DNA of 36,460 nucleotides from a virus: IMG/VR virus record IMGVR_UViG_3300033149_000738, positions 1-36,460 of that record. One strand, 5' to 3'. The translations under genes and the position numbers were made by a program. The notes beneath the pieces were generated by a model. That model was not told where the DNA came from. It made no database searches and saw nothing but the letters and a program-made list of their open reading frames with translations. Of this stretch, positions 1 through 36,460 are shown one piece after another (the first letter of the stretch is position 1; every line of letters begins with the position of its first letter).

Positions 1-561
1 TTAAAAGAGAAAGTACAAGCGTTTACAGGGCAAACAGCATCTAACTGGAATCTTGCCACTAGTGGAGCAAGCTCAGACTACGTCACACGTACACTATATA
101 AAGTAGATACCTGCCTTTACCCAGATTTAGTATTTGTGTATTGGCCACCAGTTACTAGATTAGAGTTGCCATCTCCACATGATGATGGAAAAATAACCCA
201 AACAGCAATAGGCGATCACGATTTCCCAAAGAGTCTAGTAGACGAGGATTACTTGCTGTTTAATTTTAAGAAGAATCTTAACTTCCTTAATAGTATGTAC
301 AATAATCACAGTGCAAGATTCTTCTCCAACCCAGTAGTTGAAACGTTGATACAGAATCAGATGCAAGACAATAATCCATTTGTAATGAACACTGAAGCCC
401 GTGACGGTATGCACCCTGGTCCAGACTGGCATGAGCGTGTAGCAGAATACTTCTTTCAAGCAGCAAAAAGAGACATTAAACGTCTGATTCGCTGGCGTAA
501 GATAAACGAAGACCGAAGAGCTCAAGGTTTATCAGTAACTGAAAATCTTAAATCTGTATAA
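1..561 (+). CDS. SGNH/GDSL-hydrolase-like protein, C-terminal part (5' end outside window)
   Basis: The frame is open from base 1 to a TAA at 559-561, so only the last 186 codons are present. Near the C-terminus there is a D-G-M-H-P-G-P-x-W-H segment followed by an amphipathic helix (ERVAEYFFQAA). This resembles block V (DxxH) of SGNH/GDSL esterases, which supplies the catalytic Asp and His. The nucleophile block GDS would lie upstream and cannot be checked. The gene sits directly before a fibre locus, so a virion-associated esterase acting on surface glycans is a reasonable inference. A sulfotransferase or another alpha/beta fold is not excluded. Confidence 0.45.
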   Translation, partial: LKEKVQAFTGQTASNWNLATSGASSDYVTRTLYKVDTCLYPDLVFVYWPPVTRLELPSPHDDGKITQTAIGDHDFPKSLVDEDYLLFNFKKNLNFLNSMYNNHSARFFSNPVVETLIQNQMQDNNPFVMNTEARDGMHPGPDWHERVAEYFFQAAKRDIKRLIRWRKINEDRRAQGLSVTENLKSV

Positions 562-564
562 ATA
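557..564 (+). promoter_or_regulatory. T4-type late promoter (TATAAATA)
   Basis: Perfect match to the T4 late promoter box recognised by gp55, overlapping the end of the upstream reading frame. Initiation is predicted near 570, giving an 85-nt leader for the gene at 655. The leader contains a small hairpin (GCGG 598-601, loop AACCAA, CCGC 608-611). Confidence 0.8.
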
Positions 565-654
565 AGCGTATATAATTGCTAAGGAAACTTAGTTTATGCG
601 GAACCAACCGCGTAGCCCTAGAACGGCGATTCTTAAACAAAGGAGAATTTTAAA

Positions 655-1206
655 ATGGGTAGACCTCTAAACAAGAGAAATTTCGGAGTACCAACAGTAA
701 ATGGTAACGAAATCAAAGTACAGTTTCATAATGGCACATCAAGCGTTGATGGTTGGATCGTTAAGCAAATGGGATCTAAAAAGTTCCGTTGTTCAGATGG
801 TTCAGTTGAAGCAGTTTGTTGGTTAGTTGACATTGCCGCAGCTTCATTAGCAGCAGGCCAAATGTCAATATCAGTTAAAGACGATGTAGGCGCAGTTACA
901 CGAATCGTTAAGATTGCAGGACGTAAAGTAACCACAAGTGCTGGTGATAGCATTGGTTGGGACTTCAGCGATTCAACCACAGATGGTAGAGTTGAAATTG
1001 AAGAAGGCGGCGATGACGCAGCAGAAACTATTAACGTCGTTGATGCAGTTGAAGGCATTGTGTATGCAATTGCAGTACCTGGTACTACAGACTTCACATT
1101 GCTTGGCGCAGCAGACAGTATTGCAGCAACAGAGTTCACTATGAACGATGTTACTCCTGAAGGTACTGGCACGGTAACAGCAGTAGAAGATACATTCGGC
1201 ATCTAA
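655..1206 (+). CDS. Putative virion structural protein with a GTTDFT module
   Basis: 183 residues. The start has a good ribosome site (AGGAG, 9 nt before ATG) and the gene lies between its own late promoter and a terminator. The basic N-terminus (MGRPLNKRNFG) is followed by beta-rich sequence. Residues about 138-176 contain YAIAVPGTTDFTLLGAADS, which matches a module found twice in the 1602-residue fibre (YEIVTAGTTDFTLIGAANS). This shared module argues for a role in the fibre or baseplate periphery. The N-terminal part is not recognised beyond resembling small structural proteins of marine T4-like phages. No enzyme motif is visible. A strong terminator follows, so the gene can be expressed alone. 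Confidence 0.6.
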   Translation: MGRPLNKRNFGVPTVNGNEIKVQFHNGTSSVDGWIVKQMGSKKFRCSDGSVEAVCWLVDIAAASLAAGQMSISVKDDVGAVTRIVKIAGRKVTTSAGDSIGWDFSDSTTDGRVEIEEGGDDAAETINVVDAVEGIVYAIAVPGTTDFTLLGAADSIAATEFTMNDVTPEGTGTVTAVEDTFGI

Positions 1207-1227
1207 TTTTTAATTAAATTATTAACT

Positions 1228-1261
1228 AACCTCTTGCGATATTAACGTATAGAGGTTTTTT
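1228..1261 (+). terminator. Rho-independent terminator
   Basis: AACCTCT (1228-1234) pairs with AGAGGTT (1251-1257) and is followed by a T run. It lies 21 nt past the stop of the gene at 655 and just before the next late promoter. Confidence 0.75.
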
Positions 1262-1266
1262 AATGG

Positions 1267-1274
1267 CATAAATA
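1267..1274 (+). promoter_or_regulatory. T4-type late promoter (CATAAATA)
   Basis: One mismatch to TATAAATA. Predicted start near 1280 gives a 16-nt leader containing AAGGAG before the ATG at 1296. Confidence 0.7.
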
Positions 1275-1295
1275 ACGTATAAGGAGCACCACTAG

Positions 1296-1955
1296 ATGAG
1301 TCTAAATAAACGAATTAAAGGCGATTATACTATAGAATCAATTGATTCTGGCGACAAGATCATCATGCATCAAGCAGGCGGCGTTACAATTGACGCTAAT
1401 TTAACTGTAACAGGCGCATCGTCATCAGTAGAATCAACTAATACAACGATAGTTGATAACGAAATTATATTAAACTCAGGCGAAACACTTGATGGAGTCG
1501 CCGGTGGCGCTGGCACAGCAGGAATTCTAATAGATAGAGGCATAGCAGCTAACGGCATGGCCGGCATACGGTTTAATGAATCAAGTAATATTTGGGAAAT
1601 TAAAAACGGTGACGGTGTTGGCTGGCAGCCAATTGCAGCAGGCAGCGGTATTGATAATGTAGTTGAAGATTTAACACCACAATTAGGTGGAGCACTAGAT
1701 GTTAACGGACAATCAATTGTAAGTATAAGCAACGGTGATATCGTACTAGCAGCCAACGGAACAGGCGCAGTACAAATTGATTCAGACATAATGATTAAAG
1801 AGCAGGTAGGCGACGAAACACCACTTGCAAGTTATAACAAACTTTATGCAAAAACAGTTGGTGCAGGTGGTTCGGGTTTGTTTTTCTCAAATCTGTCCGA
1901 AACAGACGAATTAGTTTCAAAGAAGAAAGCCATTGTATATGGCATAATATTTTAA
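1296..1955 (+). CDS. Fibre-like structural protein, short
   Basis: 219 residues with a strong ribosome site (AAGGAG). Residues about 35-60 (NLTVTGASSSVESTNTTIVD) match the N-terminal region of the 1602-residue fibre (NLTVNGTTHTVNTTNTTIED). The middle has INNVVEDLTPQLGGALDVNG-type beta repeats typical of marine phage fibres, and residues 107-125 carry an IWEIKNGDGVGWQPI segment. The protein is Gly/Ala/Thr-rich with almost no Cys, as expected of a trimeric beta-structured fibre. Three small genes follow within 2-13 nt, so the set probably forms one late transcript. Exact place in the virion is unknown. Confidence 0.6.
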   Translation: MSLNKRIKGDYTIESIDSGDKIIMHQAGGVTIDANLTVTGASSSVESTNTTIVDNEIILNSGETLDGVAGGAGTAGILIDRGIAANGMAGIRFNESSNIWEIKNGDGVGWQPIAAGSGIDNVVEDLTPQLGGALDVNGQSIVSISNGDIVLAANGTGAVQIDSDIMIKEQVGDETPLASYNKLYAKTVGAGGSGLFFSNLSETDELVSKKKAIVYGIIF

Positions 1956-1968
1956 AGGTTAATAATAA

Positions 1969-2286
1969 ATGGCAATTTCAACAGTAGATATAGCAGGCGC
2001 AGGAGCACCAGAAACAACTTATACAAGTATAGGTGATTCGGCTCTGACATTCATGTCACTATGTAATCACGGTGGCGCAAATGTAACATGCGAGATACAT
2101 ATTGTACCGAGCGGTGATGTCGCTGGCACAGATAATGTGTTAATAACAGATCTAGAAATTCTTGCAGGCGACACATATATTTTATACCAAGGCGGTGAAA
2201 AAATACTACTAGACACTGGAGACTTTGTTGTAGTTGAGGCGTCGTTAGCAACTGTCGCGGTTATAACAAGCCACGTAGGAATATAA
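1969..2286 (+). CDS. Small beta-rich virion-type protein, unknown
   Basis: 105 residues, starting 13 nt after the previous stop with AGG upstream of the ATG. The sequence is strongly beta-patterned (TCEIHIVPSG, NVLITDLEILAGDTYILY, ILLDTGDFVVVEAS) with no charged clusters or catalytic motif. Position between fibre-like genes suggests a structural or capping protein. It shares no obvious module with its neighbours. I do not recognise the family with certainty. Confidence 0.55.
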   Translation: MAISTVDIAGAGAPETTYTSIGDSALTFMSLCNHGGANVTCEIHIVPSGDVAGTDNVLITDLEILAGDTYILYQGGEKILLDTGDFVVVEASLATVAVITSHVGI

Positions 2287-2287
2287 T

Positions 2288-2713
2288 ATGGGTTACTTTG
2301 TTAAAAAGGATCAGCACGGAAACCGAGGCTTTATATTGCCGTCAGGCACTACAGCCGAACGTCCAACCGCCCCAATTGCAGCAACACTGAGATACAATAC
2401 ATCGACTGATCGCATTGAATATTACAATGCAGCATTGTCTGCATTTGTAGATCTAACAATAACAGGCGATGTGATTTCTGTTATTGATGAAACTGCAACC
2501 ATAGCAGCTACTCTCGCTTATGATATGATGTCAATAACCGAAACCGACCCAAATAATATAATAGTTTTTGTTCAGGGCGTTTATCAGACACCAACAGTTT
2601 CTTACTCAGTATCAGGAACCACTGTTACATTTGTAGATCAGCCACCGGTTGGCTCTGGCGAAACCATTGTAGTTGTTCACGGCGCATTTGGAACAAATGT
2701 ACCAACCCAATAA
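2288..2713 (+). CDS. Fibre-like protein with AERP/RYN and GVxQ-SGTT modules
   Basis: 141 residues, starting 1 nt after the previous stop. Residues 17-50 (LPSGTTAERP ... RYNTSTDRIEYYN) match residues about 1316-1350 of the 1602-residue fibre (GPSGLTAERP ... RYNTSIDEYEYYD). Residues about 90-132 (IIVFVQGVYQTPTVSYSVSG) match a second module that follows in the large fibre and also ends the next protein. The protein is thus nearly a two-module excerpt of the large fibre. A virion role is inferred from this homology. Confidence 0.6.
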   Translation: MGYFVKKDQHGNRGFILPSGTTAERPTAPIAATLRYNTSTDRIEYYNAALSAFVDLTITGDVISVIDETATIAATLAYDMMSITETDPNNIIVFVQGVYQTPTVSYSVSGTTVTFVDQPPVGSGETIVVVHGAFGTNVPTQ

Positions 2714-2726
2714 AGGATAAAATGCA

Positions 2727-3302
2727 ATGGCTGTTACTTTAATAAGTGGTGGAATGTTACAGGCCGATTTGTTGCGTGGCGACGACCTTAGCGTTGAAGC
2801 TGACTTAATTTATTTTGATGTTGCAAATAACCGTATTGGTGTGAATAACGCAATACCAACCACCGACCTTGATGTAACAGGCGACATTAAATCAACTACT
2901 GCCACGGTAGGCAGCATCTCCCTATTCACCACAACGTTAAATGCTATTACAGGTAACCTAATTCTTACAGCGACAGCTGGTCAAATATCTGTTAGCAACA
3001 AAAGGATCATTTTGTGCGCCGATCCAGTCGCTCTATTAGACGTTGTTAACTTGCAGACGTTAAACACTGCTATAGCAGGAGCATCACCCCTACCAACGTC
3101 ACAGCAGATAACACCCAACGGAATAGATGCAAGTTTTACGCTAAATAAAAGTGCAACAGTAGACACCATTCTTGTTATTGTTAATGGTCTCGTTCAAGAC
3201 CCAGCTGTCGGAGCAGCATATACAGTGAGCGGCACAACCTTAACATTAGCAGAAACTCCAATAGTTTCAGACACCATCTCAGTACGATTCATAGGCGTTT
3301 AA
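2727..3302 (+). CDS. Fibre-like protein ending in GVxQ-SGTT module
   Basis: 191 residues, with AAGGA before the ATG; a nearby ATG at 2722 is out of frame. Residues 27-50 (LIYFDVANNRIGVNNAIP) and the following TTDLDVTGDIKST are typical of phage fibre shafts. Residues about 95-116 (IILCADPVALLDVVNLQTLN) resemble the RITNVADPTLAQDAATMNYVD linker of the large fibre. The last 50 residues (ILVIVNGLVQDP ... YTVSGTTLTLAETP) repeat the module seen in the previous gene and in the large fibre. It is the last gene before the large fibre and ends before a new late promoter. Confidence 0.6.
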   Translation: MAVTLISGGMLQADLLRGDDLSVEADLIYFDVANNRIGVNNAIPTTDLDVTGDIKSTTATVGSISLFTTTLNAITGNLILTATAGQISVSNKRIILCADPVALLDVVNLQTLNTAIAGASPLPTSQQITPNGIDASFTLNKSATVDTILVIVNGLVQDPAVGAAYTVSGTTLTLAETPIVSDTISVRFIGV

Positions 3303-3347
3303 TTATATAGTTAATTATATACGCACACCCGAATTCTGGCCGAAACT

Positions 3348-3355
3348 AATAAATA
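3348..3355 (+). promoter_or_regulatory. T4-type late promoter (AATAAATA)
   Basis: One mismatch to consensus. Predicted start near 3361 gives a 26-nt leader with AGGAG ahead of the large fibre ATG. An AT-rich tandem 12-mer (TTAATTATATA twice, about 3299-3321) lies just upstream. Confidence 0.7.
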
Positions 3356-3386
3356 CGTTTAAAGCTAATAACAGGAGCTCTTAAAC

Positions 3387-6300
3387 ATGGCTATCACAAG
3401 AATTAAAAATAATCAGATAACTGATTCAACAATCATAGCATCAGCGAAGATTGCAACAACATCGGTTACCGCCGGGTTGTTGGAAAACGACCTAACTTAT
3501 GGTTCGAACCTTACCGTTTCGGGTAACTTAACGGTTAATGGTACAACACATACGGTTAACACAACTAATACAACAATTGAAGATCCTATTTTAAGATTAG
3601 CTTCTCAACAAGCGGGCTCAGGCGCACTTGACATTGGGTTTATTGGTGAGCGTGGTACAGATACTAATGTTGCATTTGTTTGGGATGAAAGTGCCGATGC
3701 ATTTGTAGCTGGTTTTACAGCTGATGCAGACTCAAGCACCACAGTAACATTCAGCAGCAAGGCAGATTTACAAGTTGCTGGGCTTAATACAACCGGCACA
3801 ATTACAGCAAACGCATTAACAGTCACACCAGGTGCCACAAACGTAGTCATATTAAATGCAACCGGTCTAGCAAGTTTAGACGGCGGCATCGACGTAGATG
3901 GCGCATTTTCCGTAGCAGACGGAACAGGTAATATTTTAACTACTGGTACACTTGGTGCTGGTAACACAACAGTTGGTACACTTGATGCAACCGGTCTAGC
4001 AAGTTTAGACGGTGGTATTGACGTTGACGGAATATTTACAGTCGCAGATGGTACTGGTAACGTAAGTACAACAGGTACTTTAGGCGCAGGCAACACTTTA
4101 ATTACTGGCACACTTGATGTAACAGCACTTGCCTCATTAGACGGTGGTATTGATGTAGACGCTGCATTCAGCGTAGCAAATGGTACTGGTAACATTGATA
4201 CAACTGGTACACTTGATGTAGACGGTATATCAACATTAGGCGTAATTAACGCAACTGGACTAGCAAGTTTAGATGGTGGTATTGATGTAGACGCTGCATT
4301 CACCGTAGCAGACACAACTGGTAACATGATAACAACCGGTACAATAGATACCGGCGCAGCAACATTAGATTCAGCTACAGTTTCAAACTTAACTGATAAC
4401 AGAATTATTATTGCTGGCACTGCCGGCGTTTTAGAAGATGATGGTAACTTAACATTCGACGGAACAACTTTTGAAGTTGGCACAGCATTTGATGTTATAT
4501 CAGCAAGTGGTAACACATCAATTGGCGGCACATTAGATGCAACTGGACTATCTTCACTAGATGGCGGTATTGCAGTAAATGGTTCGTTTACAGTAGCAGA
4601 CACAACTGGTAACATTGCAACCACAGGTACATTAACTGTAACAAGTGATACTACTACATTATCAAATCTTGTTATTACTGAAGAAATAACTACAGCAGGT
4701 TCATTCTCGGTTGCTACAACGTATGAAATCGTTACAGCAGGTACAACAGACTTTACATTAATTGGCGCAGCAAACAGCGATGTTGGTACAATCTTTACAG
4801 CATCCGGTGCAGGTACAGGCACAGGTACTGCTAAACTAGCTTCAGTTATAGACGCTGGCGACAACAGAATTACTAATGTTGCAGACCCAACGTTGGCACA
4901 AGATGCAGCTACTATGAATTATGTTGATACTAACCTTGCTCTACTTGCATTTGATATGACGGATGGATCAAATACAGAAGAAATCGCAGGCGGCGCAACA
5001 ATTACATTTAACGGCACTGCAAATGAAATTACAACATTAGTTTCAGCTACAGATACATTAACAATTGGGTTACCAAGTGATGTTACAATTGGTAACAATT
5101 TAACTGTTACAGGTAATATGGGCGCAGCAACAATAGGCGTATCGGGCATCTCAACAATGGGCGTTATTAATGCTTCAGGACTAGCATCACTAGATGGTGG
5201 TATTGATGTAGATGGTGCGTTTACAGTATTAGATACAAGTGGTAACGTAAGTACAACAGGTACATTTAATGCAGACGGTCTTTCAACACTAGGTGCTGTT
5301 ACAATTGATAACTCAAGCACACTTAATATGGGCGGTAATGTAGTTACTAATGCCGGAGATGGTGTTGCTAATACCGACCTAGTTACTAAACAACAATTAG
5401 ATGCTGCCCAGGCTGGTATCTTAGTTAAAGAACAATGTAATGTTGCTACAGACGCCGCACTTCCTGCAGTAACCGCAGCTGGCGCAGACGTAGGTAAAAC
5501 ATTAACAGCAGATGCAGTAGGCATTTTGACTGTTGACGGTGTTGCAACTGTATTAGCTGATCGTATTTTAGTTAAAGACCAAGTTAATCAAGTTGATAAT
5601 GGTATTTACGAAGTTACAACCGAAGGTACAGCAGGCGTTGCGTTTATACTTACTCGTGCTACTGACTACGATGGTAACCCAACAGCAGAAGTACAAGAAG
5701 GTACATTCACATTCATTGAAGACGGTACGGCTAATATTAAATCGGGTTGGGTATTGTTAGATGATGCTAACTTTACAGCAGGCGTTGCAAATGTTGACGT
5801 TGCTTTAAATGAATTAGTATTTGCTCAGTTCCAGGGCCTACCAGCATACGTTGGTGGTACAAACATTGACATTAGTGGTCAAACAATTAATGTTTCACCA
5901 CAAGGCGCAGCAAGTGGCTTAGATGCTGATTTACTTGACGGACAACACGGTGCATATTACTTAGATTGGACTAACACAACTAACAAACCAGATCCAACTA
6001 TTACATTAGGTGGCGATGCAAGTGGTTCATTAACAATGACAGACTTAGCAGGTGGTACATTAACCGTTGTAATCGCAGACGACAGTCACAATCACATTAT
6101 AGCTAACGTAGATGGTTTACAAACTGCATTAGATGGTAAATTAAATGATACTTCAGATACAGTAACCGGCACATTAACAATCGATGCAGGCGGTACCATA
6201 CTTTGGGCAACTGCTCCGACAGCTGGTAGTCATTTGACAAATAGAGATTATGTTGATGGTTTATATAATACAGGTTGGGATTTGTATGATGGTACAACCA

Positions 6301-8195
6301 CTCAAACAATCGCAGGCGGTAACACATTAACAATTAACGGTACAACAAATGAAGTTGAAGCAGTAGTTTCAGCTACAGATACATTAACAATTGGGTTACC
6401 AAGTGATGTTACAATTGCTGCATCATTAACAGTTACAACTGGTTTAGCAGCAAACGGTGGTATTACAGTAGATTCTACTGCATTTATTGTAGCAGATAGC
6501 ACAGGTAATGTTACCACAGCTGGTACATTAGATGTAGCAGGTGTTGCTTCACTAGATGGTGGTATTGACGTCGATGGCGCATTTACAGTAGCAGATGCAA
6601 CAGGCGCCATTGCAACCACAGGTACATTAACTGTAACAAGTGATACTACTACATTATCACACCTTGTTATTACCGAAGAGAACTTGGCAGCCACAGCACT
6701 TAGCGCAGCAACTTCATATGAAATTGTTACAACTGGCACAACGGACTTTACCGCAATTGGTGCAGCAGATAGCTTACCAGGTACAATCTTTACAGCATCC
6801 GGTGCAGGTACAGGCACAGGTACTGCTAAACTAGCTTCAACTATTGATGCCGGCGGCAATCGAATTGCTGATGTTACAGATCCAGTTCTTGCACAAGACG
6901 CAGCAACTAAGAGTTATGTTGATAACGCATCAAGCGCAGGCTGGGACATATTTGATGGTACAACTACTGAAACAGTTGGTGGTGGTAATACATTAACAGT
7001 AACTGGCGTAACAAATGAGATTACTGCGGTAGTTACAGCAACAGATACATTAACAATTGGGTTACCAGATGATGTTACAATTGCAGGTATTTTAACTGTA
7101 AGTGGACAAGCAAACATTGATAACGTTACTATTAACGGTAACGATATTACAGCTACTTCAGGAGAGCTTACTATTAATGAAGCTGGCGCGGATATTAACT
7201 TCCGCGTTGAAGGCGATACAGATGTTAACTTGTTATTTGTTGATGCAGGAACAGACAGTGTTAACATTGGTACTGCTACAGCATTAACAGATGTTACATT
7301 CCAAGTTGCAACCACAGACGCAATGATAGGACCAAGTGGACTTACAGCAGAACGTCCAGCTGTTGGTATTGCAGGCATGTTCCGTTATAACACATCAATT
7401 GACGAATATGAATACTATGATGGTGTTTCATGGACAGGTTTTGGTGAAACGTTTACAGTTATTGCAAGTGAAGCATTTACAGGTACTGGCGCACAAACAG
7501 TATATACGTTAGCAACCACACAAACAACAGCATCATGTATCGTTAGCATAAACGGTGTTATTCAGCTTCCAACTACAGCTTACGCCGTATCTGGAACAAC
7601 ATTAACGTTTACTGAAGCACCAGCAAATACAGATGATATTGAAGTACGTGAAATAACAACTACCACTTCAATCGTATCAGTAACAAATGGTAATGCTGAG
7701 TTAACAGCAGTTGGTTCAGACTTTGAACTTACAGGCAACGTTGTTCCAACAGTTAATAACACATATGATATAGGTTCAGGATCATTTAAACTTGCAACTA
7801 TATACGCAACTACATTCAGCGGTGAGGCTACTTCAGCTCAGTACGCTGATTTGGCGGAAATGTACGAAGCAGACGGCGAAATTGCACCAGGTACAGTAGT
7901 ATGTTTTGGTGGTACAGCTGAAGTTACAACATGTAACACAGACGCTGATGCAAAGGTAGCAGGCATTGTTTCAACCAACCCAGCTTACTTGATGAACAGC
8001 GAGCTAGATGGTGTTGCAGTAGCGTTACGTGGACGAGTACCATGTAAGGTAAGTGGCAGCATTAAGAAGGGTGACATGTTAGTAAGCGATGGAAATGGCG
8101 GAGCGCGAGCAGAAGCCAGTCCAACACTTGGTACAGTAATTGCTAAGGCCTTAGAAGATTCAGAAGGCGATGCAGTAATTGAAGTAGTAGTGTAA
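3387..8195 (+). CDS. Giant repetitive tail-fibre protein
   Basis: 1602 residues. Residues 63-130 form an N-terminal cap (EDPILRLASQQ, DIGFIGERG, VAFVWDESADAF). The shaft carries seven copies of a unit like LASLDGGIDVDGAFTVAD, three copies of a block ending DTLTIGLPSDVTI, and two copies of YEIVTxGTTDFTxIGAA. Around residue 1316 are AERP/RYN and INGVIQLPTTAYAVSG modules. The last 130 residues are a cap (YADLAEMYEADGEIAPGTVV, AGIVSTNPAYLMNSE, GRVPCKVSGSIKKGDMLV). Composition is Thr/Gly/Ala/Asp-rich with very few Cys, as in trimeric fibres. It probably makes the long host-contacting fibre; no Peptidase S74 chaperone motif is evident. It has its own late promoter and terminator. Confidence 0.8.
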   Translation: MAITRIKNNQITDSTIIASAKIATTSVTAGLLENDLTYGSNLTVSGNLTVNGTTHTVNTTNTTIEDPILRLASQQAGSGALDIGFIGERGTDTNVAFVWDESADAFVAGFTADADSSTTVTFSSKADLQVAGLNTTGTITANALTVTPGATNVVILNATGLASLDGGIDVDGAFSVADGTGNILTTGTLGAGNTTVGTLDATGLASLDGGIDVDGIFTVADGTGNVSTTGTLGAGNTLITGTLDVTALASLDGGIDVDAAFSVANGTGNIDTTGTLDVDGISTLGVINATGLASLDGGIDVDAAFTVADTTGNMITTGTIDTGAATLDSATVSNLTDNRIIIAGTAGVLEDDGNLTFDGTTFEVGTAFDVISASGNTSIGGTLDATGLSSLDGGIAVNGSFTVADTTGNIATTGTLTVTSDTTTLSNLVITEEITTAGSFSVATTYEIVTAGTTDFTLIGAANSDVGTIFTASGAGTGTGTAKLASVIDAGDNRITNVADPTLAQDAATMNYVDTNLALLAFDMTDGSNTEEIAGGATITFNGTANEITTLVSATDTLTIGLPSDVTIGNNLTVTGNMGAATIGVSGISTMGVINASGLASLDGGIDVDGAFTVLDTSGNVSTTGTFNADGLSTLGAVTIDNSSTLNMGGNVVTNAGDGVANTDLVTKQQLDAAQAGILVKEQCNVATDAALPAVTAAGADVGKTLTADAVGILTVDGVATVLADRILVKDQVNQVDNGIYEVTTEGTAGVAFILTRATDYDGNPTAEVQEGTFTFIEDGTANIKSGWVLLDDANFTAGVANVDVALNELVFAQFQGLPAYVGGTNIDISGQTINVSPQGAASGLDADLLDGQHGAYYLDWTNTTNKPDPTITLGGDASGSLTMTDLAGGTLTVVIADDSHNHIIANVDGLQTALDGKLNDTSDTVTGTLTIDAGGTILWATAPTAGSHLTNRDYVDGLYNTGWDLYDGTTTQTIAGGNTLTINGTTNEVEAVVSATDTLTIGLPSDVTIAASLTVTTGLAANGGITVDSTAFIVADSTGNVTTAGTLDVAGVASLDGGIDVDGAFTVADATGAIATTGTLTVTSDTTTLSHLVITEENLAATALSAATSYEIVTTGTTDFTAIGAADSLPGTIFTASGAGTGTGTAKLASTIDAGGNRIADVTDPVLAQDAATKSYVDNASSAGWDIFDGTTTETVGGGNTLTVTGVTNEITAVVTATDTLTIGLPDDVTIAGILTVSGQANIDNVTINGNDITATSGELTINEAGADINFRVEGDTDVNLLFVDAGTDSVNIGTATALTDVTFQVATTDAMIGPSGLTAERPAVGIAGMFRYNTSIDEYEYYDGVSWTGFGETFTVIASEAFTGTGAQTVYTLATTQTTASCIVSINGVIQLPTTAYAVSGTTLTFTEAPANTDDIEVREITTTTSIVSVTNGNAELTAVGSDFELTGNVVPTVNNTYDIGSGSFKLATIYATTFSGEATSAQYADLAEMYEADGEIAPGTVVCFGGTAEVTTCNTDADAKVAGIVSTNPAYLMNSELDGVAVALRGRVPCKVSGSIKKGDMLVSDGNGGARAEASPTLGTVIAKALEDSEGDAVIEVVV
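4613..4844 (+). repeat. Direct repeat A, copy 1 (fibre shaft)
   Basis: This block recurs at 6608-6839 with a constant offset of 1995 bp. Within it 4613-4664 (52 nt) and 4785-4844 (60 nt) are identical between copies, and the DNA between them has diverged. The offset is a multiple of three, so recombination between copies would keep the frame. Confidence 0.85.
5038..5091 (+). repeat. Direct repeat B, copy 1 (fibre shaft)
   Basis: These 54 nt are identical to 6364-6417 (offset 1326 bp, in frame) and encode the SATDTLTIGLPSDVTI block. A diverged third copy lies around 7035-7085. Confidence 0.85.
6364..6417 (+). repeat. Direct repeat B, copy 2 (fibre shaft)
   Basis: Identical over 54 nt to 5038-5091. 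See copy 1. Confidence 0.85.
6608..6839 (+). repeat. Direct repeat A, copy 2 (fibre shaft)
   Basis: Second copy of 4613-4844, with identical 52-nt and 60-nt ends at 6608-6659 and 6780-6839. Protein similarity continues downstream (AQDAATKSYVD versus AQDAATMNYVD). Confidence 0.85.
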
Positions 8196-8220
8196 ACTAA
8201 CACAACAGCAGCAACACACA

Positions 8221-8245
8221 GAAAGGGCTTCGGCCCTTTCTTTTT
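8221..8245 (+). terminator. Rho-independent terminator with UUCG loop
   Basis: GAAAGGGC pairs with GCCCTTTC across a TTCG tetraloop, followed by five T. It ends the large fibre transcript. Confidence 0.92.
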
Positions 8246-8247
8246 GA

Positions 8248-8255
8248 AATAAATA
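8248..8255 (+). promoter_or_regulatory. T4-type late promoter (AATAAATA)
   Basis: It lies immediately after the terminator. Predicted start near 8261 gives an 18-nt leader with AGGGA before the ATG at 8279. Confidence 0.7.
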
Positions 8256-8278
8256 ACACATTAAACAGGGAATTTAGA

Positions 8279-9157
8279 ATGCCATTAACCAGACCAAAGA
8301 TGCATCAGATTGTCACAGACACATTTGAAGTAGACGATCCGATATTATATCTTAATGCATCACACACAGGTGCAAATGCTAACGATCTAGGTATCATTAT
8401 TAATCGTGGCAGCTCAGGCGACAACGTGGGTATTATGTGGGATAGGTCGGCCCAATCATTCGCGCTAGTTACAACTACAGCAGACGGAGATTCATCAGGT
8501 GATTTAACATTTTCTGCCTATGCTGATTTGCAGTGTCGTTCTTTAGAATTACAAAACTTTTCGTTTCCTTTAGCTGACGGTAGCAACAATCAGGTATTAG
8601 TTACTAATGGGTCGGGTGTATTAACTTGGGAAACTGCTGGTGGAGCATCACTAGATGGTTCAACACAAATTACTGGCACAATAACTCCAGACGTTAATAA
8701 CACGTACAACCTAGGCAGCGGCGCACTAAAACTTGCTAACGTCTATACAACCACACTACAAGGACAATCTACATCAGCTCAGTACGCTGATGTTGCAGAA
8801 CTATATACAGCCGATGAAGAAATCCTTCCAGGTACAGTAGTATGCTTCGGAGGCACTGCTGAAGTTACAACACAATTCGAAGAACATAGCACTAACATCG
8901 CGGGCATTGTTTCGACTAACCCTGCTCATTTAATGAACAGTGAATGCACAGGTGAACACGTAGTAGAAGTCGCATTGCTAGGTCGTGTTCCGTGTAGAGT
9001 AGTAGGCCTTGTAACAAAAGGGGACTTGTTAGTTTCAGCAGGTAGTGGACTAGCTAGGTCAGAAGAGAATCCAAAGTTAGCATCTATTATAGGCAGGGCT
9101 GTTGAATCGTTCCCCGGCGGTAATGGTGTCATTGAGGTATTAGTGGGTCGAGTTTAA
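8279..9157 (+). CDS. Mini-fibre sharing both end caps with the giant fibre
   Basis: 292 residues. Residues about 18-80 (DPILYLNASHTGAN, LGIIINRGSSGDNVGIMWD) match the N-terminal cap of the 1602-residue fibre. From about residue 140 (NNTYNLGSGALKLANVYTTT) to the end it matches that fibre's C-terminal cap, including SAQYADVAELYTADEEILPG and AHLMNSE...GRVPCRV...KGDLLVS. The repetitive shaft between the caps is absent. It has its own late promoter. It could be an alternative short fibre, a tip protein that co-assembles with the long fibre, or a decoy of the same fold. The next gene follows after 1 nt. Confidence 0.75.
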   Translation: MPLTRPKMHQIVTDTFEVDDPILYLNASHTGANANDLGIIINRGSSGDNVGIMWDRSAQSFALVTTTADGDSSGDLTFSAYADLQCRSLELQNFSFPLADGSNNQVLVTNGSGVLTWETAGGASLDGSTQITGTITPDVNNTYNLGSGALKLANVYTTTLQGQSTSAQYADVAELYTADEEILPGTVVCFGGTAEVTTQFEEHSTNIAGIVSTNPAHLMNSECTGEHVVEVALLGRVPCRVVGLVTKGDLLVSAGSGLARSEENPKLASIIGRAVESFPGGNGVIEVLVGRV

Positions 9158-9158
9158 C

Positions 9159-9827
9159 ATGGCAATTAAGCAATACAGATCGGAATATCCAGGTGAATTT
9201 GTTATTACCAAAATGGTAATTCGGAATGGCAAAAAAGAACAAGAACGCGAGTGGATAGATAATCCAGTCGATGTTACAAGTTCTAATCATCGTGCATGTT
9301 GTATTGCGTCAGGCCCATCTAGCACTAAGATTCCAATGAAAAGAATAGAGCAGCATCGTGGAGACTTACTAGGTCGAAACAGAATGCAACTATACGCATC
9401 TGAGGACGTCTGGGAAGAAATGACCCCTGATTTCTTAGTAGTACTAAACCAAGAACGCCTAGATCAAATTCTCGAAAATGGTTATCAAACTGAACATGTT
9501 GTTTATACGTCTGTTAGGTTATGCATTAATAACCCGGGCGAGTTCTTTATAATACCACATGGGGTAATGTATCAACCAGCAGCACTAGCAGTCTGGATAG
9601 CTTGTTTCGATGGACACAAAGATATCTACTTGTACGGATATGATGAAACATTAAAAGACGGCGTAGTACAAACAAAAGTAATTAATACAGTTCAGGACAT
9701 TATGAAAACTTACCAAGACGTAAACTTTCATCATGTAACTGACACCGGCACTCCAGACGCATGGAGACGTTGTATTAATTGTCGTACTATTTCATCGCGT
9801 GATTTTGTTACTGAGTGTGATATCTAA
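9159..9827 (+). CDS. Putative Rossmann-fold protein (MptE/DUF115-like)
   Basis: 222 residues. Residues 46-56 (ACCIASGPSST) form a beta strand and a glycine/serine loop like the GxGPS motif of MptE-like (DUF115) and sialyltransferase-like proteins. Residues 155-164 (DIYLYGYDET) resemble the later G-x-D segment of that fold. Two Cys pairs occur (47/48 and near the C-terminus). Closely linked to the mini-fibre gene, it might glycosylate or otherwise modify fibre or surface sugars, but this is inference. It converges with the Nudix gene, sharing 4 bp at the stops. Family assignment is tentative. Confidence 0.4.
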   Translation: MAIKQYRSEYPGEFVITKMVIRNGKKEQEREWIDNPVDVTSSNHRACCIASGPSSTKIPMKRIEQHRGDLLGRNRMQLYASEDVWEEMTPDFLVVLNQERLDQILENGYQTEHVVYTSVRLCINNPGEFFIIPHGVMYQPAALAVWIACFDGHKDIYLYGYDETLKDGVVQTKVINTVQDIMKTYQDVNFHHVTDTGTPDAWRRCINCRTISSRDFVTECDI

Positions 9828-10279
9828 TCTGTGTACACATCTTTTAACGTATTAATACGTTTAAAAATATCATCAATCTTTAATGTGGCCCAGAAGCCTG
9901 GGTGTAATGGCTTAGGAATAATGTCTGAGTCTATCCATGCGTACCCGACATGTTCGTGGTTTAGTATTGGTGTAAATTCTTTTTCGACAATACAATAGAA
10001 TGTGTGATAGCTAAAGAAGTCACCATCCGCTGTAAACTTTTCAATTGGAATTAACTTTGTAGTCTCGGGCATGAAGCCCATTTCTTCTGTACATTCCCGC
10101 TCGATAGCTTCAAGTAACGTTTCGCCTTTCTCAATTTTGCCGCCTGGTAAACCCCAATGCCCGTGATACTTCTTATCATCGCGCATTAAGTAAAGGTGTC
10201 TTTTTGTATCTTGTGAATAAAACCAAATACCAACAGCGTTAATTTTACTAGTGTTATGCATTATAGAACTATACCCCAT
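9824..10279 (-). CDS. Nudix hydrolase
   Basis: 151 residues. Residues 47-69 form a complete Nudix box, Gx5Ex7RExxEExGF, with RE at 61-62 and EE at 65-66; these bind the metal and cleave nucleoside diphosphate linkages. The preceding HWGLPGG is the usual strand into the box. A substrate such as 8-oxo-dGTP, another damaged nucleotide or an NDP-sugar cannot be told from sequence. The start at 10279 has GGAGG only 3 nt away and overlaps the upstream gene by 19 nt. ATG 10261 (TAATG overlap) would give 145 residues and is equally possible. It is the last gene of the gp14-gp15 late unit. Confidence 0.9.
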   Translation of the reverse strand: MGYSSIMHNTSKINAVGIWFYSQDTKRHLYLMRDDKKYHGHWGLPGGKIEKGETLLEAIERECTEEMGFMPETTKLIPIEKFTADGDFFSYHTFYCIVEKEFTPILNHEHVGYAWIDSDIIPKPLHPGFWATLKIDDIFKRINTLKDVYTD

Positions 10280-11649
10280 TTACCTCCAGGATATATTCCT
10301 TCATAACTTCGCTTCCATGCACCATCCTTGTATTTAAATTGTACTGCGGTTGTTAAGTTTGCAACATAAGATGTGTCGCCCTCAACTTGATCACCAGCAT
10401 TAAACACAACTACCCAGTCGCTACCATTATATTCAATAACATCATTCTTTGTAGCAGCTAATGGAATGCCTGTTCCTTGCCACGCATCTGCGACAGCAGC
10501 ATTGTCAACATTACCTATGTCGTCTATTAGCAAATATCGTTGTCCGTTAGCCGCAGCAGGTAACCCATTGTCTGGACCACTGTCGAGTGGATCAATTACA
10601 GCATCTACAGGATCCATTGTATTACTTGGCAATGTATCAACATCAACTGTAAATAATAATGTTCCTTGTTCTGCAGGGTGGTATGCAACTGTGCCGATAA
10701 TATCAAGCTCACCCTCTACGTCAGACTCAATACGGATTTGCGAAATGCCATCATTTAATGCACCGTATTCATCTATAACTGCTCTCCAGGATATGTCATT
10801 ATCTTCTGGGTTTGGCAGTGCTGTGATATCACCACCGTCGCCTGGCTCTTCAACCGGCAATATACGTAATTCGTTGCCAAGTAATAAAACTTGATAACCG
10901 TGTGGAGTAATTCTAACCCTTGTGCCAAGCAATATGTTGTCGCTGTTAATAGCGTCTACGTATGAACCAGCATCGTCGTATATACTAGCAATAACTTTAT
11001 GTATAACACCTTCTTTAGTAACACGAGCTGGAGGACTAATCCAAATTGGTACATTGAATTTTAATGTTGCTATGTCTATACTGTCGTCGTTGTTTGGTAC
11101 TTCACGTGAACTCCAATTTACATCATCGAGTTCAACCACACTTAAACTAGTCCAATCTAAGTAATTGTCCGTAGACTGTATTTCAAGTGATGGGTTAAAC
11201 AGTGTTAAAATTTGTTCCATTAGTTGGAGTTTCGTGTGTGTGTTCGAAGTCCATACATCTAATTTTAATCCAAGTTTATAAGGTACTGGCATCTGACGTT
11301 CAAGGTTAAATGCATTGCCCTGTGTTGTTTCGTATGTTTGCGATCCTTCGTCCCACTCACGCTGCCTAACTTGTTTTCTGTCTACGAAGTAAGGTTCTTG
11401 TATACGTGGACGATCATATTTCAATGAGTCAATGTAAAAGGACATTGTCGGAGCGCAAGGAATATTGTTAGCTGAGTTTTCCTGTAGGATAACTTGGGCT
11501 TGTCTGCTTGCATCACCATAACGCACAGGAACGCGAATAAGCGTTATATTGCCTAGGTCATCTATGCCACCCTCTACTTCAAAGTTGCTAAACATTCTAG
11601 CGAACTGTAAAAGGAAACGTCTTATTTGTTGATCATAAAAATACTGCAT
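10261..11649 (-). CDS. 15: Tail sheath stabiliser and completion protein, gp15-like, with C-terminal extension
   Basis: 462 residues against 272 in T4. The N-terminus MQYFYDQQIRRFLLQFARMF followed by NITLIRVPVRYG matches the start of T4 gp15 (GYFYNSSFRR...FIRVPITYA). PYKLGLKLDVWTS and LMEQILTLFNPSLEI (about 120-155) match its second conserved region, and IWISPPARV (about 206-214) ends the gp15 core. gp15 caps the sheath and tube and joins the tail to the neck. The extra ~240 residues contain a RYLLIDDIG...AWQG section and a VIEYNGSDWVVVFNAG segment, which looks like a decoration module. The upstream gp14 gene ends 2 nt away. Confidence 0.88.
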   Translation of the reverse strand: MQYFYDQQIRRFLLQFARMFSNFEVEGGIDDLGNITLIRVPVRYGDASRQAQVILQENSANNIPCAPTMSFYIDSLKYDRPRIQEPYFVDRKQVRQREWDEGSQTYETTQGNAFNLERQMPVPYKLGLKLDVWTSNTHTKLQLMEQILTLFNPSLEIQSTDNYLDWTSLSVVELDDVNWSSREVPNNDDSIDIATLKFNVPIWISPPARVTKEGVIHKVIASIYDDAGSYVDAINSDNILLGTRVRITPHGYQVLLLGNELRILPVEEPGDGGDITALPNPEDNDISWRAVIDEYGALNDGISQIRIESDVEGELDIIGTVAYHPAEQGTLLFTVDVDTLPSNTMDPVDAVIDPLDSGPDNGLPAAANGQRYLLIDDIGNVDNAAVADAWQGTGIPLAATKNDVIEYNGSDWVVVFNAGDQVEGDTSYVANLTTAVQFKYKDGAWKRSYEGIYPGGKWGIVL

Positions 11650-11651
11650 GA

Positions 11652-12863
11652 TTAATTATCTTTCTTTGGGTCTAGTAAATCACTAAGTGATTGTCTTGAC
11701 GGAATATCACCGCGGTCCTCTGTACTAATTGTATCTGTATTGTTGAAGAATCTGCTACGTTGTGTATCTCCATCTAAGTACAAGTCAGTTCTAATGCTAT
11801 CTTCTACTTTAATCCAATTGTTACCGTTGTATCTAAATAGTCTGTTTGGTGCATAGTCTAAGCGTAGCACATAATCACCAATTGTTGGATTAGATGGGAA
11901 TGATGTACCTGGAGTAACAGGCCAGCCGTTTGGTGCTAGTCCATCGCCATCAAGGTAACCTAATGTTAACTCACCTTGTGTGTTTGTAGAAGCTGTTCCC
12001 GCATCAGCAGTAATAGTATCAAAGTCAGCCGTTAATAACGGACTAGCACTATCAACTGGCAAACCGTATCTGTTAACCGGCCTCCCTTCTTCATCGTACT
12101 CAACTATGTAAAAGTTACTTATGTCGTAACCACTCAGCGGTACTTCTATTTCTGCTTGTGTAAGGATAGCATCGTTAAGGGCAAGGTTCTTAGAGCATTG
12201 CGACATGTAGTCTGCAAGTGTTCCGCTGCCGTTGCCATCGCCATCATCTCCGTCAATGCCACCCTCGGTATCAATGTAGTTGCTAAGAATATCATCGTAC
12301 TCTTGCGATGCAACAAGCGGCACAGCTTTCACGCGCCATAAGTGAGGCAACCATGTTTGGCTGAAGCCTTCGCTTGCAAACGAAGCATCATTAATTACAT
12401 AGAATTTAGGAAGTGCTTTTGGTATTGCATCGTTTAGCGGATGATAATCTTTTAAGTTTGGTATTTCAAGTACATCACCGTTCATTAGCTTGCGACCAAT
12501 ATGATCGATCATATCATTGTAATGGAATGTGATAAACAGTGTATCGTTTTGAAGGAATAAACCGAATTGACTTAGATCAAAGTCAATATCTTGTGTGCGA
12601 TACACGCCACGCATTGTGTAGATATCATCTTCGTATTCGCGATTCCTGTTTTCAAGCAAAAGCAAATCTTCTATAAACAGAGGATTAGTTTCGTTGTACG
12701 TTGGAAGTGTAGCATCGCCAGATGGTTCTGCAGTGGTCTTAGGACCCAGGTACTTGTGTATGTGAATATCTAATCCACCCACAGTGTATTGTTCGCGAAT
12801 TATGTTATCGAGAAACCTAAAATCATCTGTTTTTTCTTGACGCCACAAGCTAAGTCTTGGCAT
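11652..12863 (-). CDS. 14: Neck protein gp14-like, with C-terminal extension
   Basis: 403 residues against 256 in T4. Residues about 70-190 (YEDDIYTMRGVY, DLSQFGLFLQNDTLFITFHY, NGDVLEIPNL, FYVINDAS, WLPHLWRVKAVPL) follow the pattern of T4-like neck proteins, and the gene precedes gp15 as in T4. gp14 forms the lower collar between portal and tail. The Gly/Asp-rich stretch EGGIDGDDGDGNGSG near residue 200 is a linker. The C-terminal part has GDYVLRLDYAPNRLFRYNGN followed by NWIKV, a short module like those in gp15, the sheath and the fibres. AGGA precedes the ATG, and a late promoter lies 21 nt upstream. Confidence 0.75.
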   Translation of the reverse strand: MPRLSLWRQEKTDDFRFLDNIIREQYTVGGLDIHIHKYLGPKTTAEPSGDATLPTYNETNPLFIEDLLLLENRNREYEDDIYTMRGVYRTQDIDFDLSQFGLFLQNDTLFITFHYNDMIDHIGRKLMNGDVLEIPNLKDYHPLNDAIPKALPKFYVINDASFASEGFSQTWLPHLWRVKAVPLVASQEYDDILSNYIDTEGGIDGDDGDGNGSGTLADYMSQCSKNLALNDAILTQAEIEVPLSGYDISNFYIVEYDEEGRPVNRYGLPVDSASPLLTADFDTITADAGTASTNTQGELTLGYLDGDGLAPNGWPVTPGTSFPSNPTIGDYVLRLDYAPNRLFRYNGNNWIKVEDSIRTDLYLDGDTQRSRFFNNTDTISTEDRGDIPSRQSLSDLLDPKKDN

Positions 12864-12883
12864 ATTATATTCCTGCTTTGATG

Positions 12884-12891
12884 TATTTATG
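12884..12891 (-). promoter_or_regulatory. T4-type late promoter (CATAAATA) for gp14-gp15-Nudix
   Basis: One mismatch to consensus on the minus strand. Predicted start near 12878 gives a 15-nt leader with AGGA before the gp14 ATG. It lies just beyond the end of the small-gene operon. Confidence 0.75.
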
Positions 12892-12915
12892 CAGAAATAT
12901 ACGGGAGGGAATTAC

Positions 12916-13191
12916 TTAGACGAATTTACTCATTATAGTCCCTAAGCAGGCTTGATCCATGTGTTCGTCATTGTACACAGAAACCTTAGTGAGGCGTGAA
13001 TACACGATTCTAGAATCGTCTTTGCCGTACGTGATTGTAGCTAGGTAATTGTCGTTCTCAACTACAATTTTATAATAGTCGTTTCGCTTCCGAGTCTCCG
13101 TCCAGGCTCGCGGCCAATACGGATCAAGTTTCTCATGTGTAACGATAAGATTTTTAAGAGTACAGTATGTTATAAATTCAGGTAGTTTCAT
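12916..13191 (-). CDS. Small tandem paralogue 5 (YCTLK family), unknown
   Basis: 91 residues. The N-terminal helix MKLPEFITYCTLKNLIVTHE is nearly the same as in the two genes upstream. A beta-rich part follows (YYKIVVENDNYLATITYG, SRIVYSRL), then a short C-terminal helix (LGTIMSKFV). It starts by ATGA overlap with the previous gene, showing translational coupling. It is the last member of an array of five. I do not recognise the family; no enzyme motif or membrane segment is visible. Confidence 0.72.
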   Translation of the reverse strand: MKLPEFITYCTLKNLIVTHEKLDPYWPRAWTETRKRNDYYKIVVENDNYLATITYGKDDSRIVYSRLTKVSVYNDEHMDQACLGTIMSKFV

Positions 13192-13463
13192 GATGGCGCA
13201 AACGCTTTAAGGATGTCGCCCAAGTTGGGCTGAGTTACTATTTTTGTACCAACTCTGCCACCGTGATCAAAAAGACTGCAATACACAATAGCGGCTTGGT
13301 CTTGAATTGTTGCATATCTAATAGTTGCAGAATAACCACGTGCCTGTAGTTCTATTTTAAAGTATTTTTCTGCGTCAGGATCCCACTTCGGAACTTCGAT
13401 TTCCGTATGCACCCGTATGTAATCTTTGAGTGTACAATATGTTATGAATTCAAGTAATTTCAT
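13188..13463 (-). CDS. Small tandem paralogue 4 (YCTLK family), unknown
   Basis: 91 residues beginning MKLLEFITYCTLKDYIRVHT, then YFKIELQARGYSATIRYA and AAIVYCSLFDHGG, ending in LGDILKAFAPS. The helix, three strands and helix pattern matches its neighbours. It starts by TAATG overlap with the previous gene and ends by ATGA overlap with the next. Its start-region DNA (TACAATATGTTATGAATTCA) closely resembles that of the next copy (TACAGTATGTTATAAATTCA), indicating recent duplication. Confidence 0.72.
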   Translation of the reverse strand: MKLLEFITYCTLKDYIRVHTEIEVPKWDPDAEKYFKIELQARGYSATIRYATIQDQAAIVYCSLFDHGGRVGTKIVTQPNLGDILKAFAPS

Positions 13464-13720
13464 TATATAAAGTATTCCATCATTCGTTTAAGTGAGATGT
13501 GCCTGTGAAGTTTTTGCAGTGATGCATCTTCATGATACAAATTTTCGTTCATATGACATGTAACAACCCTAGCACGAGCGTCTTTCATTCTGTACACAAT
13601 AGTTACTCTATGATAATCGTTGGTAATAACAATGCGATAATTGGTCATCTTCAGACTTTTATCATGTGTAGCAACCATGTCTTTCAGCGTACAGTATGAT
13701 ATGAATTTTAAAAGGTTCAT
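13463..13720 (-). CDS. Small tandem paralogue 3 (YCTLK family), unknown
   Basis: 85 residues beginning MNLLKFISYCTLKDMVATHD, then YRIVITNDYHRVTIVYRMKD and ARVVTCHM, ending in SLKRMMEYFI. It has the same fold pattern as the two genes after it, but the loop after the third strand is longer and more charged (HEDASLQKLHRH). ATGA overlap couples it to the gene before it. Function unknown. Confidence 0.72.
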   Translation of the reverse strand: MNLLKFISYCTLKDMVATHDKSLKMTNYRIVITNDYHRVTIVYRMKDARARVVTCHMNENLYHEDASLQKLHRHISLKRMMEYFI

Positions 13721-14022
13721 ATGCGGCTCACAAAGTGACTACACAAGTCGCTAACACTAGCGTTCTTAATGAACACCTTGTCGACATCATTCTTAGCATA
13801 TTTGAAGTCCGTACCGCTAAAGAAGATATCAGCGTATACCAGTGCGAGCTTGTTGCCTTCGGCCCTGTAGATAATTTTAGCATGTTGCCCACCAACAAAA
13901 ACTTCAACGGAACAAACTTTATGTTTTTCATTTGAATCGTAAATTAGATTCTGATATAGATGGCCTTCATTCCTGACCATACCCTTCAGCTTCCAAAACG
14001 ATAACATATCAGCGAACTTCAT
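13717..14022 (-). CDS. Small tandem paralogue 2, diverged, unknown
   Basis: 101 residues. The N-terminus MKFADMLSFWKLKGMV keeps the spacing of MKLLEFITYCTLKDYI but not the YCT residues. SVEVFVGGQHAKIIYRAEGN and LALVYADIF align with the ATIxY and IVYxxL strands of the other copies. The C-terminal helix is ASVSDLCSHFVSRI. It overlaps both neighbours by ATGA. It is a more diverged copy of the same unit. Confidence 0.7.
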   Translation of the reverse strand: MKFADMLSFWKLKGMVRNEGHLYQNLIYDSNEKHKVCSVEVFVGGQHAKIIYRAEGNKLALVYADIFFSGTDFKYAKNDVDKVFIKNASVSDLCSHFVSRI

Positions 14023-14291
14023 TGTATAGCCTCTCTTAGTTCTTTAACTGTTTGGCATTCAATTTGTTGGATATCTTCAGTGTACACATCAATTTCAACA
14101 TGTGCCCCTTTATAAAGTACAATTCGATCACCGTACTTTCTATAATTAAATGAGATTGTTTTATTACCCGACGTAGCTTTAAAATACCAGAGCACTGATT
14201 TTATTTTGTTATGTGAGGTAAAAGTAAATGACCGATTGGTATCAACCTCCCCGTTTAAAATATACCACGCCATTATTTGTTTAAGATTCAT
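14019..14291 (-). CDS. Small tandem paralogue 1, most diverged, unknown
   Basis: 90 residues beginning MNLKQIMAWYILNGEV. The strands VLWYFKATSGNKTISFNYRK and DRIVLYKGAHVEI line up with the strand pattern of the array, and TVKELREAIQ forms the final helix. Similarity is by pattern more than identity, so membership is inferred from size, fold pattern and position. Its ATG directly follows the TGA of the gene before it. Confidence 0.65.
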   Translation of the reverse strand: MNLKQIMAWYILNGEVDTNRSFTFTSHNKIKSVLWYFKATSGNKTISFNYRKYGDRIVLYKGAHVEIDVYTEDIQQIECQTVKELREAIQ

Positions 14292-14471
14292 TCACTGACC
14301 TAATAGTTTCTTGGCTTTATATGATGCGAGCCTGTTAGTGTTACGGATATCGTTTTCAGCGTCCCTGCGGCCTTCGCTTGCAGGTTTGTACAGTATAACA
14401 AATAACCACTTTGGTAGTGACAATTTGTATATGTCTACTAATATACTTGGCAACCAAAATAGTGCTTTCAT
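14292..14471 (-). CDS. Small protein with hydrophobic N-terminus, unknown
   Basis: 59 residues, with a strong ribosome site (AGGAG) upstream of the ATG at 14471. It starts by TAATG overlap with the gene before it, and its TGA abuts the ATG of the next. MKALFWLPSILVDIYKLSLP followed by KWLFVILYKP is hydrophobic and could sit in or on the membrane. The C-terminal half is polar (EGRRDAENDIRNTNRLASYK). Tight coupling on both sides supports it as real. Function unknown. Confidence 0.65.
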   Translation of the reverse strand: MKALFWLPSILVDIYKLSLPKWLFVILYKPASEGRRDAENDIRNTNRLASYKAKKLLGQ

Positions 14472-14794
14472 TATTTTACTCCTGGAAACTTATAACTGTT
14501 AGCTTTTAAGATTGTCAACATCCAGACAACATCTTCATCGTCAGTCTTGGCAATCTCACTATCAATAAAATCATGTGCTACAATATCTTTAATCTGTTCT
14601 GCAAACTCGCCGTGGGCTGAATTAAAAGTCCACCGCTCAAACATGTAGTTGAAACCTTTTTGTACAACTAACATCACGTTAATGTCTCCACGAATGAAAG
14701 AATCAAAGCAATAGTTGTCACCGCCCCTGTAGGTAAACGGACCAGCTAAGCCAGTCCTCCACCACGTAAAATATTGTTCGCCTACCTTAATCAT
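14471..14794 (-). CDS. Small early protein, unknown
   Basis: 107 residues, Trp/Phe/Tyr-rich at the N-terminus (YFTWWRTGLAGPFTYRGGDN), then beta segments (INVMLVVQKGFNYMFERW) and an acidic helical tail (TDDEDVVWMLTILKA). It overlaps the previous gene by 8 nt and the next by 1 nt. No recognised domain. It belongs to the leftward early operon. Confidence 0.65.
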   Translation of the reverse strand: MIKVGEQYFTWWRTGLAGPFTYRGGDNYCFDSFIRGDINVMLVVQKGFNYMFERWTFNSAHGEFAEQIKDIVAHDFIDSEIAKTDDEDVVWMLTILKANSYKFPGVK

Positions 14795-15044
14795 TATTTA
14801 ATACCTTGTTTAGTTGGTACAGGACATCATCTAGCGCAAGCTCTTTGCCAGCGTAAGAATCATAATCACTCGCTTGCATATACCCTGGAGGGTTGGCAGC
14901 CATCTTGTGCTCGCATTTTACTTCCTTGCGTAATTTTTCTACCTTCTCACGCAGCTCAGTGAATGCTTTTTCGTAATGCTCGGCCTTTGCTTTATACAAG
15001 GCTTCTCCAGATGCATACATGCTCATTGCAAACTGTTTCTTCAT
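14787..15044 (-). CDS. Small coiled-coil protein, unknown
   Basis: 85 residues. ATG 15044 is chosen because AAGGA lies 8 nt upstream; an upstream TTG in frame is less likely. Residues 12-50 (EALYKAKAEHYEKAFTELRE, then KVEKLRKEV) form a highly charged coiled coil. After the coil come a short CEHK segment, a YDSYAGKELALDDVLYQLNK helix and an acidic end. It may be a small DNA- or protein-binding factor, but nothing identifies it. Confidence 0.65.
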   Translation of the reverse strand: MKKQFAMSMYASGEALYKAKAEHYEKAFTELREKVEKLRKEVKCEHKMAANPPGYMQASDYDSYAGKELALDDVLYQLNKVLNND

Positions 15045-15045
15045 T

Positions 15046-15363
15046 TTAAAATTCCTTATTTTCAAATGCGGTTTTAGCCAAGTCCCAATCTAAGCTGACA
15101 CCAAATGTTAAATTGTTGTGCTTAATAGCAAAGCGTCCGTGGAACTTAATAATCGAACGCATGTCGTCCATAAAGTCGTCGCTTTCCCAACACATTGCGT
15201 CAACTACGTTACGTTCAATGTCTGCCATACCTTCTAATACTTTTTTAACTTGTTCGTCCTCGCCGTGCATTGTTGCTGAGATTAGTTCAATTATGTGATC
15301 TGAATCAAGCGTTACACAGAACGGTTCGTTTTTATCTGTTCCTACTGCAAATAAGTCTGACAT
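15046..15363 (-). CDS. First gene of leftward early operon, unknown
   Basis: 105 residues, with GGAGA 5-6 nt before the ATG and a sigma70 promoter 30-57 nt upstream. The sequence is acidic and mixed alpha/beta (DSDHIIELISATMHGEDEQV, SLDWDLAKTAFENKEF). No known motif. As first gene behind a strong early-type promoter it should be among the earliest and most abundant products, which is typical of host-takeover proteins; that role is inference. Confidence 0.7.
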   Translation of the reverse strand: MSDLFAVGTDKNEPFCVTLDSDHIIELISATMHGEDEQVKKVLEGMADIERNVVDAMCWESDDFMDDMRSIIKFHGRFAIKHNNLTFGVSLDWDLAKTAFENKEF

Positions 15364-15392
15364 GTTGATCTCCTTTATTAACTGTTATACTA

Positions 15393-15420
15393 AGTATAGC
15401 AAATACAGCCAAAAGGTCAA
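15393..15420 (-). promoter_or_regulatory. Sigma70-type promoter, leftward
   Basis: On the minus strand TTGACC (15420-15415), a 16-nt spacer and TATACT (15398-15393). The -35 lies in AAGGTTGACCTTTTG (15424-15410), the same 15-mer as in the rightward promoter. On the plus strand this spot reads AGGTCAACCTTTTGACCT, an inverted repeat that could be an operator. Confidence 0.82.
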
Positions 15421-15447
15421 CCTTTTGACCTATTTAAAGTTCGTAAC

Positions 15448-15461
15448 AAATCAACGACTTA
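15448..15461 (+). repeat. Iteron-like repeat 1 (AAATCAACGACTTA)
   Basis: First of three copies of AAATCAAYRACTTA in the control region; the others start at 15549 and 15595. Confidence 0.6.
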
Positions 15462-15470
15462 TAAAAATAA

Positions 15471-15509
15471 TGGTGGTTTATGCTGTTTAGTGTACACTGA
15501 TACCCACCA
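15471..15509. repeat. Nested inverted repeats
   Basis: TGGTGG (15471-15476) pairs with CCACCA (15504-15509) around a perfect palindrome AGTGTACACT (15489-15498). This could be an operator or a cruciform near an origin. Confidence 0.55.
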
Positions 15510-15539
15510 AGTGTTAATAAACTAGGTATATTTTTTATT

Positions 15540-15562
15540 TTGCTATATAAATCAATGACTTA
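15540..15562 (+). repeat. Iteron-like repeat 2, with extended flank
   Basis: TTGCTATATAAATCAAT (15540-15556) is identical to 15586-15602 and continues into AAATCAATGACTTA (15549-15562). The two extended copies are 46 bp apart. Confidence 0.65.
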
Positions 15563-15585
15563 ACAACATTACTGCAATAACACTA

Positions 15586-15608
15586 TTGCTATATAAATCA
15601 ATAACTTA
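15586..15608 (+). repeat. Iteron-like repeat 3, with extended flank
   Basis: TTGCTATATAAATCAAT followed by the AAATCAATAACTTA version of the core at 15595-15608. It lies 34 bp before the -35 of the rightward promoter. Confidence 0.65.
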
Positions 15609-15641
15609 CAAAGTTATGCAAAATACCTAGGAAAATTAAGG

Positions 15642-15670
15642 TTGACCTTTTGAACAGCAGAAACTATAAT
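15642..15670 (+). promoter_or_regulatory. Sigma70-type promoter, rightward
   Basis: TTGACC (15642-15647), a 17-nt spacer and TATAAT (15665-15670). It shares AAGGTTGACCTTTTG (15638-15652) with the leftward promoter. It drives the gene at 15702 and probably the whole run to 20489. Confidence 0.88.
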
Positions 15671-15701
15671 TACGGTATAGGATTTAAAACAGGAGCACAT
15701 A

Positions 15702-15944
15702 ATGTCAGATGTAGATAAATTAATGAAGCGGGTTGCAGATCAAGAAGCACCTATAACAGCACGTAAAATTGTTGAAGCTTTAAAAGCAGATAGAGCGTTA
15801 GCATTAACAGTGCTTCAGAGCCCAGACCCACTTCGCGCCGCTATTTTAGAATCAGGCGTAATCCCAGATCCCGCAAGCATGGATGGTAATCATTATTACC
15901 ATGCTATTATTGCTGAACTTAAAAAACTAAAGGGTGGTGTATAA
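15702..15944 (+). CDS. First gene of rightward early operon, unknown
   Basis: 80 residues with CAGGAGCA before the ATG. It is predicted helical (DKLMKRVADQEAPITARKIV, EALKADRALALTVLQ), ending YHAIIAELKKLKGGV. Size and pattern would suit a small regulator or a host-protein binder, but no DNA-binding motif is clear. It is the first product behind a strong promoter. Confidence 0.7.
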   Translation: MSDVDKLMKRVADQEAPITARKIVEALKADRALALTVLQSPDPLRAAILESGVIPDPASMDGNHYYHAIIAELKKLKGGV

Positions 15945-15945
15945 C

Positions 15946-17142
15946 ATGGCAAAAGCAAAAGCAAAAGTAAACCGCGGACGAGCAACAAACCCAGCGCCAC
16001 TTGTTAGTGGAGCAAAGGCATTAAGAATTGCATTTGACACCGCAAAGTACATGGGCTATGAGCCAATATGGGAAGACGTTGACATAACAGAAGACAACCG
16101 CCAGAGCCATTTAATGGGCGCCTTCAACTGGTACAACTATAGCTTTGGTAGCAAAGATGCTCTGGGACTCCTAGTTGAGTACTTAACTATTAATAAGCGC
16201 AAGGACGAAGCAAAGCAAGTCAAACGCGCAGGCGACAACGTTGTCGCGAATGCTATTTGTTACCTGGCTCGCATGACAATGATGGGCTGGGAACTAAGCG
16301 AAACTGAAACAAATCAAGTTGAAGGTGCGATTAAAAGAGCTATTGCATCTATTCCAGCTAAACTAGTTGTTGACAATGATGCCGACGACACTTCAAAAGT
16401 TAAAAAGTTTAACATCCAGGAACGTATGCGCGAAAAACTTGTTGAAGCAGGTGGCGAGCTTGAAGGCATGCTAGATGATTTTATTGCAGACGGCGCAAAA
16501 GCCCGTCACAAGTTCCAACCAATTGTTATATTAAAGACTGCAAATGTTCTGCCAGCGCATGTTGGCGATGAGATTAAGTACTGGGAGGCAGTTAAAGCAG
16601 AATTTAAAGCAGCCCACCTAGGCAAGGACAAAGACCTTCAGGAAGGTTACAGCAACTTTACTAAAATTCAACTCCGTAACTTGATTAAGTTCAGCGATTT
16701 GGTTATTGCAGACTATCACGGTTATGTAGCATTTAAGAAATCAACAAAGAAAGTTCGCAAGCGTAAAGTTAAGACGCCAACAGAACTTGCACGTAAGTTG
16801 AAGTTCATGCCATCATTTATAGAACACAATCTTACAAGTATTAAGCCTGCTAAGATTGTTGGAGCCAAAGAGTTGTTTGCATTTGATACTAAGAAGCGCA
16901 AGCTGATGTATTTCATTGCAGACGAGTACTCCGGTACGCTTACTATTAAGAACAACATGATTGATGGCTTTGATGCAGCTAAGTCAGTACAGAAGACTAT
17001 CCGCAAGCCCAAGGAACAGTTGAAGGCACTAATGGCAGCGAGTCGTCCTAACACTCGCAAGCTGTTCGCAAATACCAAATCAGTTGAGACTAAGATGAGT
17101 GGACGGTTCAATCCTAACATTGTTATATTGAAGGTGTTCTAA
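15946..17142 (+). CDS. 398-residue protein with Lys-rich ends, unknown
   Basis: ATG 15946 is chosen over an upstream GTG because it follows the previous TAA directly and has AGGG upstream. The first 12 residues (MAKAKAKVNRGR) are strongly basic, suggesting nucleic-acid contact. A mid segment (LVVDNDADDTSKVKKFNIQE) links two helical halves, and a second basic patch (KKSTKKVRKRKVKTPTELAR) lies near residue 280. The C-terminus ends in FNPNIVILKVF. It may be a DNA- or RNA-binding protein found in marine T4-like phages; the family is not recognised with confidence. Confidence 0.7.
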   Translation: MAKAKAKVNRGRATNPAPLVSGAKALRIAFDTAKYMGYEPIWEDVDITEDNRQSHLMGAFNWYNYSFGSKDALGLLVEYLTINKRKDEAKQVKRAGDNVVANAICYLARMTMMGWELSETETNQVEGAIKRAIASIPAKLVVDNDADDTSKVKKFNIQERMREKLVEAGGELEGMLDDFIADGAKARHKFQPIVILKTANVLPAHVGDEIKYWEAVKAEFKAAHLGKDKDLQEGYSNFTKIQLRNLIKFSDLVIADYHGYVAFKKSTKKVRKRKVKTPTELARKLKFMPSFIEHNLTSIKPAKIVGAKELFAFDTKKRKLMYFIADEYSGTLTIKNNMIDGFDAAKSVQKTIRKPKEQLKALMAASRPNTRKLFANTKSVETKMSGRFNPNIVILKVF

Positions 17143-17333
17143 TGTGCGAAATAGATCAGTCAGCAAAACCAGCTAAGGCAGGTGGCGTTCATTTGGAGAT
17201 GCGATGTAAGCAGTCGGGCAAACCAATTAGCGTGTCGAACCATTACGGTATGTTCTGCGAAGACATGTGTGACTTGCAGGAAAACAAAGACGCCGAAAAG
17301 AAACTTAAATCAATATTCCCTGGAGTATTCTAA
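17142..17333 (+). CDS. Small Cys-containing protein, possible zinc ribbon
   Basis: 63 residues, starting by TAATG overlap. Cys at 2, 22, 39 and 43 and His at 17 and 34 (MRCKQSGKPISVSNHYGMFC, EDMCD) could bind one zinc, with the last pair as C-x3-C. Function unknown. Confidence 0.65.
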   Translation: MCEIDQSAKPAKAGGVHLEMRCKQSGKPISVSNHYGMFCEDMCDLQENKDAEKKLKSIFPGVF

Positions 17334-17334
17334 A

Positions 17335-17541
17335 ATGAAAGACAAAAAGAAATTTATGGATTCGATTAAAACCCTTTTGTTTACTTGGGGATCTGAAGCG
17401 CCAGCTGAAGTAATTTGGGGCCTAAATGAAATGATTGAATGGCTTGAGCAAGAATACAATATTAAGATCGACGGCCGCTTTGAAGAATACTGTGAAGAAG
17501 CCCATGAACCAATGCTTAAAGAACTTGAGAGTAAGCTATGA
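17335..17541 (+). CDS. Small acidic helical protein, unknown
   Basis: 68 residues from ATG 17335, just past the previous stop; an open frame further upstream overlaps the previous gene and is not used. Sequence is helical and acidic (MKDKKKFMDSIKTLLFTWGS, EVIWGLNEMIEWLEQEYNIK). It overlaps the next gene by ATGA. No motif recognised. Confidence 0.65.
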   Translation: MKDKKKFMDSIKTLLFTWGSEAPAEVIWGLNEMIEWLEQEYNIKIDGRFEEYCEEAHEPMLKELESKL

Positions 17542-17690
17542 CTAAAAACGAAGCAATTGATGAAGCAATCGGAGCATTGTATACCGAAGCCGATGACACT
17601 TATCAGGAAAGCGAAATTGATGATGAGATTGCTGAATGGCAGCAGAAGAAATACGATGCAGTAAAAGTTCTCAAACAGCTAAAGGATTGA
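17538..17690 (+). CDS. Very small acidic protein, unknown
   Basis: 50 residues starting by ATGA overlap and ending 2 nt before the next ATG. The sequence is acidic then basic (DEAIGALYTEADDTYQESEI, KKYDAVKVLKQLKD). Coupling on both sides supports it. Confidence 0.55.
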   Translation: MTKNEAIDEAIGALYTEADDTYQESEIDDEIAEWQQKKYDAVKVLKQLKD

Positions 17691-17692
17691 GT

Positions 17693-17899
17693 ATGCAAAT
17701 TGAAGGCAGAGAAATAGATATGGATGTACATTACCTGGACCCGGTAACATACGTGCCAAGTCATGCTAACGGCAACGCAGGTCATGCAGATTGCGAACAG
17801 GGTGTTATTATTAGCGTGAACGAACACGCTGTTAAAGTTTTATATTGTACAGGACGAACTGTACAAGCAACTAATCCAAATGATTTAGTCTGGGGATGA
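17693..17899 (+). CDS. Small beta-rich protein, unknown
   Basis: 68 residues from ATG 17693 with AAAGGA upstream. GVIISVNEHAVKVLYCTGRT and the final NDLVWG look like a small SH3-like or KOW-like barrel. HANGNAGHADCE carries His and Cys. No family assigned. Confidence 0.65.
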   Translation: MQIEGREIDMDVHYLDPVTYVPSHANGNAGHADCEQGVIISVNEHAVKVLYCTGRTVQATNPNDLVWG

Positions 17900-17900
17900 T

Positions 17901-18107
17901 ATGATTGAAGAACGCATACTTAATTTACCAACTCACAGATTGCTTGCATACTTCAAAAAGCACTACCGAGATCGCAAAGGCCGCATAGAATATAGTGTAT
18001 CTTGCGGTGAGCACGGTAACTACACCCAAGAAGACCTTGATGAATTTATGAAGGAATTCAACACAATTAAAGTTGAACTTGACAATCGCGAGCACGTGGA
18101 GAAATAA
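17901..18107 (+). CDS. Small protein, unknown
   Basis: 68 residues starting 1 nt after the previous stop. Helical basic start (LLAYFKKHYRDRKGR), then YSVSCGEHGNYTQEDLDEFM and a final acidic helix. Similar short proteins are frequent in T4-like phages, but no domain is recognised. Confidence 0.65.
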   Translation: MIEERILNLPTHRLLAYFKKHYRDRKGRIEYSVSCGEHGNYTQEDLDEFMKEFNTIKVELDNREHVEK

Positions 18108-18108
18108 T

Positions 18109-18825
18109 ATGGGCGGAACAGTAGCAGTCACTTTGCGTAAACCAGATGGCACCGAGTACCGCATGGATCGTTGGACTAATTCTATGCCGTGGGGCTTTAA
18201 CAACATGAAGCTTATGCGGCACGATATGGATCATGTTGATGAATATCTTGAGCAGTGGCTAATGATGCAAACCGATTATGAAAAGAACAAAGGCACTGGC
18301 AAGTTTGAAAATAACATGACAGAATGTTACTTCCCATCTAACGGGTTAGCACCACTTGGATATGGACTGGTTGTTGTTGATATGGTTAACAACGTAATCC
18401 TTTCTATGCAAGGTTATACAGCTTTTGATTCGTTATGCGCCGCAAGTGTTTCAATGGGATTGATGAATGAAAGTAATCCTGACAGTAACGCATATATGCT
18501 CAGAGAGTTTATCGAAGCCGGCCAGGTAGCAGGCGTATTAAGAAAATCAAACTGGGAAGAGCCTAATCCGTATGTGGCACTTACACAAACGTACGACGAG
18601 GTTGTTGCAGAACTTGCAGACTGGGAAAATAACGACATCTTTGATTTTAAGCTAGACCTTAGTCCGTTTACATTAGAAGAATTTGAGGAATACAATCCTC
18701 AAGCATTAATTAAATACAGAGCTCGATTACTTGAGTTAGGTTTTGAATTAACTGACAAAGAAAACGAAATCTGGGCCGCAGCAATCGATGAAGCCATTGA
18801 AGAGTACGGAGAGAACGATGCCTAA
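18109..18825 (+). CDS. 238-residue acidic protein, unknown
   Basis: Start ATG 18109 with GGAG 9 nt upstream; an upstream in-frame ATG at 18073 lies inside the previous gene and lacks a ribosome site. The N-terminal half is beta/alpha (GTVAVTLRKPDGTEYRMDRW, GLVVVDMVNNVILSMQGYTA). The C-terminal third is acidic and helical (LADWENNDIFDFKLDLSPFT, IDEAIEEYGEND). Not recognised; it overlaps the next gene by 8 nt. Confidence 0.7.
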   Translation: MGGTVAVTLRKPDGTEYRMDRWTNSMPWGFNNMKLMRHDMDHVDEYLEQWLMMQTDYEKNKGTGKFENNMTECYFPSNGLAPLGYGLVVVDMVNNVILSMQGYTAFDSLCAASVSMGLMNESNPDSNAYMLREFIEAGQVAGVLRKSNWEEPNPYVALTQTYDEVVAELADWENNDIFDFKLDLSPFTLEEFEEYNPQALIKYRARLLELGFELTDKENEIWAAAIDEAIEEYGENDA

Positions 18826-19048
18826 AGCATTTGACGGAACTCCAGTACCGGAATTTGGAGATAAATTACCCTGTGGTGAGACACCACGCTGGGATTACGG
18901 TAGCGCATGTGGCTACCGTTGTGAATACTGCGGCGCAATGGTTGGTTCCATTGGCATGCCTAAACGATGTAGAGAGATGATGGAAGAAGAGCGTGAACGC
19001 GAATTAGTAATTGACAGGATAGGATTTAAAAATGAAAATGACGCCTGA
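18818..19048 (+). CDS. Small zinc-ribbon-like protein
   Basis: 76 residues from ATG 18818, chosen because GGAGAG lies 5 nt upstream. CGYRCEYCGAMVG plus a later KRC gives four Cys, and PCGE an extra one, as in a small zinc ribbon. A charged helix follows (MMEEERERELVIDRI). It might bind nucleic acid or a host enzyme; not identified. It overlaps both neighbours. Confidence 0.65.
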   Translation: MPKAFDGTPVPEFGDKLPCGETPRWDYGSACGYRCEYCGAMVGSIGMPKRCREMMEEERERELVIDRIGFKNENDA

Positions 19049-19382
19049 CAGACGACTTAGTTTAGCATTTTGGCTTGGCACATTCCAGGCCGCTTGCTGG
19101 TATCTCCTAATCGAATCATACAGGGAAGTCGGCCGGGGAGATACTACATGGCTGGTATGGCTCATACCATGGCTGGTACTACTTTACTTCTTTATGCATA
19201 ACAATCTGAACTTCCGCAAAGAAACGACTTGGATGACAATTAAGAATCCTGACAAAGTAGGTGGAGACGGTTGGGTTTATGTGGGGGATCTTAAAAATTC
19301 CAGACCTCCACCTCCACCTCCAGCTGGACGCCCACCTCCACCGCCCGCACCACCAAAACGCAGCTTGGGAGGCGGAAGATGA
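19032..19382 (+). CDS. Membrane protein with proline-rich tail
   Basis: 116 residues. Two hydrophobic segments, about 10-28 (SLAFWLGTFQAACWYLLIES) and 40-56 (TWLVWLIPWLVLLYFFMH), suggest a two-pass inner-membrane hairpin. The tail has two oligoproline runs of six and five residues separated by AGR and ends KRSLGGGR. Such tails bind other proteins or need EF-P for translation. A role in superinfection exclusion or membrane takeover is possible but unproven. It ends by ATGA overlap. Confidence 0.7.
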   Translation: MKMTPDRRLSLAFWLGTFQAACWYLLIESYREVGRGDTTWLVWLIPWLVLLYFFMHNNLNFRKETTWMTIKNPDKVGGDGWVYVGDLKNSRPPPPPPAGRPPPPPAPPKRSLGGGR

Positions 19383-19612
19383 GAGTCCATCAACTCAGAC
19401 GGTTTATAATTTACAGTAATAAACTTGAAGAATATTACACGCCGTACGATGACGATTCAAACTTTACGGACCTGGCTGGTGATGCAAGGCAATTTAAAGA
19501 AGAAGAATTCGCACAAGAAATAGCCGATGTCTTCCCGCCTGATTTGAATATGAAAATAATCGAAATTGAAATTGAAATAGTTGAATTGGATGCCAATGCC
19601 AATGACAAGTAA
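19379..19612 (+). CDS. Small acidic protein, unknown
   Basis: 77 residues, ATGA overlap with the gene before it. A basic start (MRVHQLRRFIIY) is followed by very acidic sequence and a strand IIEIEIEIVELDAN encoded by short GAAATT repeats. Function unknown. Confidence 0.6.
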   Translation: MRVHQLRRFIIYSNKLEEYYTPYDDDSNFTDLAGDARQFKEEEFAQEIADVFPPDLNMKIIEIEIEIVELDANANDK

Positions 19613-19820
19613 GTTACAAACATTTCGAGTAATAGGTGAGTCCGCTGCCCATAGCATGGGCAATTATGTTAAGCCTGATTTCTTTAAAGAATTGTCGAAG
19701 CAATTTTACCCAAGTAACAAACACCGCAGATCTTGGGCTTATGATAATTTGTGCATGTTTTACAATGACGAGTGTAGTCGGATTAAAGTTATTGAACGGT
19801 TAACTAGAAGGGGTATGTAA
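19602..19820 (+). CDS. Small basic protein, unknown
   Basis: 72 residues if ATG 19602 is used; ATG 19590 and 19596 are also in frame and none has a clear ribosome site. It contains SWAYDNLCMFYNDECSRIKV and a basic tail (IERLTRRGM). It overlaps the previous stop by 11 nt and the ClpS gene by 1 nt. Confidence 0.6.
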   Translation: MTSKLQTFRVIGESAAHSMGNYVKPDFFKELSKQFYPSNKHRRSWAYDNLCMFYNDECSRIKVIERLTRRGM

Positions 19821-20131
19821 TGGAAGATCACGTACTAGACAAAGAGAAGCAAGTTGAGAAGCAAAAGCAACAGCTTGAGCCTCCTAAGAAATATCATGTA
19901 TTCATCTTAAACGATGACTTCAGCACTTTTGAATTGGTGGTTGATGTTTGTACTAAGTACTTTAGTCAGACTGAAGATCATGCTAACCGCACAGCAAAAG
20001 ATGTACATACTAAAGGCAAGGGCCTAGGTGGTACGTACACTAAAGATGTTGCCCAAACAAAAGCGCAACAGATTATCGACATCGCACAGTCTGAAGGAAT
20101 GCCGTTACGTGCTGTGGCTGAGGAAGAATAA
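19820..20131 (+). CDS. clpS: ClpS-like adaptor of the ClpAP protease
   Basis: 103 residues. From residue 21 on, PPKKYHVFILNDDFSTFELV, KYFSQTEDHA, VHTKGKGLGGTYTKDVAQTK and GMPLRAV follow the whole ClpS core. N31, D32, D33 and H63 match the E. coli N-degron-binding residues N34, D35, D36 and H66. The gate position, Met40 in E. coli, is Phe37 here. ClpS delivers proteins with N-terminal Phe, Leu, Trp or Tyr to ClpAP. A highly charged N-terminal 20 residues (DKEKQVEKQKQQLE) replaces the usual flexible extension that engages ClpA. It lies in the early operon, so it may redirect or block host N-end-rule proteolysis. Confidence 0.93.
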   Translation: MEDHVLDKEKQVEKQKQQLEPPKKYHVFILNDDFSTFELVVDVCTKYFSQTEDHANRTAKDVHTKGKGLGGTYTKDVAQTKAQQIIDIAQSEGMPLRAVAEEE

Positions 20132-20132
20132 T

Positions 20133-20489
20133 ATGAAGAAAATAATACTTGGTTGTATTTTATTGTTATCATCGCAGATGCTTTTTGCTGCCGAAGATGG
20201 TTTGCTAATGGATGCAACAGAGTTATATAAGTATGAAGATGCATTTGGCAAGGCAGCACTTGTATATCGTCCTACTACTAATCCAGCCGGTCTTGGAATA
20301 TTCAATTTGCAAGATGCAGTGATAACACTAATTAAACACGGGCCACCAGCTAATTGTATGGAACTAATAATCAGCAGCTCAGACGGCGCTATGTTTGTTG
20401 GATGTGTAAAGAATGTAAACATTGATAGGGCATTAGATGCGAGTTACGACCCACCACTTGAAACTGAAGCCAAAGTGCCAACGGAATAG
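20133..20489 (+). CDS. Small exported protein, unknown
   Basis: 118 residues from ATG 20133, 1 nt after the ClpS stop. MKKIILGCILLLSSQMLFAA is a classical Sec signal peptide with likely cleavage after LFA. The mature part is about 99 residues with two Cys (NCMELIISSSDGAMFVGCVK), which may form a disulfide in the periplasm. Candidate roles are envelope modification or exclusion; nothing identifies one. It is the last gene of the rightward early run and overlaps the late promoter of gp13 by one base. Confidence 0.75.
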   Translation: MKKIILGCILLLSSQMLFAAEDGLLMDATELYKYEDAFGKAALVYRPTTNPAGLGIFNLQDAVITLIKHGPPANCMELIISSSDGAMFVGCVKNVNIDRALDASYDPPLETEAKVPTE

Positions 20490-20496
20490 ATAAATA
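20489..20496 (+). promoter_or_regulatory. Late promoter (GATAAATA) placed 5 nt before gp13 ATG
   Basis: The box ends at 20496, then GTAAT, then ATG at 20502. With the T4 late-promoter box at -13 to -6, initiation falls on the A of ATG. Confidence 0.7.
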
Positions 20497-20501
20497 GTAA
20501 T

Positions 20502-21251
20502 ATGGCTAACTTACAAGATTTAAAACAAGAAGTTTTTGACTACGCATCAGCTATGATGGGTAGCGGGATGATTGACCTATCCTTGGATCCTATTCATTAC
20601 GAAACAGCATACAAGCGAGCAATTGGTACGTACAGGCAGAAAGGACAGAACGCACACGAAGAAGCTTACGTTTGGTTAGACTTAGAAGAAAACACAGATG
20701 AATATACGTTACCGCAAGAGGTAACAGAAGTTCGTCAAGTGTTCCGCAGAACATTTGGATCAATTGGTGGAGACTCAGCATTTGATCCATTCTCATCAGC
20801 AGTTATCAACACATACATCTTAAACTTAGGCGGCAGCGGCGGCTTAGCAACTTGGGAATTATATACCCAAAAGCTAGAACTTGCTGCAAGAATGTTTGGT
20901 GGTTATATGAACTTTACATTCAATCCGAGTACAAAGCGCATTAAATTAGTCCGAAATATTACATCTTCAGGCGAAACTGTGCTATTATGGACGTACAACT
21001 TAAAGCCTGAGGTTCAACTATTAACAGAACTTCAAATATCGCAATGGATTAAAGACTTTACCTACGCCAACTGTAAGTACATGGAAGGCGAAGCAAGAGA
21101 AAAATTCCAAACAATTGCAGGCCCGAATGGTGGAACCAGTTTAAATGGTTCCGCAATGAAATCGGAAGCAAAAGAGATGATGGACCAACTCTCAGAAGAT
21201 CTAAAGAACTATGTAGATGGTTCCGATCCATTATCTTGGATAATTGGATAA
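20502..21251 (+). CDS. 13: Neck protein gp13-like
   Basis: 249 residues (T4 gp13 has 309). LSLDPIHYETAYKRAIGTYR, AYVWLDLEENTDEYTLP and EVRQVFRRTFG are the conserved N-terminal region of T4-like gp13. WIKDFTYANCKYMEGEAREK and the final WIIG close the family pattern. gp13 forms the upper collar on the portal with gp14. No Shine-Dalgarno lies at the expected distance: TAG is in frame 15 nt upstream and the nearest GGA is about 16 nt away. gp14 and gp15, normally adjacent, are 8 kb away on the other strand. Confidence 0.85.
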   Translation: MANLQDLKQEVFDYASAMMGSGMIDLSLDPIHYETAYKRAIGTYRQKGQNAHEEAYVWLDLEENTDEYTLPQEVTEVRQVFRRTFGSIGGDSAFDPFSSAVINTYILNLGGSGGLATWELYTQKLELAARMFGGYMNFTFNPSTKRIKLVRNITSSGETVLLWTYNLKPEVQLLTELQISQWIKDFTYANCKYMEGEAREKFQTIAGPNGGTSLNGSAMKSEAKEMMDQLSEDLKNYVDGSDPLSWIIG

Positions 21252-21283
21252 CAGCTTTCTTTTTAACTGAGGAATAGTACAAT

Positions 21284-21946
21284 ATGATTAAGTATGATTT
21301 TAAGAAATTGCCTAAGGCAATTTCGAAGTATTTTGATTTGACTATTGTAGTAGCCGTTACCGGCTCACTACTTTCAATTGTTGGTGGTGTTATGATAGTT
21401 CAAATGGCGTTTGCTGGTATTACCCCGGCAATTGTGCCAATTGAATTGGTACCATATAACGTTCATGACTTTGAATTTGAGGAGAGTAAATATCCTGGAA
21501 TCAAAATTCCGTTAAGTGTTAGTAAAGATTATAACAAAGAACTTCGATGCATGGCCAGAAACCTTTATTTTGAATCCCGAGACCAGGATTTACAAGGTCG
21601 CATTGCAGTTGGACTTGTTACATTAAATCGTGTAAACAACGATAACTTTCCTAATTCAGTATGTGAAGTGGTCTGGCAGAAACGTTGGAGCAAACGATAT
21701 AGCAAATGGGTTGCACAGTTTTCGTGGACGCTAGACGGCAAGTCTGATACACCTATTGAAAAAGAAGCCTATGCTGAAGCAGTAAGATTAGCAACGGCAT
21801 TATTTGCAGGTGGTATTACTGATTTCACAAAAGGTGCTGACCACTATCACGCAGATTATGTTAACCCTTCCTGGGCAAAGAAACTTATCTTAGTCACTAA
21901 AATAGATGATCATATCTTTTATTTAGAACCACCCTTCAAAAAATAA
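21284..21946 (+). CDS. Membrane-anchored cell wall hydrolase (SleB/CwlJ family)
   Basis: 220 residues. Residues about 18-45 (LTIVVAVTGSLLSIVGGVMI) form one N-terminal membrane segment, so the enzyme is probably exported with an uncleaved anchor. Residues 88-150 (RCMARNLYFESRDQDLQGRI, VGLVTLNRV, VCEVVWQKRW, QFSW) match the Hydrolase_2 (SleB) domain. E97 is the conserved catalytic acid. GADHYHADYVNPSW is the usual second conserved region. It should cleave peptidoglycan and is the best endolysin candidate; a signal-anchor-release mechanism is possible. GAGGA precedes the ATG. Confidence 0.88.
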   Translation: MIKYDFKKLPKAISKYFDLTIVVAVTGSLLSIVGGVMIVQMAFAGITPAIVPIELVPYNVHDFEFEESKYPGIKIPLSVSKDYNKELRCMARNLYFESRDQDLQGRIAVGLVTLNRVNNDNFPNSVCEVVWQKRWSKRYSKWVAQFSWTLDGKSDTPIEKEAYAEAVRLATALFAGGITDFTKGADHYHADYVNPSWAKKLILVTKIDDHIFYLEPPFKK

Positions 21947-21970
21947 TCAATACAAACGGTAAAACGTAGG

Positions 21971-21999
21971 TTGACAGACCTACTGTTCTCTATTATAAT
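21971..21999 (+). promoter_or_regulatory. Perfect sigma70 promoter with overlapping inverted repeat
   Basis: TTGACA (21971-21976), 17 nt, TATAAT (21994-21999): full consensus. GTAGGT (21966-21971) and ACCTAC (21978-21983) form an inverted repeat around the -35, a likely operator. Only CCACTA separates TATAAT from the ATG at 22006. Confidence 0.92.
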
Positions 22000-22005
22000 C
22001 CACTA

Positions 22006-22278
22006 ATGACAGCTGAACATGGAGAGTACACTCTCAAAGACGTAGAAATTAAAATACATGATGCACGAAGACGCTTAGAAGGATTGTTAGAATTGCTTAA
22101 AATGGATATTCCTCTCCCTGAGGATGACATGAAAGAAATCGAGTTCGACATAGCCGAAGCACATCGTATAATGTTAAATTACTATCTTATATATAAGAAC
22201 GGTCCAATAATGGAAGAAATAGTATTGGAAACTCCCGATAATGTAATCGAGTTTCCGGGAAAAAAGAACGAGGATTAA
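22006..22278 (+). CDS. Small acidic helical protein behind consensus promoter, unknown
   Basis: 90 residues, predicted almost all helix (LKDVEIKIHDARRRLEGLLE, EFDIAEAHRIMLNYYLIYK), ending VIEFPGKKNED. No Shine-Dalgarno is present, and the promoter geometry puts the transcript start on the ATG. The next in-frame ATG is codon 33, inside the helix, so this start is preferred. The exonuclease gene follows after 1 nt. Function unknown. Confidence 0.72.
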   Translation: MTAEHGEYTLKDVEIKIHDARRRLEGLLELLKMDIPLPEDDMKEIEFDIAEAHRIMLNYYLIYKNGPIMEEIVLETPDNVIEFPGKKNED

Positions 22279-22279
22279 T

Positions 22280-22801
22280 ATGTCAGATTTAATGATTGAT
22301 ATCGAGACACTTGATGTAACACCCACATCAACCATACTAACTATTGGAGCTCAAGGCTTCGACCCATTTAGTACTAAGTTCACTAAAGTAACTTATTACA
22401 AACGCTTAACAATTGACTCACAAAATGAACGTACAGTAAACGACGATACCGTTGAATGGTGGGGCAAACAGGCAGCCGACGCACAAGAAGAAGCACTTGG
22501 TGATGGCGATGACCGGGTTGAAATTAAAATAGCTCTTGAAGAACTAGCTAAGATAGCATGGAAACATAGTCGTATTTGGGCCAATGGTACCACGTTTGAT
22601 ATGGTAATACTTGAAGATGCGATGAAACAGTACGGCGTTACTGTGCCGTGGAAGTATTGGCAGGTAATGGATGCACGTACTATATACAAGATTGCAAAGT
22701 CGTCTAAGCTAGGCAACAACCATAACGCATTAGCTGATTGTGTTAATCAAATTGATTTGTTACAAACAGCATTGAAAAAGTTAGGCATTAATAAGTTCTA
22801 A
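22280..22801 (+). CDS. dexA: DexA-like 3'-5' exonuclease (DEDDh)
   Basis: 173 residues (T4 DexA has 227). MIDIETLD gives D7 and E9, IWANGTTFD gives D107, and NNHNALADC gives H148 and D153: a complete DEDDh active site binding two metals. The spacing and NGTTFD motif match phage DexA and Rv2179c-like nucleases. It should degrade single-stranded DNA or RNA from the 3' end. It has GAGG before the ATG and is probably cotranscribed with the small gene before it. It converges with the zinc-protein gene, overlapping by 4 bp. Confidence 0.88.
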   Translation: MSDLMIDIETLDVTPTSTILTIGAQGFDPFSTKFTKVTYYKRLTIDSQNERTVNDDTVEWWGKQAADAQEEALGDGDDRVEIKIALEELAKIAWKHSRIWANGTTFDMVILEDAMKQYGVTVPWKYWQVMDARTIYKIAKSSKLGNNHNALADCVNQIDLLQTALKKLGINKF

Positions 22802-23148
22802 TTATCTGCATTCAGACCTAAGTCCTTAATCCAAGGCATATCTTGTTTTTCAACAGCAACTGAGCAATTTAAACATATAGATTTTAAATTGCTCAGTTTT
22901 GTATTCTTTAAATCACCGTCTACGTAGTAAACAATAATCTGTTTAGCCCATCTGGCTTTGTAGTGGCATTTGTCACACACCATCTTTTTCTTATAACCAG
23001 TTTTAGACCAATTCGGTTTAGCAGGTTTAACCTTGTGACTATCACGAATGCACGTATCACATTTAGAACGATAATACGTTTTACCGTTACGTTTATAGTT
23101 GATTCCAACGTGACGTTGTTCACATTGTTTGCATATTGGCCTTTTCAT
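22798..23148 (-). CDS. Four-CxxC zinc protein, HNH-like, widespread in T4-like marine phages
   Basis: 116 residues. C6-x2-C9, C30-x2-C33, C58-x2-C61 and C92-x2-C95 would bind two zincs. The C-terminal half (IIVYYVDGDLKNTKLSNLKS, ICLNC) has the shape of an HNH domain but lacks clear catalytic histidines. The start MKRPICKQC and the KPAKPNW...GYKKK segment agree, as I recall them, with a hypothetical protein common in cyanophages. It may bind nucleic acid or be a degenerate homing nuclease. Its late promoter ends 5 nt before the ATG. Confidence 0.75.
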   Translation of the reverse strand: MKRPICKQCEQRHVGINYKRNGKTYYRSKCDTCIRDSHKVKPAKPNWSKTGYKKKMVCDKCHYKARWAKQIIVYYVDGDLKNTKLSNLKSICLNCSVAVEKQDMPWIKDLGLNADN

Positions 23149-23153
23149 ACCTT

Positions 23154-23161
23154 TATTTAGC
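23154..23161 (-). promoter_or_regulatory. Late promoter (GCTAAATA) placed 5 nt before ATG
   Basis: On the minus strand GCTAAATA, then AAGGT, then ATG at 23148. Predicted initiation is on the A of ATG; the AAGG between would not be in the transcript. Confidence 0.65.
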
Positions 23162-23241
23162 GTTGAATCTATTGCGGTCCTTTAAGGTTACCTTTACTTT
23201 ATATTTTCACCTCCGTTAACCACCTAGATTTCGGTTTTTCT

Positions 23242-23249
23242 AATAAATA
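23242..23249 (+). promoter_or_regulatory. T4-type late promoter (AATAAATA) for tail sheath
   Basis: One mismatch to consensus. Predicted start near 23255 gives a 38-nt leader with AGGAG. It is divergent from the promoter at 23154. Confidence 0.75.
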
Positions 23250-23292
23250 GATGTAACAGAAAAGTTACAATACATTTATAGGAGATTTGATA

Positions 23293-26200
23293 ATGGCACT
23301 TGTTTCACCAGGCGTTGAAGTTACGATTATAGACGAAAGTCAGTACTCTTCAGCAGGACAGAACACAGTACCGTACATCTTGTTAGCCACAGCGGAAAAT
23401 AAACTTAACCCAATTGGCACAGGAATTGCACCAGGTACACTAGCGTCATCAGTAGATGATGTTTATTTAATTACTAGCCAGCGTGAACTTGTTAACACGT
23501 TTGGTAATCCAACGTTTTATAAGACTGCAGGCGGAAACGCACTTCACGGTTACGAATTAAACGAATATGGATTGATGGCAGCTTACTCAGTACTAGGCGC
23601 CACTAACAGAGCATATATTCAGCGCGTTGACGTTGACTTATCACAACTTGAAGCATCACTTGTTCGTCCTAAGGGCGCAGCAAATAACGGCGCTTACTGG
23701 TTTGATTTAGCTGAATCATCATATGGCTTGTTTGCATGGAACGCAACACAGAATACATTTAACACAATTGACCCAATTCTTATTACAGATGATGCAGACT
23801 TAGATTCACCAGGCGGTGTTCCACTAGACAGCATAGGATCAATTAACTCTTATGCAATTGTAACAACTAATACTAGTAATCCAATTTATTGGAAGAACAG
23901 TGCTAATGAATGGGTACTAATTGGTTCTGAGGAATGGAAGGGAAGCATTGCTACAGTAATCAGCAATACACCAATTGCATTAACTCTTACCGAAACTATT
24001 GTTATTAATGGCACCTCTGTGCCACTTACTGGCGCAGCTGATCTTGACGCACTAGTAAATGATATTAATAACGTAACTCCTGTTGTAGGTGTTACATCTG
24101 CCAATGTTAATGGTAGACTTGAAATTTACACAGATTCTACCGCAGTTGGCTTAGGCGGCGGCAATTTAACTCTAGTTGAAGGCACAGGCACTTTACTAGC
24201 TGATGTTGGACTTACAGCAGGCGAATTTTATAGCCCAGTTGTAGAACATGCGAGCCATGTAAATGTTCCACGTTGGAGAACAACAGATACAGAACCTCGT
24301 CCAAGTGGTTCTGTTTGGCAGAAGACTACTTCAGTTAATGAAGGCGCAGATATTGTAGTTAAACGCTATGATACAGTAACAGATTCATTTGTTGTACAGT
24401 CTGCTCCATTATATGAAAACGATCAAACAGCTAATAAATTCTTAGATCCAGGCACTGGCGGCAAATCAATTGCTGGCGGCGCAACTTATGTCCAATATGA
24501 TGTAACTGAAGATGACACAGGCACATTTAAAATATTTAATCGTGCAGTTGGCGAAACTTCAATTACAGGTACTACAGCAGCAACTTTTGCAGGTACTGAG
24601 ACATTTACAATTGAAGCAAGTGCTACTAACAGCGATACATTATCTGCACCAGTACTTGTTGACTTAGCTGGCGAAACTACTACAGCAGGCATGGCAAGTA
24701 AAATTATTGCAGCAAACATTCCAAATGTTACAGCAAGTGTTACCGCAGGTGGATTTATAACTATTACACATAGCGGCGGTGGTGTTATTGCTATTACAGA
24801 TACAGGCGGCGCTATTGCTGCCACTGGTATCACTGACAGCTTAATTAGTGTTCGCACAAATGCAGCCGGACAGTTACTTTTAAGTAACTGGAACAACGGT
24901 GAATTTTATACTGCTGATATTTCAACACCAGGACAAGATCCATTAACTGGTACACGTTGGTACTATCCAGCTATTGATGAAGTTGATATTATGATTCATG
25001 AAGGTAACGAATGGGTTGGTTATAGAACTATTACAAGCGATCTTCGCGGACACAACTTATCGTTAACAGATGCAGCAGGTCCACTTGTTTCGGCAACGGC
25101 ACCTGAATTCCAATCAGATGGCTCTACAGCACTTGCAAAAGGCGATTTGTGGATTGATACAAGCGATTTAGAAAATTATCCAACTATTCGAAGATGGCAA
25201 GAAGATGCAAGTGCCGTTCTTGGATGGGTGCTTATTGATAATGCAGATCAAACATCAACAGACGGTGTTCTATTTGCTGACGCACGTTGGGACATTGATG
25301 GCACATCAGATCCTATTACAGACGACATGACACTAATTACTGATTTGTTAACTAGTAGTTGGACTGACCCAGACGCACCTGATCCAGCTTTATACCCAGA
25401 TGGTATGATACTATGGAATACACGACGTGGCGGTTACAATGTTAAAGAATTCCGCGTTAACTATTTTAATGCTGGCGACTTCAACTTAGATGATTGGATA
25501 TTAGCAGGCGGCACTGAAACAAATACATGGGTAACAGTATCAGGACTTAAAGAAGATGGAAGTGCAAACTTCGGTCGTTTAGCTCAACGTGCATTAGTTG
25601 TTAAGGCAATGAAAGCAGCAATTGATACTAACTCAGAGATACGTGAAGAGCAACGTCAGTTTAATATTATGGCAGCACCAGGATATCCAGAACTTATTCC
25701 TAATATGGTTGCATTAAATAATGAACGTGCTAACACTGCATTCGTTATTGGTGATTCACCAATACGTTTGGAAAACAGTGGCAATGCAATTGCAGAATGG
25801 GCATCTAACGGTGACGGACTAGGTGTTCCAACTAACGATGGCTTAGCATCAAATGATGAATATATGGGCGTTTTCTATCCATCCGGTAGAACAAACGACT
25901 TGTCAGGTACATCAATTATTGTTCCACCAAGTCACATGATGTTACGTACAATTATACATAGCGATGAGCAATCATATCCGTGGCTAGCACCAGCTGGTAT
26001 TAGACGTGGACAGGTTGATAACGTTAATGCAATTGGTTATGTTGATGCACAAACTGGTGAATTCCAGCAAATGTCAACACGCCAGGGTGTACGTGACGTA
26101 TTGTACACTAACAATGTTAACGCAATTACATTTATACCAGGCGCAGGCATTGTTAACTACGGTAACAAGACTACTAAGGCAGGTTCAGCACTTGATCGTA

Positions 26201-26508
26201 TCAATGTATCACGTTTAGTTTCACATATTCGTGTACAAGCTGACTCACTTAGCAAGCAATTCGTATTTGAGCCAAATGATAAATTAACACGCGATGAAAT
26301 TAAGGGACAGATGGAACGTCTACTTAATGACTTAATTGCAAAACGTGGTATCTATGACTATGTGGTAGTATGTGACGAAAGTAACAATACTCCAGTACGT
26401 ATTGACCGAAACGAACTTTGGGTTGATATCGCAATAGAGCCAGTTAAAGCAGGCGAGTTTATTTACGTACCAGTACGTATTAAAAATACAGGTGAAATTA
26501 GCGGTTAA
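23293..26508 (+). CDS. 18: Tail sheath protein gp18, oversized
   Basis: 1071 residues against 659 in T4. ATG 23293 is chosen (AGGAG 8 nt upstream) over the TTG at 23287. MALVSPGVEVTIIDESQYSS is the typical sheath N-terminus. The last 160 residues (QGVRDVLYTNNVNAITFIPG, RLVSHIRVQADSLSKQFVFE, DYVVVCDESNNTP) are the C-terminal domain whose strands link subunits. Residues about 200-640 are an extra region with two flagellin-hook-IN-like units (IVINGTSVPLTGAADLDALV; FTIEASATNSDTLSAP...ASVTAG) and WVLIGS-type short modules. This part should face outward and not touch the contraction core. A terminator follows. Confidence 0.93.
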   Translation: MALVSPGVEVTIIDESQYSSAGQNTVPYILLATAENKLNPIGTGIAPGTLASSVDDVYLITSQRELVNTFGNPTFYKTAGGNALHGYELNEYGLMAAYSVLGATNRAYIQRVDVDLSQLEASLVRPKGAANNGAYWFDLAESSYGLFAWNATQNTFNTIDPILITDDADLDSPGGVPLDSIGSINSYAIVTTNTSNPIYWKNSANEWVLIGSEEWKGSIATVISNTPIALTLTETIVINGTSVPLTGAADLDALVNDINNVTPVVGVTSANVNGRLEIYTDSTAVGLGGGNLTLVEGTGTLLADVGLTAGEFYSPVVEHASHVNVPRWRTTDTEPRPSGSVWQKTTSVNEGADIVVKRYDTVTDSFVVQSAPLYENDQTANKFLDPGTGGKSIAGGATYVQYDVTEDDTGTFKIFNRAVGETSITGTTAATFAGTETFTIEASATNSDTLSAPVLVDLAGETTTAGMASKIIAANIPNVTASVTAGGFITITHSGGGVIAITDTGGAIAATGITDSLISVRTNAAGQLLLSNWNNGEFYTADISTPGQDPLTGTRWYYPAIDEVDIMIHEGNEWVGYRTITSDLRGHNLSLTDAAGPLVSATAPEFQSDGSTALAKGDLWIDTSDLENYPTIRRWQEDASAVLGWVLIDNADQTSTDGVLFADARWDIDGTSDPITDDMTLITDLLTSSWTDPDAPDPALYPDGMILWNTRRGGYNVKEFRVNYFNAGDFNLDDWILAGGTETNTWVTVSGLKEDGSANFGRLAQRALVVKAMKAAIDTNSEIREEQRQFNIMAAPGYPELIPNMVALNNERANTAFVIGDSPIRLENSGNAIAEWASNGDGLGVPTNDGLASNDEYMGVFYPSGRTNDLSGTSIIVPPSHMMLRTIIHSDEQSYPWLAPAGIRRGQVDNVNAIGYVDAQTGEFQQMSTRQGVRDVLYTNNVNAITFIPGAGIVNYGNKTTKAGSALDRINVSRLVSHIRVQADSLSKQFVFEPNDKLTRDEIKGQMERLLNDLIAKRGIYDYVVVCDESNNTPVRIDRNELWVDIAIEPVKAGEFIYVPVRIKNTGEISG

Positions 26509-26530
26509 TAAGCTAAAATCAACTAAATTT

Positions 26531-26554
26531 AAAAGCGGCTTCGGCCGCTTTTTT
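26531..26554 (+). terminator. Rho-independent terminator with UUCG loop
   Basis: AAAAGCGGC, TTCG and GCCGCTTTT form a 9-bp stem, with further T after it. It separates the sheath and tube genes. Confidence 0.93.
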
Positions 26555-26581
26555 ATGACGGTTTTTTCACGATGACAAGAT

Positions 26582-26589
26582 GATAAATA
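26582..26589 (+). promoter_or_regulatory. T4-type late promoter (GATAAATA) for tail tube
   Basis: One mismatch to consensus. Predicted start near 26595 gives a 22-nt leader with AGGAG before the gp19 ATG. Confidence 0.75.
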
Positions 26590-26616
26590 ACAATAAGAAA
26601 TAACAGGAGACATATA

Positions 26617-27234
26617 ATGTCAGTTTCATCTTTAACTAAAATGACCACACCATTAGCGAGTGATCAAAGCGCAACAAGCCAAGGCTTGTTAATGCCTAAA
26701 TTAAAATACCGCTTCCGCGTTATTTTTGAAAACTTGGGTGTATCAACTCCGCGTACTGAACTAACTAAGCAGATTATGACGTTCGATCGACCAAATCCGT
26801 CATTTGAACCAATTGAGATTCATGTATATAACTCAATTGTAAAACTAGCTGGTAAACCTAGTTGGGCTGATGTTGCATGTACAATCAGAGACGACGCTTC
26901 CGGCGCAGTAGCTAAATTACTTGGTGAGCAAATGCAGAAGCAATTTGATTTCATGGAGCAATCTTCAGCTGCATCAGGCATCGACTACAAATTTACTACA
27001 CGTTTAGAAATGCTAGACGGTGGCAACGGCGCACACGAACCACAGATTTTAGAAACTTGGGAAATGTACGGTTGCTGGTTACAAGGCGTAAACTACGGCG
27101 ACGTAGACTACACGTCTAATGATCCAGTATCACTAACATTAACAATGAAGTTTGATAATGCAGTTCAAACTCCACTAAGCAGTGGCATTGGTGCAGACGT
27201 TGGTCGTACCTTAGGTACTAACGTAACAGGTTAA
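26617..27234 (+). CDS. 19: Tail tube protein gp19
   Basis: 205 residues (T4 gp19 has 163). PKLKYRFRVIFENLGV, LTKQIMTFDRP and IHVYNSIVKLAGKPSWADVA are the conserved tube features, and ILETWEMYGCWLQGVNYGDV with DPVSLTLTMKFDNAVQ the C-terminal half. It forms hexameric rings stacked inside the sheath. Its place right after gp18 is as in T4. Confidence 0.92.
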   Translation: MSVSSLTKMTTPLASDQSATSQGLLMPKLKYRFRVIFENLGVSTPRTELTKQIMTFDRPNPSFEPIEIHVYNSIVKLAGKPSWADVACTIRDDASGAVAKLLGEQMQKQFDFMEQSSAASGIDYKFTTRLEMLDGGNGAHEPQILETWEMYGCWLQGVNYGDVDYTSNDPVSLTLTMKFDNAVQTPLSSGIGADVGRTLGTNVTG

Positions 27235-27240
27235 TAGCCC

Positions 27241-28371
27241 ATGAGCGGCTTAGACAATTTAAGTAAGCTATTAGGTGTCAAATCCGGCGCCGATTTGTTA
27301 GGTCAAGTCGGCGACGGTTTCTTTGGCACTGACTACCAGAAAGATTATGCACATGCCTCAAAGCTAATGCGCCCAAACGGGCTGGCACTAGCACCGAAGC
27401 AAAAGTTTTTATTCCATGTATTCTTTAACTTGTCAGACTCATCAATCCTTAAATCACCTGATCCAGGACTAGTAGGCGCACTAATTAAAAGTGTACAGCT
27501 TCCTTCGTTCAAATTAGACACTGAAGAGTATATCCAATATAATAGAAAACGTTTAGTTCATAATAGAATTACATACGAACCTGTCACTATGAAATTACAT
27601 GATGACGGCGAAGGACACGTATTAGACTTATGGACGAAGTACTATCAGTATTACTTTGCTGATTCAAATTATGATTACACTCAAGGTATTCAAGCACAAC
27701 CTGGCAAGTTCGGAAAGACAGATTATAATGGAAGGGACCTTTACAGCGACAATAGAGTAAATCAAGACTCTGGTTGGGGTAAGACGGTTACTACTCCAGA
27801 TGGCCTTGGTAAAAAGCCAGCATTCTTTAAAGATATAAAAATTTACGGTTTCAACCGCGGCGGATATGTTCTATATACATTGATCAATCCTGTTATCACA
27901 ATGTGGAGTCACGATACATATGACTATGCAGAGTCCGGCGGAGTTATGGAACATAATGTAACATTGCAGTACGAAGCAGTTAAATATGCAGACGGTGAAA
28001 CTGTTGGAACAAACGGTGATAACGTTAATGGGTTTGCTGATGCGTCTAGATACGACAGGACACCAGGAGCACTAGGTCCAGGTAGTACTGCTTCTTTATA
28101 TGGACAAGGCGGGCTAACAGATACCTTCGGCGCAATAAGTACAGACTTAGCGAATGGTAATCTTGCTGGAGCAATTCAGAAAGCAGGAGCATCTGCTAGA
28201 ACATTCGGCAGTCTAGATAATGTAGTTAACGTAGTTGGAGAAGATTTACTTACCTCAGGAACTACTGCGGGATTAAGCGCACTGGGTAACATAACTCGTG
28301 AGGCGTCATTCCCAACTCCATCTAGTAATGGCAGTACAAATGCAAAAGCAGCACCTAAGAAAGCAGAGTAA
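27241..28371 (+). CDS. Second tail-tube-like protein (gp19/gp54-like)
   Basis: 376 residues. LALAPKQKFLFHVFFNLSDS, IKSVQLPSFKLDTEEYIQYN, VTMKLHDDGEGHVLDLWTKY and INPVITMWSHDTYDYAESGG follow the tube-fold pattern (kinked strand, PSF turn, late strand pair) seen in gp19, gp48 and gp54. The last 110 residues are low in complexity and end in an Ala/Lys tail. It could be the tube initiator at the baseplate or a second tube subunit. The gene occupies the place where T4 carries the portal gene 20. No portal motif is seen. Confidence 0.6.
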   Translation: MSGLDNLSKLLGVKSGADLLGQVGDGFFGTDYQKDYAHASKLMRPNGLALAPKQKFLFHVFFNLSDSSILKSPDPGLVGALIKSVQLPSFKLDTEEYIQYNRKRLVHNRITYEPVTMKLHDDGEGHVLDLWTKYYQYYFADSNYDYTQGIQAQPGKFGKTDYNGRDLYSDNRVNQDSGWGKTVTTPDGLGKKPAFFKDIKIYGFNRGGYVLYTLINPVITMWSHDTYDYAESGGVMEHNVTLQYEAVKYADGETVGTNGDNVNGFADASRYDRTPGALGPGSTASLYGQGGLTDTFGAISTDLANGNLAGAIQKAGASARTFGSLDNVVNVVGEDLLTSGTTAGLSALGNITREASFPTPSSNGSTNAKAAPKKAE

Positions 28372-28374
28372 GCA

Positions 28375-28746
28375 ATGGCAACTAATGATACAAATACAGT
28401 AAATGATATTCAATTTAGTGATGCGAACGTGTCTCGGGCAGTTGTTCGGGAAAAACCACTAGCGCCACCAGTAGGCGCCGAATATGATCATGTTTTAAGT
28501 GTCTTTAAAAAGATAATGAAAGATGATGGCGCAGCTTTAAACTTTACACAATCATTATATCAAGTAGCACAAGAGACAGAAACGTATGTACTCACACTCC
28601 TTGAATCGTTAGATGTAACAAATAAAATGACACTAAACAAATCAATGGCATATTACTTAAATGCTATTAACTCACCGTCAACATTATACGGTGTGCAGAA
28701 TCCTATTAGCCCCAACTATTATGCTGGGCGTAACGTATTGAGTTAA
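28375..28746 (+). CDS. Unknown protein beside gp4
   Basis: 123 residues. Polar N-terminus with VVREKPLAPPVGAEYDHVLS, then helices (SLYQVAQETETYVLTLLESL, MTLNKSMAYYLNAI) and the end PISPNYYAGRNVLS. The pattern resembles hypothetical proteins beside tail genes of marine T4-like phages. It starts 3 nt after the tube-like gene and ends 1 nt before gp4. A virion role is inferred only from position. Confidence 0.6.
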   Translation: MATNDTNTVNDIQFSDANVSRAVVREKPLAPPVGAEYDHVLSVFKKIMKDDGAALNFTQSLYQVAQETETYVLTLLESLDVTNKMTLNKSMAYYLNAINSPSTLYGVQNPISPNYYAGRNVLS

Positions 28747-28747
28747 C

Positions 28748-29197
28748 ATGCGTAGAGGCTCAGCTAAGTTCTCACAAGGTGTATACCACCCCCGTAACCC
28801 AGCAAAATATATAGGCAAAGGCAAAATAATCTATAGAAGTTCATGGGAGAATCACTTTTGTATTTTCTGTGACACAAACGATTATGTAATAGAATGGGCG
28901 AGTGAAGCAGTACGTATTCCATATAGACATCCAATAACAGGCAAGCAGACTACATACGTGCCTGATTTTCTTATAAGATATAAAACTAAAACTAATAAAA
29001 TAATGACAGAGCTTATTGAAATTAAGCCAGCTGGTCAGTCAGCACTTAAAGAAGGCATGAATCAAAATCAACGTGCCACGGTAGCTGTTAATATGGCTAA
29101 GTGGGAAATGGCCCGCAAGTGGGCTAAGAGGCAAGGCATAGTGTTTAGAGTCATTACAGAGCATGATATCTTTGCACAAAGCGGCAAAAAACGCTAA
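28748..29197 (+). CDS. 4: Head completion protein gp4 (nuclease-like fold)
   Basis: 149 residues (T4 gp4 has 150). GKGKIIYRSSWENHFCIFCD, VIEWASEAVRIPYRHPITGK, TYVPDFLIRY and ELIEIKPAGQ give the E...PD...ExK pattern of TnsA/restriction-type endonuclease folds kept in gp4. gp4 acts after packaging, when filled heads are made ready for tail joining. It is the last gene of the tail unit; a late promoter for gp16 follows. Confidence 0.85.
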   Translation: MRRGSAKFSQGVYHPRNPAKYIGKGKIIYRSSWENHFCIFCDTNDYVIEWASEAVRIPYRHPITGKQTTYVPDFLIRYKTKTNKIMTELIEIKPAGQSALKEGMNQNQRATVAVNMAKWEMARKWAKRQGIVFRVITEHDIFAQSGKKR

Positions 29198-29226
29198 TTC
29201 CTAATTCTATCGTACTAGGTTCACCA

Positions 29227-29234
29227 GCTAAATA
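29227..29234 (+). promoter_or_regulatory. Late promoter (GCTAAATA) placed 5 nt before gp16 ATG
   Basis: The box ends at 29234, then CGTGC, then ATG at 29240. Predicted initiation is on the A of ATG; no Shine-Dalgarno lies between. Confidence 0.7.
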
Positions 29235-29239
29235 CGTGC

Positions 29240-29734
29240 ATGACCAAGAAACTATCTGAATTATTCGACTTACCAGTAGATGAAGAAGTTAACCCCACTG
29301 AAGAAGCACCAACCGAAACCCCATCCACAGAAATAGTAACACAGGAAGCAATGGACAATCTAGAAAAGATTGATAGTGCTTTGCCAGCTATTAAAGGACT
29401 GGAAGCAGCCGATAGCGAAATGGACGACATAGCAGACATGGCGATTCAAAGTTACCAGGACTTGATGGACTTAGGAATGAATCTAGAAGCCAGGGTAGCA
29501 AGTGAAATACTAGGATCAGCAAGTCAATTCTTAGGCCATGCTATTACAGCAAAAACAGCAAAAATCAATAAAAAATTAAAGATGCTTGATCTACAGCTTA
29601 AGAAAGCTAAACTAGATCAAGCTAGTGGTGACCCAGACGATACTCCAACCGGTGAAGGCCGTAAGCTAGACCGTAATGAGTTGTTAGCTGAAGTCTTACG
29701 TCAAGTAAAAGAAGACGAAGACAAAAAGGATTAA
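29240..29734 (+). CDS. 16: Terminase small subunit gp16
   Basis: 164 residues, the same length as T4 gp16. LSELFDLP at the start, an acidic-Pro linker, then the central coiled coil (EMDDIADMAIQSYQDLMDLG, EILGSASQFL, KTAKINKKLKMLDLQLKKAK) match the family. gp16 recognises concatemeric DNA and stimulates gp17. The C-terminal tail is charged (RQVKEDEDKKD). It starts a packaging and putative virion block; gp17 lies 3.6 kb downstream instead of next to it. Confidence 0.82.
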   Translation: MTKKLSELFDLPVDEEVNPTEEAPTETPSTEIVTQEAMDNLEKIDSALPAIKGLEAADSEMDDIADMAIQSYQDLMDLGMNLEARVASEILGSASQFLGHAITAKTAKINKKLKMLDLQLKKAKLDQASGDPDDTPTGEGRKLDRNELLAEVLRQVKEDEDKKD

Positions 29735-29737
29735 ATC

Positions 29738-29745
29738 GATAAATA
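29738..29745 (+). promoter_or_regulatory. T4-type late promoter (GATAAATA)
   Basis: One mismatch to consensus, directly after the gp16 stop. Predicted start near 29751 gives a 21-nt AT-rich leader with only a weak GAGA ribosome site. Confidence 0.7.
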
Positions 29746-29771
29746 TATAAAAATATTGCGAGATATACTAA

Positions 29772-30365
29772 ATGAAAAAATTAAATGAATACTTAACCGC
29801 ATCAGCAAAGCAATACGTTTATCGTGTTAAAGTTGCTGGTGAACTTCCTAAGGAAAATTACGAAAAACTTAAAGCGGCACTAGATATGTTTGATGTAGAT
29901 ACTTGCACTAAACCTAAAAAGACGCCAATTCAAAGCGACCCACTAGGCTTCCCAGGTTTAACAAACGAAGAAATTAACATTTTTGACGTTACATTAAACT
30001 ATCCTGGAAGCACACAACAAATTATAGAACTTGCTAGAGTAGCTGGCATAAACCCAGCTAAGATTGTTGTAGTTTGCAAAGACTTTAATGATAGCATGAA
30101 CAAAGAGGTAGAAGGTGTCGAAGACGGTACACGTTTAGAAACTCCAGACTATCCAGAACAAACTAAAGAACAAAAAGAAGCTAGTGATGCATACGCAGAC
30201 AGCTTTGATTCAGCAGCTAGAGAGTTCGCAGGCGAAGTAAACACAGACTTTGACATAGCAGGCGAAACAACTCCGCCAGCAAAATATTCAACAGATACAG
30301 ACGCAGGCAAAGATAGCCCAATGACAAAAGTCAAGCGTTTAAAAATTAAGGACATTTTAAAATGA
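29772..30365 (+). CDS. Unknown putative virion protein
   Basis: 197 residues. AKQYVYRVKVAGELPKENYE and INIFDVTLNYPGSTQQIIEL form an alpha/beta N-terminal domain. The second half is acidic and disordered (QTKEQKEASDAYADSFDSAA) and ends in a basic stretch, VKRLKIKDILK, a possible core-binding tail. The DPLGFPGLTNEEIN motif looks like a conserved marker. It overlaps the next gene by ATGA. Function unknown. Confidence 0.65.
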   Translation: MKKLNEYLTASAKQYVYRVKVAGELPKENYEKLKAALDMFDVDTCTKPKKTPIQSDPLGFPGLTNEEINIFDVTLNYPGSTQQIIELARVAGINPAKIVVVCKDFNDSMNKEVEGVEDGTRLETPDYPEQTKEQKEASDAYADSFDSAAREFAGEVNTDFDIAGETTPPAKYSTDTDAGKDSPMTKVKRLKIKDILK

Positions 30366-32539
30366 GCGATTTAAAACTATATAGGATCCTAGAGACCTTT
30401 GACAACTTAGAGTCAGCTACAGATAAACTTACACCTTACGTTAGTGAAGAAGCAACTACACTAGCAGATCAGATGTACAGAAAATATCCAGAGCTATTTT
30501 CAGCACACGGCGATGAATATGTAATGAGCGTAATTGGCGACATTGAAAGACGTGGCGGCGACGTGTACGATGTTCTACACCATTTAGAAAACCCAGAAAT
30601 GATAGATCATACTGTTCCAGACGTTGAAGAAAGCCAAACGAAAGTCGAGAAGATGGGTAACCGAGTTAAAGTTACTACAGACGGCGACACAACAGAATTC
30701 AATGATGAAGAAACTGCCGCAGCGTTTATGGGCAACATGGGCGATGACGACGAAAACAAGTTTGCTACAGAATCAGAAGAAACAGACGAAGAAGTTACTG
30801 AAGCTGTAAGCGACGATGACGGTGACTGGGCGTACGATAATCAGAAAGATAAAGATCTAGATGATCGCTTAGACGCTGAAGATGAAGAAGATAAAGAAAA
30901 AGTTAATGAGTGGGCACCAACCTTAGGTGACCAAAATTGGGACGACTTAGACGATGACGATACAGAGTTTTCAACTTTTGATAGTGAAAACGAAAAACAT
31001 CGCAAACGTTTACAGCGTGGTACTCCAGTTGTATTAGATCCTGATGTATGTTCAGACCCAACAGGTAATCGCAGAGGCGTGTTTGTTAACCGTAGTCCAA
31101 GTGGACATTACGGCACAGTCATTCGTAATTGCGATGGCAAAACAATTAAAATTCATTTAAGCGATATTATTTCAGCAGACATTACTAACAACTCAGTTTA
31201 TGAAGAATACAATATTAACTTTGATGAAATGTTAGCAGAAGATATTACAATGACACAAACTACTAACATGGAAAATCCAGAAAACGATACAACTACTGTA
31301 ACAGCAGTTGGTCCAGACGCCGGCGAAGAGTTAGCACAAATGATGGCAAACGCAGGCATGAACAACGGCGAATATGATGGTATAGATGCAGCACCAGACG
31401 AAGAAGGTCCAGTTGACATGGGCGAGCCTGGTATGCAAGACATGATCGGTGTTATTGACGGCCCAGCAGAAGAACCTGTACAAACAGAATTACCAGTACC
31501 AGCAGCAGAGCCGGAAGAGCTTAATGCAGATTGCGGCAACGTGCATGAAGATGAAATAGAAGATGCAGCAGAACCTAGCAATGAAGATCCTAGATTTTCT
31601 GATCTAGTAGATAGAATTACTGCAATTGAAAAACGCGGTGAAGCTAGAAGCTTAGAAGTAGAAGAAGAAGCACAAGCCGCAGTAGATGCCACAGGCGAAC
31701 GTATACACGACAGAGTAGAAGATCGTTTTGCAGAACAAGGCGAACGTATTCATACTAGAGTTGCAGAACGTGGCGCAGAAACATTAGAGCCAGGCGAACA
31801 AGCACTAGGTGAAGAAGGCATAGTTGAAGATCATTTAAAATATTTGTCACCGGACATTGGTTTAGCTATTGCTAACGGTCATGACATTTATGATGTTATG
31901 AACAGCCCAGAAGTGCCACAAAAAGATCGTGATATTTTAAAGGCCGAATACGAAGAAATTTATAAAGAATTAAGTAATAGCGAATTTTCACAAGAACCAG
32001 GTCATCACCCAGATGATGATTTTGAAGCTTATGAAGCAACAGCATTTGAACAAATGGCACAAAAAATATACGACATGTATAGCAAGAACAGCGAAGACAG
32101 GGATGGCGGAATGTTTGGCGAGAATCCACTAGACAGCTTCCCAGAACTTGATTTTACAGAAGAAGGTGCAGAACGTGATATTCAACATGCTAACACTCCA
32201 GACGAAAGAACAGCTGGTGTTGATATGGTAACACATGGCACAAGCGGTGGACTTAATAAGCCTAAGCAAATGTTTAAGAAAGAATACCCAGGCGATAACC
32301 CAATGGCAGTTACCGAAGATGCCGGCGATAAAGAATGTAAATGGTGTGGCAATGAATTTGCAGCAGATAAAGTTAAGGATCACGAAGAAACATGTGATTA
32401 CATTATTCCTAAGGACCTAACTAAAGAAGAAGTCGCAGAAGATGACAAGCCAGATTTCTTTGTTAACGAACATGAAAACGTTGATAACTTCTTAGACTTG
32501 TATAAAGAATTCCAAATACGTGGTGAAAAGAAAAGCTAA
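30362..32539 (+). CDS. Large acidic protein with C2HC zinc finger, unknown
   Basis: 725 residues, extremely rich in Asp and Glu. Residues 1-85 are helical (LKLYRILETFDNLESATDKL). About 215-280 is a small beta domain (RGTPVVLDPDVCSDPTGNRR, GHYGTVIRNCDGKTIKIHLS). About 410-480 is coiled coil with repeated GERIHxRVxxR. About 498-535 echoes the N-terminal pattern (DIGLAIANGHDIYDVMNSPE). C659-x2-C662-x11-H674-x3-C678 is a C2HC finger. Acidity and size suggest a prohead-internal or DNA-mimic protein, but this is inference. It overlaps both neighbours. Confidence 0.7.
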   Translation: MSDLKLYRILETFDNLESATDKLTPYVSEEATTLADQMYRKYPELFSAHGDEYVMSVIGDIERRGGDVYDVLHHLENPEMIDHTVPDVEESQTKVEKMGNRVKVTTDGDTTEFNDEETAAAFMGNMGDDDENKFATESEETDEEVTEAVSDDDGDWAYDNQKDKDLDDRLDAEDEEDKEKVNEWAPTLGDQNWDDLDDDDTEFSTFDSENEKHRKRLQRGTPVVLDPDVCSDPTGNRRGVFVNRSPSGHYGTVIRNCDGKTIKIHLSDIISADITNNSVYEEYNINFDEMLAEDITMTQTTNMENPENDTTTVTAVGPDAGEELAQMMANAGMNNGEYDGIDAAPDEEGPVDMGEPGMQDMIGVIDGPAEEPVQTELPVPAAEPEELNADCGNVHEDEIEDAAEPSNEDPRFSDLVDRITAIEKRGEARSLEVEEEAQAAVDATGERIHDRVEDRFAEQGERIHTRVAERGAETLEPGEQALGEEGIVEDHLKYLSPDIGLAIANGHDIYDVMNSPEVPQKDRDILKAEYEEIYKELSNSEFSQEPGHHPDDDFEAYEATAFEQMAQKIYDMYSKNSEDRDGGMFGENPLDSFPELDFTEEGAERDIQHANTPDERTAGVDMVTHGTSGGLNKPKQMFKKEYPGDNPMAVTEDAGDKECKWCGNEFAADKVKDHEETCDYIIPKDLTKEEVAEDDKPDFFVNEHENVDNFLDLYKEFQIRGEKKS

Positions 32540-32880
32540 TGAGAGCCAAGGACTTTGTTACCGAAACAAAGCGTGGCAAAGTATTAGACGCACACGCCGC
32601 AGTTAGTCCAGGTATATCATTTACCGTGGACGGCTTCGGTGACTTGTATCGCGCCTCGGGTATTATGGCGCGCCTACCATCAAACACTGACGACATTGAT
32701 CCATATAGTTTTGTAACAAGATTTCCAATGATAGTTACGTACACAGACGAAGAAGAAAAGATGGTAAGGGACGCATTTAAGAAGATGGGCATACCTTACA
32801 AAGAACATGTTACAAGTGCTAGTCAAGAACCAGACGCAGTTAACAATGTTAGTCCAACACAAGGCTTTAAAGGATATTAA
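32539..32880 (+). CDS. Small conserved-looking protein, unknown
   Basis: 113 residues starting by TAATG overlap. VSPGISFTVDGFGDLYRASG, ARLPSNTDDIDPYSFVTRFP and MIVTYTDEEEKMVRDAFKKM form a compact alpha/beta protein. It is translationally coupled to the large acidic gene and is probably part of the same complex. Not identified. Confidence 0.65.
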   Translation: MRAKDFVTETKRGKVLDAHAAVSPGISFTVDGFGDLYRASGIMARLPSNTDDIDPYSFVTRFPMIVTYTDEEEKMVRDAFKKMGIPYKEHVTSASQEPDAVNNVSPTQGFKGY

Positions 32881-33222
32881 GTGAAAGAATTAGACCAATT
32901 AAAAATGCTTAGTGAAGGCATTGCACGATTAGAAGAAGGCGGCATCCCAATGACGTGGGCGATTTATAACCAGGATGGCGAGAACACACGAGAAGACTAT
33001 AGCACCAATGCACCAGATGGTGTTTATAATGTTGCGTTTCCGTACATTGACACAGTTGGCGTAGCTAAAGGTGTTACAGTTAAAAACGGTCAGTTTGTTC
33101 CAGGCCCAACACTTACAGCAATAGGAAAGGCACGTGATGATGCTGAGTACTGGGGCAACTTTGTTGAACGTTTAGAATGGAACGAAGAACATAGTGCATT
33201 TATAGTATCAATTGGTTCATAA
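32881..33222 (+). CDS. Small protein with GTG start, unknown
   Basis: 113 residues starting at GTG directly after the previous TAA. ITMTWAIYNQDG-like N-terminal strands, then VYNVAFPYIDTVGVAKGVTV and DDAEYWGNFVERLEWNEEHS. It is the last gene of this unit; a structured spacer and a terminator follow. Function unknown. Confidence 0.65.
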   Translation: MKELDQLKMLSEGIARLEEGGIPMTWAIYNQDGENTREDYSTNAPDGVYNVAFPYIDTVGVAKGVTVKNGQFVPGPTLTAIGKARDDAEYWGNFVERLEWNEEHSAFIVSIGS

Positions 33223-33297
33223 AGAATAACCTCTTAGGACGGTTAGGCGTTACGGCCGTGGTTTAGCGAATTCGCTACTCGCCCCACATAGTAAAGT
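33223..33297 (+). other. Structured spacer upstream of terminator
   Basis: This 75-nt untranslated stretch holds palindromes ACGGCCGT (33252-33259) and TAGCGAATTCGCTA (33264-33277), flanked by GGCG (33246-33249) and CGCC (33280-33283). The pieces could fold into a two-hairpin junction. It may be a 3' UTR structure or a small RNA. It is not a tRNA. Confidence 0.5.
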
Positions 33298-33322
33298 AAA
33301 GCGGCTTTCGGGCCGCTTTTTT
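33298..33322 (+). terminator. Rho-independent terminator
   Basis: AAAGCGGC pairs with GCCGCTTT across a 6-nt loop, and the T run continues to 33322. It insulates the gp17 promoter. Confidence 0.92.
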
Positions 33323-33344
33323 ATCCTTTAAGTGTCTGTTTTAG

Positions 33345-33352
33345 AGTAAATA
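33345..33352 (+). promoter_or_regulatory. Late promoter (AGTAAATA) placed 5 nt before gp17 ATG
   Basis: The box ends at 33352, then CTATT, then ATG at 33358. Two mismatches to TATAAATA, but it is the only candidate between the terminator and the gene. Confidence 0.6.
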
Positions 33353-33357
33353 CTATT

Positions 33358-34938
33358 ATGTCAAAATCATTAGATGGTGTATTAATAAAACGCGCACATA
33401 GTAAGACTCATTATGATGAGGAACATCTGTATGACTTCGCAAGATGCGCCGATCCTGTAACAGGACCAATGTACTTCCTTACTAATTTCTTTTATATCCA
33501 ACATCCAATTCAAGGTAGGTTAAAGTACGATCCGTACGAGTTTCAGAAAGGGCTAATAGACAGTTATGTGAACTACAGATTCAGTATTAACCTACTAAGT
33601 AGACAGACTGGTAAGACAACAACCGCAGCAGGATATCTGTTGTGGTATGCTATGTTTAGGCCAGACAGTACAATCCTTATTGCAGCCCACAAATACAGCG
33701 GCGTGCAAGAAATCATGCAGCGTATACGCTATGCATATGAACTATGCCCAGACCACATCCGAGCGGGTGTGACATCGTACAACAAAGGGTCGATGGAGTT
33801 TGACAATGGCTCGCGTATTGTAGCGCAAGCAACGACAGAAAACACTGGACGTGGTATGTCTATTACACTATTGTACTTAGACGAATTCGCATTTGTAAGA
33901 CCTAATATAGCTAAAGAGTTTTGGACTTCAATCTCACCTACACTATCAACAGGTGGTAGTGCAATTATTACATCAACGCCAAACAGTGATGAAGATCAGT
34001 TTGCATTATTGTGGAAAGGCGCAAACAAAACAGAAGATGAGTTCGGCAATGAGCGAGAAGATGGTATTGGAGTAAATGGATTTAAGGCATTCCAAGCGGA
34101 CTGGAAAGAACATCCGGACCGTGACGAACAGTGGGCAGACGAAGAAAAAGGACGTATCGGTGAGGAACGTTTTAGACGTGAACACTTAAACGAATTCTTA
34201 ATCTTTGACGAAACACTTATTGCAGCAACGACACTAATTGACATGGAGGGAGTAGATCCCATACGTAAAACAGGGCAGGTACGTTGGTACGCTGATCCTA
34301 AGCCGGGTATGATATACACTGTGGCACTGGATCCTAGTCTCGGCACCGGCGGCGACCCGGCGGCCATACAAGTATTTGAAGCTAACACAACTAAACAAAT
34401 AGCAGAGTGGAAACACAATAAAACAGCCGTACCTATGCAGATAAGAGTATTTGTAGATATCATTAAAGCTGTGGCTGAAAAATGTCAAGACAGCAACATG
34501 GTATATTATAGTGTAGAAAATAATACACTAGGGGAAGCAGCCCTTATTAGCCTGGATGAATATGGCGAACAGAATATAGATGGTGTATTTTTAAGTGAGC
34601 CCAGGATGCCTAAGGCTGGTAATACAAGGCGTTATCGCAAGGGATTTAATACAACAAATAAAAGTAAAATAGCAGCTTGTGCCAAGTTGAAAACTTTAGT
34701 TGAAACTAAAAAGATGGGTATAAGCAGCAAACCACTAATAACAGAGTTCAAACACTTCGTGGCAAATGGTACTAGCTATGCAGCTAAACCAGGCGAGCAT
34801 GATGATTTAGTTATGTCATTGTTACTTACAATCCGCATGTTACACGTACTCAAAGATTATCACAAAGAGCTTGCAAGCAACCTGCGGGATTACGGTGATG
34901 ATATTATCGAACCGATGCCATTCATCGCACTGTTCTAA
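33358..34938 (+). CDS. 17: Terminase large subunit gp17
   Basis: 526 residues (T4 gp17 has 610). Walker A SRQTGKTT is at 81-88, and Walker B LLYLDEFAF at 171-179 with D175 and E176. ITSTPN (about 204-209) is the coupling motif. The RNase-H-like nuclease has D325 (VALDPSLGTGGDPAAIQ), E387 (YSVENN) and D482/D483 (GEHDDLVMS). It pumps DNA into the prohead and cuts at headful. It is shorter than T4 gp17 mainly at the N-terminus. No ribosome site is seen upstream of the start and no alternative upstream start exists. Confidence 0.97.
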   Translation: MSKSLDGVLIKRAHSKTHYDEEHLYDFARCADPVTGPMYFLTNFFYIQHPIQGRLKYDPYEFQKGLIDSYVNYRFSINLLSRQTGKTTTAAGYLLWYAMFRPDSTILIAAHKYSGVQEIMQRIRYAYELCPDHIRAGVTSYNKGSMEFDNGSRIVAQATTENTGRGMSITLLYLDEFAFVRPNIAKEFWTSISPTLSTGGSAIITSTPNSDEDQFALLWKGANKTEDEFGNEREDGIGVNGFKAFQADWKEHPDRDEQWADEEKGRIGEERFRREHLNEFLIFDETLIAATTLIDMEGVDPIRKTGQVRWYADPKPGMIYTVALDPSLGTGGDPAAIQVFEANTTKQIAEWKHNKTAVPMQIRVFVDIIKAVAEKCQDSNMVYYSVENNTLGEAALISLDEYGEQNIDGVFLSEPRMPKAGNTRRYRKGFNTTNKSKIAACAKLKTLVETKKMGISSKPLITEFKHFVANGTSYAAKPGEHDDLVMSLLLTIRMLHVLKDYHKELASNLRDYGDDIIEPMPFIALF

Positions 34939-34944
34939 CTTCTA

Positions 34945-34952
34945 GGTAAATA
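34945..34952 (+). promoter_or_regulatory. Late promoter (GGTAAATA) placed 5 nt before ATG
   Basis: The box ends at 34952, then CTTGC, then ATG at 34958. An in-frame TAG 15 nt before the ATG rules out a longer protein. Confidence 0.6.
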
Positions 34953-34957
34953 CTTGC

Positions 34958-36460
34958 ATGGAAAACGTAGCAGAAAAATTATATAATATCCTCGGCACTA
35001 AGTTTGACAATACAGAGATCAAGACACTAGATTCCACTGGTAAAGAAACGACAGACATGGAAGAGATTGAAATGTTTAGTTTTGATTTCCTTGTTGATTC
35101 TCGTAACTATGGACCTGTTGTAATATTATTAAGTGCAGAAGAGAATCTTGAAGTCTACTACGGTGATAACACCAGTAAATCACTTGACAGTAATGCTAAA
35201 CGTAAGTGGGAGAACTTGATTGAACATTTAAGTACTTTTGCTCGTGGCAATAGATTAGGTTTTAGCTTAAAACACACATCAGATTTAAAGTACGATTTAT
35301 CAAACATCACAGATATTACAGAAAGCTTCAGAAACATTTTTGAAGGGTACTACGGTACGACCAAGACAAGCTACAACAAAATTCAAGAAAAAGCAAAAAT
35401 CATTATTAGACATTCCAAGATAATTGGTGAAGATGATAAACGCTTCCGCAACATCAGCGCATTGTTTATTGAAAATGCAGATGGTGAACGCTTTAAACTT
35501 CCATTTACAAAACTAACAGGTGCTAGAGCAATGGCACGCCACGTAACAGAAGGCGGCAATCCATACGACTTATTTGGCATACACATTTGCGAAATGGTTA
35601 AAGACATTAATACCCTTGGCGGATTTGTAAGACGTTCTAAATGTTATGAAGGTAACGAAGAAGCAATGGGCTTAGTCGAAACTGGACGTACACATTATAA
35701 CGCAATGCGTAAAGGCTTAAAGCAAATAGCAGGCAAGCGCGGATATAACACATATAAAGAAAGTTGGGAACCATCTGAGATTACAATACAAGAGACAGAT
35801 ACAAATGCTATCCGTTCATTGTTTACAGAGAAATCAGTTAACCAACGCACTGAAGATGCATTACCTTTGTTAGCACGTTTACAGCAAATGGCTGAAGAAA
35901 CAAGCGAAAAAGAAAAAGCAGGCAATAGGGAATGGAATGCACGACCAGAAGTCTCAGGCATCCAGGATCGTGGCGGGTTTGAAACAATGGATTGGCCTTC
36001 AGATAAACCAACAGCACCAGAAACATATAATAAGATAAAAGGTTTTAGTGTACATGCACTTAAAGGTTATGCCCGTAGGATTAATATGCCACTGGAAATT
36101 ACCCAACGTGAAATGGACCCAGAGAAAATAATCGATGAGATTATGGGATTCTTGCATGATGACAATTGGGAAAAAGAAGTAGCAGGTATAGGCGAAACAC
36201 AACGAGCAGGAAACACCATGAAGGAAATTAACGAATTTGAAGATTGGGCAGAAGATGTTACAGAAGGTACATGGGCTGTTCCAGACACTCCGAAAGCATT
36301 AGACGAACTTGCTAAGTTTATGTCAACTGAACAACCGGTAGGTATTGATGCAATGAACGCGTCGGACGCACTATATAATATTTTGGGCGACGATGACTTG
36401 TTTGATAGCTTAGATGAACTTGCAACAAGCGACCCAGAGGGCGATGCTCGTGTAGTTGTT
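34958..36460 (+). CDS. Large protein of unknown function (3' end outside window)
   Basis: 501 codons are present and the frame is still open at the window end. Residues 1-140 are mixed alpha/beta (MENVAEKLYNILGTKFDN, FSFDFLVDSRNYGPVVILLS). About 165-215 (ALFIENADGERFKLPFTKLT, GARAMARHVTEGGNPYD) looks like a conserved core that I recall in other marine T4-like phages. The rest is acidic and helical, and YNILG recurs near the present end (DALYNILGDDDLFDSLDELA). A virion or prohead role is inferred from its late promoter and place after gp17. No portal motif is recognised. Confidence 0.7.
   Translation, partial: MENVAEKLYNILGTKFDNTEIKTLDSTGKETTDMEEIEMFSFDFLVDSRNYGPVVILLSAEENLEVYYGDNTSKSLDSNAKRKWENLIEHLSTFARGNRLGFSLKHTSDLKYDLSNITDITESFRNIFEGYYGTTKTSYNKIQEKAKIIIRHSKIIGEDDKRFRNISALFIENADGERFKLPFTKLTGARAMARHVTEGGNPYDLFGIHICEMVKDINTLGGFVRRSKCYEGNEEAMGLVETGRTHYNAMRKGLKQIAGKRGYNTYKESWEPSEITIQETDTNAIRSLFTEKSVNQRTEDALPLLARLQQMAEETSEKEKAGNREWNARPEVSGIQDRGGFETMDWPSDKPTAPETYNKIKGFSVHALKGYARRINMPLEITQREMDPEKIIDEIMGFLHDDNWEKEVAGIGETQRAGNTMKEINEFEDWAEDVTEGTWAVPDTPKALDELAKFMSTEQPVGIDAMNASDALYNILGDDDLFDSLDELATSDPEGDARVVV

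Follow-up and report, generated by a model that had tools for sequence, protein, structure and literature searches.

Gene content and location of the array

The window, that is, the whole stretch of DNA that was analysed, is a virus record of 36,460 bases. On its minus strand lie five overlapping genes of 85-101 codons (A to E, positions 12916-14291), which overlap by 4, 1, 4 and 4 nt, with gene E abutting gene F, an arrangement already recognised in the initial annotation. The five are at the end of a minus-strand run (I-H-G-F-E-D-C-B-A) between the genes of a 403-aa structural protein and a phrog_11903 protein; this run is a 2.4-kb island situated between divergent structural transcription units. 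The features of the region are as follows, with L numbers designating loci of related viruses.

10261-11649, minus strand: tail sheath stabiliser of the T4 gp15 family (PF16724, E 1.7e-28)
11652-12863, minus strand: virion structural protein, 403 aa (phrog_11591); conserved left border of the island
12883-12891, minus strand: T4-type late promoter element CATAAATAC, separating the array from the structural gene
12916-13191, minus strand: gene A, 91 aa, A-type family member (A-type orthologues in L001, L003 and L009)
13188-13463, minus strand: gene B, 91 aa, family member (orthologue L001:1-180, 51% identity)
13463-13720, minus strand: gene C, 85 aa, family member (net charge +6.0)
13717-14022, minus strand: gene D, 101 aa, of the D-type, the most widespread subgroup (clade support 100/100)
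14019-14291, minus strand: gene E, 90 aa, most diverged family member (topology as in B)
14292-14471, minus strand: gene F, 59 aa, non-family (orthologues in L003, L009 and L014)
14471-14794, minus strand: gene G, 107 aa, non-family (orthologue in L003)
14787-15065, minus strand: gene H, 92 aa, non-family (phrog_28401, no assigned function, E 3e-6 over 26 aa)
15046-15363, minus strand: gene I, 105 aa, first in the operon (orthologue in L009; Shine-Dalgarno sequence AAAGGAG)
15393-15420, minus strand: sigma70-like island promoter motif, TTGACC-16-TATACT (recurs in the same place in L003, L007 and L009)
15642-15670, plus strand: divergent twin promoter motif of the opposite transcription unit, TTGACC-17-TATAAT
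15934-17142, plus strand: phrog_11903 protein, 402 aa, function not assigned; conserved right border of the island

The virus is a jumbo T4-like myovirus, with a terminase that matches T4-type phages (50-54% identity to its counterparts in the jumbo myoviruses PA5oct, Phosso and Atu_ph07), a large tail sheath protein (23287-26508) and a tail tube protein. No near-identical phage record was found by megablast with the first 25 kb of the window. Between the tail and connector genes are encoded a cell-wall hydrolase (21284-21946, PF07486) and a 3'-5' exoribonuclease-like protein (22280-22801, PF16473).

A family of paralogous proteins

Genes A, B and C are obvious paralogues, and D and E belong to the same family. 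The initial annotation had grouped all five together, and shuffle z-scores, hold-out profiles and relatives in other viruses place their homology far above chance. Local shuffle z-scores were 17 for A-B, 15 for A-C, 11 for B-C and 6 for D-B; those of gene E against its neighbouring genes were at most 3, unconvincing from the window alone. Genes A, B and C still share a 63-nt DNA repeat (68-71%) at their starts, and divergence climbs along the array towards its promoter-proximal end (E), both as previously noticed.

Repeated rounds of profile searching, across loci retrieved around the adjacent structural gene, yielded 30 family ORFs, all of which occupy the array position within those loci. 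A hold-out profile built without D-type members recovers gene D of the window (E 3e-9). The corresponding profile without E-type members recovers E-type proteins from two other viruses (about 3e-7), the window's own E scoring just 0.4. Membership of the latter follows from a bridging relative to which it is 33-34% identical (L009:6860-7117, tree support 97/95), together with its predicted fold. In profile-profile comparisons, the A-B-C group matched the E-type at 5e-9 and the D-type at 8e-9; the D-type matched the E-type at just 8.6e-4 over 19 columns.

The description of the family as an unrecognised one, outside known housekeeping families, is borne out by the absence of any significant match in Pfam, NCBIfam, PDB or PADLOC, the best profile values of members being 0.0058 (Pfam), 0.058 (NCBIfam) and 0.01 (PADLOC). 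PHROGs gave a few marginal single-member matches, the best (5.6e-4, in 1 of 29 members) to a family without assigned function. Lone weak matches to Ntox50 (0.0058), JetB (0.01) and Card1 (4.6) were discarded as chance. A tblastn search of B against 50,697 phage records returned one chance match (E 8), and a pattern search of genome contigs returned 11 matches, none of them confirmed. The family profile found no member in PA5oct, Atu_ph07, Phosso, RaK2, XacN1, XaC1 or Vibrio 2.275; a match in Salicola SCTP-2 (E 0.013) was rejected because it contains three internal stops. Very distant members may have escaped these searches. Within the databases searched, there was neither a sequence match nor a significant fold match to a known inhibitor, anti-CRISPR protein or antitoxin. 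As far as the searched libraries go, the family is a new one; the arrangement of its genes is of a known kind.

Age and divergence of the copies

In the family tree, the D-type (support 100/100), A-type (93/98) and E-type (92/94) groups each span several viruses, and each copy in the window is nearest to a counterpart in another virus (33-51% identity) rather than to its own paralogues, the closest pair of which is A-B (42%). Thus, the duplications are old. The tandem growth that the initial annotation had read from the array does not hold here: recent tandem expansion was rejected, since copies are closer across viruses than within them. Present differences between viruses consist of gain, loss and order of copies, the order being E-D-C-B-A in the window versus B-C-X-E-A in L001.

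The structural gene of the window is 92% identical to that of L001, versus 42-51% for A, B and C. Unusually fast evolution specific to the array was rejected, because F, G and I, island genes outside the family, have diverged just as far: they are 55%, 49% and 30% identical to their counterparts, in viruses with adjacent structural genes that are 87%, 87% and 77% identical. Where dS could be estimated, dN/dS was 0.15-0.35 for the array and 0.06-0.07 for the structural gene, with no sign of positive selection (dN/dS not above 1, dS being near saturation). The divergence of F, G and I and these ratios point to relaxed or faster evolution of the entire island under purifying selection. A more specific hint of an arms race comes from gene C and its orthologue (L001:177-455), which are 46-48% identical and differ by 12 net charges (+6.0 versus -6.2); the charge of the structural, gp15 and Nudix proteins flanking the array barely differs.

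Predicted fold

AlphaFold2 models of B and E (mean pLDDT 93.4 and 93.6, respectively), the most different members tested, have the same predicted order of elements, a helix at residues 3-12, five strands and a helix at residues 81-88 (alpha-beta5-alpha), although the two proteins are only 7-8% identical in alignments. The expectation of one fold for the family therefore fits this check; as the alignments behind both models contain other paralogues, the agreement is supportive rather than fully independent proof. Conservation among paralogues is strongest in the N-terminal helix. Since M1 and Y50 are the only residues conserved in at least 90% of members, and there is no conserved set of polar residues, each member (10-12 kDa) is most likely a binding protein and not an enzyme.

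Foldseek searches of the PDB (B model) and of viral models (B and E models) returned nothing at E ≤0.001. A second look with VIA-align gave best Z scores of 5.9 for B and 6.9 for E, the latter above a background of about 5-6; both, being below 8, were treated as a common arrangement. Among solved structures, the best match of the E model is that to the TriTu immunity protein (7zhm_C, Z 6.9 over 72 residues, 3.0 A), a protein absent from the 50 best structure matches of the B model. AcrID1 (6exp_B, 61 residues) scored at background level with both models (Z 4.5 for B and 4.6 for E), and the family profiles had no match to its sequence up to E 10 when compared with all PDB chains, 6exp included.

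Promoters and timing of expression

Both divergent sigma70-like promoters carry an identical -35 element, GGTTGACCTTTTG. The -35 box of the island promoter sits within the near-palindrome AAAAGGTTGACCTTTT; at 15407-15430, GGTCAAAAGGTTGACC and AAAAGGTTGACCTTTT are inverted repeats that overlap each other and include this box, possibly serving as an operator or forming a stem-loop at the promoter. In the genome of a 344-kb relative, the full sigma70-like motif occurs six times: two occurrences are at the island locus and the other four are upstream of runs of small non-structural or unannotated genes, possibly representing an early or middle regulon. By eye, the runs headed by these four GGTTGACCTTTT...TATAAT promoters (L115-L118) include QueC-like and QueE-type-radical-SAM-like genes, as well as phosphoribosyltransferase-like and AAA-ATPase-like genes.

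The late promoter described for T4-like cyanophages is NATAAATA (PMC2984593). The late heptamer ATAAATA has nine occurrences in the window, all of them 12-97 nt ahead of a gene start; the sole one on the minus strand (12890) is between gene A and the structural gene. The heptamer is present within 120 nt upstream of the structural gene in 43 of 47 relatives (chance about 0.02 each) and on the sense strand in none of eight islands. In L003, the late promoter (7254-7260) is separated from the structural gene (8001) by an inserted NUMOD3-containing (homing-endonuclease-like) gene (L003:7283-8008), so that the NUMOD3 gene now occupies the late-promoter position. L077 and L080, like L003, have no ATAAATA at the structural gene, and coding sequence similar to the NUMOD3 gene is found directly upstream of it.

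The suggestion that these are early genes accords with the motifs, an early-type promoter being upstream of the island and a separate late promoter downstream of it. With a sigma70-like promoter of its own and an end that precedes the late promoter, the array is probably expressed early or in the middle of infection, apart from the late structural gene; the promoter motifs, as motif classes only, agree with separate transcription from the late structural genes.

The accessory island in related viruses

In more distant relatives (L013, L016, L018, L022, L039, L042, L054 and L060), the two border genes adjoin without the island, being separated by 80-370 bp or by one short gene, which identifies the run in the window as an inserted island. 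Copy-number change, anticipated by the initial annotation, is evident among related viruses, which have from one to at least five family copies at the locus: five in the window and L009, at least five in L001 (where the contig end cuts the locus), three each in L003, L007 and L008, two in L005, and one each in L010 and L014. In the two longest relatives (344 kb and 293 kb), every family copy is at this one locus. Family genes overlap by 4 or 1 nt at 14 of 18 junctions.

Both the position between conserved structural genes (the gp15-family and 403-aa genes on one side, the phrog_11903 and then the sheath gene on the other) and the variable content of the island, in family copies as well as in their neighbours, are those of a T4-type hyperplastic region. 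Homing-type endonuclease genes are in or beside the island in L003 and L009, that of L009 (L009:5009-5458) being an HNH endonuclease gene inside it. The gene F protein has a hydrophobic N-terminal half and a conserved end (RLAxYKxKKxLG), and its gene adjoins the family in L003, L009 and L014. In L003, the A-type copy (L003:6970-7206) stops early, at 78 aa, and is followed in another frame by sequence like the C-terminus of the family, which may reflect decay of the gene or a misassembly. The island of another relative encodes MORN-like repeats (DGPAxxxANGxxxWYQNGKxHR; L096:3655-4008), for which Pfam support is weak.

Possible functions of the array

The small size of the proteins, their lack of catalytic residues, the early-type promoter, the island location, the variation in subsets and the change of surface suggest host-directed binding proteins, each with one target, made from an early or middle operon of an accessory island; we give this reading about an even chance. 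The array would then be the promoter-distal half of a translationally coupled operon in a hyperplastic region, in which five copies retain one scaffold, the conserved N-terminal helix and a strand with the near-invariant Tyr50, and the surface is varied copy by copy so that each might bind, block or redirect a different host protein. The proteins would act early in infection, as host-takeover or anti-defence inhibitors, and copies would be gained, lost and reordered as the viruses change hosts. The initial annotation had proposed an arms race with variable host targets, of which part stands: one family with one predicted fold, variable copy number and an early-type promoter are in its favour, whereas the array is not growing at present, its divergence is not specific to it, and its dN/dS, about 0.2-0.3, is not above 1. 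An arms race is nevertheless plausible.

A narrower proposal, possible but on the doubtful side, is that the array constitutes an anti-defence library maintained by selection from diverse host immune systems, each paralogue neutralising a different defence effector or toxin in the manner of AcrID1 or of an antitoxin or immunity protein. Small size, the early-type promoter, variable copy number and the island position all fit, as does the TriTu immunity protein as best solved-structure match of the E model; the phage antitoxin KreA is reported to be TriTu-like (PMC12487901). Several early AcrID1 homologues are close together in SIRV viruses (PMC11065993). Yet a Z score below 8 may reflect a common arrangement, TriTu does not recur among the 50 best matches of B, proteins with other inhibitor folds (Ivy, UGI, AcrID1) reach similar scores, as do unrelated ones (Mediator, CapZ), and neither sequence nor fold gives a significant match to any inhibitor. 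A further precedent is the amplification of anti-defence genes in phages, aided by a homing endonuclease (PMC13096335), genes of the homing type being present in or beside this island in L003 and L009. Only tentatively, the family might be an undescribed class of early jumbo-phage inhibitors, in which an alpha-beta5-alpha scaffold has been diversified in tandem so that each copy counters a different defence or toxin; if so, it would provide a ready-made library of new anti-defence proteins. Co-translated paralogues might instead join through the N-terminal helix into one multi-subunit complex, of which gene overlaps and conservation of that helix are to be expected, but viruses with a single copy (L010 and L014) and the differing subsets and orders speak against a fixed stoichiometry and make a hetero-oligomer unlikely.

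Drift in a tolerant insertion site, with an old duplicated cassette of a dispensable protein diverging and decaying, would account for divergence on a par with that of other island genes and for the early stop and displaced C-terminus-like sequence of the L003 A copy; it is improbable in view of dN/dS values of 0.15-0.29, reading frames that are intact and coupled in nearly all copies, and subgroup motifs kept across viruses. Very unlikely is a role as accessory virion or neck/tail proteins functionally tied to the adjoining structural gene: the array is directly upstream of, and in the same direction as, that gene and the gp15 sheath stabiliser gene, but the structural gene is preceded by a conserved late promoter separate from the island, the array has no late-promoter motifs, and PA5oct, RaK2, Atu_ph07 and others have the structural genes and no family member.

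The family is recognisable by profile, promoter and position, so that further members could be gathered from jumbo phages for direct screening. Should they prove to be inhibitors, comparison of single-copy with five-copy relatives would reveal how a panel of host-directed proteins is built from one scaffold. The succession of twin sigma70-like promoter, island and late promoter provides a simple search rule for early accessory islands embedded among the late structural genes of phages like this one.

Comparison with known systems

In the hyperplastic region between g15 and g18 of cyanomyoviruses (PMC2984593), as in the window, a variable set of small genes interrupts a conserved series of structural genes; in the window the insertion has the gp15-family gene and the adjoining 403-aa gene on one side and the tail sheath gene on the other. 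Late promoters of the NATAAATA type on structural genes are common to T4-type hyperplastic regions and the window. The g15-g18 position was called unique to cyanophages in the same review (PMC2984593). The window differs in belonging to a jumbo genome and in having an island that is self-contained, with a promoter of its own and an array of paralogues, whereas the cyanomyovirus insert consists of host-derived metabolic genes.

Clusters of AcrID1 genes in SIRV rudiviruses (PMC11065993) are similarly composed of strongly diverged small alpha/beta paralogues in variable copy number, and several of the homologues are preceded by a conserved early regulatory sequence (PMC11065993). The SIRV genes are described as mostly single, in contrast to the one overlapping operon of the window, and AcrID1 and the window family have no detected sequence similarity and weak fold similarity (6exp, Z 4.5-4.6). 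TriTu and KreA (PMC12487901) are toxin-neutralising binding proteins, and the TriTu match of the E model extends over 72 of 87-90 residues, but at a Z score of only 6.9 and with no sequence relation; no partner toxin gene was recognised in the window or its island. Arrays of more than 30 similar genes in jumbo phages, attributed to duplication (review PMC13282480, citing Hua et al. 2017), comprise highly similar copies as described there, unlike the old copies of the window, which are 20-42% identical.
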